This document shows, in pieces, positions 1-44,689 of a stretch of DNA of 44,689 nt. Location: IMG/VR virus record IMGVR_UViG_3300005577_000050, positions 1 through 44,689 of that record; one strand, written 5' to 3'. This stretch comes from a virus. The notes below the pieces were generated by a model. That model did not search any database. It worked only from the letters and a program-made list of their open reading frames with translations, and was not told the origin of the DNA. Positions within the stretch are counted from its first letter, which is position 1. Every line of letters starts with the position of its first letter. Made by a program: the position numbers and the translations under genes.

Positions 1-503
1 GCACCGGCCCCATTAGTAGTACGAATTTGAGCAGCCATAAGAAGGCGGTTGGCCCCGGCAGCACTAATGTTCAACCGGGCGCTTATGGAGATCACAATCA
101 TGCCGCTGGGAGGGTAGGGGAAAGTAATGCCCGTGCCCAGAGTTATATAGGTGGTCGAGAATAAAGAAGCCGGACCTGCGTTGGTGTACTGCACAGCTCT
201 CATGTTGGGCACCGTCAGCGAAGTAGCGCTGAGACGATTGAACGCGGCGCTTCCATCCAGTCTGCCCAGGGCCACGAGGCCTCGCGTGGGATAGGCCAGA
301 AGCAAAACCCGAACTCCCTGAGGAATGAGACCGTCTGCGGAAACGGCAGTCACCGGAGTTCCGGAAGGGTCTCCATCCAGAGCCACAGTGAAGCTGTTCT
401 GTACACCGGTCGTTCCGGACAGGGAAGTGCCCGTGCGCACCACCACGGCCTTGGCGTCCACAGCCTTGATCGCCTTGGCTACCTGAGTTATCGGATCACT
501 CAT
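1..503 (-). CDS. Minor tail protein, C-terminus outside window (partial)
   Basis: This open frame starts at ATG 503 and runs off the left edge after about 167 codons without a stop. It overlaps the end of the upstream gene as ATGA, so the two are translationally coupled. The visible protein begins MSDPITQVAKAIKAVDAKAV and continues with beta-rich, Thr/Ser/Gly-rich sequence (for example LDGDPSGTPVTAV and LVALGRLDGSAAFNRL), as in minor tail or baseplate-associated proteins. No catalytic motif is visible. A role in the tail tip is inferred from its position after the other minor tail genes. A tail-fibre attachment protein or a small decorating protein would also fit. Confidence 0.6.
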   Translation of the reverse strand, partial: MSDPITQVAKAIKAVDAKAVVVRTGTSLSGTTGVQNSFTVALDGDPSGTPVTAVSADGLIPQGVRVLLLAYPTRGLVALGRLDGSAAFNRLSATSLTVPNMRAVQYTNAGPASLFSTTYITLGTGITFPYPPSGMIVISISARLNISAAGANRLLMAAQIRTTNGAG

Positions 504-1726
504 GAGGTGAGTACTTCCTGAAAGGTGACGGACATGGTGGTGTTGGGGGAAGTGCTGATGGACCAGGCCACGCACATCCAAAGGGCTCCCTGAAAGCTGA
601 CCAACTGGGGACCGTCCAGAGCACAAGTAGGCTTGATCTCACAGTCCAGTTTACGTGCCGTAGCAGCCTCTCCGAGAGCCTGAGCGACCTGCTGAGCGTG
701 CTCATTGGAGCCCAGGCCCTGCACATCCTCCACCTGAGTACGCCAATAGCCGAGGTTGGCGTAGGAGTGTGGAGCACTGGCCGGAGCATCCCACTGCCCT
801 TGAATAGTTCGGTCAGCGGAAGAGTTGTCATTGACAATGATACGGTTGGGAGCAGTCAAGAAGGACTCAGTAATAACCAGGCTCTCGGCTGTGGGCTTCA
901 GGTCGTCCAGGTCGATGATGTCAACGCTGGTAGTGTCGGCTGAAACCGATCGCACAATACCGTTGTTATCCATCCACGGGTTGCGGTGCCCGGCCAGGAC
1001 GGCGAGCTGCTGAATCTTCTCCAGGTCCGTGGTGGTTCCGTCCCAGGTCACATCGTTACGGCTGGGGGACGCTGAGCCTGCGATGCCGTAGGGGACACCG
1101 TCCTGAAGAAGAATGCGCTGCATCTCCTGAGAGGGGTCGAAGCCCGTACGCAAGGTTTCGGCATTACCGGTATTGCGGACCAGGTCTGTGGTGATATCCG
1201 AGAGGGTGACATTGTGCAGATCAGCCGCACCATAAGTCGGCTGCGTCAGAAAGTTGTTGGCATAAGGTCCAGCATAGCTGTAAGGGATATTGGTATTACC
1301 GTATGTAACACCGAAGCCCCCTGCGATCGAGAGCGGGTTAGTGATCCGAACAGCATCCACCTGACGGCTTGATTCAGTGAATCGGAAGACCCCCATCGAG
1401 CACAGCACACCGTCTACGGCCAGGTAAGCCTGGACCTTGTCCCGTACTAGGTCTACTTTATCGAACTCTTCCGGCACCAGAACGAAGCCGGTGATGGCTC
1501 GAGTGATCGAGCGCGTGCAGTCATAGGTGTAGTCACCGGTGGTGGTGAAGTGCAACTGATAGGCCACGCCGGAAGGTTTGATCCCATAGAACTCCCAGCC
1601 AATTCCGGGACGGGCGGGAAAGCCTGCGGCAAAGGGGTTGGGGGGTGGGGGAATTGTCGTAAGCCCTCCATCATAAAGATAAAGAGAGCTGTCGTAGGTT
1701 GTAGCCGCCTGATCATAGTTAACCAT
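500..1726 (-). CDS. Minor tail protein (tail-tip/hub-like)
   Basis: This 408-residue protein starts at ATG 1726. The first part is a Pro/Gly/Tyr-rich N-terminus (residues about 20-60). The middle (about 60-250) is predicted mixed alpha/beta. The stretch around residues 235-260, with LEKIQQLAVLAGHRNPWMDN followed by GIVRS, is typical of actinophage minor tail proteins that assemble at the tail tip. The C-terminus is again beta-rich. The gene lies directly downstream of the other tail genes and couples by ATGA to the next one. Similarity to gp27-type baseplate hubs is my suspicion only. It is clearly structural; the exact place in the tip is unknown. Confidence 0.7.
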   Translation of the reverse strand: MVNYDQAATTYDSSLYLYDGGLTTIPPPPNPFAAGFPARPGIGWEFYGIKPSGVAYQLHFTTTGDYTYDCTRSITRAITGFVLVPEEFDKVDLVRDKVQAYLAVDGVLCSMGVFRFTESSRQVDAVRITNPLSIAGGFGVTYGNTNIPYSYAGPYANNFLTQPTYGAADLHNVTLSDITTDLVRNTGNAETLRTGFDPSQEMQRILLQDGVPYGIAGSASPSRNDVTWDGTTTDLEKIQQLAVLAGHRNPWMDNNGIVRSVSADTTSVDIIDLDDLKPTAESLVITESFLTAPNRIIVNDNSSADRTIQGQWDAPASAPHSYANLGYWRTQVEDVQGLGSNEHAQQVAQALGEAATARKLDCEIKPTCALDGPQLVSFQGALWMCVAWSISTSPNTTMSVTFQEVLTS

Positions 1727-1764
1727 CTAAGCCCTCCAATCCATAAATAGAGATTTCAGCGAGA

Positions 1765-2508
1765 TTAGAGCTTAGCGGTGAACCCGACAGAAGGACGAGA
1801 AACCGCCGCAGAAACAACGCTGGCCGCAGACCCTACAATAATTGGGGTAACTCCAATAGCCACCCAGTCCCCCAGAACTCCCGGAGGATTGGCCAGAGTG
1901 ATGTTTCCGTTGAAGCCTGCATTGTAGTACTGCTGTCCTACCATGTTACCTGCCTGGGAGGGAGAGCCCGGCATGAAGGCATAGGTAGTTCCCCCGGTCA
2001 GAGCCAGAGGAGATGCAAAAGCCATGGTTACTTTACCTGCGGTAACACCGGCATTGCTGACGTTCATGGTCAGTAGGGTAGTAGACCCAACGATTGTGGC
2101 CACTGTCGTGGCCCCTGGAGCATTTGAGACCAGGGTTACAACAAAAGCCTGATAAGTAGCCGAGGCACTCAAACCTGCAAGTTGAACAGTAATCTCGGTA
2201 AGAGACATATTGGAGGAGGGAGTGAATAGTACACCCTTATAGTTTGAGCTGCCCGCGTTCGTGCCGCTGGAACCAACACCTGGGTCATAGGTATATGGAG
2301 CCGAAGCCGAGATATGGTTGATTTTATAGTCGAGACTGGTGGTTACTGCGGAGGAGTCGACGCCAACTTTAGCCTCAAGAGCCGCCACTGCGTCATTGAT
2401 ATTGGTATGCTGAGTATGGTGCTTCAGACCAGGGGTAGCGCTATCCAGGTTGTCGACGGCGGACGGATCCACGAAGGTATCCAGGCCTGTCGGAAAGTTG
2501 GTCGCCAT
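1765..2508 (-). CDS. Minor tail / fibre protein with shared N-terminal module
   Basis: This 247-residue protein starts at ATG 2508, 9 bases after the stop of the preceding gene. Residues 1-55 (MATNFPTGLDTFVDP, then HHTQHTNINDAVAALEAKVG) are clearly homologous to the N-terminus of the neighbouring tailspike-like protein (MATNYPTSIDSFTNP, HATQHDNINDSVAAIETYVG). This module is common in actinophage tail proteins and probably anchors them to the tail tip. The remainder (about 90-247) is Ser/Thr/Ala/Gly-rich, beta-sandwich-like sequence with no enzyme motif, so a receptor-contacting or capping domain is inferred. It probably occupies a tail position equivalent to that of its neighbour. Confidence 0.72.
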   Translation of the reverse strand: MATNFPTGLDTFVDPSAVDNLDSATPGLKHHTQHTNINDAVAALEAKVGVDSSAVTTSLDYKINHISASAPYTYDPGVGSSGTNAGSSNYKGVLFTPSSNMSLTEITVQLAGLSASATYQAFVVTLVSNAPGATTVATIVGSTTLLTMNVSNAGVTAGKVTMAFASPLALTGGTTYAFMPGSPSQAGNMVGQQYYNAGFNGNITLANPPGVLGDWVAIGVTPIIVGSAASVVSAAVSRPSVGFTAKL

Positions 2509-2517
2509 TAGTTGATC

Positions 2518-4317
2518 CTATCCGAATAGTAGTTCAACGATAACGATCCCGGAGCCGCCATTACCGCCGGCAACCTGAGCACCTGAGTTAACGGTGCACC
2601 CTCCGGACCCTCCGGCCCCCTGGTTAGCAGTGGCGTTTCGTCCTGCGTTTGTTCCGTTTCCGGTGTTACCGTAAGCTCCTCCTGCACCGGACCCAGCAGC
2701 GCCTCCAAAACCTCCCATGGAAGAGAATGGAGTGGAGCCGGTCACCACAAATCCAGGCTCTCCGGGTGCGCCGTCTTGAAGGATCTGTCCAGTTCCTCCG
2801 GTCGTGGCCACCGATCCTGCGGCGGATACTCCTACCGCTAGCGCGGTTCCACCAGCGCCACCTGCTCCACCCTTACCGATGACCAGGGCACCAAAGCTGG
2901 AGTCGCCGCCAGCACCTCCGGCGTTTGCACCGGCTGTTCCTCCTGTACCGGAAGCCCCCACAGTTACCGTTACTGGGAAGGTGATAGTGCTTGTGGCGAT
3001 GGTAGATTCTGCAAAGGAACCGCCTGCACCGCCTCCTCCGTGTGCTGCTGTAGTTCCTGTAGCGGTAGCGGCCCCTCCGCCGCCTCCGCCACCTCCGATG
3101 CAGCGCACGCGCAGAGCGTAAGCCCCCTGGATTTGGGCCTCGGTGAGAGACCCAGAGCCTGTGAAAGTAATGGCAGCACCTGTGGGGTTGTTACGCATGC
3201 CAACGGCCACGTTGCCTGCCTTGGAGCGCACGTTCTGAAGAGATAGAGCATTGCCACCCAGGTCCGAGATATCGGTGGTGTTTCCCTGGAACTTGCCTCC
3301 GAACACCTTGACGAAGGAAGCTCCCGAGGCCACCTTCAGACCTGTGTTCATACCTTCCACGTACGGCTCGAAGATCATAACGTCTGTAGCATTGGCTCCG
3401 ATATCAAATGCAATCGTGTTCGGGTTGCTTTCGATATCGACGTGGTCCAGGAGGATGGAGCTGGTGGCCGTGCCGGTGATCTGGACTCCGGAGCCCGTAC
3501 CGGTAGCAATGCTGAGAACGCGAGTGTAGGCCACGGTGTTGGAGTTCGATCCATTGCCGAATTTGATACCAATAGGATTTACCCCGGAAGCGGTCACTCG
3601 ACAGTTGCTGATGACATTGTAGTAAGTGATGCCACCGCCACCATTGGAGGCATCAATGCCGACCAGGGGGCTGACCGTATTGTTAGTGCCGATAAATAAA
3701 TTGTCCAGCGTGGAGTCAATGAAATAAGTCATATCGATAGCGCAGCCTGCTCCGGGGTTGGAGCAGAACATGGTGAAATCCCTAAGATTGATTCTCCGGT
3801 TGGTGGTGTCCACCATCTTCATGGCTGTAGCGAATGTAGAGGTATTCCAGTTCAGGATGGTGCCCATGCGGGAGACGCCACGGATCTCCACGCTGGAGGA
3901 GAATTGAACCTGAACATCCAGGGTATGAGATCCAGCACCCAGGATGATGCAACCTCCAGCCGACAGGGTAGCCATAGCATTGTTGATCGCGGTGCCTGTG
4001 GAGGCTCCTGCGGGAATGAAAATCTGACCATCACCGACAACGCGCGGGTTGGCCGCCTTCAGTCCGGTGATGTCCGTGGTGTTGGTCGAGATGTTTGTGG
4101 CATCCGTGGACTGTGCAGAAATAACGTCATTCAATTTCTTGGTGACAGTCCCCGCGACTCCTGAACCGGTGACGCCGACGTAAGTCTCAATAGCTGCCAC
4201 GGAATCGTTGATGTTGTCATGCTGCGTGGCGTGGTTCAGTGCCCCTGGGCTATTTTGCGGATCTCCTGCGCCAGGGTTGGTAAAGCTGTCGATGCTGGTG
4301 GGATAGTTCGTGGCCAT
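2518..4317 (-). CDS. Tailspike-like minor tail protein with beta-helix and Gly-rich C-terminus
   Basis: This 599-residue protein probably starts at ATG 4317, which overlaps the upstream stop by one base (TAATG). An in-frame ATG 51 codons upstream would run deep into the previous gene and is unlikely. Residues 1-60 are the tail-anchoring module shared with the 1765-2508 protein. Residues about 95-380 begin GDGQIFIPAGASTGTAINNA and repeat short beta-strands with Asn-rich turns, as in pectin-lyase-like parallel beta-helices of tailspikes that bind or cleave surface polysaccharide. The last 160 residues are a Gly-rich domain with runs of six to nine glycines. No catalytic residues can be assigned, so receptor binding is better supported than depolymerase activity. 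Confidence 0.78.
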   Translation of the reverse strand: MATNYPTSIDSFTNPGAGDPQNSPGALNHATQHDNINDSVAAIETYVGVTGSGVAGTVTKKLNDVISAQSTDATNISTNTTDITGLKAANPRVVGDGQIFIPAGASTGTAINNAMATLSAGGCIILGAGSHTLDVQVQFSSSVEIRGVSRMGTILNWNTSTFATAMKMVDTTNRRINLRDFTMFCSNPGAGCAIDMTYFIDSTLDNLFIGTNNTVSPLVGIDASNGGGGITYYNVISNCRVTASGVNPIGIKFGNGSNSNTVAYTRVLSIATGTGSGVQITGTATSSILLDHVDIESNPNTIAFDIGANATDVMIFEPYVEGMNTGLKVASGASFVKVFGGKFQGNTTDISDLGGNALSLQNVRSKAGNVAVGMRNNPTGAAITFTGSGSLTEAQIQGAYALRVRCIGGGGGGGGAATATGTTAAHGGGGAGGSFAESTIATSTITFPVTVTVGASGTGGTAGANAGGAGGDSSFGALVIGKGGAGGAGGTALAVGVSAAGSVATTGGTGQILQDGAPGEPGFVVTGSTPFSSMGGFGGAAGSGAGGAYGNTGNGTNAGRNATANQGAGGSGGCTVNSGAQVAGGNGGSGIVIVELLFG

Positions 4318-7300
4318 TACAGCTCCGAATACGGGTCGGCGGAAAGCGGAGTCACATCTGTCAGTGTAATGGACGACATGTAAAGGCCGTTTGCGGTGGT
4401 GATAGTCATGGAGCCCACGTCCGTCACGGTTACTCGACGAGTATGGCCTCCGGGCAGCTTCAAGGTCCATCCGAACGTGCTGTTGAAGACAGGCAGCAGA
4501 GAGACCTCGTACGGCCTAGGAGTCATCGAATAGGCTCCCGAGCCGATCTTCTCCTGGTAATAGGAGAGCATCTCAGCCACGTAGGCTGCGTAGCCGCTCG
4601 AGGTAGGCAGCAGACAGGCCTGGAACTGATTGACCAGGACATTCGTGCTGACCGAGAGTCCTCGGTTCTCTGGAATGCGCAAGGAGTACTGGTAATCCTG
4701 CATGTGCAATGGAATAACCTGCACAGGATTCAAAGCCGTCCAGGTCAATTGCAGGTTGCCGGAGTCCTCGGGCACATACATGATGATCGCGCCCAGCTCA
4801 TTGGAGGCCAGTCCGAAGGCTGCACCGGGAGCCACAGACGTACCGCCCCAGGGTCCGAAGATTGCAGAAGTTGAAGTACGATCTGAATCTCGATAACCGG
4901 TAACCCTGTAGTAGACAAGCAAAGTGCCGTCGAGCTGAGGAGCATCCCAGGGCACTTCGTAGTCAAGAACGTGGCTGGAGTCCGTGGTTCCTGTCAGGCG
5001 ATAGGCAACTTCCCATGGACCGGTATTACCCAGCGAACGCTCCACTACCATGCGGTTGAAAGAGGCACCGTTGGTCAGGTTGACGACCGGCACATTCATC
5101 GAATTGATAATGCAGTTGCTGTGCACCGGAGGAGTGATGGACAAAGTGCTGGAGGTCAGAGTTGCTGTCGGAACCGGTAGAGCACACTCCAGAATAGCCG
5201 CGTAGGCGTAGACGCCCTGTGCGCTGTTTTGAGCGAAGGGCTCGAAAGAGGTAGTGATGGAGGGTCCCACCGAGATGACTGCGGCTACCTGCCAGGGGGC
5301 GGTTGATGGGGTGGAAGAGCTGAACTCCAAAATGGTCGGCGCACCTGTACCCGCCGTAGAGCCGGTCCCGATGGGAACGCTTACGGCCCTCCAGCCATTG
5401 CCGATATCTTCACCGGCAGCAAAGTCAGAGACGTTGATATTGGTGGTAGCCCCACCGTTCACCTTGAATACCAAGGGAAGAGTTGTCAAAGGATCCGGCT
5501 TGCAAACAATCCGAATACGGGTATAGGCAGATCCGAGATTAGTGTAAATACGCTGAGTCTGTAGGTGCCCTGTGTATACCTTCAGGGCGTTTAGAGGAGC
5601 CATGCTTCTGAAGACCGGGAAGAAGCTTCCGGCCGACAAGAAGTTGCCCTGATCCAGGGCCCCAAAGCTCAACTCATACTGAGTCATGAGAGTGCCGCTA
5701 TCCGCGAACACCCCGTCAACCACCGTGCGTTGCACCAAGGGCCGCTGGTTAGGACTCATGTTGCGTGGCTGCGTATAGCCCAAGAACTCCAGCGAGGGTC
5801 CTACAGCCTCTGATGGAGTAAACAACTGAATGCCGTTTGCCTGAGGCAGGTTGTAAGGAATGTTGGGCGATAGAGTGGACAGCAGAATGCCACCCACGGC
5901 AGGAGCCGCAGGGGCCGTAGCCAGGGCCGGGTAGTAGTCCGAAGAGGATGCAGGCAAGGCTTCTCGAGCTGAGAGAACATAATCGTTCGGAGAGCCTGAC
6001 ACCACCAGGATGTTGGCCTGATTATTCACCGCTCTCAGCGTAACAATAGAGGCTCTGCCGGGGCTGTACTGAGCAGCCCCGAGAGGGCTGAAGGAGTACT
6101 GAGGAGTGGTCGCTACATTGTGGATCGCGTTGCCCAGGCGACGCTCAGGAGCCACCTCAACGATCAGCTCGACCTTGTCCAGGTAAACCGAGGTCTGGGA
6201 GAAGTCCGCACCGGCCAGCCCCCAGAAGGTGAAAGAGTCGGTGCCGTTGGGATTCACTGACGTGGGGTCCTGAGCTAAATTCAAGACGTCGGTGTAAGAC
6301 CAAGAAGTGCCGGCATCCGGAGGAGTCCGGAACCAGACGTTGCTGGAACCCCCGTAAAAGCTGGTGCTGTTGGGAATCTTGGGCATGGGGTTGGTCTCGC
6401 CCAGCCAGCGAATCTGCTCTGTGGCAGAGCGCTGATAGTCAGGCACCAGCCATGCGCCCAGCTCTGTCTGATAAATCTGGACCGGGTTGCCGACCGCCAG
6501 CCCGTACGTGACCTGGAGACCCTCTCCCACGGGCACCGCCGTGGTGGAGGAGTCGTCTTTCCAAGCCGTGTATCTAAGGCCTATGCGAACGATGCGAGAG
6601 TTGGCATAGTCCAGAATGTTGTACTGACCCAGGCCCGTCGTGTTGTACAGATCGAAACGACAAGTGACATAAGGGCCGTAGCCTGCCTGGGCCACCGGGG
6701 TGCCGTCCAGGCGAAGATAGTACCCGCCGGAAGCCTGAAGAGCTTGAAGAGCAAAGGCATTCGACACCACCGTGCCGTTCAGCAACACCGTAGCATCCGC
6801 TCCCAGCGCGGCCGAGCTGCAGGGGAAGATCAATTGAGTGACTGTATCCTGCGGAGCCTCTGCGCCCTTCTGATACAGGTCATAGGCGATGTGGTGCTGC
6901 TGAGTGATCGACTGAGTGTCGTCGTACTGAGCCACAGCACTGTAGTAAGCGGTGCCGAAAGAATAAGCAGGAAGAGTGTGTTCGATCTGATAAGCCGTGC
7001 CCGTGTCGACGGGCACCACGGCACTACCCACGGGCATCGGCTCGAAACCGGAGTCAGGGCAGCCGTAGTTAGGGTTATCCTGCGGCGGGAACTGCTGAGC
7101 AATAGCAGAACCGCTGGGGGACAACGGCTGGTAGACAACCGCAATTTGTCCCCACAGGTTGTCGCCGCCGGAGGAGGTCCAGGTGGCGTTATAGGTCTGT
7201 GTGGCCGAAGTGAACCCGGTCAAAATCTTGTGGGATTCCCACATCTGGAAGTTGGTGCCGATGTTCTTACGGAAAGCCGCAGTCCAGGTGCCGTCCAGAG

Positions 7301-7823
7301 TGTCTGTGTCAGTAACCACCACGTTGGTGGAGTCGACCCCGCCGAGGACCAACACCAGTTGGCCGGTGGCGCTTACAGAAACAGGGAGCCCTGTGGAGGT
7401 GGTCGTGGAGACTCCTCGGTTGGCCGCTGAATAGAGGCCATGCGTCCCCTGGCTAACCCCACTGAACTCAAAGACCTGAAAGCCCACGTTAAGTGAGGCC
7501 ACAGAGCCCTGAATAGTAAGGTTGTCCCCGCCGATATATGGGGTGACCACCAGGCACCGGTATACCTGAATAGTGCCCCCGGCAGATACTCCATCTGAAT
7601 AGTTGTTGACGACCTCCGGTACCCACACATTGCCGCGTGGATCCGTAACTGCCGCACCTCCGTTGATGGAAGGAACAGTGGGGGTGGAGTTGGTGGCGTT
7701 CACCATCAGGAAAAGAGTATTACCAGCAGTGATCAGGTTTGGAGTGGTGAGAGGAATGGTGATAGCGCCAACTGCAGTGACAGCACTGGCGTTGCAGTAG
7801 TTAGCAACAAATGCGATAGCCAT
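4317..7823 (-). CDS. Large minor tail protein
   Basis: This 1168-residue protein starts at ATG 7823, immediately after the TAA of the tape measure gene with no gap. It is the first gene after the tape measure, the usual position of distal-tail and tip proteins. The N-terminal 230 residues (MAIAFVANYCNASAVTAVGA) form a Thr/Val/Gly-rich beta-sandwich-like domain. The middle contains jelly-roll-like repeats. Residues about 950-1030 (NRMVVERSLGNTGPWEVAYR, then YYRVTGYRDSD) resemble a fibronectin type III fold. The C-terminal part ends with a small beta domain (TLKLPGGHTRRVTVTDVG). It has no enzymatic motif. It probably serves as a distal tail or tip scaffold; the domain borders are approximate. 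Confidence 0.75.
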   Translation of the reverse strand: MAIAFVANYCNASAVTAVGAITIPLTTPNLITAGNTLFLMVNATNSTPTVPSINGGAAVTDPRGNVWVPEVVNNYSDGVSAGGTIQVYRCLVVTPYIGGDNLTIQGSVASLNVGFQVFEFSGVSQGTHGLYSAANRGVSTTTSTGLPVSVSATGQLVLVLGGVDSTNVVVTDTDTLDGTWTAAFRKNIGTNFQMWESHKILTGFTSATQTYNATWTSSGGDNLWGQIAVVYQPLSPSGSAIAQQFPPQDNPNYGCPDSGFEPMPVGSAVVPVDTGTAYQIEHTLPAYSFGTAYYSAVAQYDDTQSITQQHHIAYDLYQKGAEAPQDTVTQLIFPCSSAALGADATVLLNGTVVSNAFALQALQASGGYYLRLDGTPVAQAGYGPYVTCRFDLYNTTGLGQYNILDYANSRIVRIGLRYTAWKDDSSTTAVPVGEGLQVTYGLAVGNPVQIYQTELGAWLVPDYQRSATEQIRWLGETNPMPKIPNSTSFYGGSSNVWFRTPPDAGTSWSYTDVLNLAQDPTSVNPNGTDSFTFWGLAGADFSQTSVYLDKVELIVEVAPERRLGNAIHNVATTPQYSFSPLGAAQYSPGRASIVTLRAVNNQANILVVSGSPNDYVLSAREALPASSSDYYPALATAPAAPAVGGILLSTLSPNIPYNLPQANGIQLFTPSEAVGPSLEFLGYTQPRNMSPNQRPLVQRTVVDGVFADSGTLMTQYELSFGALDQGNFLSAGSFFPVFRSMAPLNALKVYTGHLQTQRIYTNLGSAYTRIRIVCKPDPLTTLPLVFKVNGGATTNINVSDFAAGEDIGNGWRAVSVPIGTGSTAGTGAPTILEFSSSTPSTAPWQVAAVISVGPSITTSFEPFAQNSAQGVYAYAAILECALPVPTATLTSSTLSITPPVHSNCIINSMNVPVVNLTNGASFNRMVVERSLGNTGPWEVAYRLTGTTDSSHVLDYEVPWDAPQLDGTLLVYYRVTGYRDSDRTSTSAIFGPWGGTSVAPGAAFGLASNELGAIIMYVPEDSGNLQLTWTALNPVQVIPLHMQDYQYSLRIPENRGLSVSTNVLVNQFQACLLPTSSGYAAYVAEMLSYYQEKIGSGAYSMTPRPYEVSLLPVFNSTFGWTLKLPGGHTRRVTVTDVGSMTITTANGLYMSSITLTDVTPLSADPYSEL

Positions 7824-10697
7824 TTAGCTGATTCCCCTTAGGACATTCTGGGCCTTCTGCCGTTCGAGCACAGAAACCACTCCTTGTCCGGTAAGCATAC
7901 CAGCCTGCATAGGATCTCCCGGAGCACCATTGACCACTACAGAGCCTGCTCCGAATACCACTTGACCGGCCATTCCGGCGCTGGCGTGAGACACCTTTCG
8001 AGAACCTGCAGTGATGCCGTCCGCCAGGCCTTCAGCCACGAAATTGCCGATACCCATCATGACCTTGGAGGGAGACTTGATGCCCAACGCCTTCTTGATG
8101 GCCTTGGCTGCAGTCTTACCCAGCTTGTCCATGGTGTCCTCGAGCTGCTTCTCTTGACTCTGAATACCTGCCAAGAAGCCCTTCGAAACGGACTGACCTG
8201 CCTTGTAGTAACTATCCGCAGTCGTATCAGCCAGCTTATTTCCGGCCTGATCAAGTTGAGCCTGCAGATCATTGATGCCGCCCTTGCCATTAATGCCCGC
8301 AGTACCTCCGGAAAGAAGTGCCTGCGCATCGGCCAGTGCCGCCGGCCCTGCTGCTGCCAACTGCGCCAGGGATGTATCATTGAGGCCCAGCTTCTTCAGC
8401 TTATTGAATGCTGCATAGAACTGCTGGCTCTGATTTACCGCAGCTCGCAGATGATTCTGCACTCCGTAGAACGTCTGACCGATGCCCTGCGTAGCGTCTG
8501 CCACGCTGCCCAGATCGCGGACTGCCTGCTTGACCTGCTGACCGAACTGCAGCTCCGACTGGACCTTATCGTGAAGTGTGGCCAAGTGATCGGCCATCTT
8601 ATCCAGGCTTTTGTTCCAGGTCTTCTCCATCTTCAGGGCAGCAGCCTCAGCCTTGCCGCCCAAAGCGTCCTTGGTGTCTGTGGCCAGGGTCTTGAACAAG
8701 GAGTCGATTTGGTCTTTCGACATTTCCGAGGCATGGGAAAGCTGAGAGAGTTCGTCCTTGATCTTCTTGAGAGCATCGGCCACCTTGCTGGCAGCCTTAC
8801 TTGCGGCCCCTCCGAGATCATTCATTCCACCGCCGTTGTCGTTTCCCCCTTTACGATGACGGCGAGTGGGAGTCATCAGAGCGTCCATAGACGCCTGAGT
8901 AATGCCCTGCTTCGCCAGCTCAGCAGTGATGTCTGCAGCCGCCCCGGAACCGTAGCCGCCCTCACCCAGGTTTGCATTGAACTGGGCCGGGATCAGCTTT
9001 GCAGCCGCCACTACGTCATCGATCGCGCCCAGGGCGCTGTCTTTCCAAGACTCAATCTGGCCGATAAGAGAGGCCACAGCACCGGCAGCGTCATCGGCCG
9101 CACCGCCACCCAGCCAGGACGGGAGATGACCCAAGGCCTGGAGCACGATCTCAAACGCCCTGAGGGGGGCTTCTGCGTAGTCGAAGACCAGTTCGATCAG
9201 GAGTTTGATCGCGAAGCCCACGGCAGTGACGATGTCGTTGAAGGCCTTGGTCACCACGTCTCGAAAGGTCTCACTCGTCTGCCAGGCGTACACAAAGGCT
9301 GCTGCCAATGCGGCAATGGCCGCGACTGCAATGCCGACCGGGTTGGCAGCGAAAGCCGCGTCCAACAAGGCCATAGCCTCAGCCGCACTACGAATGCCCT
9401 TGGCCAAAGAAATGAAGGCAGCAATAGACTCTGCCAGGCCCCACAGTGCGGTAGCAGCGGCGGCCAGCAAGGTGTATGTACGGTAGGCCAGCAGAGCCGT
9501 AGCGGCTCCAGCGATCAGCGGCCCCAACTTACTGAAGATAGTTACCAGAGTGTCGAAGCTGGGAATGAGCGGAGCGATCTGCGAGAAGATAAGACCGAAG
9601 TCCTGAGCCACCGCGTCCAGGGTCGGCTTGAGATTATCCCCGGCCTTCTGCAACGTGTCGAACAGGCTCTGGGCATTGGCGACCAGGCCCGGCAAGAGCT
9701 TGTCTCCTAGGGAGCCGAAGGCATTGGTAAGTCGAACCTTCAGGTCGTTCAGTTGACCGGAAGTGCTCTTGTCCACGATGTCAAAAGCCTTGTCCACTTC
9801 CCCGGCGGACTTGGCCATATCCTTGGTGGCCTGGTCCACGCCCTCCATGGACACCAGGAGCTGCTTGATAGCGGCAGCAGAGCCCTTGGCATGGAACGTC
9901 TCGTCCAGTCCGCCCTTGCCTACTGTCTTGACAATGGTGGCAATGACATCGTTGAGCTTGCCGCCCTTGGCAATGAATTCTTGGATGCTCTTGCCGGTTG
10001 CCTCTTTGAAGATCCCGGAGACCTTGCTGGTGGAGTTTCCCAGTTCCTGCAGAACCACCTTGAGGCCTGTGGCCGCATTGGCGTAGCTCTTACCGGTCAG
10101 GGTAGAAGCCGCTAGGTCCGCACCGATCTCCTTGAAGGAGACTCCCAGGTTTGCGGCTGAAGGCAGAACCTGACCAATGGCCGCCGTGAGGGCGTCCATG
10201 GTGCCGACACCATCCTTCTGGATGGTGAACAGAATGTCCGAAGCGTCAGCAGCAGAAATGCCGCTGGAGGCATAGGCGTTATAACCGGCCGTGACTGCGG
10301 CCACGGTAGAGTTCAGGTCGGCATTAGTAGCACGAGCCAGCTTGGCAGCGGCGGCCACCTCCCCCTGCGCTTCTGCCACATTTTTGGCACCGGACGACAA
10401 GGCGGTGTAGACTGCGTTGGCAGACTGTACGGCGTCCACTCCGAGCGCGTTGGAGAAGTCTCGGACCTGCTTGGCATTGAATGCATCGCTGGTCAGAGTC
10501 TGAATGCGAGACAAAGCGGCATTCAGCTCAGCCGAGTTCTGGAGACCTGCCCCAATTCCTTGTGCAATGGCGATCGTCAAAGAAGCGCCGGCTGCCAGAG
10601 CCAAGCGCTTCAGGACGTGCGAAACGCCCTTCTCCACCGCCGTGGTGTCAGCAAGAATACGAACGGAGAGCGTGCCGAGAGAAACAGCGCCCGCCAT
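7824..10697 (-). CDS. Tape measure protein
   Basis: This 957-residue protein sets tail length and is ejected ahead of the DNA. It starts at ATG 10697 behind a strong GGAGGAG ribosome-binding site. Residues about 50-330 match the TP901-type phage tail tape measure domain (LNAALSRIQTLTSDAFNAKQ, GYNAYASSGISAADASDILF). Residues about 385-480 contain Ala-rich hydrophobic segments. The C-terminus includes KKALGIKSPSKVMMGIGNF and EGLADGI, a signature found near the end of many tape measures. At the usual 0.15 nm per residue it would span roughly 140 nm. It follows the frameshifted tail assembly chaperone genes, as expected. Identification is secure. Confidence 0.95.
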   Translation of the reverse strand: MAGAVSLGTLSVRILADTTAVEKGVSHVLKRLALAAGASLTIAIAQGIGAGLQNSAELNAALSRIQTLTSDAFNAKQVRDFSNALGVDAVQSANAVYTALSSGAKNVAEAQGEVAAAAKLARATNADLNSTVAAVTAGYNAYASSGISAADASDILFTIQKDGVGTMDALTAAIGQVLPSAANLGVSFKEIGADLAASTLTGKSYANAATGLKVVLQELGNSTSKVSGIFKEATGKSIQEFIAKGGKLNDVIATIVKTVGKGGLDETFHAKGSAAAIKQLLVSMEGVDQATKDMAKSAGEVDKAFDIVDKSTSGQLNDLKVRLTNAFGSLGDKLLPGLVANAQSLFDTLQKAGDNLKPTLDAVAQDFGLIFSQIAPLIPSFDTLVTIFSKLGPLIAGAATALLAYRTYTLLAAAATALWGLAESIAAFISLAKGIRSAAEAMALLDAAFAANPVGIAVAAIAALAAAFVYAWQTSETFRDVVTKAFNDIVTAVGFAIKLLIELVFDYAEAPLRAFEIVLQALGHLPSWLGGGAADDAAGAVASLIGQIESWKDSALGAIDDVVAAAKLIPAQFNANLGEGGYGSGAAADITAELAKQGITQASMDALMTPTRRHRKGGNDNGGGMNDLGGAASKAASKVADALKKIKDELSQLSHASEMSKDQIDSLFKTLATDTKDALGGKAEAAALKMEKTWNKSLDKMADHLATLHDKVQSELQFGQQVKQAVRDLGSVADATQGIGQTFYGVQNHLRAAVNQSQQFYAAFNKLKKLGLNDTSLAQLAAAGPAALADAQALLSGGTAGINGKGGINDLQAQLDQAGNKLADTTADSYYKAGQSVSKGFLAGIQSQEKQLEDTMDKLGKTAAKAIKKALGIKSPSKVMMGIGNFVAEGLADGITAGSRKVSHASAGMAGQVVFGAGSVVVNGAPGDPMQAGMLTGQGVVSVLERQKAQNVLRGIS

Positions 10698-10734
10698 GAT
10701 TCTCCTCCGACACTAAAGGGTTACCTAGAGTGTA

Positions 10735-11375
10735 TCAGGTTCCCAACATCTGGCTAAACATAGCCATTTCAGCGTCGGCGCTCCAGAGTGGATCATCTTC
10801 CTGAATAACTGCATTTGGCGGGGGTTGCGTCATAAAGATTTCCATCTCCATGGCGTCCTCGGAAGAGAGGCCTTCAAAAAGCCAGAAAGTGATCAGATCC
10901 ATAAGATCCCATGGCTTTAGCGCGAGAGGCTTGACCCCTCGCGCCAGGCACCACCCATTGAATGCGGACCAATGTCCGACAGCCGCCCCGCAGAGCTTGA
11001 CGGCTACGTAGTAGGGCGGCCTGCAGCTTCTCCGATCAACCAGTTGATGACCTCGGTGACCTGGTCAATATCCAGATCGTCATCGGTATCAATCAGGCGC
11101 TCGTGAATGCGGCAGGCCTGACAGCCCTCAACGTAGTTGTCGTGACCGGGCTTCTTACGAGTGCCCTCGTGCTCCTTGTTCAGACCAACAGCCAGCCAGG
11201 AGAACATGGAGCCGACCGGAAGGAAGGTAGCCATAGCCCCCTTCTCACCGGCACCCTCAATCATGCCCAGCATGAGAGTGGCCTGCTTGGGCGGGCTGAA
11301 GGTGTAGGTTTCACCATCCAGCGTGAAATCGATATCAGAACCGCGCTTGGAGGGCTTGGTCTCGAAGTTCTTCAT
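10735..11375 (-). CDS. Tail assembly chaperone, frameshifted long form (G-T-like)
   Basis: The -1 frame is open from about 11069 to a TGA at 10735-10737 and encodes PPYYVAVKLCGAA, GHWSAFNGWCLARGVKPLAL and a C-terminal acidic tail ending SQMLGT. The WSAFNGWCLARG...DLITFWLFEG pattern is characteristic of the T region of actinophage tail chaperones. There is no ATG, GTG or TTG start positioned to express it alone, so it should be made by ribosomes slipping -1 near the end of the 11004-11375 frame, giving about 213 residues. No canonical X-XXY-YYZ heptamer is present in the permitted window. CCGCCCT just before the zero-frame stop is the most plausible site, because the Pro codon CCT can re-pair as CCC. 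Confidence 0.75.
11004..11375 (-). CDS. Tail assembly chaperone, short form (G-like)
   Basis: This 123-residue acidic protein starts at ATG 11375. It has a short beta N-terminus (MKNFETKPSKRGSDIDFTLDG, with YTFSPPKQATLM) and a helical C-terminus ending INWLIGEAAGRPTT. It lies just upstream of the tape measure gene, where siphoviruses encode the paired G and G-T chaperones that coat the tape measure during tail assembly. A second open frame, shifted by -1, continues from its 3' end to 10735 and has no start codon of its own, which is the standard arrangement for programmed frameshifting. The Cys pair in EGCQAC may stabilise the fold. Confidence 0.85.
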   Translation of the reverse strand: MKNFETKPSKRGSDIDFTLDGETYTFSPPKQATLMLGMIEGAGEKGAMATFLPVGSMFSWLAVGLNKEHEGTRKKPGHDNYVEGCQACRIHERLIDTDDDLDIDQVTEVINWLIGEAAGRPTT

Positions 11376-11390
11376 GGGTCCCCTTGGTTA

Positions 11391-11852
11391 TTAAAGTGCG
11401 AAGGCGGTGATCCTCAACTGGTCCACTGCCTTCTCAAAGAAGTGAGTGGCCTCTTGTCCTCTTACGTAAGGACGATAGAGGTAGTCAGAGGAGAATCGCC
11501 CCGTTGGACGGGCGTTATAAACGCCTCGTTTACCTAGATGACTCGACCTCTTCCCAGGCTTGAATCGTAGCACATTACCGTTTTTCGGATAGATCAAGCC
11601 GGGCACACCATAGTTCACCCAGTTGGCATAGGCCACGCTGGAAGAGATTGTGATGTCCGGGCCCAGGGGAGTTAGTCCGGGATGGATCTCAAAGCTATCG
11701 GCCAGGGTTCCGGTATCGGTGTGCCCTCCAGCAGCTAGCTCATGCTTGATAAGACCCTTCAGGGTCTCTCCTCCGGCAGCCAAGGCTTTGGCTGCCAGCT
11801 CATCCAGCACAAATTGATTCCACTGAACTATCTTGAATTCGTAATCACCCAT
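11391..11852 (-). CDS. HK97 gp10-like tail completion/neck protein
   Basis: This protein is about 153 residues long and begins MGDYEFKIVQWNQFVLDELA. ATG 11852 is preferred because GGTGG lies about 8 bases upstream and it overlaps the previous stop by 8 bases; an ATG at 11879 would add nine residues. Residues about 50-85 contain HTDTGTLADSFEIHPG and VAYANWVNYGVPG, the DTG.LA.S...A.Y...v.yG pattern of the HK97 gp10-like family, which joins completed tails to heads. The basic middle (LRFKPGKRSSHLGKRG) is also usual. It sits between the connector genes and the tail chaperones, matching this role. Confidence 0.8.
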   Translation of the reverse strand: MGDYEFKIVQWNQFVLDELAAKALAAGGETLKGLIKHELAAGGHTDTGTLADSFEIHPGLTPLGPDITISSSVAYANWVNYGVPGLIYPKNGNVLRFKPGKRSSHLGKRGVYNARPTGRFSSDYLYRPYVRGQEATHFFEKAVDQLRITAFAL

Positions 11853-12003
11853 GAATGTAGCCACCGTCTTCTGGTTCATCCAGCCAGACCAAGTGGCCTA
11901 CCTTTATCAAAAGCTCCACAATATCTGAGGGCTCCACGTCATACTCGTTGCCCGGCTGCATGCCCAATACTGCTGTAGTCGGTCGAACACGAATAGTGTC
12001 CAT
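11845..12003 (-). CDS. Small head-to-tail junction protein
   Basis: This 52-residue protein starts at ATG 12003, overlapping the TGA of the upstream gene by one base (TGATG). Its sequence, MDTIRVRPTTAVLGMQPGNE followed by a stretch with VELLIKVGHLVWLDEPED, resembles the small basic-then-acidic proteins found in actinophage connector clusters. It has no catalytic or metal motif. An earlier in-frame ATG at 12057 would overlap the neighbour by 55 bases and is not favoured. Its position between connector and tail-completion genes suggests a minor neck component. Function is inferred from context only. Confidence 0.65.
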   Translation of the reverse strand: MDTIRVRPTTAVLGMQPGNEYDVEPSDIVELLIKVGHLVWLDEPEDGGYIHG

Positions 12004-12521
12004 CAGCAGCACCCTCCAGTAAATCTGAAGGTCAGCTCGATAACACCCACCTGGCATCCGCCCTGCACGCTGGGGGCCCAGTCACCGATCGTCACATCAT
12101 GAACGTCGATGTCCTGCGTGTTCATCCAGTCATAAATGGCGCTGTACATCGTCTTTCGGTCGCGCAATGCGGCCAGCGCCTGGATACCAATCAGATCGGG
12201 GTCCGGAGGGTTGCCTTGACTGTCCACAACGGCAGCACAACGGGCCACGCCGATCTGCACCGAAGCCTCGAAGTTGGTGATGCAAGGGATCGGACCCTGC
12301 TGAGTCTGATTCATTGGACTGGTTCGTCCCACTGCGACCCAGGCCTGACCCTCCCCGGCTGAGCACAAGCAGCAGGTGTCCAAAGGCACATACTGAGGAG
12401 CGGCAGCCGTCAAAAAGGATCTACAAACAGGACGACCGCAGGTTGTGAAGGCGGCATCCAGAGCGATCAGCAGGTTGTTCATCTGCGGACCGAAGTTTGA
12501 GTCGCTACAGCATGGAGCCAT
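12003..12521 (-). CDS. Cys-rich head-to-tail connector protein
   Basis: This 172-residue protein starts at ATG 12521 behind AGGGGGA. A TTG further upstream at 12542 is possible but has no ribosome-binding site and overlaps the previous gene. The protein is unusually rich in cysteine: CC near the N-terminus (MAPCCSDSNFG), CGRPVC, TCCLC, CIT, RCA and a C-terminal GGCC. The rest is alpha/beta with FEASVQIGVARCAAV and GDWAPSVQGGCQVGVIEL, as in phage neck or tail-terminator proteins. Gene order (after the adaptor, before tail completion) supports a stopper or terminator role. The cysteines may form disulfides or bind metal in the virion. Confidence 0.7.
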   Translation of the reverse strand: MAPCCSDSNFGPQMNNLLIALDAAFTTCGRPVCRSFLTAAAPQYVPLDTCCLCSAGEGQAWVAVGRTSPMNQTQQGPIPCITNFEASVQIGVARCAAVVDSQGNPPDPDLIGIQALAALRDRKTMYSAIYDWMNTQDIDVHDVTIGDWAPSVQGGCQVGVIELTFRFTGGCC

Positions 12522-12529
12522 GAATCCCC

Positions 12530-13405
12530 CTAGGACTGCCAAGTGGTGCGGCGACGGTCGTACCGGTCTGGACTGGAGATTCGAGTGCCCGCTCGGTTAC
12601 GACTGAAATTGACAGAGTTTACCCAAGAGTCCACAGCAAATAGACCTGTCGCTCCGTTGATGTAGAAAGCATCGTAGGAATCTAGCACGGTCACATTGAC
12701 CTGTTGACGAGTGACTGAGTGGATTCGCTGCGGGAGCTGGCAGGAGCCGTCATTGCAGGCTGCCTTGGCCATTTGGCAAGCCAGGACGCCTGCAGCTAGT
12801 TTGCCGCCGTCAGGAACCTCTACGCCTACCTGATACGTGACCTCGAGAGTATTGGCCTCAGTGGTCGCCAGTACCATGTCCTGACACGTCGGCCAGTCGT
12901 GACCGTCCGTCCTTACCAGCCAGCGGTAGTTATCTACCCGGTAAGTGGAGGGATCCAGTAGCAGGCCGTCCTGAAAAATGGTATCTATGGAGGCCACGGG
13001 GCCCAACAGATCGATCGTGGGCACATATGTGCAGGAGCAAATATCGTTATTACAGCCGCCACAGGGGAGGTTGTACCACTGGCCTCCGATCAGTGCCGGG
13101 TTGACTACGCTGCCCCACCCAATCGAGCCATCCCCGAAATAGGGGAGGTTGGTGTTCTGCCAGGCATAGCCACGGTAAGTGGAGTAATAGCCGGAGAGGC
13201 AGGATTTCTTACAGGGTCGGATGCTGAGCGGGCAGGTTCCGAACTGGCGTCCCGTGATATTCCATAGATAGGCAGTGGCCGCATTCTGCACAATCGTCTG
13301 CATAGCAGGAGAGAGAGCTGCCACGCTGGCGCAGGTCTCATCCTGGCCGCCGTCCCCGCAATAAGCGAGAGGCCATGCGCAGGGTTGGGTCCGAAAACTG
13401 GTCAT
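12530..13405 (-). CDS. Head-to-tail adaptor protein, Cys-rich
   Basis: This 291-residue protein starts at ATG 13405 (MTSFRTQPCAWPLAYCGDGG). Its layout matches the head-to-tail adaptors of actinophages, which bind below the portal. There is an N-terminal helical part (VQNAATAYLWNITGRQFGTC), a Cys-rich loop with CGGCNNDICSC, and a beta-rich C-terminal half (IDTIFQDGLLLDPSTYRVDN, RWLVRTDG). It contains well over ten cysteines. The final 40 residues (ATGLFAVDSWVNSVNFSRNR) are basic. The preceding gene is an SGNH-hydrolase-like protein and the next is another Cys-rich connector, so this pair probably forms the neck. Confidence 0.75.
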   Translation of the reverse strand: MTSFRTQPCAWPLAYCGDGGQDETCASVAALSPAMQTIVQNAATAYLWNITGRQFGTCPLSIRPCKKSCLSGYYSTYRGYAWQNTNLPYFGDGSIGWGSVVNPALIGGQWYNLPCGGCNNDICSCTYVPTIDLLGPVASIDTIFQDGLLLDPSTYRVDNYRWLVRTDGHDWPTCQDMVLATTEANTLEVTYQVGVEVPDGGKLAAGVLACQMAKAACNDGSCQLPQRIHSVTRQQVNVTVLDSYDAFYINGATGLFAVDSWVNSVNFSRNRAGTRISSPDRYDRRRTTWQS

Positions 13406-13421
13406 GATGAAATGATACCTC

Positions 13422-15035
13422 CTAGAGGACCGTCCCGCCCTCCTTGGTAAGGTTACGCAAAACGGGATAGCCGAAGTCCACCACCCCGGTGCCTGGTCCC
13501 GAGTTCATGGTAATACGAACCTGAGTAGTTCCTGCCGGCAGGGTGAACTCTTGCTTATAGGTGCCGTGATCAACCGCATGAATCAAGCCAGAAACGGGAA
13601 CTCTACTGATCCCCAGGGTAGCAGTTACAGAAACGATGATAGAAGCCTGAACCCCTCCATCAGAGCTGTAATAACCCTCGATCTGCATAACATCGCCTGG
13701 ACTGATTGTCGGGGATACCAGGGCATTGGACAGAATGCTGATACCGCCCGCTTGAACAGACCCTGTATGTGTCATGCGTGCCAATTGCGCCCCCGACCCG
13801 TTCGGGTCCGCAATCAGGCTTCGGGCGGTCCCGGAGGGGTTTCCTCCCGTGGCCGTCCAGCCCGTGGGAGTGCCGGACGCTCCCGTAAGGAAGAGGGGCG
13901 TAGACAGCAGCGGGCCCGTGTCCGAAGCTCCTTCCGCCGGCTGAATGCTCAGCGGAGGCAAGTAATTCGCCATCTGGGCCAGCCAATACTGCGCCAGCAA
14001 GAAAGAGCCATTCTCGTTCGGGTGTACCCCATCTCCGGTGTACTGAGCCTTATAAAAACCTGTAGTTTGGTCCACCAGCACGCTCCAGAAGTCCACAAAA
14101 GGAAGGCCCTCATTGGAGCAGTAGCGGCGGATCCATGAGTTGTAGTACCCGGTAGGAGTATGCACTCCAGTGGAGACGTGAGGCATAGCGGTACGCCAGA
14201 CCGGTAATGCTCCAATTGCTCGACACTTAGCGGTCAACGTTCGAATATTGGCCTGAAACAGAGGCATCATTTGCTCATTGGTCAGCCCCTGAGAACCGTA
14301 GAGTTGAATGTCGTTCTCGATGGAGCCCATCGGCACAATGTTAGGAGAGTAAGGAGTGACGTCAGTATCAAAACGATCGATGAAGTTCTGAGTAGTTTGG
14401 CCGCCAATCGCCATGTTCTGAATCAGGTTGAAGCGTCCACCGGACAGCAGCATGGCGTAGGTGGGCCAGTCATAGCCAAAGTTCTCGCTAGTGGCCGTGC
14501 GAAACGAATGGAGGTTCTCAATAGAGGCCCCAAGCACCACTACACGGTTGCCTGGCCGGGCGTTGCGCACGGGGGCTCGGACCTGGTCCAGATCCACAGA
14601 GCCTGTGAGGCCGTCCACAGAGGCTACGACGACGGGGCCTGTAGCCCCAGTAGCCCCCGTGGCTCCAGTCGCTCCCTGGGGCCCTGGGACGGTTCGGAGA
14701 GCCCCCAGCACCTGGGGAACCGGAGCCAGGCTGAGAAGGTCAACGGGGCCAGGGGCGGCCACATCGATGTCATAGGTTCGAAGAGGAAGCCCGGAAATGC
14801 CCTCAGTTACTTCATAGGTCCACCCGTTGGGGTCCAGGCCGGGGTCATCAGAGGCAGCTAGTTGCACACTGAAAGAGCCTGTAATGTCCAGGGTGGCGCT
14901 GGTAGTTGTGCCCACCAGCAGAGCATCCTCGCCACTGTCCGCCACCACGCCGGGACGCGGAGTAAACGTGATGTAGCCTTCCGCCGGAGTGTTATTCGGA
15001 TGAAGGAATTGACCGGTTACAGTGACGAGAATCAT
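13422..15035 (-). CDS. SGNH/GDSL hydrolase-like virion protein with collagen-like linker
   Basis: This 537-residue protein starts at ATG 15035. Residues 1-115 are a beta-sandwich domain (MILVTVTGQFLHPNNTPAEG, ITFTPRPG). Residues 117-134 are a Gly-X-Y collagen-like linker with four GAT repeats. Residues about 163-370 match an SGNH hydrolase: Ser171 in VVVLGASIE (block I), Gly211-Gly212 (block II), Asn241 in MGSIENDIQ (block III), and Asp335 with His338 in GDGVHPNENG (block V). All catalytic positions are present. Residues 385-537 are another beta domain, probably carbohydrate-binding. It may deacetylate or de-esterify cell-surface polymers. It lies among head genes rather than tail-fibre genes, so a head-fibre location is possible. 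Confidence 0.85.
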   Translation of the reverse strand: MILVTVTGQFLHPNNTPAEGYITFTPRPGVVADSGEDALLVGTTTSATLDITGSFSVQLAASDDPGLDPNGWTYEVTEGISGLPLRTYDIDVAAPGPVDLLSLAPVPQVLGALRTVPGPQGATGATGATGATGPVVVASVDGLTGSVDLDQVRAPVRNARPGNRVVVLGASIENLHSFRTATSENFGYDWPTYAMLLSGGRFNLIQNMAIGGQTTQNFIDRFDTDVTPYSPNIVPMGSIENDIQLYGSQGLTNEQMMPLFQANIRTLTAKCRAIGALPVWRTAMPHVSTGVHTPTGYYNSWIRRYCSNEGLPFVDFWSVLVDQTTGFYKAQYTGDGVHPNENGSFLLAQYWLAQMANYLPPLSIQPAEGASDTGPLLSTPLFLTGASGTPTGWTATGGNPSGTARSLIADPNGSGAQLARMTHTGSVQAGGISILSNALVSPTISPGDVMQIEGYYSSDGGVQASIIVSVTATLGISRVPVSGLIHAVDHGTYKQEFTLPAGTTQVRITMNSGPGTGVVDFGYPVLRNLTKEGGTVL

Positions 15036-15045
15036 TACTTAGTCC

Positions 15046-16155
15046 TTAGATGACCGTGAATCGAAGATAGCCTGTACCGCCATTACCGCCCGAACCTGCG
15101 GTCCCTGTGCGAGTAGAGCCCCCGCCGCCGCCTCCGGACCCGGAAAAAGCAAGCGCACTGGCTCCGGATTGAGCCGCTCCTGATACTGAAGCTGCACCGC
15201 CTCCACCGCCGCCCTGACTGGATACTCCGCTGGCAGCGATTGCCGGTACGCCTCCCGCCGTGGGTCCTGCACCCCCCGGAACTCCTCCTGCTCCCGCCAA
15301 GGGGGAGGGGTCGGCAGTGGTAGCGTATCCCGAGTTTCCACCCCCGTAGGCGATATTACCGGGAGCCGGATAAGGGGAAGAGGGGGGAAGATTAGAGATA
15401 CCCCCGCCACCGCCGCCGCCGCCGCCACCGCCCAACTGCACAAATTGAGGAACTACAGCTCCATAAATAACATCAGTGAATAGCGCAATATAACCCCCGG
15501 GAGTGCCGATAGCTGTGGGCCCGAAAGGAGAGATAAGGCTCGAGTTATCGATAAAGGCCTCTACAATGTAGCCTCCACCAAAACCCCCGTAGCCTCCGTG
15601 AGTGTCTCCTGTACCGTTCGGGCCTCCATAACCAGTGGTGGAGAAGGCGCTGGGATTGCCTCCTCCGCTCTGGCTTTCGAAACCAGCCCCTCCGGGACCT
15701 CCACCCAGGCCTGGGGTGGCTACGAAGAAATCATCACAGAAGGTATAGCCTCCAGCAGTACCGGCAGCTCCGGGGGCTCCTCCCGCTCCCGCAGTCCCCA
15801 CCGTATAAGGAATACCTGAGGGATATTGAGCCCGAAGAGCTGCAGCATCTACCCATTTGGTGGTTCGTCCTCCACCGCCTCCTCCGCCTCCTCCGAAAAC
15901 AGAGCCCGTAAGAGTGGCATAAACTCCCCCACCTCCACCTCCACCGCCAGGACCCAAAGCATCAATTAGCACCATAGTGGCATTAGGGGGCACTATATAA
16001 AGCCCTGAGCCCGGCGTCGTAATTAGCGTAGTAGCCACAGCCCCACTTCCTCCTGAAGGAATATAGGTATTTCCTGAAGAGTCAACCAGGATTACCCTCT
16101 GAGCTTTAGCGACATTGTCGCTATAAAGATGATCGTCGTTTCGGAAAACCGCCAT
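15046..16155 (-). CDS. Glycine-rich virion protein
   Basis: This 369-residue protein starts at ATG 16155. The first 22 residues (MAVFRNDDHLYSDNVAKAQR) are closely related to the start of the 18336-18674 protein (MAVYQNDDGEYIDNVAQAQR), so both probably dock to the same virion partner. Residues about 70-369 are extremely Gly-rich, with several runs of six to eleven glycines separated by short beta-strands, similar to the Gly-rich C-terminus of the tailspike-like protein. Such domains fold as polyglycine II bundles in some phage adhesins. A surface-exposed head or neck fibre is inferred. No enzyme motif is seen. Confidence 0.65.
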   Translation of the reverse strand: MAVFRNDDHLYSDNVAKAQRVILVDSSGNTYIPSGGSGAVATTLITTPGSGLYIVPPNATMVLIDALGPGGGGGGGGVYATLTGSVFGGGGGGGGGRTTKWVDAAALRAQYPSGIPYTVGTAGAGGAPGAAGTAGGYTFCDDFFVATPGLGGGPGGAGFESQSGGGNPSAFSTTGYGGPNGTGDTHGGYGGFGGGYIVEAFIDNSSLISPFGPTAIGTPGGYIALFTDVIYGAVVPQFVQLGGGGGGGGGGGISNLPPSSPYPAPGNIAYGGGNSGYATTADPSPLAGAGGVPGGAGPTAGGVPAIAASGVSSQGGGGGGAASVSGAAQSGASALAFSGSGGGGGGSTRTGTAGSGGNGGTGYLRFTVI

Positions 16156-16166
16156 CTGGAGTAGTC

Positions 16167-16244
16167 CTAATGCCAGTCGGGATGTTTGATTCTCAGGATA
16201 CGCTCAGTAGCTTCACAAGAACATCTATACACAATAAGGGCCAT
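16167..16244 (-). CDS. Possible 25-residue CxC micro-ORF
   Basis: A short frame reads MALIVYRCSCEATERILRIK and ends HPDWH. It lies just after the terminator hairpin that follows the major tail protein gene, and before the Gly-rich protein gene. It has no clear ribosome-binding site, so expression is doubtful. The composition (YRCSCE, HPDWH) looks protein-like, which is why it is listed. It could equally be a chance frame in a transcript leader. Confidence 0.25.
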   Translation of the reverse strand: MALIVYRCSCEATERILRIKHPDWH

Positions 16245-16254
16245 CAATAAGACA

Positions 16255-16289
16255 GTGAGCCCCCGGAGGGAGAGGGTCCGGGGGCTCAC
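16255..16289 (-). terminator. Hairpin terminator after the major tail protein gene
   Basis: A perfect 12-bp inverted repeat (GTGAGCCCCCGG with CCGGGGGCTCAC) encloses an 11-base loop. It begins about 40 bases after the major tail protein stop. There is no strong T-run, as usual in actinobacterial terminators. It would reduce read-through from capsid and tail-tube genes into the downstream connector genes. Confidence 0.75.
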
Positions 16290-16329
16290 ACTCACCGCGC
16301 TGGCAGGGGAGTAGGCGCGGGAGGTCTTA

Positions 16330-17364
16330 CTAGGCGGCGGGAGTCGGGGCCGCAGGCATAACCTGGTAGCCACAAACCGCAGCCGGCGGGCTGACGCTGG
16401 TGGTACGGATGAGCATGTGATCGTTGGTGCCGATCGCGGTCTTGAGAGCGGAAGGAACACCAGCCGCGCCCTGGGGGATGACATTGTACGGGCCAACGCC
16501 CCAGTTGCCGCCGTTGTCGGTCCAGGCCTGGATCTCGAAGTTGGTCGGGCCCAGCTCGACGGTGAAGTCCCGCAGCGTGCCGTTGCGCACGAAGGGCAGC
16601 AGGATGTAACCGTAGTTACCGCCGGTGGCGACACCACCCGCAGTGACTGTGGCAACCGTCAGAGTGCCCGTACCACCGGTCGGGGTGCTGGTCATCTGAG
16701 TGATGTCCAGGCCCGCGTAACGACCCTGGAACGTGACGTTCCACGGACCGTTGGAGGCACCGGCGGGACCGGTAACACTCACGTCGCCGGGGTCGATACC
16801 ATCCAGGCCCTCAAGCGCCGTCTGCACCTGCGCAGCAGTGCTGGAGGCCGCAATGGAGCCCGTGGTGGCCGGGGAGTAGCCCGGTAGCGTAGCGGTCAGG
16901 GTGAAGCTGGTAAGGCCTGCACCGCCCTCAGTGAGAGACTGAACCTCATTGGTCGGGGGGCAAGCGTTCTGCCCATCGATGCCGGTCCACAGCTCCAGAG
17001 CGAACTGGTTGCAGGTGATGCCCTCGGAGACGCGGAAGCCCACGTCATTACCGGAGCCATCAACTTCAATCGAGTTGCCCGTAACCAGAGACATGATGTC
17101 CGGGTCCACGTTGCAGAAAGAGATCGTGACGTTGGTGCGCTTGAAAACATCGCACGTCCGGTCGTTCACGCAAAGAGCGCCATCGGCGTTCTTCTGGATG
17201 ATCTCTTCACCGGCCTCGTAGTCCGGAGAGAACTGAACAGAGACGAAACCGCTGGAGGTGACGAGGCTATTGGCCGTGGTAGGCACCGGGAAAGCCCCGC
17301 AACTGTCCAGGCGGGTGACGCGCACGCGCTTACCGCGAACCACGCCATAACAAGATGCCGCCAT
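16330..17364 (-). CDS. Major tail tube protein with inserted beta domain
   Basis: This 344-residue protein starts at ATG 17364 behind AGGAGGGC. The tube fold is split: residues 1-138 include RVRVTRLDSCGAFP and SVQFSPDYEAGEEI, and residues 247-344 include LLPFVRNGTLRDFTVELGP, a typical actinophage tail tube ending. Between them, residues about 139-246 (NEVQSLTEGGAGLTSFTLT to TLTVATVTAGG) form an Ig-like insertion almost identical in pattern to one in the major capsid protein of this phage. Such domains decorate tail tubes from the outside. Its position between head accessory genes and the connector/tail set, plus the strong terminator behind it, fits a highly expressed tube subunit. Confidence 0.85.
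   Translation of the reverse strand: MAASCYGVVRGKRVRVTRLDSCGAFPVPTTANSLVTSSGFVSVQFSPDYEAGEEIIQKNADGALCVNDRTCDVFKRTNVTISFCNVDPDIMSLVTGNSIEVDGSGNDVGFRVSEGITCNQFALELWTGIDGQNACPPTNEVQSLTEGGAGLTSFTLTATLPGYSPATTGSIAASSTAAQVQTALEGLDGIDPGDVSVTGPAGASNGPWNVTFQGRYAGLDITQMTSTPTGGTGTLTVATVTAGGVATGGNYGYILLPFVRNGTLRDFTVELGPTNFEIQAWTDNGGNWGVGPYNVIPQGAAGVPSALKTAIGTNDHMLIRTTSVSPPAAVCGYQVMPAAPTPAA
16627..16950 (-). repeat. Beta-sandwich insertion domain, copy in tail tube protein
   Basis: Codons for residues about 139-246 of the major tail protein. The motif order EGGAGLTSFTLT, then AALQ/TALE-type helix, V.VT, V.F, then TSTPTGGTGT and VAT matches the capsid copy at 20398-20697. This domain type is widespread in phage structural proteins. 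The presence of recognisably related copies in head and tail genes of one phage suggests transfer between them or acquisition from one source. Confidence 0.8.
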
Positions 17365-17448
17365 TACCGCTGCCCTCCTAAGAGCAGAAAGGGCCTTCGC
17401 CCATTGGATTCCTATTTAGAGTCTAGGGCGATATGCCCTGTACTTCAA

Positions 17449-17739
17449 TTACTCGGAGTCTTCCTCGACCCCGGAATCTTCCTCGACCGGGGCGTACTTC
17501 TTGAGAACGGTCTTACGGGGGTGCTCAGCCGCACTTTCGTGCGCGTAAACCTGCTCCGCAGTCAACTCTCCGGAGTTGACGTAGGCCTCGATCTCCCGAG
17601 CCGACAGATCGTCCAAATTCAGAACCTGCTCCGGCCTTTCAGGGGCCTTCACATTCATGGTGTTGGCAGTAGAGCCCGCAGCCGTCTCATAAATGGCGTA
17701 CTGACGAATATCCTTGACGATCGGATTACTCTCACTCAT
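17449..17739 (-). CDS. Small acidic virion-cluster protein
   Basis: This 96-residue protein starts at ATG 17739. It begins MSESNPIVKDIRQYAIYETA, has a central helix (LNLDDLSAREIEAYVNSGEL) and ends in an acidic tail (VEEDSGVEEDSE). It has no signal peptide, membrane segment or metal motif. It lies between head accessory genes and the major tail protein. I do not recognise a family. The EIEAYVNSGELTAEQVYAHE segment resembles small scaffold-binding or assembly-chaperone helices, but that is a guess. The 84-base gap to the tail tube gene carries only a small hairpin and the tail gene's ribosome-binding site. Confidence 0.6.
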   Translation of the reverse strand: MSESNPIVKDIRQYAIYETAAGSTANTMNVKAPERPEQVLNLDDLSAREIEAYVNSGELTAEQVYAHESAAEHPRKTVLKKYAPVEEDSGVEEDSE

Positions 17740-17748
17740 CTTTATCTC

Positions 17749-18333
17749 CTAGGTAAGTTCGGCCCAAAGGACGATGTTAGTGCTGGCCACGCTTCCTACG
17801 GCAATAGAGGCGGGCAAATCGGTTTGACCTGCTAGTTGGCCAGCAAGCCTAGGTGCTAGGTTGTACACGTTAAAGTTGGTAGAGGGAGTAACTGCACCCA
17901 TAACTCCGGGCATTGTAGAGGCTCCAACAATCAATAAAGCCTGCGCATACCATTGGCCCTTGACCAACTGAAGAGATCCTGAGGCAGCTTTTGTATACCT
18001 AGTAGAGGCCACCGAAAAAATAGAAGTGTCGTTAGTGGTGGAGGCGGCAAGAGTTAGGTTACCTGAGCCATCAATGGTGTAGACACCAAATCTGACCAGG
18101 GTAGAGCCCACAGCAGCTTGAGTTGTACTGACCATTCCGATATTGGCGAGAACCATGGATTTGGGAGCCCTGACATAGGCCAAGAAAACTATTCCGGCTT
18201 GTCCAGTCAAGACGTTGGCCCCAAGGCCTTCCCTGCGCTCAGGCAAAGTCCCGAAACCGCTAGTTAAAGAAGCACCGTATTGATAGTCCTCACCAGAGAC
18301 ATAGGCTTCATATCTAGCATTAGTTCCTGCCAC
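17749..18333 (-). CDS. Probable head-fibre/decoration protein
   Basis: This 194-residue protein starts at GTG 18333, two bases after the stop of the upstream gene. It is beta-rich, with a C1q/TNF- or carbohydrate-binding-like pattern in residues about 45-194: VFLAYVRAPKSMVLANIGMV, RFGVYTIDGSGNLTLAAS, SLQLVKGQWYAQALLIVG. Sequences like this occur at the tips of phage fibres, where short beta-sandwich trimers bind host surfaces. It is grouped with the 112-residue docking protein just upstream, so the two may form a head-surface appendage. No enzymatic residues are seen. Confidence 0.55.
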   Translation of the reverse strand: MAGTNARYEAYVSGEDYQYGASLTSGFGTLPERREGLGANVLTGQAGIVFLAYVRAPKSMVLANIGMVSTTQAAVGSTLVRFGVYTIDGSGNLTLAASTTNDTSIFSVASTRYTKAASGSLQLVKGQWYAQALLIVGASTMPGVMGAVTPSTNFNVYNLAPRLAGQLAGQTDLPASIAVGSVASTNIVLWAELT

Positions 18334-18335
18334 GA

Positions 18336-18674
18336 CTACACCACCTTCAAGATCATTACGTCATCGCCGGTGGCGGTCACCAAGGAGATAGCGCTCAAGG
18401 TGTCACCCGGATTGACTATAGAGAAGGAAGCCGTGTAGCCCTGCGGAAGCGCCACGCCGCCCAGGGTGGGCGAAGAGGCGCTGGAGGCTGTGATAACGGT
18501 GAAGGTATAGGCCTGAGCCCCGGCCGCAACGTTCGTGGTGGTGGCCGTGTTCACCCGCTGAACCGACGTGGTGCGAGCCGTCGAGCCCGTCGTGCCGGGC
18601 GCAACGGAAGTTACCCGCTGCGCCTGCGCGACGTTATCGATGTACTCGCCGTCGTCATTCTGATAAACAGCCAT
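18336..18674 (-). CDS. Small virion protein with shared N-terminal docking module
   Basis: This 112-residue protein starts at ATG 18674. Residues 1-22 (MAVYQNDDGEYIDNVAQAQR) are shared with the Gly-rich protein encoded at 15046-16155. The rest is Thr/Ala-rich, beta-forming sequence (TNVAAGAQAYTFTVITASS, YTASFSIVNPGDTLSAISLV) and ends ILKVV. The size and beta character fit a small decoration protein. It lies directly after the pentamer-type capsid gene. The shared N-terminus suggests both proteins attach to the same capsid or neck site. Confidence 0.55.
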   Translation of the reverse strand: MAVYQNDDGEYIDNVAQAQRVTSVAPGTTGSTARTTSVQRVNTATTTNVAAGAQAYTFTVITASSASSPTLGGVALPQGYTASFSIVNPGDTLSAISLVTATGDDVMILKVV

Positions 18675-18683
18675 CTGAGTTCC

Positions 18684-19550
18684 CTAGACAGAAGTGACGA
18701 GGACACCGGCAGCGAAGCAATCGAAACCGACCGAGTAGGTCTGCTCGGCCAGCACGATGAAGTTGTTATTGGTGGTTCGCAGAGCCTGTTCACGCACGTC
18801 CGGGTTCATGGAGACGCCGGAACGACGCACGATCGGGCGAGAGCCCAGTGCGAAGATCCAAGCTTGCCCAGCGCCTGCAGCGACCCCGTTCGGGCCGGTA
18901 CGAGCATTGAAACCGCCCATAGCCGCCATCGGGGTGTCCAGTTTGGTGAGCAATTGAGTGTGAGCGTCGTTCGGCTCGATCAGGTGGTCAGAAATGGCGA
19001 TCGTGGCTTCCCGGCGAGAGGCAAGGAGAACACCCTCACCGGGAGCGTTGGCACCGATGTACTGCTCCAACAGAGCAATACCCTGAGTCACCGTGACCGG
19101 AGTACCGGGGGTGGGAGTGATGTCGATGGCAGCCGCGTCCGTAAGGGAAGCACTGTGAGAGACCGTGGCCAGGGCAAACTCGCCCTCAACCGCACGCTCC
19201 GCGCCATTCTCAAGCATTTGACGAGCACGCTCAAAGCCTCGGTCCCAGTTGCCGATCGGGGAGCACTGGAAGCTGCCGTAGACGACGTAGGGAAAGGCCT
19301 GACGCAACGCCACACCGGTGGTGGGCACCTTGTTCGGAGCGCTGAGAGCATTGTTCTGGGCGCAGGTCGGGCATCCCCAGATCTTGGCGGGGCCACAGGG
19401 CTGCGGCTCCCACTCAGTACCCTGTTGCCAGTGACCGTCCCCGGCGTCATGAACGACAGAGACGCTGAACAAACCGTAAGGCAGGGGCTGAACATCCTCG
19501 GCCGCCACGTATAGCGGCTGGCCCAGGCAGGCGTTGGTGGCGAGTGCCAT
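18684..19550 (-). CDS. Probable pentamer-type (vertex) major capsid protein
   Basis: This 288-residue protein starts at ATG 19550. It resembles the second capsid protein of many actinophages, annotated as the pentamer protein. Its helix WDRGFERARQMLENGAERAV is followed by EGEFA, then a segment with TPTPGTPVTVTQGIALLEQY, and a C-terminal part with AWIFALGSRPIVRRSGVSMN. This is an HK97-type capsid fold without a long N-terminal scaffold region. Cysteines in CGPAKIWGCPTCAQ may cross-link or bind metal. It directly follows the hexamer-type capsid gene, separated by a terminator hairpin that would make its expression lower, as expected for a protein needed at only the vertices. Confidence 0.72.
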   Translation of the reverse strand: MALATNACLGQPLYVAAEDVQPLPYGLFSVSVVHDAGDGHWQQGTEWEPQPCGPAKIWGCPTCAQNNALSAPNKVPTTGVALRQAFPYVVYGSFQCSPIGNWDRGFERARQMLENGAERAVEGEFALATVSHSASLTDAAAIDITPTPGTPVTVTQGIALLEQYIGANAPGEGVLLASRREATIAISDHLIEPNDAHTQLLTKLDTPMAAMGGFNARTGPNGVAAGAGQAWIFALGSRPIVRRSGVSMNPDVREQALRTTNNNFIVLAEQTYSVGFDCFAAGVLVTSV

Positions 19551-19578
19551 TGTGCTGTCCCCTCCTCAGGGAAAGAGT

Positions 19579-19610
19579 GAGGGGGCCGGGACCGAAATCC
19601 CGGCCCCCTC
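19579..19610 (-). terminator. Hairpin terminator between the two capsid genes
   Basis: A 13-bp perfect inverted repeat (GAGGGGGCCGGGA with TCCCGGCCCCCTC) encloses a 6-base loop, starting 16 bases beyond the hexamer-type capsid stop. Partial termination here would set the hexamer-to-pentamer protein ratio. Confidence 0.8.
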
Positions 19611-19626
19611 GTTGGGCTTTTCCTGA

Positions 19627-21609
19627 CTAGGCAGCGGCGCAGATCACGGACGGACCGACCAGGCTGACAGCGCCACCGTTGTAGCAGAGCGGCACAGTCA
19701 CAATGCGAGACTCCGGACACATCTTCATGACGCTCCACGCCTCTTCGGTGAAGATCGCGGTGAAGTTGTTGTTGGAGTACAGCGTGCTGTCGTACAGGTT
19801 GTTCAAGGTGACCAGGCCCGAGGTGCCACGGACGAAGGTGCCGGCCGGGTACATCAGGAACTGAACGCTGGTCGGCCACGCAGTAGCGGCGTTGCCACCA
19901 CCGAGGTTCTGCCAGTCGTACACGTACTGGACATTGACGCCACGGGCAGCGAACCAGCGCGCGATGTCCGCGTCAGCCACGCCGTACGGGTCGGCCGAAG
20001 TGTTCCGAGAAGCGAAGTCCTTGCGGAGAGCGCCACGGACCCAGTAGGGCAGGACAACCTCGAGAACCGAACCACGGCTCATCCGACGACGGTAGCGAAT
20101 GTCCTCGGCCTCAAGCTCGAGCGCACCGAGCAGAGCGCCGGCGGCGCTCTGGTTCGGGGACGGCTGAGAGAGCACGGTAACCGCAGTGGACTGCGAGACC
20201 AGGCTCGCGATCACGTTGGTGTTCAGACGGTGAACGTGACCCGTCAGCGCACCGGAGACGTACCGACGAACCAGCTCCGGGTAGGCGCTGTTCATCAGGA
20301 TGCCCGCGTTGACGCAGATACCACAGACGTTCAGGCGAACGTCGGTGAACGGAGGACACGGGACAGTCGCGCACGGCTTGGTGCCGGCAGAACCGCCACC
20401 CTGCTGAACGGTGGCCATCGTAACCGTGCCGGAGCCGCCGGTCGGGGTGGAGGTGATCGCTGCGACGTTGGTGTTGCCCAAGGCGTTGACAAAGGTGATC
20501 GTGTAGACGACCGCACCCGCCGTACCGGACGACGTGACGTTCACGTTCTCCGGGCCGATGGTGCTGAGCGCCTGCAGAGCCGCCGAGACGACCGCAGCGG
20601 ACGAGTCCACCGGGATCGAAGCGGTGGTCTGACCACCGAAGGTCAGGGTGAAGGAGGTAAGGCCCGCGCCACCCTCAGTCGCAGTCTGGATCTCGTTGAC
20701 ACCGTAGGTGCCCGCGATGTCCTCGGCCTCGGTGAAGCAGAAGCCGGTGCTGGTGAAGATGTCGGCCCAGTCCGGACCCTGCGTGAAGCGAAGACCGCCA
20801 CGGTTGACGCGAACCTCGGGGAGCGAGATCAGACCGTCGCGAGACTCAAGCTCGCAGAGGTCGTAGATCGTCTCGGAGGGGGCGCACCAGCCACCGGCCG
20901 CAGTCAGCGAGCCGCCGGTCAGGCGGGACTGGTCGGTAGCGAACTTGTATGCGGAGTGGGACGGGGTGAACTCCTCCATGGCGTCAGCGACGACCAGCTC
21001 GGGAGCGTAGTTGACCTGGAACGAGGCGATCTCGGAAGCCGAGACGTGACGCTGACCCTTCCGCATCGCAGTCTCGATCGACATGCGAACGTGACTCGGG
21101 TTGGCCGCGTTGATGATCGCGTTGGCAACCTCTTCCTCGTCCAGCTTGGTGTTGAGGGCGAAACCCTTCGCACCAGAACCGGCGGTGAAGACCTTGGTCT
21201 CCTTGACCACGGGGGCCAGCTCGACCTTGGGCTGACGCGCCTTCAGGGCCTTGACATTGATCGCCTTCGGAGCGGCAGAAGCCTCAACCTCTTCAGCATC
21301 CGCAGCGGGAGCCTCTTCGGCGTCGTCCTCGTCGGCCTCGGGAGCGTCCGCGAACGCGGCGGCAGCCGCAGCGCGCTTGGCAACCTTGTCCGCAGCGAGC
21401 TGAGCCCGACGCGCCTTCTCGCCATCCAGAGCGAGCTTGGCCTCCACCAAGGTCTCCAGAGTGGCCTCATCATCGGCGGACAGTTCCGCCTTCTCGTTGA
21501 TCGCAGTGAACGCGGCTTTGGCGTTCGTCCGCTGGGTCTCGAGCGCCTCGTCAGAGAGGGTGCTGAGGTCAGCAGGCAGATCGACGTTGATAACGTCGTT
21601 CTCTTCCAT
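19627..21609 (-). CDS. Major capsid protein (hexamer type) with scaffold-like N-terminus and inserted domain
   Basis: This 660-residue protein starts at ATG 21609 behind TAGGAGGG. Residues 1-135 are helical, charged and Ala-rich (NAKAAFTAINEKAELSADDE, EADEDDAEEAPAADAEEVEA), typical of an internal scaffold (delta) domain removed by the protease. Residues about 140-304 and 410-660 form the HK97-like capsid core (ETIYDLCELESRDGLISLPE, LRFTQGPDWADIFTSTGF, VLPYWVRGALRKDFASR). Residues about 305-404 are an inserted Ig-like domain nearly matching one in the tail tube protein. It is long for the family because of the scaffold and insertion. A GC-rich hairpin follows the gene. Confidence 0.9.
   Translation of the reverse strand: MEENDVINVDLPADLSTLSDEALETQRTNAKAAFTAINEKAELSADDEATLETLVEAKLALDGEKARRAQLAADKVAKRAAAAAAFADAPEADEDDAEEAPAADAEEVEASAAPKAINVKALKARQPKVELAPVVKETKVFTAGSGAKGFALNTKLDEEEVANAIINAANPSHVRMSIETAMRKGQRHVSASEIASFQVNYAPELVVADAMEEFTPSHSAYKFATDQSRLTGGSLTAAGGWCAPSETIYDLCELESRDGLISLPEVRVNRGGLRFTQGPDWADIFTSTGFCFTEAEDIAGTYGVNEIQTATEGGAGLTSFTLTFGGQTTASIPVDSSAAVVSAALQALSTIGPENVNVTSSGTAGAVVYTITFVNALGNTNVAAITSTPTGGSGTVTMATVQQGGGSAGTKPCATVPCPPFTDVRLNVCGICVNAGILMNSAYPELVRRYVSGALTGHVHRLNTNVIASLVSQSTAVTVLSQPSPNQSAAGALLGALELEAEDIRYRRRMSRGSVLEVVLPYWVRGALRKDFASRNTSADPYGVADADIARWFAARGVNVQYVYDWQNLGGGNAATAWPTSVQFLMYPAGTFVRGTSGLVTLNNLYDSTLYSNNNFTAIFTEEAWSVMKMCPESRIVTVPLCYNGGAVSLVGPSVICAAA
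20398..20697 (-). repeat. Beta-sandwich insertion domain, copy in capsid protein
   Basis: Codons for residues about 305-404 of the major capsid protein. The insertion reads NEIQTATEGGAGLTSFTLTF at its start and includes AAITSTPTGGSGTVTMAT near its end. It falls just before the conserved KPCATVPCPPFT segment, so it is a surface loop of the capsid fold. It is the relative of the tail tube insertion at 16627-16950. Confidence 0.8.
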
Positions 21610-21660
21610 CGGTTGATCCCTCCTAAGGGATTCAGTGATTTATCGCCACAAGGCGCGTTG

Positions 21661-21702
21661 ATTACAGAATATGTGGGTTTGTACTTGGCGTGCAACTAAC
21701 CG
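21661..21702 (-). promoter_or_regulatory. Possible weak promoter before the major capsid gene
   Basis: On the minus strand TTGCAC (21690-21695) is followed after 18 bases by TATTCT (21666-21671), upstream of the capsid gene and its strong ribosome-binding site. The match to a sigma-70 consensus is only partial. A dedicated capsid promoter would make sense given the amounts required. Confidence 0.3.
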
Positions 21703-21873
21703 TTACTTGAGCTTTTTGATAAGGCCCTTACCGCCGAGCTTGGCATTGGCCGAACGGGCCGCCGTCTCGGTCGGATAGGTGGTCTTGGTGCCATCAGGAG
21801 CCACCAAAACGAAATTCTGAGCGGCCCCCGCCGTGGGGGCGTTGGCGGACGAACCGCCGCAACCGCATCCCAT
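21703..21873 (-). CDS. Small Gly/Cys-rich head protein (MGCGCGG type)
   Basis: This 56-residue protein starts at ATG 21873, 4 bases after the protease stop. It begins MGCGCGGSSANAPTAGAAQN and continues with a short beta/helix module (FVLVAPDGTKTTYPTETAAR, then SANAKLGGKGLIKKLK). Tiny MGCGCGG-leading proteins occur between protease and capsid genes in many actinophages. Their function is not established. The Cys-rich N-terminus could bind metal or a membrane, and the rest looks like a small folded unit with a basic tail. Confidence 0.8.
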   Translation of the reverse strand: MGCGCGGSSANAPTAGAAQNFVLVAPDGTKTTYPTETAARSANAKLGGKGLIKKLK

Positions 21874-21877
21874 CTAC

Positions 21878-23731
21878 CTACTCCTTTTCCATCATCGAAG
21901 CCAGTTGAGCGCGTCGAATACGCTTCAATTGGGCTTCCAGGGCCGCAAATCGCCCTGAAATCTCCTCGGATACCACAATTAGGGACTCATTGCGGCCCAT
22001 TTCGGTCTTTTCCGACTCAATCGGCACGAAAAGTGACTGAGTTGCACCCGATGCGACCAAAGCTTTAGTCCGCAGAACCGGAAAACCGGGAAGATTGACC
22101 GCAAGAACGGCCATAAGCTCGAGATTGCCGCCAATTCTTCGCCAATCGCCGCTCATAGGGGCCGATCGAAGGTCCCGAATCTCCTCATCAGACAGATCCG
22201 GCCGCAGAGCGCCCGAAACCCAGATACCGTATTCGTCCTCGCCCGCAGCGACGTCAGCGGCTACCAGGCCGGTGTTGTCGTAGTGGGCCATGGCCGCAGC
22301 GGCGCTCATGTTCGGACCGGCATGCCCGGTTTCCATGGTGAGATGGCCCACGGGCACCTCAGTGCCCTCATCCGTAACCAGGATCCCGGTTCGGAAGTAG
22401 GCATAGTTGGTGTTGGAGCGCGGGGGCTGGACGCAGGCACCGGGGAAACCTGTGTGACAGGTGCCCCAGACAGCGATATGACCGAAAACTCGACCGTCCT
22501 TGGTAAAGGTCAGCGGAGTGGGCTCCTTGAAGCGGGGGTTGTCGAACCAGGTAGCCGGAGGGTTTACCGGAGCCGACGCCGTGACCGTATCCGTTCCCGC
22601 GCTGCCTGAGTCAGACCACGGCGGGGTGATTGAGTCGTCGTTGTACTTCTTGCGGGCTGCTGCGTAGTAGGAAGCGATTGCCCCCTTGGCGGAGCCAAAG
22701 CCGCTTGCACCCCGAGCGCCCTGAACAGCGGCAGCAGCAGAGGTGACGCCACGCCAAACGGCAACACGCTTGCCTCCTTCAACTCGCGCAAAGGGAAGGT
22801 GGTAGGAACCCCACTGATCGGAGGGGCCGTCCTTGATAAAGAACGCCCAGCCGGCAGCGGCCGGGTCATCGCCCAGGGTCTTTCGGGCGGCGGCGGCGTC
22901 CCAGGGGGCCTCACGATCGCTCAGGGGGAGGCCAGAGGCCCCGAACTCTTCGGTGACAGCGTCCAGCGCCTCCATGTCGTCACTCTCGATAGAGGCGACG
23001 AGGCTAATCCGGGCGTCCGCGAAGGCCGGAATCTGAACCAGGGTGGCACCACGCACCCGAGCAGAGTTGATATGGAACACCACGTCATCAGAATTGCCTC
23101 CGGTGACCTTGGTGTAACCATCGAAAGGAGTCTCGGCAGCAGCCTCAGCCGCCACAGCGGGAGCCTCGTCCAGCAGTTCGTTGCGGGCATAAACCTCGTA
23201 GTCCATGTCGTCCAGGTCCATCGAGATGCCGCCGATGGTGCCCTTGTTCATGCCTCGGTAGACCTCCATGCCCTGCGGCGTGGTGGTATCGATGAAACCG
23301 TCGCCCATGATCGTGCCATCATCTGCCGTAGTCATGGACTCTATGAGCCCGACCACATAAGCGCCGTCGTGACCACCGGTGTCCTGGGGCACGTAGCGCA
23401 GCGGGATAGGGGTCTCAGCGCGCAGCGCACCGGAAGCGATGTAGCGACCGTCACCGGTCATCTGGTTCTCGAAGCCGATCGGCCCGGAAAAGCGCACAGT
23501 GTCGGGCACATCCTCCTCGACCTCGGCACTGTCAACGTCCTCACCGGGATCGCTCGAGTCAGCAAGCTCGCTCTCGAGAAGTTTCAGTGCCGGATCCATC
23601 TGGCTCTCCGTGAGGGCCCGCGTAGCAGCCTGTTGCGCCTCGGCCACGCACGGGGCACAGAATGCACCAGCGGTCAGGTGGTCGCACTCCTCCACCTCTG
23701 CGGGGTGGATTTTGACATGAATAGTCGCCAT
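21878..23731 (-). CDS. Capsid maturation protease
   Basis: This 617-residue protein starts at ATG 23731. It matches the actinophage prohead protease layout. There is an N-terminal Cys/His cluster (HPAEVEECDHLTAGAFCAPC). The core at residues about 75-250 contains FSGPIGFENQMTGDGRYIA, YRGMNKGTIGGISMDLDD and TLVQIPAFADARISLVAS. A middle part contains YHLPFARVEGGKRVAVWRG. The C-terminal part has HIAVWGTCHTGFPGACVQPP and VGHLTMETGHAGPNMSAAAA. It processes the scaffold domain of the capsid protein during maturation. I cannot assign the catalytic residues with certainty; the His and Ser residues around GHLTMETGHAGPNMS are candidates. It is normally next to the portal gene, but here 13 kb intervenes. 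Confidence 0.82.
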   Translation of the reverse strand: MATIHVKIHPAEVEECDHLTAGAFCAPCVAEAQQAATRALTESQMDPALKLLESELADSSDPGEDVDSAEVEEDVPDTVRFSGPIGFENQMTGDGRYIASGALRAETPIPLRYVPQDTGGHDGAYVVGLIESMTTADDGTIMGDGFIDTTTPQGMEVYRGMNKGTIGGISMDLDDMDYEVYARNELLDEAPAVAAEAAAETPFDGYTKVTGGNSDDVVFHINSARVRGATLVQIPAFADARISLVASIESDDMEALDAVTEEFGASGLPLSDREAPWDAAAARKTLGDDPAAAGWAFFIKDGPSDQWGSYHLPFARVEGGKRVAVWRGVTSAAAAVQGARGASGFGSAKGAIASYYAAARKKYNDDSITPPWSDSGSAGTDTVTASAPVNPPATWFDNPRFKEPTPLTFTKDGRVFGHIAVWGTCHTGFPGACVQPPRSNTNYAYFRTGILVTDEGTEVPVGHLTMETGHAGPNMSAAAAMAHYDNTGLVAADVAAGEDEYGIWVSGALRPDLSDEEIRDLRSAPMSGDWRRIGGNLELMAVLAVNLPGFPVLRTKALVASGATQSLFVPIESEKTEMGRNESLIVVSEEISGRFAALEAQLKRIRRAQLASMMEKE

Positions 23732-23787
23732 AAGTGCAGTTTACGGGTCACGCTGAGTGATGGCAACTTACTGTTTCCGTAAACCCC

Positions 23788-23816
23788 TTGACAAGCGAGA
23801 AGGGGTGGGAGAGGAT
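23788..23816 (+). promoter_or_regulatory. Promoter for the rightward operon
   Basis: TTGACA at 23788-23793 is followed after 17 bases by GAGGAT (23811-23816), about 28 bases before the ATG at 23844. The -35 box is perfect and the -10 box is moderate. The same CTTGACAAG block reads TTGTCA on the minus strand, so it may also serve the divergent protease gene. Confidence 0.6.
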
Positions 23817-23843
23817 TGGGCTCCAATCGGAACGAGGAGAGAC

Positions 23844-24179
23844 ATGAACCTGTTTGATCTGCCCGGTGCCAGCGATGAGGACATGGCCGCTCTGGGCTGG
23901 GGTGGCGCTGCTGCCATGCTCACCGAGGGGGCGGACATGGCGAACATCGCCCTTGACGCGGCCATCGATGAGCTGCAAAACTTTCTGGTCGAGCTGAGGA
24001 ATGCCGGCATCCTCGAGGACTCCGTCCTGTACAAGCTGGCCTCGATGGAGCAGGCTTGCTTTACCGCCATCCATCAGCACGGCACGCTCGAGGCCATGGC
24101 CAAGATCACCACCATGTTCAGTGCAACCATCGATAAGTACACGGCCGAGCAGGAGCGCATTGCCAAGGAAAGCGCATGA
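23844..24179 (+). CDS. Helical protein, first gene of the rightward operon
   Basis: This 111-residue protein starts at ATG 23844 behind AACGAGGAGAGAC. An upstream in-frame ATG at 23757 would include the promoter, so it is rejected. The sequence MNLFDLPGASDEDMAALGWG, then ANIALDAAIDELQNFLVELR and MEQACFTAIHQHGTLEAMAK, is almost entirely alpha-helical and acidic. No family is recognised. The gene couples to the next as ATGA. It may be a regulatory partner of the WhiB and sigma-like proteins encoded downstream, but this is inferred only from the operon. Confidence 0.75.
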   Translation: MNLFDLPGASDEDMAALGWGGAAAMLTEGADMANIALDAAIDELQNFLVELRNAGILEDSVLYKLASMEQACFTAIHQHGTLEAMAKITTMFSATIDKYTAEQERIAKESA

Positions 24180-24346
24180 GCACTGAGGAGCTTACGGCTC
24201 TCATGCAGTGGTGCGAGGCGGTCACCGGCCGGATGCAGGATGTGCTCAATGACCTGGAGTCCTTGGCCGGCAAACACCGATCCCTGACCAAGAGGGTCAA
24301 GGCCCTCGAAGAACTAGTGCTGAGGATATCTGACGATGGGCGTTGA
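24176..24346 (+). CDS. Small coiled-coil protein
   Basis: This 56-residue protein starts at ATG 24176, overlapping the previous stop by ATGA. It reads MSTEELTALMQWCEAVTGRM, QDVLNDLESLAGKHRSLTKR and then VKALEELVLRISDDGR. Heptad-like leucines suggest a short coiled coil. It precedes another helical protein with an 11-base overlap, so the two could form a heteromeric bundle. Function unknown. Confidence 0.65.
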   Translation: MSTEELTALMQWCEAVTGRMQDVLNDLESLAGKHRSLTKRVKALEELVLRISDDGR

Positions 24347-24596
24347 GGATAAAAAGATCAAGGTGTCCAGTGAGACGATCGCCAAGCTCGTGGGCGACAT
24401 TCACTCTCTCACCGAGGTGGTGAGCGCTCAAGCACGCACGATTCAGATGCTCGAGGCCCGCCTGGCGGTGTGTGAGGGTCTGCGAACCGGCGAAGGCGGA
24501 GGTAGGGCGAACGAGTGGTGGCAGAAGCCGATCGTCTCGTTTCAGGGGTCGGCCGTGCGGGACCTGGATGCCGGCGAACAGGCCAATGTCCGCTGA
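24336..24596 (+). CDS. Coiled-coil protein
   Basis: This 86-residue protein starts at ATG 24336. Residues 10-50 (VSSETIAKLVGDIHSLTEVV, SAQARTIQMLEARLAV) are a strong coiled-coil candidate. The C-terminal part has NEWWQKPIVSFQGSAV. It overlaps both neighbours by 11 bases. No known domain is recognised. The helices of this and the preceding protein may pair. Confidence 0.65.
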   Translation: MGVEDKKIKVSSETIAKLVGDIHSLTEVVSAQARTIQMLEARLAVCEGLRTGEGGGRANEWWQKPIVSFQGSAVRDLDAGEQANVR

Positions 24597-24693
24597 CGAC
24601 TGGATCGTGGTCGGCGTCGCTGTGGCGCTGGTAGTGGGAGTGACCGTGGTGGCCGGACTTCTGGCCATCAAATTCGTAGAGGGGTCGTTGTGA
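24586..24693 (+). CDS. Single-span membrane micro-protein
   Basis: This 35-residue protein starts at ATG 24586 and reads MSADDWIVVGVAVALVVGVT followed by VVAGLLAIKFVEGSL. One transmembrane helix fills residues 7-28, with an acidic N-terminus. The stop overlaps the GTG start of the WhiB gene (GTGA), indicating translational coupling. Function unknown; it may anchor a neighbouring soluble protein or act on the host membrane. Confidence 0.65.
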   Translation: MSADDWIVVGVAVALVVGVTVVAGLLAIKFVEGSL

Positions 24694-25556
24694 GCGGTTA
24701 CAGTGTGCGCGGTGCCTCCGTGGGCTCCGACGATGCAAGTACAGGCGGGGCCAATCACGGAGAGGTATCCCTGATCAGTCTTGGACTGAGCGGTTTCGAG
24801 GCCGAAGCAAGCCGCTGGATGGCGCGGGGGCTGTGCGCCGGGCCGAACGTGGATCCCACGTGGTGGGAGGTCGAGTCCATGCACGGGGCCGGGGACGACC
24901 CCAGCGAGGCTCGCGAGGACCGCATGACCGAGGACAATAAGCTCGTCAAGAAGGCACAGATGATCTGCCGCCGCTGCCCGGTTCGGCAAGAATGCCTGGA
25001 CTACGCCATGACCAATGGAGAGGGCTGGGGAGTGTGGGGAGCTACCACGCCCCGCATGCGGGCCCGTATCGGCAAATGGTCCTCGCGCTACGTCGGACCG
25101 GACGGACGAGTGCCTGCGGAGCTTCGCCCTTTGGAATGGGACGGCTGGACCTGGATCGATGAGCGCTCCGAGCGCCGCCTGATCAAGGTTCCGGTCGGTC
25201 AGGGTGTCGTGGTACCGGGACGGGGCAGCCAGCGGCCCGAGGGCAAATGCATGAGCGGTAAGCATGACTGGACTCCCGAGAATCTAATCATTGAGCGAGA
25301 TGGCAAGAAGAAAAAGGGCGCTCGATGTCGAGCCTGCATGAATGAGTCCCGACGTCTGGCCGCCCGTGCACGTCGACTGGAGGCGCGGGAAAAGGCAGGC
25401 CTGCGCTACTGGAGGACCGAGGAGTTCGTGGAGGAATACCTGAAGCGCGGCCTGGCTTCCATGAGCCGTCAGGAAGGTGCCAGGAGCCTGGGCATGAAGC
25501 CCGACGCCTACGGACGAGCCGTTACCCGAGCACGGCAGGCAGGATTGATTCAGTGA
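24690..25556 (+). CDS. WhiB-like regulator fused to zinc-ribbon and HTH domains
   Basis: This 288-residue protein starts at GTG 24690 (GTGA overlap). Residues about 40-125 are a WhiB domain: Cys49, Cys93-x2-Cys96-x5-Cys102, then GVWGATTPRMR in place of the usual GVWGG turn. WhiB proteins hold a 4Fe-4S cluster and bind the host sigma factor. Residues 187-216 (CMSGKHDWTPENL ... CRAC) form a zinc-ribbon like that at the end of HNH endonucleases, including the one at 31072. Residues about 245-288 (RGLASMSRQEGARSLGMKPD) look like a helix-turn-helix. Most phage WhiB proteins are about 80-130 residues, so the 170-residue extension is unusual. It is followed by a sigma-like gene. Confidence 0.85.
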   Translation: MSGYSVRGASVGSDDASTGGANHGEVSLISLGLSGFEAEASRWMARGLCAGPNVDPTWWEVESMHGAGDDPSEAREDRMTEDNKLVKKAQMICRRCPVRQECLDYAMTNGEGWGVWGATTPRMRARIGKWSSRYVGPDGRVPAELRPLEWDGWTWIDERSERRLIKVPVGQGVVVPGRGSQRPEGKCMSGKHDWTPENLIIERDGKKKKGARCRACMNESRRLAARARRLEAREKAGLRYWRTEEFVEEYLKRGLASMSRQEGARSLGMKPDAYGRAVTRARQAGLIQ

Positions 25557-26047
25557 GTGATTTCGAGGGCTGGCTTCGCCACACCGCGCATCAGACCGAT
25601 CCGAACCAGGTGGATGACCTGATTCAGGAGGGCCGGATCGCCCTGTGGCGCAACGAACAGCGTCGGGGGCTGGCCCATGCCGGGTGGATGACCGCAGCGG
25701 CCCGGCAGCGAATGCGGGACGTGGCCTGGAGCGGCTGGCGCATGTTCGGCAACGAGGGCAAGCGCGGTCAGCGCAGCGTCGAGCCGGTGGCCTCGATGGA
25801 CGAGTTCGAGGGCGACACGCACCACCCCACGGTGGCTGACTTCGCGGAGATGGCCGCCATGGCCTACCACCACGGCGAGATGGCCCGAGCGATAGGTGGT
25901 CTCAGCCCACGCCAGCAGGAAGCGGCCAGGGTGGTTCTGGCCGGCGGCATTCTGGACGAGAAACAGCGCGCCGCCTGGACCGATGCCCGCAAAAAGCTGC
26001 GAGAGTTGCTGGCGCACCTGAGGGAAGGGGAGGGGAACCGTGGCTGA
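25553..26047 (+). CDS. Degenerate sigma-70-like protein
   Basis: This 164-residue protein starts at GTG 25553, overlapping the WhiB-like gene by GTGA. Residues 14-35 (HQTDPNQVDDLIQEGRIALW) match sigma region 2.1-2.2, which contacts core RNA polymerase. Residues 40-60 (LAHAGWMTAAARQRMRD) could be region 2.3-2.4. After an acidic linker, LSPRQQEAARVVLAGG resembles the start of region 4, but the recognition helix is replaced by RAAWTDARKKLRELLAHL. It is probably a sigma-like modulator of host polymerase acting with the WhiB partner. A small RNA polymerase-binding protein without promoter recognition is an alternative. Confidence 0.75.
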   Translation: MSDFEGWLRHTAHQTDPNQVDDLIQEGRIALWRNEQRRGLAHAGWMTAAARQRMRDVAWSGWRMFGNEGKRGQRSVEPVASMDEFEGDTHHPTVADFAEMAAMAYHHGEMARAIGGLSPRQQEAARVVLAGGILDEKQRAAWTDARKKLRELLAHLREGEGNRG

Positions 26048-26204
26048 TGCAAGTGCGGACTGGATCGAGCGGGGCAAGGAATACGTGGCAGCAAAGTGGG
26101 CCGGGTTCACCGAGAACTGGCTGGACATGGAGGAGTGGGAGACAGATGACAGCGACGTGGTCGAGATAGCTCTTGACATTCTCGGAGACGAGGGCGTACA
26201 GTAG
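26040..26204 (+). CDS. Small acidic protein
   Basis: This 54-residue protein starts at GTG 26040 and overlaps the sigma-like gene by 8 bases. It is acidic and Trp-rich (ADASADWIERGKEYVAAKWA, GFTENWLDMEEWETDDSD). It has no recognised domain. The promoter for the next gene lies inside its 3' end. Small acidic Trp-rich proteins in such operons may mimic nucleic acid or bind polymerase, but no evidence here shows this. Confidence 0.6.
   Translation: MADASADWIERGKEYVAAKWAGFTENWLDMEEWETDDSDVVEIALDILGDEGVQ
26173..26202 (+). promoter_or_regulatory. Internal promoter
   Basis: TTGACA (26173-26178) and TACAGT (26197-26202) are separated by 18 bases, within the end of the preceding gene and 43 bases before ATG 26246. 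It would give the small-protein genes their own transcript. Confidence 0.6.
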
Positions 26205-26245
26205 AGTCATCGGAAAAGGGTAAGACCGAGAAGGAGAAGATTCAG

Positions 26246-26404
26246 ATGAAGGCGTTCGTGTGGTTTAACTGGAAGGGCGGCGGGGACTACCCCAGCCCCG
26301 TGCCGGGCGTCCCGATGCGGTGGCTGAAAGAGCGCGACGTGGTTGTCCACGTCGTGGAGCCGGTCAACCCGCTGGCGTGGATGGACGAGGAGTTGGGGAT
26401 CTGA
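26246..26404 (+). CDS. Small conserved-looking protein
   Basis: This 52-residue protein starts at ATG 26246 behind AAGGAGAA. It reads MKAFVWFNWKGGGDYPSPVP, then GVPMRWLKERDVVVHVVEPV and a short end with AWMDEELGI. Aromatic and Gly/Pro-rich, it appears to be a small beta protein. No family is recognised. It overlaps the next start as TGATG. Confidence 0.6.
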   Translation: MKAFVWFNWKGGGDYPSPVPGVPMRWLKERDVVVHVVEPVNPLAWMDEELGI

Positions 26405-26502
26405 TGGCGCTGTGCGGAACGTGTGGCGGCCAGATCGTGCGCTGCGGGGGCTACCATCCCGGCCTCGGTCGGATCGAGAAGATTGTCGAGGACGAGAAGT
26501 GA
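26404..26502 (+). CDS. 32-residue CxxC protein
   Basis: This very short protein starts at ATG 26404 and reads MALCGTCGGQIVRCGGYHPG followed by LGRIEKIVEDEK. Cys4, Cys7 and Cys14, with His18, could bind one zinc ion. It is coupled on both sides (TGATG before, GTGA after), which favours real translation. Function unknown. Confidence 0.55.
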   Translation: MALCGTCGGQIVRCGGYHPGLGRIEKIVEDEK

Positions 26503-26846
26503 ACTACGAGCTGCGTGAGGCCCAGATGATCGGCGGCATGTGGCAGCAGAAGTACCAGGAGGCAGTGCGCGAGCTGGAGCGGGTGCACCTGACGATGTCC
26601 TCGCGCGAGAGCCACGCCCGTTACCAGGCCGAACGGATTCTGGCCCTGGTGGCATGGCTAGAGGAGCTGGTGGGCGTGGCCGAGGGCGAGGAGGGCTGCG
26701 CGGAGTGCTCCGGAGACGGCTGGGATTACCGGCGCTGTGGCGAGGACACCTGCGATATGCAGGAGCCGTGCGAGATGTGCAACAGGGACGGTCTGCGCAC
26801 GTCGGTGGCCGAGTACTGGGCCGGTGCGCTGGATGGGAAGAAGTGA
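26499..26846 (+). CDS. Coiled-coil protein with DnaJ-like zinc finger
   Basis: This 115-residue protein starts at GTG 26499 (GTGA overlap). Residues 1-65 are helical (QKYQEAVRELERVHLTMSSR). Residues about 67-100 hold four Cys pairs: GCAECSGDGWDYRRCGEDTC and EPCEMCNRDGL, including a CxECSGDG element like DnaJ-type zinc fingers. Such fingers bind zinc and unfolded or partner proteins. Similar coiled-coil plus zinc architectures recur in this phage on the minus strand. Role unknown. Confidence 0.65.
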   Translation: MNYELREAQMIGGMWQQKYQEAVRELERVHLTMSSRESHARYQAERILALVAWLEELVGVAEGEEGCAECSGDGWDYRRCGEDTCDMQEPCEMCNRDGLRTSVAEYWAGALDGKK

Positions 26847-26853
26847 GCGGGGA

Positions 26854-27060
26854 GTGAGTGGCGAATGGCTGACTATGGGCCACCGGGAGCACAAGTGCGA
26901 CACGCCCGCCGGCGGTCAGATCGAGCGGACCGGGGCCAGCGAGGGGGCGCTGTGGCGCTGCAGCGAATGCGGCCTGGTGTGGGAACTGAGCGTGGATAGC
27001 GGCCGGTGGACCTGGTCCGAGTACCAGCAGGCGGAGAAGGGGCCGGTGTGGCCGGCATGA
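26854..27060 (+). CDS. Zinc-ribbon small protein
   Basis: This protein is about 68 residues from GTG 26854; ATG 26833 or ATG 26875 are alternative starts. It contains HREHKCDTPAGGQIERTG and LWRCSECGLVWELSVDSG. Cys/His groups (HKC and CSEC) fit a small zinc ribbon. The end, WTWSEYQQAEKGPVWPA, is aromatic. It overlaps the next gene by ATGA. Function unknown. Confidence 0.6.
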   Translation: MSGEWLTMGHREHKCDTPAGGQIERTGASEGALWRCSECGLVWELSVDSGRWTWSEYQQAEKGPVWPA

Positions 27061-27254
27061 TGCCAGAGGACCCGGGGCAGCTGTGGGCTGCCATAGAGCG
27101 GGACCGAGATGATCGCGCAGAGCTGATCACTCTGGCCCGGTCCTGGAAGTCGGCGTGGGAGCAGATGAAAGCAGAGCGTGACGAGCTGGCGGTGGAACTC
27201 CGCTCGAGAGGCTACGGCTGGGTCGTCTCCAGAATCCTCAATGAAAAGGCTTGA
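27057..27254 (+). CDS. Helical small protein, last gene of the rightward operon
   Basis: This 65-residue protein starts at ATG 27057 (ATGA overlap). It reads MMPEDPGQLWAAIERDRDDR, AELITLARSWKSAWEQMKAE and RDELAVELRSRGYGWVVSRI. It is a charged amphipathic helix or coiled coil. A strong promoter overlaps its 3' end (27251-27279). Function unknown. Confidence 0.6.
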   Translation: MMPEDPGQLWAAIERDRDDRAELITLARSWKSAWEQMKAERDELAVELRSRGYGWVVSRILNEKA

Positions 27255-27279
27255 CACCGAGTCCTTGAACTCGTAACCT
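27251..27279 (+). promoter_or_regulatory. Strong promoter reading into the origin-like region
   Basis: TTGACA (27251-27256), a 17-base spacer and TAACCT (27274-27279). Initiation 7 bases downstream would fall on or next to an ATG at 27286, giving a leaderless transcript or a non-coding RNA that runs into the repeat region. Confidence 0.65.
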
Positions 27280-27285
27280 AGAGAC

Positions 27286-27453
27286 ATGAGAGAAGCGGTT
27301 CAGGAAAGGGTCTCGAGTTTGAGCGGTGCTGAGCACCGTCTCCGCACCGGCACCGGACAAATCGGAAAAAACGGTCGGTGGGTCCTCCTGCTCGGGGAAG
27401 GCCGGGGAAGGCCGGGTGGGGTGAAGACGGGGGCGGGGACGAGGGAGGAGTGA
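27286..27453 (+). CDS. Possible leaderless 55-residue ORF
   Basis: The frame begins MREAVQERVSSLSGAEHRLR at the predicted transcription start and ends in a Gly/Arg-rich stretch (LLGEGRGRPGGVKTGAGTRE). It has no ribosome-binding site, so it would have to be read from a leaderless message, which actinobacteria do efficiently. A stem (CGGTGC/GCACCG, 27324-27338) lies inside. The low-complexity C-terminus makes a non-coding RNA equally possible. Confidence 0.35.
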   Translation: MREAVQERVSSLSGAEHRLRTGTGQIGKNGRWVLLLGEGRGRPGGVKTGAGTREE

Positions 27454-27531
27454 ACAAAGCAGCACTTCAACCCAAGGTTGGGGGTTAGGCAGAACCGGTT
27501 CGGGTGTGACGCGACCTTTTATAGCGGGAAC

Positions 27532-27664
27532 GGAACTCTCGGAACTCTCGGAACTCTCGTCATGGGAACTCTCGTCATGGAAACAACATAGCGGAAATGG
27601 AACTCTCGTCATCAGAACAACATGTTTCTCGGGAACTTTCGTCATCGGAACAACATATTTCTCC
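27532..27664 (+). repeat. Iteron-like direct repeats
   Basis: GGAACTCTCG occurs at 27532, 27541, 27550, 27565 and 27599, with a one-mismatch copy at 27632. The last three copies belong to tandem units of about 33-34 bases that each continue TCAT, then AACAACAT (27565-27598, 27599-27631, 27632-27664). The pattern resembles binding sites of a replication initiator or repressor. Confidence 0.8.
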
Positions 27665-27693
27665 ACCACGGGAGCATGCTCAGGTTAGGTATG

Positions 27694-27712
27694 TTAGGTA
27701 AGCCTAACCTAA
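27694..27712. promoter_or_regulatory. DtxR/IdeR-type iron box
   Basis: TTAGGTAAGCCTAACCTAA matches the 19-bp DtxR consensus TTAGGTTAGCCTAACCTAA at 18 of 19 positions. An extra half site TTAGGT lies at 27685-27690. Host iron regulators of this family (DmdR1 in Streptomyces, IdeR in mycobacteria) could bind it. No iron gene is nearby. Confidence 0.6.
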
Positions 27713-27722
27713 GGTTGAGGGT

Positions 27723-27742
27723 TTATCCACAGGTTATCCACA
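27723..27742 (+). promoter_or_regulatory. Two perfect DnaA boxes
   Basis: TTATCCACA occurs at 27723-27731 and again at 27734-27742, in the same orientation, two bases apart. Both are exact matches to the bacterial DnaA box, suggesting the host initiator is recruited here. Confidence 0.75.
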
Positions 27743-27948
27743 AGGTGTCCGGGGCGTGGCTGCCGTGAACAACACTGCACATGGAGCCATGTCTGTGCCG
27801 GGTGCTGCTGCCCACCTACACACCACCACCGGCTACCCGGCATCGCCATGACCGGGCCGGGGGCCGATCACCCCCGTGCCGCAGCTCTTCCCCGTAGTGC
27901 TTCTGCCGGGCGTGCCAGGGTGCGCCACGGGTGTGTAGCTGCCTGCGT

Positions 27949-27976
27949 AGCCACCTCCATACAGCCACCTCCATAC
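27949..27976 (+). repeat. 14-bp tandem duplication 1
   Basis: AGCCACCTCCATAC is repeated exactly, at 27949-27962 and 27963-27976. Confidence 0.9.
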
Positions 27977-28000
27977 AGGGATTTCCCACGCGTACGCCTT

Positions 28001-28028
28001 GCCTGTCGTGAGTCGCCTGTCGTGAGTC
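28001..28028 (+). repeat. 14-bp tandem duplication 2
   Basis: GCCTGTCGTGAGTC is repeated exactly, at 28001-28014 and 28015-28028, followed by a further partial GTGAGTCG. Confidence 0.9.
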
Positions 28029-28045
28029 GTGAGTCGCGGAGTCAA

Positions 28046-28200
28046 TCGGGGAGGTGGCCCATGTAAAAATAGTCCCGAGAGTTACAGACAGTAATCATTA
28101 GTACTATTATTATTACTCTGTGTGTATATAGGTAAACCATTAAATGGGGTTCTCACGCTTGGAGCGTGGTAAAAATCTCAATACATACCCACCTCCCCGA
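28046..28200. repeat. Inverted repeat flanking an AT-rich core
   Basis: TCGGGGAGGTGG at 28046-28057 is the exact reverse complement of CCACCTCCCCGA at 28189-28200. The interior is AT-rich with ATTAGTACTATTATTATTAC at about 28098-28117 and contains a small hairpin CACGCT-TGG-AGCGTG. It is a plausible unwinding element. Confidence 0.7.
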
Positions 28201-28218
28201 CTCGACCTCCCCGACTCG
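28191..28218 (+). repeat. 14-bp tandem duplication 3
   Basis: ACCTCCCCGACTCG is repeated exactly, at 28191-28204 and 28205-28218. The first copy overlaps the right arm of the inverted repeat. Confidence 0.9.
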
Positions 28219-28262
28219 ATCCCGACTCATCCATGACTCACGCTCAATCGGGATCAGCGGGC

Positions 28263-28442
28263 TCACGAATCGGCCCCGACTGCTCGCGCGCATCGAGAGC
28301 AGAGCATGCCCCAGAGTTCGTACCAATCCAGTGTGGCCACGGCCCGGCAGCAGGAGCAGGGGGCTACCTCAACCTTGCCGACAGAGGCGGCCACCCCGGC
28401 AGGGTTTGCGCACCTGCCGGGCGTCGCGCATGTGGCGTTCAC
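28263..28442 (-). CDS. Small Cys-rich zinc-binding protein
   Basis: This 59-residue protein starts at GTG 28442, overlapping the upstream stop as GTGA. It contains CATPGRCANPAGVAAS, APCSCCRAVATLDWYELWGM and LCSRCARAVGADS. Four Cys pairs (C-x5-C, CSCC, CSRC) suggest two zinc sites. It is the last gene of a leftward operon that runs into the origin-like region. An upstream start at 28616 would lie in another frame's gene and is not preferred. Function unknown. Confidence 0.6.
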   Translation of the reverse strand: MNATCATPGRCANPAGVAASVGKVEVAPCSCCRAVATLDWYELWGMLCSRCARAVGADS

Positions 28443-28597
28443 AGGTCTATCCGGGAGTGGATTAGGTTTCCCCGGCCGTGGCACACGCACATGTCGCGGG
28501 CGTGCGCCTCGGTCTCGGCTTGGTTCAGCGCTTCCCGCAACGCCACGATGTGCAGGCTCAGCGCGGCGCGGGACAGATTGTGCAGGTCGGGATTCAT
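28439..28597 (-). CDS. Small helical protein with CxCH
   Basis: This 52-residue protein starts at ATG 28597 (ATGA overlap with the membrane protein gene). It reads MNPDLHNLSRAALSLHIVAL, REALNQAETEAHARDMCVCH and GRGNLIHSRIDL. One amphipathic helix is followed by a CVCHGRGN element that may bind metal. Function unknown. Confidence 0.6.
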   Translation of the reverse strand: MNPDLHNLSRAALSLHIVALREALNQAETEAHARDMCVCHGRGNLIHSRIDL

Positions 28598-28875
28598 GAC
28601 TCCACCGTCCGATCACGCTCTCCTACGAACAGCGGGTGGACGCGGTGGATGTCCGACGCTCCGGACCGCGAGGCCATCGGACCGCCGTTGTCCTTCCCGA
28701 CGCGGGCCCATGCGCCAGGGTCAAGCACTCGATCACTCTCGACCGGCGCTGAGATACCGCTAGAAGGGCCCTGGGAGGCGTTCTCAGCCACCTTTACCCC
28801 GAGTGCGAGAACTGACAAGACCCCGACGGTTACGGTCGCCACAGAGGCCACCAGGTAGGCGCGATGACGATTCAT
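28594..28875 (-). CDS. Membrane-anchored small protein
   Basis: This 93-residue protein starts at ATG 28875 behind AAGGGAA. An upstream in-frame ATG at 29043 would extend into the previous gene and is rejected. Residues 2-6 are basic (NRHRAY) and residues 7-28 (LVASVATVTVGVLSVLALGV) form a single membrane helix or uncleaved signal anchor. The remaining 60 residues are polar and probably extracytoplasmic. Function unknown; superinfection exclusion or cell-envelope action would fit the topology but is speculation. Confidence 0.65.
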   Translation of the reverse strand: MNRHRAYLVASVATVTVGVLSVLALGVKVAENASQGPSSGISAPVESDRVLDPGAWARVGKDNGGPMASRSGASDIHRVHPLFVGERDRTVES

Positions 28876-28895
28876 GATCGTTTCCCTTCTCGAAC

Positions 28896-28914
28896 CGGGA
28901 GCACGGTGCTCCCG
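28896..28914. promoter_or_regulatory. Palindromic hairpin in the leftward operon
   Basis: CGGGAGCAC-G-GTGCTCCCG is a 9-bp perfect inverted repeat about a single base, located just upstream of the ribosome-binding site of the membrane protein gene. It may be an operator or an RNA hairpin controlling that gene. Confidence 0.5.
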
Positions 28915-28922
28915 AGAACAGA

Positions 28923-28950
28923 ATGGCGCGCCCCGAGTTGAGCGCGCCAT
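28923..28950 (-). terminator. Hairpin between operon genes
   Basis: ATGGCGCGC and GCGCGCCAT pair across a 10-base loop, directly after the 136-residue zinc protein gene. No T-run follows, so partial termination or an RNA-stability element is likely. Confidence 0.55.
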
Positions 28951-28966
28951 CGACCGAACGGCTGAT

Positions 28967-29377
28967 CTACAGCACGTATCGGCCGTAGTCAACGCTGGAC
29001 GCGTCGTAAATTTCGGCATCGGTCGCGAGATAGCAATCCCCACACGTCCAGTGTTCTTCAGTTACGTAGTAAAGCGTGCCGTACGGCACGAGCGTGTCAC
29101 ATCTGTCGCAACGCTCCTCGTCGGGAGTGTCCGCCAGCTTGCGACGCAGCGCGTCCATGGCCGCGTCTGCCTCGGCATGGGCCAGGGTGACGGCCATGCT
29201 GAGATCGATGGCAGTCTGTACGCACGTGTCACAGATGATCGTGACTTGGCGGAACGGCTCGGTGTGAGTCATTCGGTAGCCTCCGTTGTCAACGATATAG
29301 CCGTTGCAGTGGCGGCAGGCAACCAGCGCCGGACGATCGTCCGTCAGACGCTCAGCGCGCGGAAGCGGGTTACTCAT
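28967..29377 (-). CDS. Multi-CxxC zinc-binding protein
   Basis: This 136-residue protein starts at ATG 29377 behind GGAGAGG. Three CxxC pairs occur at residues about 21-24 (CRHC), 49-52 (CDTC) and 88-91 (CDRC), with a fourth in WTCGDCYLATD. The last two frame a beta ribbon (CDRCDTLVPYGTLYYVTEEH), typical of treble-clef or rubredoxin-like zinc ribbons. Residues 55-80 are helical. It may bind DNA or polymerase, but no family was recognised. Confidence 0.7.
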   Translation of the reverse strand: MSNPLPRAERLTDDRPALVACRHCNGYIVDNGGYRMTHTEPFRQVTIICDTCVQTAIDLSMAVTLAHAEADAAMDALRRKLADTPDEERCDRCDTLVPYGTLYYVTEEHWTCGDCYLATDAEIYDASSVDYGRYVL

Positions 29378-29395
29378 GACAGCCTCTCCAGTCTG

Positions 29396-29497
29396 CTAGA
29401 ACGGAAGTACGCGGCCCGAAGGGCTACGTAGGTCTTGCGGTTTCGGCTCGCGGCGGACCGTCGGCTTGGTCTTCACGATCCTGGTCTGAGCGGCCAT
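29396..29497 (-). CDS. 33-residue basic protein
   Basis: It starts at ATG 29497 behind CAGGAGGAG, one of the strongest ribosome-binding sites in the window. The sequence MAAQTRIVKTKPTVRREPKP, then QDLRSPSGRVLPF, is basic and Pro-rich, so it may be disordered and bind nucleic acid. It is the first gene of the leftward operon and has a structured leader upstream (29519-29556). Confidence 0.6.
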   Translation of the reverse strand: MAAQTRIVKTKPTVRREPKPQDLRSPSGRVLPF

Positions 29498-29518
29498 CTC
29501 GCACTCCTCCTGTTGTGT

Positions 29519-29556
29519 GCGGGGGCGTTGCCCGGGTAGCAACGTTGGTCCCCCGC
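29519..29556 (-). promoter_or_regulatory. Nested hairpin in the leader of the leftward operon
   Basis: An outer 7-bp stem (GCGGGGG with CCCCCGC) encloses an inner 5-bp stem (CGTTG with CAACG) closing a 9-base loop. On the minus strand it ends about 22 bases before the ATG of the 33-residue protein, just ahead of its ribosome-binding site. It could control translation or bind a regulator. Confidence 0.5.
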
Positions 29557-29628
29557 CTCGCTTTACTCCCGCATTCACCAAGGCCGAGGGTCGTTTCTGC
29601 GACTACCGGGCGCTTTGGGTGACCAGCC

Positions 29629-29642
29629 AGACCCTAGGGTCT
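29629..29642. promoter_or_regulatory. 14-bp perfect palindrome
   Basis: AGACCCTAGGGTCT is identical to its reverse complement. Its central position between divergent operons suggests a dimeric repressor operator. Confidence 0.45.
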
Positions 29643-29909
29643 TGGTCCTTCCGCTTGCCCCGAAGGGCCGCTCTTCCCGCTTTTGTTTCTGTGTCCAACC
29701 GGCCTTACAACACAGACTGTCCTCTCCCTGGCTCGCTCACGCAAGGGCTACAGTGGAATTGGCGTCAAGATCAGCCGTTCGGGGGATGCCGCCTCAACCG
29801 TTCGGTCAAGCTTTGCCCGTAGGGGTTGACGCCATCTCTGGTCAACTGCCACTGTTCAGGTCGGCAGGGCCCGCAACGAGCGAGCCCACCGCATACGAGG
29901 GAGAAGATC

Positions 29910-30929
29910 ATGTCAAAGGAGAGCGCTCAGTGGCTCGCGGAAAACGTGCTGGTGGGCTACGGCCGTCAGGCCTGGCACTTCAACGCTGAACTCGGCTCCG
30001 GCGCGCAGCACTATGACGGTGCGATCCCGATGGAGCGCGTGCTCAGCCTGTTCGACTCGGCCGACCCGATCGCTGTGCCGGCTTTCGCTCAAATGCCTGA
30101 CGGCAGCATGGTCCCCATCGCCGGTAAACAGGCCATCGCTCGCCGGGATGGCACGGCAGTCTATGGCGTCATGAGCGACAGCTACACCATCCACCGCCAC
30201 CGAGAGCTGGTTAACGGCATGGCGCACATCCTGACCGACGACGCAGGCAACCACGGCGCGCTAGGGATCAGTAGCGCCGGTCTGCTCGACGCCGGCGCGG
30301 TCGCTTGGGTCAGTGCGTCGCTCGCGGATACCGCGACGACAGCGGCGGGTGTCGACTTCGTCACCTATCTTCTGGCGTACGGCTCGCACAACGGTCGCCA
30401 CGCCACGTCTTGGAAGCTCGTCAACCAGTTGGTTGTCTGCGACAACACGCTGGAGATTGCCACTGGCGAGTCCACTACTCGTTTCGCGGTCAAGCACACC
30501 TCCAACTCCCTCAACCGCATCGGTGGGGCCCGCGAGGCGCTTGGCCTGATCCTCGCCGGTCAGGATGACTTCGCCCGCGAGGTTGAGGCTCTGTGCTCGG
30601 TAGAGGTCACTGACGCCGACTTCTGGCGGATCGTTGATCAGTTGGCTCCCGCCCCGGCGGATGACGCGACCGGTCGCGGCGCAACCATGGCGCAGAATAA
30701 GCGCGACGCGGTTGTGAGCCTGTACCGTTCTGACCCGCGCGTCGCTCCCTGGGCGGGTACGGCTTTCGGTGTGCTGCAGGCATATAACACCTACTCGCAC
30801 TGGCAGGCTCCCGGTACCGGCACGGGCGTGGTTCAGGCACGCAATATGACTCGCAACCTTACGGGTCAAGCTGCCGAAGCGGATGCGCTTGCTCTGTCCG
30901 TCATCCGGGGTATTCTCGCGGGCGTCTGA
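29910..30929 (+). CDS. DUF932 phage/plasmid-like protein
   Basis: This 339-residue protein starts at ATG 29910 behind AGGGAGAAG; an ATG at 29826 lacks a ribosome-binding site. Residues 1-110 (MSKESAQWLAENVLVGYGRQ, then VYGVMSDSYTIHRHRELV) and 165-230 (SWKLVNQLVVCDNTLEIATG) match the DUF932 (TIGR03299) family found in phages and plasmids, often near replication or recombination genes. Its biochemical role is unknown. The conserved C-terminal part (YNTYSHWQAPGTGTGVVQAR, MTRNLTG) is present, so it is full length. A strong terminator follows. Confidence 0.85.
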   Translation: MSKESAQWLAENVLVGYGRQAWHFNAELGSGAQHYDGAIPMERVLSLFDSADPIAVPAFAQMPDGSMVPIAGKQAIARRDGTAVYGVMSDSYTIHRHRELVNGMAHILTDDAGNHGALGISSAGLLDAGAVAWVSASLADTATTAAGVDFVTYLLAYGSHNGRHATSWKLVNQLVVCDNTLEIATGESTTRFAVKHTSNSLNRIGGAREALGLILAGQDDFAREVEALCSVEVTDADFWRIVDQLAPAPADDATGRGATMAQNKRDAVVSLYRSDPRVAPWAGTAFGVLQAYNTYSHWQAPGTGTGVVQARNMTRNLTGQAAEADALALSVIRGILAGV

Positions 30930-30940
30930 TCCGTCATTCC

Positions 30941-30972
30941 GGCGAGCCTCGCCCCACCCGGCGAGGCTCGCC
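30941..30972 (+). terminator. Terminator after DUF932 gene
   Basis: A 13-bp perfect stem (GGCGAGCCTCGCC with GGCGAGGCTCGCC) with a 6-base loop, 12 bases after the stop. No T-run, as is typical for GC-rich actinophage terminators. Confidence 0.8.
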
Positions 30973-31013
30973 CCATGATCGTTCAGCCGACCTACCCGAA
31001 TGGGAGAAAAAGA

Positions 31014-31079
31014 ATGCTGACGAACGTAGTGGTGAACGCCAAGTCCTCCAACTCCAAGACCGGCCCACGCTGTGTTTGA
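31014..31079 (+). pseudogene. Orphaned original 5' end of the downstream Cys-rich protein gene
   Basis: A 21-residue frame from ATG 31014, behind GGGAGAAAAAG, reads MLTNVVVNAKSSNSKTGPRC and stops at 31079. It matches the start of the 31484-32170 protein (MLTNVVLNPKSSNSKVGP) but is cut off by the HNH gene, which begins at 31072. At the DNA level the two copies differ at many synonymous positions. It still carries the good ribosome-binding site. It is the remnant of the 5' end of that gene displaced by insertion of the endonuclease. Confidence 0.75.
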
Positions 31080-31494
31080 GACAGACCGAATCTCCAAACT
31101 GTTTTGGCGTGGCGTAGTCGCCGGTCCTAACGGGTGTTGGGTACGGATCAAGGTTGACCGCAACGGGTACAGCAAGACTCGTCTAGCGGGTAAGGATGCC
31201 CTTGCCCATCGATTCACCTACCAGCGATTGGTCGGGCCGATCCCTAAGGGGATGCAGCTAGACCACCTATGCCGGAACCGTGCATGCTGCAATCCGGCTC
31301 ACCTAGAGCCGGTGACTCCCAAAGAGAACGCAGCGCGCGGTCTAAAGGCCAAGCGCACACACTGCCCGCAAGGGCACCCGCTCACCCCCGACAACCTTGT
31401 AGGGTACGCGCTACGTAAGGGATACCAGGACTGCCGCAAGTGCCGAAATGACCGCCAGACCGCCAAGCGAATGGAGAAACGAAATGCTAACTAA
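31072..31494 (+). CDS. HNH homing endonuclease inserted in a gene's 5' end
   Basis: This 140-residue protein starts at GTG 31072, inside the remnant. It has an HNH_3-type core: AHRFTYQRLVGPIPKGMQLD with His46, then Asp64-His65, Asn74 and His77 in ACCNPAHLEPVTP. The C-terminal zinc ribbon has Cys98, His102, Cys121 and Cys124. Its stop overlaps the ATG of the next gene, and its own 3' end supplies a new 5' end of that gene. Such free-standing HNH enzymes cleave copies of a target gene lacking the insertion. The regenerated end protects the host gene from inactivation. Confidence 0.88.
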   Translation: MFETDRISKLFWRGVVAGPNGCWVRIKVDRNGYSKTRLAGKDALAHRFTYQRLVGPIPKGMQLDHLCRNRACCNPAHLEPVTPKENAARGLKAKRTHCPQGHPLTPDNLVGYALRKGYQDCRKCRNDRQTAKRMEKRNAN

Positions 31495-32170
31495 TGTCGT
31501 GCTGAACCCTAAGAGCTCTAACTCTAAGGTCGGCCCCATTCCGACGATTAACCGGCCGATCAAAGAATCGTGTCCTCGCACCTGCCCGTTCCTGCCCAAG
31601 AATCTCGGCGGTAATGGTCTGTGCTATGCAAACGGCATGATCAACGCCGCCGCATCCGGTGCTGCCGGAACCTTGTCGGTAGATGATGTAGTGGCGAAGA
31701 TTGAAGCGGGCAAGCACAAAGCCGGCGGCAAGGTCAGGGGAGAAGTGTTCGGCGCGCCCAAGTACATCCGCGATCGAGTAGTCGGCGACATTGTCAACGA
31801 CCCCGATGGGGAAGCCACGGCGGATGTCGAGTACGTGTTGCAGGTGGCGGAGATTGCTGACCGAGTCGGTATGGTTGCCTATGGTTATACTCACGCTTTC
31901 GACATGCTTAGCGCCGATGACGTGGCAGCTATAAACGCCTCCGGTTATGTTCTCAACGGGTCAGCCAACACTGTTGCCGATGTTGAGCGCATTGTGGCGC
32001 TCGGCATGCCTGCCACAATCGCGACCGATGACCTGGTGGACGGTACGATCATCGCGGGCAAGCGCGTGGTTACCTGTCCCGAACAACTCGGCAAGGTTCG
32101 TAGCTGTGCCGATTGCGGTCTGTGCGCAAAGCCGAACCGCGCGGCTCTGATCCGATTTTTGATTCACTAG
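31484..32170 (+). CDS. Cys-rich conserved phage protein, 5' end rebuilt by HNH insertion
   Basis: This 228-residue protein starts at ATG 31484, overlapping the HNH stop by 11 bases. It has an N-terminal KESCPRTCPFLPKNLGG with CYANG, a middle VAYGYTHAFDMLSADDVAAI, and a C-terminal TCPEQLGKVRSCADCGLC. The pattern (CPxTCPF, CYA, late C-x2-C-x2-C) resembles a phage family I know as gp88/DUF7227-like; this needs checking. The cysteines may hold an iron-sulfur cluster or zinc. Its native ribosome-binding site is now 470 bases upstream, so expression depends on read-through coupling from the HNH gene. Confidence 0.72.
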   Translation: MLTNVVLNPKSSNSKVGPIPTINRPIKESCPRTCPFLPKNLGGNGLCYANGMINAAASGAAGTLSVDDVVAKIEAGKHKAGGKVRGEVFGAPKYIRDRVVGDIVNDPDGEATADVEYVLQVAEIADRVGMVAYGYTHAFDMLSADDVAAINASGYVLNGSANTVADVERIVALGMPATIATDDLVDGTIIAGKRVVTCPEQLGKVRSCADCGLCAKPNRAALIRFLIH

Positions 32171-32191
32171 GGAGGCTCACCCGTTCCCGAA

Positions 32192-32211
32192 ACATCCGCC
32201 GTAGCGGATGT
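32192..32211 (+). terminator. Small hairpin after the Cys-rich protein gene
   Basis: ACATCCGC and GCGGATGT form an 8-bp stem with a 4-base loop, 22 bases after the stop. It is probably a weak terminator or an RNA-processing element. Confidence 0.5.
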
Positions 32212-32254
32212 CTGCGTGCCACGTAAGAGCGCGCACCGATGAGGGAGAGAATCA

Positions 32255-32320
32255 ATGTCCGACGACGTGTTCCGTACCCTGCGCGCGTTCCGCCGCACGG
32301 CTGACGATTGCGCCGGCTGA
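32255..32320 (+). CDS. 21-residue leader peptide ORF
   Basis: It starts at ATG 32255 behind GAGGGAGAGAATCA and reads MSDDVFRTLRAFRRTADDCA then G and stop. The next gene begins 3 bases later, without an obvious ribosome-binding site, so the peptide may mainly serve to couple translation. It could also be a truncated remnant of a larger gene. Confidence 0.45.
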   Translation: MSDDVFRTLRAFRRTADDCAG

Positions 32321-32323
32321 GCC

Positions 32324-32932
32324 ATGCCTGCCATTCAAGTCGGAGTACACAGTTGCCCTTGCGAGGTAACTCAGCCGCCGCCTCACCGGTATCCGGTCGG
32401 GGCGGTATTCTACTGCCCGCATTGCGGGCAGGCATGGGAGCGACGCTCCCACACATCCAGCCGCCGTTCGGGAGGCGGTATCGTCATCCGTGGTGTTCTG
32501 GTAGGAGGCATCGGTCGCGCGGCTGACGTTCCCTACTGGGCCCGGCTCGGGCGGAACGTGGCACGGGATGCCGCCATGTCGCGGGCCCGCGTCGCCTACG
32601 AACAGGCCTACATGGCAGACGCCGCCGAGTTGCGCGCGGCGGTTGAGGCCGGCTCGGTGCCGGCCGGCGTCAGCGTACGGGCTTACCGGGAGCACCGCGA
32701 CGCGACAGAGTCGCCGGCGCTGCGGTTGTTCGGAGGCAGCGTCGCCGTGCTGTGCGCGTTGTGCGCGACAGGATGGGGCGTGCTGTGGCTCGCGGGAACG
32801 CACACAGGGGCGTGGCACGGCGTAGCGGTACTTGGGGTGCTGTGGACTGCCGCCTGCATCGGAGCGGTAAGCAGGGGCGTAGCACGGCGCAGAGAGGCGT
32901 CCAGCGCCGTTCTCAGCCGCCTAAAGCCGTAA
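32324..32932 (+). CDS. Zinc-ribbon protein with two membrane segments
   Basis: This 202-residue protein starts at ATG 32324. The N-terminus carries four cysteines (HSCPCEV and FYCPHCGQAWERRS), a likely zinc ribbon. The middle is helical and Ala/Arg-rich. Residues about 134-155 (LFGGSVAVLCALCATGWGVL) and 162-182 (AWHGVAVLGVLWTAACIGAV) are transmembrane helices, followed by a basic tail. A cytoplasmic zinc domain tethered to the membrane by a C-terminal hairpin is predicted. Its 3' end overlaps the convergent HNH-BldC gene by 20 bases. Function unknown. Confidence 0.65.
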   Translation: MPAIQVGVHSCPCEVTQPPPHRYPVGAVFYCPHCGQAWERRSHTSSRRSGGGIVIRGVLVGGIGRAADVPYWARLGRNVARDAAMSRARVAYEQAYMADAAELRAAVEAGSVPAGVSVRAYREHRDATESPALRLFGGSVAVLCALCATGWGVLWLAGTHTGAWHGVAVLGVLWTAACIGAVSRGVARRREASSAVLSRLKP

Positions 32933-33386
32933 CCTCGGATTCTCGGTACCGACGATGGCCGCCGGGCGTACGAATACATGTGAGACGCCCGGCGGTTGCC
33001 CATCGGGTGACTGTCTTGGAGTCAACCCGCAACCGTTGTGCTACCTCAGCCGGGGTAAGCAGAGTATCCGGACCGTGGTGAGGGTTCTCAGCAAGGGCCA
33101 GAGACACCACGGATTCGGTACGGACATAAGGGGCAGTGTCTCGGCCGTTGTCTTCAAGGGTCTTCAAGCTGAGGTGAGCCGGGTTGAGACAGAGGCGATT
33201 CTGGCACCCGTGATCCACCGTCATGCCGTCCGGGATCGGGCCAACGAACAAAAGGTAGGCAACCCGGTGTGCGGGGGTAGACCCGATCACACCATACCCG
33301 TCCGGGTGTTTGCTGCCACACCATCGCCAACAGGTAGTGATCGGGTTGATCTGCACGAGCTCGGAGAAGTCAGAAAGTATCGTCAT
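32913..33386 (-). CDS. HNH endonuclease fused to a BldC-like helix-turn-helix
   Basis: This 157-residue protein starts at ATG 33386. Residues 1-80 are an HNH_3-type domain: CWRWCGSKHPDGYGVIGSTP, His40-Arg41, Asp58-His59 in MTVDHGCQNRLCLNPAHLSL, Asn68 and His71. Residues about 108-156 (TLLTPAEVAQRLRVDSKTVT, RWATAGRLTCIRTPGGHRRY, RESEV) closely match BldC, the small MerR-like DNA-binding regulator of Streptomyces development. About 25 residues link the domains. The enzyme probably uses the BldC-like part to choose sites, or acts as a regulator derived from a homing nuclease. A strong promoter lies directly upstream. Confidence 0.88.
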   Translation of the reverse strand: MTILSDFSELVQINPITTCWRWCGSKHPDGYGVIGSTPAHRVAYLLFVGPIPDGMTVDHGCQNRLCLNPAHLSLKTLEDNGRDTAPYVRTESVVSLALAENPHHGPDTLLTPAEVAQRLRVDSKTVTRWATAGRLTCIRTPGGHRRYRESEVTALGG

Positions 33387-33398
33387 GTGAACTATCGT

Positions 33399-33426
33399 AT
33401 CATACGAAAAGGGGCGCCGTCGTCAA
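33399..33426 (-). promoter_or_regulatory. Promoter of the HNH-BldC fusion gene
   Basis: On the minus strand TTGACG (33421-33426), a 16-base spacer and TATGAT (33399-33404). Initiation should occur only about 6 bases before ATG 33386, giving a near-leaderless message. Confidence 0.65.
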
Positions 33427-33591
33427 TATCGGCATCTGAACCGAATGTCCGTTTTGATAGTTTTTGTGGCTTTCGTCCTTTTTGTGAAGTTTACGGCTTT
33501 TATGGCTTACGTTACGATTTGCGACGGATGTCGCGTTCGCCCCGATTTGTTCCCCTGGGCCGGAGCCCTTGGGCCACTTGGCGGGGAATTT

Positions 33592-33620
33592 TTGCCATTT
33601 TGGATCTTGGAAAGTATGAT
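33592..33620 (+). promoter_or_regulatory. Promoter of the endonuclease VII-like gene
   Basis: TTGCCA (33592-33597), 17 bases, then TATGAT (33615-33620). Both boxes match the consensus at five of six positions. It lies in an AT-richer stretch (33420-33650) than the flanking DNA, pointing to a separate origin of this segment. Confidence 0.65.
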
Positions 33621-33656
33621 AGACTAGCCTCTTGAGCCGATTGAGAGGGAATTCCA

Positions 33657-34115
33657 GTGAGTGTTTACACCAACCTTTGCAAGTACTGCCTGACTGAGTT
33701 CACCTGGGAGAGACTGCCTGGTCAACGTGGCAGGGACCGCACTAGGTGTGATGACTGCGTCGGGGACCGAGCCTACCGCAACGGCCATGGGCGATTAACC
33801 TGCCCCTGCGGTGAGCCGCGAGAGAGAGGCAAAGCCCTCTGCGAGGGCTGCAAGGCTATCCCGGGTAGCGTCTACTGTCCCCAGGCCGAATACGACGCCA
33901 AGCTTAAGAAGCAGAACGGCGTGTGCGCTATCTGCAAGCTGCCAGAACCGGTACCCAACCGAAGGCTAAGCGTAGATCACGATCACGAAACCGGACAGCG
34001 CAGAGGTTTGCTCTGCACTAAGTGCAACATCGGTTTGGGTTGGTTCAAAGAAGACCCCCGTCTTCTTTTTGCGGCTGCGCTATATATCAAAAAGGAGTCC
34101 CTCTTTTTACCGTAA
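33657..34115 (+). CDS. Endonuclease VII-like HNH nuclease
   Basis: This 152-residue protein starts at GTG 33657 behind GAGAGGGAA. Residues 70-145 match the recombination endonuclease VII family: Cys90 and Cys93 (GVCAICKLPEPVPNRRL), the DHDH core at 107-110 (SVDHDHETGQRRGLLCTKCN), Cys120 and Cys123, then IGLGWFKEDPRLLFAAALYI. Enzymes of this family cut branched DNA or act as homing nucleases. The N-terminal 65 residues carry two further zinc pairs (CKYC, CDDC, CPCG, CEGC). It is a single gene with its own promoter and terminator, typical of a mobile nuclease cassette. Confidence 0.85.
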   Translation: MSVYTNLCKYCLTEFTWERLPGQRGRDRTRCDDCVGDRAYRNGHGRLTCPCGEPRERGKALCEGCKAIPGSVYCPQAEYDAKLKKQNGVCAICKLPEPVPNRRLSVDHDHETGQRRGLLCTKCNIGLGWFKEDPRLLFAAALYIKKESLFLP

Positions 34116-34135
34116 GGGAGGTACTTAAAACAAAG

Positions 34136-34168
34136 AAAAGCATGCTTTCTAATAGAAAGCATGCTTTT
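34136..34168. terminator. Bidirectional terminator
   Basis: A 14-bp stem (AAAAGCATGCTTTC with GAAAGCATGCTTTT) with a 5-base loop, flanked by A-runs and T-runs on both sides. It separates the convergent endonuclease VII-like gene and the leftward small-gene operon. Confidence 0.9.
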
Positions 34169-34194
34169 TCTCTTGAGCCAAAACCGAGAGAATT

Positions 34195-34308
34195 CTAGCG
34201 CTCCCACCACGGCAATGCGCTGAGCGCTTCGCACGGTTGACACACCTCATAGGCTTGGACGCGCACCAGGAACTCTGCCTCCTGGTCGCAGTTAACGCAC
34301 CTGGGCAC
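34195..34308 (-). CDS. 37-residue zinc-ribbon protein
   Basis: It starts at GTG 34308, overlapping the upstream gene by 17 bases, and reads VPRCVNCDQEAEFLVRVQAY followed by EVCQPCEALSALPWWER. Two CxxC pairs (CVNC, CQPC) about 16 residues apart form a minimal zinc ribbon. It is the last gene of the leftward operon. Related mini-ribbons occur at 34773 and 34912. Confidence 0.6.
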   Translation of the reverse strand: MPRCVNCDQEAEFLVRVQAYEVCQPCEALSALPWWER

Positions 34309-34513
34309 GCTGTGCTCTATTCCAGACGGTCCAGCTATTGAGCCGGTAAGAGTCGTCAATGACCTTGCCCCAGTGACGCATAGTGTCGCCCAGGGCCATC
34401 TCGTACCATGGGTCGTCCCACAGGCTGTAGTCGTCCATCACTTGACCTTCGCCACGATGATCCCAGAAGCCCGGACGCATTCTCCCCATGAGGCATGGTC
34501 CCTGGTATTGCAT
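34292..34513 (-). CDS. Small Trp-rich protein
   Basis: This 73-residue protein starts at ATG 34513 behind TAGGAG. ATG 34438 is an alternative. It reads MQYQGPCLMGRMRPGFWDHR, then DDYSLWDDPWYEMALGDTMR and NSWTVWNRAQRAQVR. It is rich in Trp, Asp and Tyr, and has no recognised domain. Function unknown. Confidence 0.55.
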   Translation of the reverse strand: MQYQGPCLMGRMRPGFWDHRGEGQVMDDYSLWDDPWYEMALGDTMRHWGKVIDDSYRLNSWTVWNRAQRAQVR

Positions 34514-34591
34514 CCGCTCCTACAGGAAGCACCCCGGGGGTCGATTTTCTGAGACTCTGGTTCTGAAAAAAGGAGGTGGGTACTTTCTCCC

Positions 34592-34780
34592 TCAGGATGT
34601 TCCATGACTCTCCCTGTAATAGTCGAGGTATTCCCGGCATTCTTCCAACTCAGCCGTCAGCCTGCTGATTTCCTGACGCTGCCAGCATACCTTGTCCCAC
34701 CAGTCCTGCGGGGTCATGGAGCGGCGAGGCTTCCAGGCCGGCTTGGGGAACGGCCCGTCCTCGGGCTGCCAGTCAGCCAC
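34592..34780 (-). CDS. Small protein with coiled-coil C-terminus
   Basis: This 62-residue protein starts at GTG 34780, overlapping the previous gene by 8 bases. The first 25 residues are Pro/Trp-rich (ADWQPEDGPFPKPAWKPRRS). The rest is a helix (WQRQEISRLTAELEECREYL). Function unknown. Confidence 0.6.
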   Translation of the reverse strand: MADWQPEDGPFPKPAWKPRRSMTPQDWWDKVCWQRQEISRLTAELEECREYLDYYRESHGTS

Positions 34781-34919
34781 GGCAGATCAGCATCTTCCAA
34801 GAGTGGTAGCAGTCCAAGCACAGCGGTACGATGCGATCCGTGTACCCTCGCACAAACTCGATCTTGGCGTGCTGATCGGCCTGAACGGGAGGCCCACAAC
34901 GGGCGCAGAAGTTAGCCAC
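34773..34919 (-). CDS. 48-residue zinc-ribbon protein
   Basis: It starts at GTG 34919, overlapping the upstream stop by 8 bases, and contains ANFCARCGPPVQADQHAKIE and then VPLCLDCYHSWKMLICRG. CARC and CLDC form a zinc ribbon of the HNH-like CxxC...CxxCH type, but the catalytic residues are missing. Function unknown. Confidence 0.6.
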   Translation of the reverse strand: MANFCARCGPPVQADQHAKIEFVRGYTDRIVPLCLDCYHSWKMLICRG

Positions 34920-35082
34920 GGTAGCACTCCTCACAAAGCATGCGAACAATTGGCGCGTTGAATTCTTCATCGATTCTACCCGTAGGCACGAACCAGTACC
35001 GTTCGCACTCGTCGGTGTAGCACTCGTCGCACCAGTCAGCGAAAGGCGACGGTTGCGGCTCGGTGATCGGCACGTCAACCAT
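34912..35082 (-). CDS. 56-residue zinc-ribbon protein
   Basis: It starts at ATG 35082, overlapping the upstream stop (TGATG), and contains DWCDECYTDECERYWFVPTG and IVRMLCEECYRG. CDEC, CER and CEEC could bind one or two zinc ions. It is similar in size to the next two mini-ribbon proteins, so these may be paralogues. Function unknown. Confidence 0.6.
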   Translation of the reverse strand: MVDVPITEPQPSPFADWCDECYTDECERYWFVPTGRIDEEFNAPIVRMLCEECYRG

Positions 35083-35276
35083 CACGCACACTCGTAGATA
35101 GGCGTAGTACCTATCCACTGCATCGGCAGCAGATGTTGACCGGGCGGGCAGACTGGCCCGTTGATGTCGATAACGCCGAACAGCAGCAGGAGGGCGAAAA
35201 TCAGTAGCGCCACGCAGATCAGACCGAGCAACCACATGAGCCCGATTAGGAAATAGTCGAGAATCACTGGTCGCAC
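35082..35276 (-). CDS. Small membrane protein
   Basis: This 64-residue protein starts at GTG 35276. Residues 7-35 (LDYFLIGLMWLLGLICVALL, then IFALLLLFGV) form one long or two short membrane helices. The C-terminus (GPVCPPGQHLLPMQWIGTTP) carries two cysteines (with YECA) that could form a disulfide outside the cell. Function unknown. Confidence 0.65.
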   Translation of the reverse strand: MRPVILDYFLIGLMWLLGLICVALLIFALLLLFGVIDINGPVCPPGQHLLPMQWIGTTPIYECA

Positions 35277-35602
35277 CCGGTCAGCGCGCCCCAGACCCGC
35301 GCCATGAACATCGGCTGCTCATGGACGCTGCGGTCCTTGGCCTCGCGGCAGAGGTCGATAGCGGCGGCGATGCGGGCCTCGGCGCGTTCGGCTCGGGCCA
35401 TCCAGCCGACCGCCAGGTCCTCAACGATGGACAGGTCCGCATCCCACACCTCAGACAGTCGGTCTCGTTCTGCGCGGCAGGTACGCAACTCCGAGATCAG
35501 GTCATCGATGACCTTCGCTGCAACGTGCTGCTTCACCAGGGGCCAATCGATAAGGTCGGCGACCTGTTCGGCCAGCGCGTCCAGGTCCAGTTCGTTACTC
35601 AC
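35264..35602 (-). CDS. Coiled-coil protein of the RAERAEAR family
   Basis: This 112-residue protein starts at GTG 35602 (GTGA overlap). It begins with LDLDALAEQVADLIDWPLVK, has ELRTCRAERDRL and a strong coiled coil (WMARAERAEARIAAAIDLCR), and ends WGALTGCDQ. The proteins at 36364 and 44396 have the same order: an ELRACRxERD helix, a RAERAEARIAAAL coiled coil, then ALTGGDx at the C-terminus. These are paralogues; a 31-base stretch is shared with the 44396 gene at 30 of 31 positions. Function unknown. Confidence 0.7.
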   Translation of the reverse strand: MSNELDLDALAEQVADLIDWPLVKQHVAAKVIDDLISELRTCRAERDRLSEVWDADLSIVEDLAVGWMARAERAEARIAAAIDLCREAKDRSVHEQPMFMARVWGALTGCDQ

Positions 35603-35883
35603 TCTTCCCCCAGTCTCATCCACTGTGCTGACACATAGTTTACCGCGAACGAGCCCGCCAGAAGCTGCCAAGGCCAGGTACCCCCCCACAGCAAGCCGGT
35701 CGCCACCCAGCCTGCCCCGTACCAGAAGAGAGCGCAGTGCGTGCAGTAGTAGGCGTCCCGATAGAATGCCGGCCAGCGATCTACCCAGTTGCGCACTTTG
35801 AACGTGATTTCGTCCTTGGTCATCAGGTCGAACAAACGCAAGGAAGCCAGCACCGACAGTCCCAGGACAGCGGCGTAATTCAC
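35599..35883 (-). CDS. DUF1360-like membrane protein
   Basis: This 94-residue protein starts at GTG 35883 (GTGA overlap). It has an N-terminal hydrophobic helix (AAVLGLSVLASLRLFDLM), then TKDEITFKVRNWVDRW, the CTHC motif in YYCTHCALFWYGAGWVATGL, and a C-terminal hydrophobic segment. This LxxLxxxDxI...R...CxxCxxFW pattern is that of DUF1360 proteins, seen in Gram-positive hosts and their phages. Function unknown; localisation to the membrane is expected. Confidence 0.7.
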   Translation of the reverse strand: MNYAAVLGLSVLASLRLFDLMTKDEITFKVRNWVDRWPAFYRDAYYCTHCALFWYGAGWVATGLLWGGTWPWQLLAGSFAVNYVSAQWMRLGEE

Positions 35884-36176
35884 TTGTGGCCTCTCTTCTT
35901 CATCTTGGGACGCAACAGGCTATCGTCTTCGCCCCACTCGCCCATGTTGTTCTCTTTCCACCACACTTTCAGTTCCGCAATCTCTTTGGGCAGCAAGTAG
36001 GGATTGCACTCGCCAACGTGCTCTCGCTCCCCTGCGTTGTACTCAGCACACTCGCAGCAGCCTCTATGGCCCCATTCAGTGAGGCCCAGGCAGTAAACGG
36101 TGTAAGGATCTCGGCAGAGACGCCCGGCTTCTTTGACGAACTTGCCATTCTTGAAGCGTTTCACTGGGCGTTCCAT
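35880..36176 (-). CDS. Small Cys-rich protein
   Basis: This 98-residue protein starts at ATG 36176, overlapping the upstream gene by 16 bases. It has MERPVKRFKNGKFVKEAGRL, five cysteines between residues 21 and 58 (YCLGLTEWGHRGCCECAEYN), and a basic C-terminal end (RPKMKKRGHK). A zinc site is plausible. No family was recognised. Confidence 0.55.
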   Translation of the reverse strand: MERPVKRFKNGKFVKEAGRLCRDPYTVYCLGLTEWGHRGCCECAEYNAGEREHVGECNPYLLPKEIAELKVWWKENNMGEWGEDDSLLRPKMKKRGHK

Positions 36177-36367
36177 TTCGCTAGTTCGGCTTTCTGAGCT
36201 TTGGTCAGCAGAGTCTTTTCCGCCCACTCAAGCCACTCATGAATGTCGTGAACTGGTGGGTCTGCGTCAGCCGCCATGGACCAGCACTTGGCTTCAGGAA
36301 TGCGTGACACTTCCGTAAACCGGCGCATACGTTTCGTCCAAGCGTAGTCAGAAGGATGCTCGGTCAC
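36161..36367 (-). CDS. Small helical protein
   Basis: This 68-residue protein starts at GTG 36367 (GTGA overlap with the coiled-coil gene). It reads TEHPSDYAWTKRMRRFTEVS, then PPVHDIHEWLEWAEKTLLTK and AQKAELAKWNAQ. It is mainly helical and Trp-containing. No motif was recognised. Confidence 0.55.
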   Translation of the reverse strand: MTEHPSDYAWTKRMRRFTEVSRIPEAKCWSMAADADPPVHDIHEWLEWAEKTLLTKAQKAELAKWNAQ

Positions 36368-36825
36368 CGGTCGCCCCCGGTCAGCGCGCGGCGGTCCCAG
36401 CACGGCCAAACTCCACCGCATCTGCAGTATCCGGTGTCACGCTTGACGTGAAACTCCAGCGCAGCGGCGATGCGTGCCTCGGCATCTTCAAGTTTGCAAA
36501 GGTAGTCGTTCCTCTCGTCGCGTTCGATAGCCAGCATGCCCAGGGCTCCATCTCGGTCAGCCTCGGCGCGTTCGGCGCGAGCCCGCAAGAGCGCGCGTTC
36601 GTGTCCCTCGCCGTAGTTCATCAACGAACTGATCTCTCGAACAGCGTCGTCCCGTTCGGCGCGGCAGGCCCGCAACTCCGCGATCAACTCGGCCCGCTCC
36701 TGCTCCATCTTCGGACACGGGTTGCAGTGAGCCCACGGGCACGCGTGCTCATCCGGCAGCGCGTCCAGGTCCAACTGTTCTGCTCCCAAGAAAATCCCCA
36801 GCCCTATGCAGACTGCCCACATCAT
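36364..36825 (-). CDS. Membrane-anchored coiled-coil protein of the RAERAEAR family
   Basis: This 153-residue protein starts at ATG 36825 behind AGGGAG, overlapping the previous stop as TAATG. Residues 2-16 (MWAVCIGLGIFLGAE) are hydrophobic, a possible membrane anchor. A Cys cluster follows (CPWAHCNPCPKM). Residues 40-125 are coiled coil (ELRACRAERDDAVREISSLM, ARAERAEADRDGALGMLAIE). A second Cys cluster (YCRCGGVWPCW) precedes RRALTGGDR. It is a paralogue of the 35264 and 44396 proteins. Function unknown. Confidence 0.7.
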   Translation of the reverse strand: MMWAVCIGLGIFLGAEQLDLDALPDEHACPWAHCNPCPKMEQERAELIAELRACRAERDDAVREISSLMNYGEGHERALLRARAERAEADRDGALGMLAIERDERNDYLCKLEDAEARIAAALEFHVKRDTGYCRCGGVWPCWDRRALTGGDR

Positions 36826-36950
36826 TACTGCTCCCTGATAGCTGCGTTGCGCTTTGCGGCGCGACTCTTCAGACGCTTGAGGCGTCTGTCCCCGTGCTTG
36901 CCTGCGGCGTTGCTGGCATGTCGGCCCAACGCCGCTACGATTCGGTTCAT
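36825..36950 (-). CDS. 41-residue strongly basic protein
   Basis: It starts at ATG 36950 and reads MNRIVAALGRHASNAAGKHG, DRRLKRLKSRAAKRNAAIRE then Q. The high Arg/Lys content suggests nucleic-acid binding. It is the first gene after the portal, and its stop overlaps the next start (TAATG). A hairpin (36954-36979) lies just upstream. Confidence 0.6.
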   Translation of the reverse strand: MNRIVAALGRHASNAAGKHGDRRLKRLKSRAAKRNAAIREQ

Positions 36951-36953
36951 GCA

Positions 36954-36979
36954 CACTCACCCTACAGTACAGGTGAGTG
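36954..36979 (-). terminator. Hairpin after the portal gene
   Basis: CACTCACC and GGTGAGTG form an 8-bp stem with a 10-base loop between the portal stop and the next gene. It is probably a partial terminator. Confidence 0.5.
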
Positions 36980-36991
36980 CTAGCGCAAGAG

Positions 36992-38689
36992 TTATTTGGT
37001 TCCCGGTACCGAGCCCGGGTTCTGGCGAGGCGTCGGCTCCGGGTTGTTTACCGTCTTCGGGCCTGCTCCGCGCTCTCCAGGACCCTGCTGGGGCGTGTTA
37101 GGGCGTCCCTCTGAGGGCTGAGGCTGGGCAGCGGGCGGTACGGCGTCTGCGGGCGCGTTGGAGCCGTCCTTGCCGTCCAGGGCAGCACGAATCTGGCTGA
37201 CCACAGCCAGCAAACCAGGCTCTTGGAACAACTGCGGAGTGACTTGGCAAATCTTGAGCGCCATCGTCAGCGCCCGGTCCTGGGAGGAGTCCTCTTCAGG
37301 CATGTCGCTCTGCTCGAAGCCCGCTGCCGTGACCGTGGTTTCCGGCTTGAGCAGGCCCAGCTTGTAGAGCGCCTCAGCCTCAGAGGCCATGTTCGGACGG
37401 CTGATCAGGTCTTCTCCGTCAAGCTCGAAGAAGTAGGTGTAAGCGTCCTCTTCGCTCATGCCGGCTTCGATAGCCATCGAGATAAGAAGACCCATGACAG
37501 CATCGCCGAACAGCTTCACGCCGGGCATGAAGTGTAGGCGCACGGTGTCCTCAGCGACCTGCCAAGAGCCCCAGTGAGACGATGCAGCGAGTGCCATGCC
37601 CATCATCTGCTCGGCCGGCATGTCGAAGCCCACGGCCAGGCGACGGATAAGCTCATCCCGCAAGTCCTTGGCCACCAGGTCCAACTGAGTGGAGAACGTC
37701 AGGTGGCGAACGGCGTCGGCAGCCTCGTCAGGGACGGTCATGATCAGCGGCACGACGGCGGCGGCGCTGGATCGGTCCTTGATCGGGGTAACCATCGCTT
37801 CGATGATCGCCGCGACCGTGGGGTCTTCCTCCTGGTCGTCCTCGGGAGCCGTAGCGCCCAGGACGGTAGCAGAGTTCGGCAGGATCAACACGCCGGCACC
37901 CGCCAGGCGGGAGTCGATGATGCTGGAGACGTACATGGTCAGCGCGTTGAGCTCACGAAGGATCGGCAGCACAGCCTGCATGGACGAAATCGCCAGCCGA
38001 TGGAACTGCGGGTCCGGACGCCAGAACTTGATGAGCATGATGTCGTCTCGGTTGTACGGGACGTTATCGATGAGCACCGTCACGCCATCTCGGTCCTCGC
38101 GCACATCATCCCGAGAGCGCACACTCCAGGTGTAGTCCAGTAGGCGACGCTTGGAGCGCCGGCGATCCTTGGCGGCGGTGGGCAAACCCACCAGCAAGCC
38201 CTCACCAGCCACGAACAGCATGATGCCGGCGTAGCGACGCATTTCGTCCGCGCCCTGGGCCGAGGTAATCTCATCCCAAAGCTGAAGCATGATCTTATCG
38301 TTGGTGGTCAGACGCTTTTGCTCGGACAGGCGTAGAGAAGGCCCGTTGGCCTGCTTACGCGAGAGGCACATTTCCACGCGGCTCATGCCGGTGCCGAACA
38401 GGTTGGCGGCGTAGGACACCTCGCCGACAATCTTGAAGAAACCCCATGCCTCACGCTGCCAGTCCTGGCTCTGCACGCTGTAGGGCAGCACATCGCCGTC
38501 CTTGGTGCGCTCGATCACCTTGGACGCAGCAGTCAGCGAGCGGCGAGAGATAGGGGCCTTCTCGCGGTAAGCCAGCTTGACGGGATGACGGTCATCACGA
38601 ACCGGGAGCGGCACAGCAACGCTGGAAACGCCGTACGGCACCGACACTCTAGAAGTCGGTGCCCAGGGAACGCGCGGAGAAGGGCTCAT
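36992..38689 (-). CDS. Portal protein
   Basis: This 565-residue protein starts at ATG 38689 without a ribosome-binding site at the usual spacing. It has the layout of actinophage portal proteins: an N-terminal part with SYAANLFGTGMSRVEMCLSR, the core LIKFWRPDPQFHRLAISSMQ and ELNALTMYVSSIIDSRLAGA, the stem/crown helices LDLVAKDLRDELIRRLAVGF with DMPAEQMMGMA, and a disordered Pro/Gln/Gly-rich tail from about residue 500. The dodecameric ring docks the terminase and the neck proteins. It follows the terminase genes, but is separated from the protease by 13 kb of accessory genes. Confidence 0.9.
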   Translation of the reverse strand: MSPSPRVPWAPTSRVSVPYGVSSVAVPLPVRDDRHPVKLAYREKAPISRRSLTAASKVIERTKDGDVLPYSVQSQDWQREAWGFFKIVGEVSYAANLFGTGMSRVEMCLSRKQANGPSLRLSEQKRLTTNDKIMLQLWDEITSAQGADEMRRYAGIMLFVAGEGLLVGLPTAAKDRRRSKRRLLDYTWSVRSRDDVREDRDGVTVLIDNVPYNRDDIMLIKFWRPDPQFHRLAISSMQAVLPILRELNALTMYVSSIIDSRLAGAGVLILPNSATVLGATAPEDDQEEDPTVAAIIEAMVTPIKDRSSAAAVVPLIMTVPDEAADAVRHLTFSTQLDLVAKDLRDELIRRLAVGFDMPAEQMMGMALAASSHWGSWQVAEDTVRLHFMPGVKLFGDAVMGLLISMAIEAGMSEEDAYTYFFELDGEDLISRPNMASEAEALYKLGLLKPETTVTAAGFEQSDMPEEDSSQDRALTMALKICQVTPQLFQEPGLLAVVSQIRAALDGKDGSNAPADAVPPAAQPQPSEGRPNTPQQGPGERGAGPKTVNNPEPTPRQNPGSVPGTK

Positions 38690-38696
38690 GCACTAT

Positions 38697-38831
38697 ATAG
38701 TACCTTTTTCAACGCTTTGCTTCAATTTCCTCAGACTCTCGACCCACAACAGGTCGCCAAGTCTCGAGGAATCGAAAATCGTACGGAATCGTCATGTTCC
38801 TAAGACTACTCGGTAACTGGTATGCCGTCAA
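38697..38831 (-). promoter_or_regulatory. Tandem candidate promoters of the portal gene
   Basis: On the minus strand, distal: TTGACG (38826-38831), 17 bases, TAGTCT (38803-38808). Proximal: TTGAAG (38720-38725), 17 bases, TACTAT (38697-38702). The proximal one would start transcription about one base before ATG 38689, giving a leaderless portal message. Confidence 0.5.
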
Positions 38832-38860
38832 CTGGTTTTCTGGGAAAATCACCTGCAGGG

Positions 38861-40261
38861 TTAGCGGATCCGGTATCTGGAGATAGCGAGCTTCGGCTTC
38901 TTCGCCACGACCTCAGCCTGTGGAATGTTAGTACCCTTTGGCTTGCGCGCTCCGACCTGCTTGACGATCCACGCAAAGGCGTGCCCTGTCGCATCGACCT
39001 GGTCGTCATATTTGCCGTTAGGGAAGCTGAGAAGCTCAGCCAGGTAGTCATCGTTCCAGCGGCCCGGGGCAAGCTCTACGTCTCCGGCTGCCATGAGGCT
39101 GGCAGGCAGACGCGCCCGGGTGAGCTTGTCACCGCTAGGCGGGGTAGCAGACGTGGGGTAACCCATCAACCAGCGTTGACGAATGTCACGCATCGCCAGC
39201 TTACCGGCTGAACCCAGCTCCTGCTCGATGACCTGCGTAATACCTCGTCCATCACGCTCGGCCGTGGCCCGCATCGTCTTTTCCAGCAGCAGCGGATCAG
39301 CCTGAACCCGGACGACGTCCAGGATGCGCCACAGGCCAGTACGGCGGTCGTAGCCCACCTTAGCGCCCACGGCATAGTCTCCAACGCTGGAGGCAGCCAA
39401 GTCCCAGGCTCGGCAAACTACAGATTTACTCCAGTTTCCGTTGGACTTGTGCTCCTGAACTACAGCAAGGTTTCGGATGTCAAAATACCCGCCGGTAGGC
39501 TCGGCGTCCCAGTTGCCGTGTTCCATCTGGGCCCGGGTATAAGGATCAAGCTCTGACAGCATGTCCCGATAGGCGTCCACGTCGAGGTGGGGGTTATCAG
39601 ATAGGTTGGCCGGTATGAACAGGCGCTGTTCAGCAACTTCTGCCTCTTCCACGGTGGTCGGAGGGATCGGCTTGACGTAGCGATCCTTCAGGTAGATGTG
39701 CGACGCACCACCGGGGTTGGAGGCGAGGCGCATACGCAGAGGCATGTCGCTATTGATCTTGTCCTGCCGCAGACGGGTGAATAGATAGCGAAGCTGAACC
39801 TCGGTGAACTGAGAGGCCTCATCGAACCCCACGAAGTCCCAGCGAGAGGACTGGTAACGATAGCGGTCGCCATCCGTCGCCATGTATCCGAACACCAGCT
39901 TGGCCCCGCTCGGGAACCACCACTCACGACCGGCGTCCTTGCGCTTGGCGTCGGTGCCGTGCAGCCATTGATCTGCCAGGTCCATCGGCGCACCGGGAAG
40001 CGCCAGGTCGGCGTAGGTGCGTCGCAGGATCAGCGCACGATAAGGAGCCTTGTCCACGTACAGCAGACCTGCGGCGAGCATGGCGATAGTCTTGCCGCCA
40101 CCGGCTGCGCCTCCGAACATGACCTCTTTGCGCTCGTCCAGGGTGAACTGCCACTGCTTTGGCGTTAGCTCAAAGGGGCAGTAGCCGGAGCCGCGCAGGA
40201 AAGCCATGCGCTCTTCCCACCGCTTGACCCTAGCAATCTGCTCGGCCATATCAGTCGTCAT
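38861..40261 (-). CDS. terL: Terminase large subunit
   Basis: This 466-residue protein is the DNA-packaging ATPase and nuclease. It starts at ATG 40261; ATG 40249 is an alternative. The ATPase has Walker A GGAAGGGKT (residues 50-58), Walker B FVGFDEAS with Asp147-Glu148, and a coupling motif SNPGG (181-185). The RNase-H-like nuclease has Asp287 (RAWDLAASSVG), Glu348 (IEQELGSAGK) and Asp419/420/423 (PNGKYDDQVDATGHA). All key residues are present and length is normal for the family. It overlaps the probable small subunit gene by 11 bases and lies upstream of the portal gene. Confidence 0.95.
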   Translation of the reverse strand: MTTDMAEQIARVKRWEERMAFLRGSGYCPFELTPKQWQFTLDERKEVMFGGAAGGGKTIAMLAAGLLYVDKAPYRALILRRTYADLALPGAPMDLADQWLHGTDAKRKDAGREWWFPSGAKLVFGYMATDGDRYRYQSSRWDFVGFDEASQFTEVQLRYLFTRLRQDKINSDMPLRMRLASNPGGASHIYLKDRYVKPIPPTTVEEAEVAEQRLFIPANLSDNPHLDVDAYRDMLSELDPYTRAQMEHGNWDAEPTGGYFDIRNLAVVQEHKSNGNWSKSVVCRAWDLAASSVGDYAVGAKVGYDRRTGLWRILDVVRVQADPLLLEKTMRATAERDGRGITQVIEQELGSAGKLAMRDIRQRWLMGYPTSATPPSGDKLTRARLPASLMAAGDVELAPGRWNDDYLAELLSFPNGKYDDQVDATGHAFAWIVKQVGARKPKGTNIPQAEVVAKKPKLAISRYRIR

Positions 40262-40991
40262 CTACGACCGTACCTTCGATGACCTTGTTGTTGTCCAGCA
40301 GGTCCATGTATTTGTTTTGCGTGTCCACCATCAGGCGCAGCACGTCCTCGATGGACGTGAGGTTCGCCTTCTCGGTGGACTCAAGCTGGGCCTGCTCTTC
40401 GGTGGCTGTGGGCAGTTCGGCTGGGCTAGCAACGTCCTCGTAGCCCAGCGGGAGGGCCTGAGCGCGGTTGGCTCGCGCAGCCTGCGCCTCGTTCAGATCC
40501 TTGATAGACGCGGTGAGCGTGCGAAGCTCATTCATCTTAATGTCCATCTTGTTTAGCTCACGCCGGCCCTTGCTGGCAGCGTCTGCGTCCTTCGACCAGG
40601 CGGTCACGGCCTCTTCGTAGAGTTCGTGGGCCTTTCGATTGTGGACGAATTGTAGCTTGTGCAGAGCCTCGGCAGCCTGGGCTGTGTACTCCCGGTCCAT
40701 CTCTTGCCACTGACGCATCTGTTGCTGCTGCTTGAAGTAGACAAGCTGTCCCTTGCGGCGCTCGCGTCGGGCATTCCAGCGGTGCTTAGCCGCCTGCTCG
40801 TTGATAACGCGGACCGGAATGGCGAACTTCTGTGCCAGGCCTCGGTACGTGGGCCATTCAACGTTGCCCTCGTCATCAGGCACTCCGTTGATGTATTCGC
40901 GTTCTGCAGACTGCAGAATCTTGATACGCTCCGGGTCCATCGGACTGTTTGAATAGTCTGTTCCGACAAAAGGCTGAGTCCAGTCATCCAT
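40251..40991 (-). CDS. Probable terminase small subunit
   Basis: This 246-residue protein starts at ATG 40991. Residues about 45-80 (NVEWPTYRGLAQKFAIPVRV, INEQAAKHRWNARRERR) form a helix-turn-helix like the DNA-recognition domain of small terminase subunits. The middle is helical (FKQQQQMRQWQEMDREYTAQ), as needed for oligomer formation, and the acidic C-terminus ends EGTVVDDD. It sits directly before the large subunit gene with an 11-base overlap. Small terminases diverge strongly, so this rests on the fold pattern and position. Confidence 0.75.
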   Translation of the reverse strand: MDDWTQPFVGTDYSNSPMDPERIKILQSAEREYINGVPDDEGNVEWPTYRGLAQKFAIPVRVINEQAAKHRWNARRERRKGQLVYFKQQQQMRQWQEMDREYTAQAAEALHKLQFVHNRKAHELYEEAVTAWSKDADAASKGRRELNKMDIKMNELRTLTASIKDLNEAQAARANRAQALPLGYEDVASPAELPTATEEQAQLESTEKANLTSIEDVLRLMVDTQNKYMDLLDNNKVIEGTVVDDD

Positions 40992-41000
40992 GCCCTAAGT

Positions 41001-41159
41001 CTACTCCCCGCAGAGACTTAGCAGAGCAGGCTTGATGACAAACTCATAGTGCCAGCCCCCGTTGATAGATTGAGCCTCTATTTCTTGACGAACGGCAGCG
41101 ATGCGGGCTTCCAGTTCTTCAACCTCGCGACACTTCTCCTCGAAAGCGTCATACCACAT
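41001..41159 (-). CDS. 52-residue coiled-coil protein
   Basis: It starts at ATG 41159, overlapping the previous stop (TGATG), and reads MWYDAFEEKCREVEELEARI, AAVRQEIEAQSINGGWHYEF then VIKPALLSLCGE. The VEELEARIAAVRQEIEA helix resembles the RAERAEARIAAAL segments of larger proteins in this phage. It ends 9 bases before the small terminase gene. Function unknown. Confidence 0.65.
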   Translation of the reverse strand: MWYDAFEEKCREVEELEARIAAVRQEIEAQSINGGWHYEFVIKPALLSLCGE

Positions 41160-41815
41160 CAGATCTCACCGTTCGCCCAGGACTCCAACATGTCCAGCCC
41201 GCTGTCCAAGAACGCAGACTCCACGGCAGCCAAGTCAGAAGCACCCATGAATCGATCGATCTCCTGAACGAATGCCCACAGACGATCGATCGGCAGATTC
41301 AGAAAGCAATACTCCTGGTGCTCACCGTCAGCACTGACACCGGTTAGCTTGAGAGTGACAGTCTCTCCATCGGCTCGAGAAACCTTAACGTTGCCTTCTC
41401 CGAAAGAACGCTCATCATTACACTGCAGCACAGAGCGGACTAGGGCCAGATCGATCTCCCAGGGCTGCGAGTAAGTGCGGGACCACTCGGCGTCGCGGGC
41501 GCAAGAGATGCACACCAGCGTCTCGCCCAGGCCGTTGATAGTGGGCACGTTGATGGCAACAGTGTTGGCCGGCATCGGCAACAGACACTGATCACAGAAG
41601 TGGCCCTCCGGATAGCGCGCGTCGTCCAGCGGCACGCTGTCCAGGTTAATAGAGATAGTGAAGTCCAGCACGAGCGGCTGCGCGGCTCCCCAGCCGTACG
41701 CCACCTCGGCGTGATAGGTCTTCACGGCTTGCGTGGTGAGCACTCCGGGCGAACTGTAATACACGTACTGCTCATTCTGGTCCACGCCTGGCTTGTCGAT
41801 GCGTTGCTGGTCCAT
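41159..41815 (-). CDS. Conserved-looking hypothetical protein with CxxC
   Basis: This 218-residue protein starts at ATG 41815. It has a beta-rich N-terminal half (AQPLVLDFTISINLDSVPLD), a zinc-like pair of CxxC motifs (FCDQCLLPMPANTVAI and LVCISCARDAEW), and a C-terminal half with VKVSRADGETVTLKLTGVS and an amphipathic helix (DRLWAFVQEIDRFMGASDLA). The zinc ribbon is inserted between two alpha/beta parts. No family was recognised. Confidence 0.6.
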   Translation of the reverse strand: MDQQRIDKPGVDQNEQYVYYSSPGVLTTQAVKTYHAEVAYGWGAAQPLVLDFTISINLDSVPLDDARYPEGHFCDQCLLPMPANTVAINVPTINGLGETLVCISCARDAEWSRTYSQPWEIDLALVRSVLQCNDERSFGEGNVKVSRADGETVTLKLTGVSADGEHQEYCFLNLPIDRLWAFVQEIDRFMGASDLAAVESAFLDSGLDMLESWANGEI

Positions 41816-42414
41816 CAGTCTCTCTTCTCTCCGAAGGTCTTGTAGACCCAGTCAGCAAACATCAGAAGTTCCTCTCTGTCAAGGTCACTCTTTACTGAGT
41901 TCGCTTTGTTGGAGATGACCTGAACGTTGCCTTTTACGTAACCTAGAGACGGTACGATCTTGTCCAGATTGGCCGAATTGTTTCCGCTCTTACCTTTTCC
42001 CATGATCAAAGGTATGCCTAGGATCGGGCACACAGACGGAATGACCACATCTTTCTTCTCAATATCGAAAGGAAGACCCTGCTCCGCAGCCCTACGTCTT
42101 GCCGTAACCCACAGCCTTCCGGCCCAATCATTCTCCCGGTGGGCGCGCCCGTACTCACTAACGCAGGACTTACACCAGGTACTTAGGCCGTCGACATTTC
42201 GCTTACCCTCTTGGAACCAGGATTCAGGATGCCACTTATCACATCGCGTACAGAACTTGTGACCGTGTTCATTTCTGGCTGAGCCTATTCCGTAGCCCTT
42301 CATTCGCCTCACTGGACGAAGATCCAGGCCCATGCGGTGCTGCATATAATGGGATTGACAAAGGCCTAGGCCTTTATTGTCCTTCGTCCCCGTACATTCG
42401 GGAAACACGCACAT
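41815..42414 (-). CDS. HNH endonuclease with two N-terminal zinc ribbons
   Basis: This 199-residue protein most likely starts at ATG 42414, with TTG 42435 as an alternative; it overlaps the preceding gene by 41 bases. Residues 1-30 (MCVFPECTGTKDNKGLGLCQ, SHYMQHRMG) form a C-x4-C...C-x2-H zinc motif. Residues 55-84 hold two CxxC pairs. Residues 95-199 contain CPILGIPLIMGKGKSGNNSA, NLDKIVPSLGYVKGNVQVIS and NKANSVKSD, a pattern of phage HNH nucleases (LD.I.p..GY.kGNv.viS..aN..K). It is probably a homing nuclease that entered at the end of the DUF3310 gene. The GC content seems lower than its neighbours. Confidence 0.75.
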   Translation of the reverse strand: MCVFPECTGTKDNKGLGLCQSHYMQHRMGLDLRPVRRMKGYGIGSARNEHGHKFCTRCDKWHPESWFQEGKRNVDGLSTWCKSCVSEYGRAHRENDWAGRLWVTARRRAAEQGLPFDIEKKDVVIPSVCPILGIPLIMGKGKSGNNSANLDKIVPSLGYVKGNVQVISNKANSVKSDLDREELLMFADWVYKTFGEKRD

Positions 42415-42781
42415 TTCCTCGCTCAAGCTCTTCAATCTCCTTTTGGATATAGGCCTGGGCCTTTCTCAAATCCTCAAGGGTGTTCGTCTTGTAACCTGCG
42501 CGAAGTAAGTACTTGAGCGAATTTCCCCTTAGGTATGGAAAGTACTTTAGCACATCCCACACCTCTACGCCAGGGATTCGAGTGTAGTGGTTAGGGTGGG
42601 TCACCGGATCGTCAGGGTCGTGTTCGTCAATAGGAGAAACCGGACCACTTTCGAACGGGTCGTAGACGCAGTTAGGGTCATCGCACAGTAAGTCAGGAGA
42701 TTCAGGGCCATAGTCGATCAAAAAGCCCTTGCCGCAGGGGCAAGCCTGATCGGTGACGTACGGATGTACCGGCTCACTCAC
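42374..42781 (-). CDS. DUF3310 protein (SaV-like)
   Basis: This 135-residue protein starts at GTG 42781 (8-base overlap). The N-terminus has a zinc-like CPCGKG...CDDPNC. Residues about 60-120 are the DUF3310 domain: HPNHYTRIPGVEVWDVLKYF, LRGNSLKYLLRAGYKTNTLE, DLRKAQAYIQKEIEELE. This family is linked to nucleotide metabolism in phages, often near replication or modification genes. The active function is unproven. The 3' end is overlapped by the HNH gene, so it may have been cut or altered there. Confidence 0.8.
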   Translation of the reverse strand: MSEPVHPYVTDQACPCGKGFLIDYGPESPDLLCDDPNCVYDPFESGPVSPIDEHDPDDPVTHPNHYTRIPGVEVWDVLKYFPYLRGNSLKYLLRAGYKTNTLEDLRKAQAYIQKEIEELERGNVRVSRMYGDEGQ

Positions 42782-43088
42782 TTTCGATCCAGCCGTGGGC
42801 TCGAGCTGCCTGAAGAAGGGTGTACATCAGCTTCGCAGCCCCTTCCTTGGTGAAGCCCACGGTCAGTGCCGGGTCTTCGGTGAGCTCAGGGTCACGTTCG
42901 CCCTTGTGAAAATAGACATTGATCAGGTTCTCCCCGTCCATGAGCGAAGTTCCCGGGCCCACGTCGAAGTTGTTGGGCCCGCACTTGAAGCCCTTGGAGA
43001 TGACTCGAGCACTGGCTTCTTCGAGCATGGCGTCCACGTCAGAACAAACACAAACCTGACCCGGCTCGCAATCACACTTAGATACCAC
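42774..43088 (-). CDS. Small Cys-rich alpha/beta protein
   Basis: This 104-residue protein starts at GTG 43088, with GAGG about 9 bases upstream and an 11-base overlap with the WhiB gene. An ATG at 43106 is possible. It has VVSKCDCEPGQVCVCSDVDA, GPGTSLMDGENLINVYFHKG and VGFTKEGAAKLMYTLLQAAR. The N-terminal CDC...CVC group may bind metal. No family was recognised. Confidence 0.6.
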   Translation of the reverse strand: MVSKCDCEPGQVCVCSDVDAMLEEASARVISKGFKCGPNNFDVGPGTSLMDGENLINVYFHKGERDPELTEDPALTVGFTKEGAAKLMYTLLQAARAHGWIESE

Positions 43089-43362
43089 TATCGCCGTCCT
43101 CTTCATCAATGAGAAGCTGACGCTCGCGCGCCGTAACCCCGCCCCAAACACCCCAAGCATGGCCCGCTTGACTATCGAGCCTAATCGCCAGATCAAGGCA
43201 GCTCCCGTCGCCATTGGGTCCGTGTATGCAGTAGCCACAGAGTTCAACTGCGATGTCCTGCAGGGTCAAATCGTCGCTGTGCCAGGCCTCTGGGTCCATG
43301 TCAGGTGAGGCGCAAATAGCTCCAGGGAAGTCCTCATCGAACAAACCTGTAGTGATTTGCAT
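43078..43362 (-). CDS. WhiB-like regulator (short)
   Basis: This 94-residue protein starts at ATG 43362. It has the four WhiB cysteines: Cys17 (ICASPDMDPEAW), Cys42 and Cys45 (ELCGYCIHGPN), and Cys55, followed by the GVWGG turn in AWGVWGGVTARERQ. WhiB proteins bind a 4Fe-4S cluster and act on the housekeeping sigma factor; phage copies can shut off host WhiB genes and block superinfection. The last two cysteines are nine residues apart instead of the usual five, which is unusual. It overlaps the next gene by 11 bases. Confidence 0.85.
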   Translation of the reverse strand: MQITTGLFDEDFPGAICASPDMDPEAWHSDDLTLQDIAVELCGYCIHGPNGDGSCLDLAIRLDSQAGHAWGVWGGVTARERQLLIDEEDGDSGI

Positions 43363-43368
43363 ATGTGC

Positions 43369-43674
43369 TCACCATTCGTCGGAGTACGTGCCCCAGGCTA
43401 GATTCTGCGCAAAGTGTTGAGACTGTCGGTCCAGGTAGAGAACTGCCTGATCCATTGTGGCGGTGGGAAAACCCATCACCTCTCGGGGCAACCTCTCACC
43501 GGAGAACAACGCCTCTCGTTCACGTTGCACTCCTACCAGCATAGCCCAGGTATGAGATGGCTGTTCGCATTGCGGATGCACAGACTTCTCGACCCAGACC
43601 GGCATTTGAAACCAATTCTCTTGGGCCGCCAGCCGGCCCCAACCCTCCCAGACACTCAAGTCACTCACTGTCAT
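43369..43674 (-). CDS. Hypothetical Trp-rich protein
   Basis: This protein is about 101 residues from ATG 43674; GTG 43668 is also possible and would give an 8-base overlap. It has TVSDLSVWEGWGRLAAQENW, HPQCEQPSHTWAMLVGVQRE and GFPTATMDQAVLYLDRQSQH. It is rich in Trp and Gln and mostly helical. No family was recognised. Confidence 0.55.
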   Translation of the reverse strand: MTVSDLSVWEGWGRLAAQENWFQMPVWVEKSVHPQCEQPSHTWAMLVGVQREREALFSGERLPREVMGFPTATMDQAVLYLDRQSQHFAQNLAWGTYSDEW

Positions 43675-43891
43675 TCCAGCTCGCTTCCAGAGCGGCCCTA
43701 ATGTCGGACACCACGTCTTCATAACGTCCCTGCCATTTGGCGCTTTTTGCAGCAAGTACGTTGACCTTCTCGTTGGCTCTATCTAGCTCTTGCTGATATT
43801 TCAAAACTAGATAAGCATTATTCTTGGAGTCTCGCTCTGCATTCTGCAGGCGCTCCACGAATTCTTTCCAGTCACTCCGAGAAATGTACAT
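43661..43891 (-). CDS. Coiled-coil protein
   Basis: This 76-residue protein starts at ATG 43891 with GAGGA upstream. ATG 43906 is an alternative. It is almost entirely helical (KEFVERLQNAERDSKNNAYL, LKYQQELDRANEKVNVLAAK) and ends DIRAALEASWNDSE. Such proteins are abundant in this phage's early region. Function unknown. Confidence 0.6.
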   Translation of the reverse strand: MYISRSDWKEFVERLQNAERDSKNNAYLVLKYQQELDRANEKVNVLAAKSAKWQGRYEDVVSDIRAALEASWNDSE

Positions 43892-44396
43892 CGTTCCTCG
43901 ATCCATCAAAATTCAACCCGGCAAGGGGAGCCCTTGTATTCAGCCCAATATCAGTAGCCTGCAGAACTATTTTGTGCAAGCTGTCCTGAGGCAGATTCAA
44001 CCAATGGCTGACAAATAAATAGCGCGCCCTCTGGTAGCAATACATTTGACCCGTACCCCATCTAGCCACTATCTCGGCTATCTTGTCCGAGAACCAGCTC
44101 TCATCCAAATGCTTCAGCACATAGAGGTGATCCTCGGCAGGCCACGGCACAGGAGCGCCGGGAGTAATATCCTCGAGGATCTTGACCATGCGCCGGTACA
44201 GAGCATCCTGATCGTCCGGCTGGAACTCAGGAGAATTCACATAGCGGGGAGACCAGAGCAGATCCTCATGCAGCGCAAGAGGCAGCGCATCGAAGCACAC
44301 CCAATTCAGGAGGGCTGCTCGTTCCGAGACCGTGAAGGTGAAGGGAGCTGGTCTAACGGCCCAACCGGAATTGGCTGACCCCATAGCAAAGACCAT
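43872..44396 (-). CDS. Hypothetical protein
   Basis: This 174-residue protein starts at ATG 44396, overlapping the upstream stop (TAATG). It has MVFAMGSANSGWAVRPAPFT, ERAALLNWVCFDALPLALHE and a Trp/Tyr/His-rich helical middle (WPAEDHLYVLKHLDESWFSD, RARYLFVSHWLNLPQDSLHK). The NWVCFDALP and RYLFVSHWL parts look like a globular all-alpha fold. No family was recognised. Confidence 0.55.
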   Translation of the reverse strand: MVFAMGSANSGWAVRPAPFTFTVSERAALLNWVCFDALPLALHEDLLWSPRYVNSPEFQPDDQDALYRRMVKILEDITPGAPVPWPAEDHLYVLKHLDESWFSDKIAEIVARWGTGQMYCYQRARYLFVSHWLNLPQDSLHKIVLQATDIGLNTRAPLAGLNFDGSRNDVHFSE

Positions 44397-44689
44397 TACT
44401 GGTCGCCTCCGGTCAACGCGTCGTACATGTCCACCGCTGCTCCCATGTCCACGTTGGAGTAGGCCGCCAGTGCGGCGGCGATGCGGGCCTCAGCGCGTTC
44501 GGTGCGACGCATCCAAACTTCGGCAGCGTCGTCGTAGCGTCGGGCTGCCGCGATCTGGTCAGCTAGTTCGGCCTCGGCGCGTTCGGCGCGGTCCTTTTCT
44601 TTCTGCCACCAGCGCCGCAGTCGCTCTTCGGTAGGGTCGAGTCCGCGAGAACGCTTGAGTTCGTCCCGTTCGGAGCGGCAGGCCCGCAA
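44396..44689 (-). CDS. Coiled-coil protein of the RAERAEAR family (5' end outside window)
   Basis: The frame enters from the right edge; 97 residues are visible (RACRSERDELKRSRGLDPTE, KDRAERAEAELADQIAAARR, RRTERAEARIAAALAAYSNV) and it ends MYDALTGGDQ. It is a paralogue of the proteins at 35264 and 36364, sharing the ELRACRxERD helix, the coiled coil and the ALTGGDx C-terminus. No function is known. The N-terminus is missing from this window. Confidence 0.65.
   Translation of the reverse strand: MRACRSERDELKRSRGLDPTEERLRRWWQKEKDRAERAEAELADQIAAARRYDDAAEVWMRRTERAEARIAAALAAYSNVDMGAAVDMYDALTGGDQ

Follow-up and report, generated by a model that had tools for sequence, protein, structure and literature searches.

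Two diverged starts of one phage gene around an HNH endonuclease gene: a likely case of homing without an intron or intein

The interrupted DUF7227 gene and its uninterrupted relative

The window analyzed here is the whole of a 44,689-nucleotide stretch of viral DNA (IMG/VR record IMGVR_UViG_3300005577_000050), in which an HNH endonuclease gene lies between two versions of the same protein start (Table 1). The upstream version is an open reading frame at 31014-31079 that reads MLTNVVVNAKSSNSKTGPRCV followed by a stop, 21 codons in all, while the downstream version begins at 31484 with MLTNVVLNPKSSNSKVGP and runs on to 32170. A first-pass annotation of the window had described this arrangement, and its coordinates, peptides and the early end of the upstream copy all hold. 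It had also taken the downstream copy to open a full-length gene, and the product is indeed full length when compared with that of L001, the uninterrupted relative described below. In the upstream copy the ribosome-binding site GGGAG (31002-31006) stands 7 bases before the ATG at 31014, and 18 codons lead to the insertion junction. In the downstream copy GGAG (31473-31476) also stands 7 bases before the ATG and is followed by the 18 codons that match the native end. The upstream site is as good as had been noted, but the shortage implied for the downstream copy is not there, as its site is equally good. The repeat reaches approximately 16 bases 5' of the start codon and covers the ribosome-binding site in both copies. 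The HNH gene, from its GTG at 31072, overlaps the stop codon of the truncated reading frame (31077-31079), and its own stop codon (31492-31494) overlaps the rebuilt reading frame, and part of the rebuilt 5' end falls within the 3' portion of the HNH gene.

Table 1. Features of the interrupted locus and its neighbors in the window.
Feature	Position	Strand	Basis
DUF932 gene, upstream neighbor	29898..30929	+	PF06067, 112 bits; directly upstream in L001 too
Scar formed by the native 5' end of the DUF7227 gene	30998..31067	+	Sequence, repeat alignment, one corresponding start in L001
HNH_3 endonuclease gene, 140 aa, GTG start	31072..31494	+	Pfam HNH_3, PHROG 826; absent from L001
Rebuilt, diverged 5' end of the DUF7227 gene	31469..31537	+	14/54 coding bases and 3/18 residues differ
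Restored full-length DUF7227 gene, 228 aa	31484..32170	+	PF23872; 80% identical gene in L001
Downstream neighbor gene	32324..32932	+	L001 5036-5623, 54% identity over 196 residues

The HNH protein scores 52.5 bits for Pfam HNH_3, a nuclease domain of the homing type with a cut-off of 24.8 bits, and matches PHROG 826 (HNH endonuclease) at E 1e-43, and a comparison with PDB sequences returned no match. The restored gene belongs to DUF7227 (84.1 bits against a cut-off of 27), a phage family present also in Pseudomonas and cyanobacterial phages. Its repeated N-terminus holds an N-x-K-x-G motif (x, one residue) that can be recognized in distant relatives, so loss of this N-terminus would probably matter.

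Group I introns and inteins often carry HNH enzymes, and the two starts could in principle be the flanks of a splice site. Only four bases separate the first copy from the HNH start, however, and the HNH gene overlaps the second copy, which leaves an intron no space. In addition, a stop codon ends the upstream frame, the downstream gene needs no splicing to be complete, and an Rfam search at the HNH locus gave no group I intron match even at E 5. An intron or intein is extremely improbable on these grounds, in line with the first-pass annotation, and, judged from its sequence, the HNH gene is free-standing.

L001, from IMG/VR, is the sole close relative that was found. It carries the DUF932 gene, one DUF7227 gene and a homologue of the downstream neighbor in the same order, and it shares further genes with the window up to a 91% identical gene at 36992-38689. 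Since the downstream neighbor is conserved, the insertion is syntenic on both sides. At the insertion place L001 has no HNH gene and a single DUF7227 start preceded by L001's own upstream sequence, which is the kind of relative that the first-pass annotation had predicted, here seen in one genome. Its locus is approximately 26% diverged from the window in DNA, and its start agrees with the first copy at 37/51 bases and with the second at 35/51, a comparison that does not tell which copy is native. Genome-collection scans returned no relatives, and viral scans with L001 and with an alignment of the two sequences returned only L001. Neither kind of scan found a donor phage for the rebuilt start.

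Several other features were observed around the locus. Two more endonuclease-like genes lie within 3 kb of the HNH gene. One, on the minus strand (32913-33386), joins a second HNH_3 to a helix-turn-helix of the MerR type, and the other, on the plus strand (33657-34115), is of the endonuclease VII type. A search of L001 gave no match to either and, as the same holds for the HNH gene under study, the interval appears to carry three nuclease insertions relative to L001. Just 3' of the endonuclease VII gene, 33 bases (34136-34168) are 97% identical to their own reverse complement and are possibly a terminator. Hairpins between the DUF932 gene and the gene start (30919-30976) produce a sub-threshold 6C RNA match (30.4 bits, gathering score 47), and L001 likewise has a short GC-rich hairpin there. 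In the late region, a Cys/His-rich reading frame on the minus strand (41815-42435) resembles an HNH or endonuclease VII-type gene.

Divergence of the two gene starts

The coding parts of the two copies are 74% identical in DNA, and 8 of their 14 differences fall at third positions. Fifteen of the 18 residues are the same, and the three changes compare with 8.8 expected under random substitution (0 of 20,000 simulations), in agreement with the earlier claim that the copies differ mainly at synonymous positions. Their similarity is also beyond chance, as had been supposed: the 40 N-terminal residues encoded by the downstream gene reach a score of 81 when set against the 900 bases upstream, compared with a maximum of 58 among several hundred unrelated flanks, where higher values came from the same locus in L016. 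The window query also scored weakly against L023 and L041, which was rejected as chance matching. Such mostly silent divergence indicates that the copies separated while both were functional and favors import from another phage, which the first-pass annotation had proposed, over a local duplication.

Silent divergence between two starts would also be explained, without any transfer, if two tandem DUF7227 genes had existed ancestrally and an HNH insertion accompanied by deletion had removed most of the first. Yet L001 has a single copy, and the seven cases in other genes that are described below, such as terminase and methyltransferase genes, would each need the same two-step loss, which makes this origin improbable.

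The same layout at other HNH_3 loci

To place the window among comparable loci, HNH_3 loci in IMG/VR were reduced to 141 distinct elements, their flanks were compared for a shared peptide in the same orientation, and hits were assigned by eye to a layout of truncated gene end and complete gene. Besides the window, seven unrelated loci combine a complete gene on one side of the HNH gene with a shortened, diverged copy of that gene's end on the other, giving 8/141 elements. The 5' end is concerned in seven of the eight, the window included. These are the 5' ends of a DNA methyltransferase gene in L158 (68 codons, 81% amino acid and 69% nucleotide identity), a winged-helix gene in L066, where the HNH reading frame is fused to the native start, a terminase gene in L182, unnamed genes in L160 and L180, the latter with the HNH gene in opposite orientation, and, in L177, a gene that we take from its motif to be VRR-NUC-like. 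Only L093, found identically in L114, concerns a 3' end, that of a terminase gene (82% amino acid and 68% nucleotide identity). All eight loci score 81-173 against a chance maximum of 40-58, a maximum that leaves out duplicate loci and a homologous terminase. Among 417 control windows without an HNH gene, five passed 34-38 bits; these hits were tandem paralogues or other repeats, and none of the five had a truncated end beside a complete gene. The 141 elements held no near-identical pair of copies, though this would be the easiest kind to detect.

As the window comes from an IMG/VR record that is probably metagenome-assembled, two related phages might have been joined in assembly. The chance of this is next to nil, as no long word is shared at the junction, the layout recurs across samples, and L093 and L114, which come from two separate assemblies, match without a difference over 4,338 bases.

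Some matches of the survey were set aside as unrelated, namely the tandem HNH pairs in L035 and L091 and low-complexity matches of high GC content. L123 was left uncounted, as its match across the HNH gene spans eight residues (NVTVWWVP, 2160-2200 and 3215-3250) and does not begin at a gene start; it may be a decayed instance of this layout. L120 holds a perfect direct duplication of approximately 177 bases or more (1124-1300 and 2081-2257, 957 apart) that is unrelated to the HNH gene. When the L158 methyltransferase was used as query, the scan found no sequence but itself. The rebuilt methyltransferase of L158 (2088-4334) also has an apparent intein, with intein splicing and LAGLIDADG matches, which would place two kinds of homing element in one gene.

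Silent bias is common to nearly all of the pairs. Residue changes are fewer than under random substitution in 7/8 (P < 0.002), the exception being L160 (P 0.10), and L158 has 13 changes where 37.5 are expected. The scar is probably free of selection, so this bias suggests that the copies diverged in separate genomes before coming together. A local duplication of the gene start upon insertion, followed by drift, would be simple and require no donor. A drifting scar would not spare residues as is seen in the window and in L158, however, and this origin also sits poorly with the sharp differences in codon composition in L158 and L093 and with the lack of near-identical pairs among the 141 elements. 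It is strongly disfavored and, in our judgment, very improbable.

In L158, GC3 is 0.54 (37/68) in the rebuilt 68 codons, 0.96 (65/68) in the native scar (P 2e-8) and 0.87 in the rest of the restored gene (P 8e-10 against the rebuilt stretch). An unguided change-point search places the break at codon 63, and none of 500 shuffles gave one as strong. No more than five codons lie between the limit of the foreign stretch and that of the duplicated one. L093 has a GC3 of 1.00 in its native 3' scar and 0.54 in the end that replaces it, with low values both in the latter half of the terminase gene and in the HNH gene. L115 and L116, relatives of L093, have a 58% identical HNH gene in the same place after the terminase gene, without a 3' scar. 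The best break in L182, at codon 579, is unrelated to the duplicated stretch, and change-point tests on L066, L180, L177 and L160 gave no informative break.

In the window, GC3 is 0.65 and 0.66 for the whole DUF7227 gene and the HNH gene, 0.89 for the native scar and 0.77 for DUF932, and the change-point test found no break inside the DUF7227 gene. As its body and start are alike in composition, import of the start alone and import of the whole gene are not told apart here. A foreign module comprising the HNH gene and an entire DUF7227 gene may have replaced the native gene, with the 18 codons as a leftover and the rescue as a by-product, and the HNH enzyme may or may not have caused this. The lower GC3 of both genes than of the scar and DUF932 agrees with such a replacement, as do the numerous named-phage HNH genes that run into the start of an intact downstream gene with no scar. 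In L158, on the other hand, the foreign stretch stops at the duplicated stretch and not at the gene end, and the recurrent coincidence of an HNH gene with a truncated end requires that the enzyme be involved. We consider wholesale replacement unlikely.

Flanking duplication was seen in none of 18 HNH regions taken from named phages. In named actinophages (L196, L197, L198, L200, L203, L204, and L211), the HNH gene and the start of the next gene commonly share 4-22 bases, with no visible scar; these could be old insertions that have lost the native end.

A proposed route of insertion and its counterparts

We consider it likely that the window records homing without an intron, in which the endonuclease gene entered the DUF7227 gene together with a divergent 5' end from another phage and so restored the gene. 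From the anatomy, the uninterrupted relative, the silent-site divergence and the recurrence we infer the following order of events. The HNH gene would have entered after codon 18, and the ribosome-binding site and at least the first 18 codons of the divergent 5' end would have arrived with it. In the founding event, the enzyme would cut the recipient gene near codon 18 during a mixed infection, the downstream broken end would copy the gene start of the donor plus the adjoining HNH gene, and the upstream end would be joined without homology, with the native start remaining as a scar. Once formed, the unit could home symmetrically.

Reading in frame into the full gene body, the new 5' end would make the host gene intact again. 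Its different spelling should let the rebuilt start escape the match to the enzyme's target, and should keep it from recombining with the scar and losing the insert. The rebuilt end is thus probably resistant to cleavage, as the first-pass annotation had also proposed. Indeed, it must differ under this scheme, because an identical copy would restore the target and permit loss of the insert by recombination, and the absence of near-identical pairs noted above is then expected. The translation start of the native gene would now precede the HNH gene. L158 has a chain of overlaps similar to that of scar reading frame, HNH gene and rebuilt start in the window and, given these overlaps and the fusion in L066, the HNH gene seems to use the translation start of its victim.

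The closest likeness is to mobile endonuclease ORFs of fungal mitochondria (Allomyces atp6; Glomus atp6, atp9, cox2, and nad3), which lie in a gene and bring a diverged copy that replaces its native end (PMC3630166; see also PMC4019555, PMC6279837). For Glomus atp6, identity between the two ends is 63.5% at the DNA level and 91% at the protein level, and the authors inferred an import by horizontal transfer (PMC3630166). The window shares with these ORFs the duplicated gene end flanking an endonuclease gene and the mainly silent divergence. In the fungal cases, however, the carboxy-terminal end is replaced, whereas the window has a replaced 5' end and only L093 of the eight a 3' end. The fungal enzymes are also LAGLIDADG or GIY-YIG enzymes of mitochondria, while those described here are HNH_3 enzymes of phages.

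Free-standing endonuclease genes are known from T4, where SegF, SegG, and SegE act through co-conversion of flanking DNA into a relative and marker exclusion (PMC2988022). Like the HNH gene of the window they are free-standing, but they adjoin their targets, and that source mentions no partial duplicate of the end of an interrupted gene. The free-standing mobE in Aeh1 nrdA and mobA in the T4 topoisomerase gene 60 are, as in the window, inserted in coding sequence; their target genes stay split and two polypeptides reassemble (PMC2988022), whereas the DUF7227 gene is back to full length compared with L001. Engineered home-and-rescue drives pair a gene-cutting nuclease with a recoded rescue copy (PMC7968924); being Cas9-based and built for insects, they resemble the window in principle only.

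Targeted searches and keyword searches of two recent papers on HNH and homing endonuclease genes (PMC12724721, PMC10448857), with most of the subscription literature lying outside this range, gave no account of insertions that rebuild a gene end. Within the literature searched, we thus found no description for phages or for 5' ends. The idea put forward in the first-pass annotation was largely right, and the layout generalizes beyond the window.

To our knowledge, a homing endonuclease that enters a gene is expected either to rely on an intron or intein for keeping that gene functional or to leave it split. The loci described here would add a third way in phages, in which the damaged gene end is supplied as a diverged replacement. 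This may explain free-standing endonuclease genes that lie flush with, or overlap, the start of a gene. We see an even chance that phage HNH genes repeatedly form natural home-and-rescue elements, which would cut within a gene end, in most cases the 5' one, carry a recoded, resistant replacement and capture the translation start of the victim gene. If so, the native-type end should be cut and the rebuilt end spared in eight independent pairs. Overall, these would be natural counterparts to recoded-rescue gene drives, and a homing route free of introns and inteins would recur in 8 of 141 HNH_3 elements.
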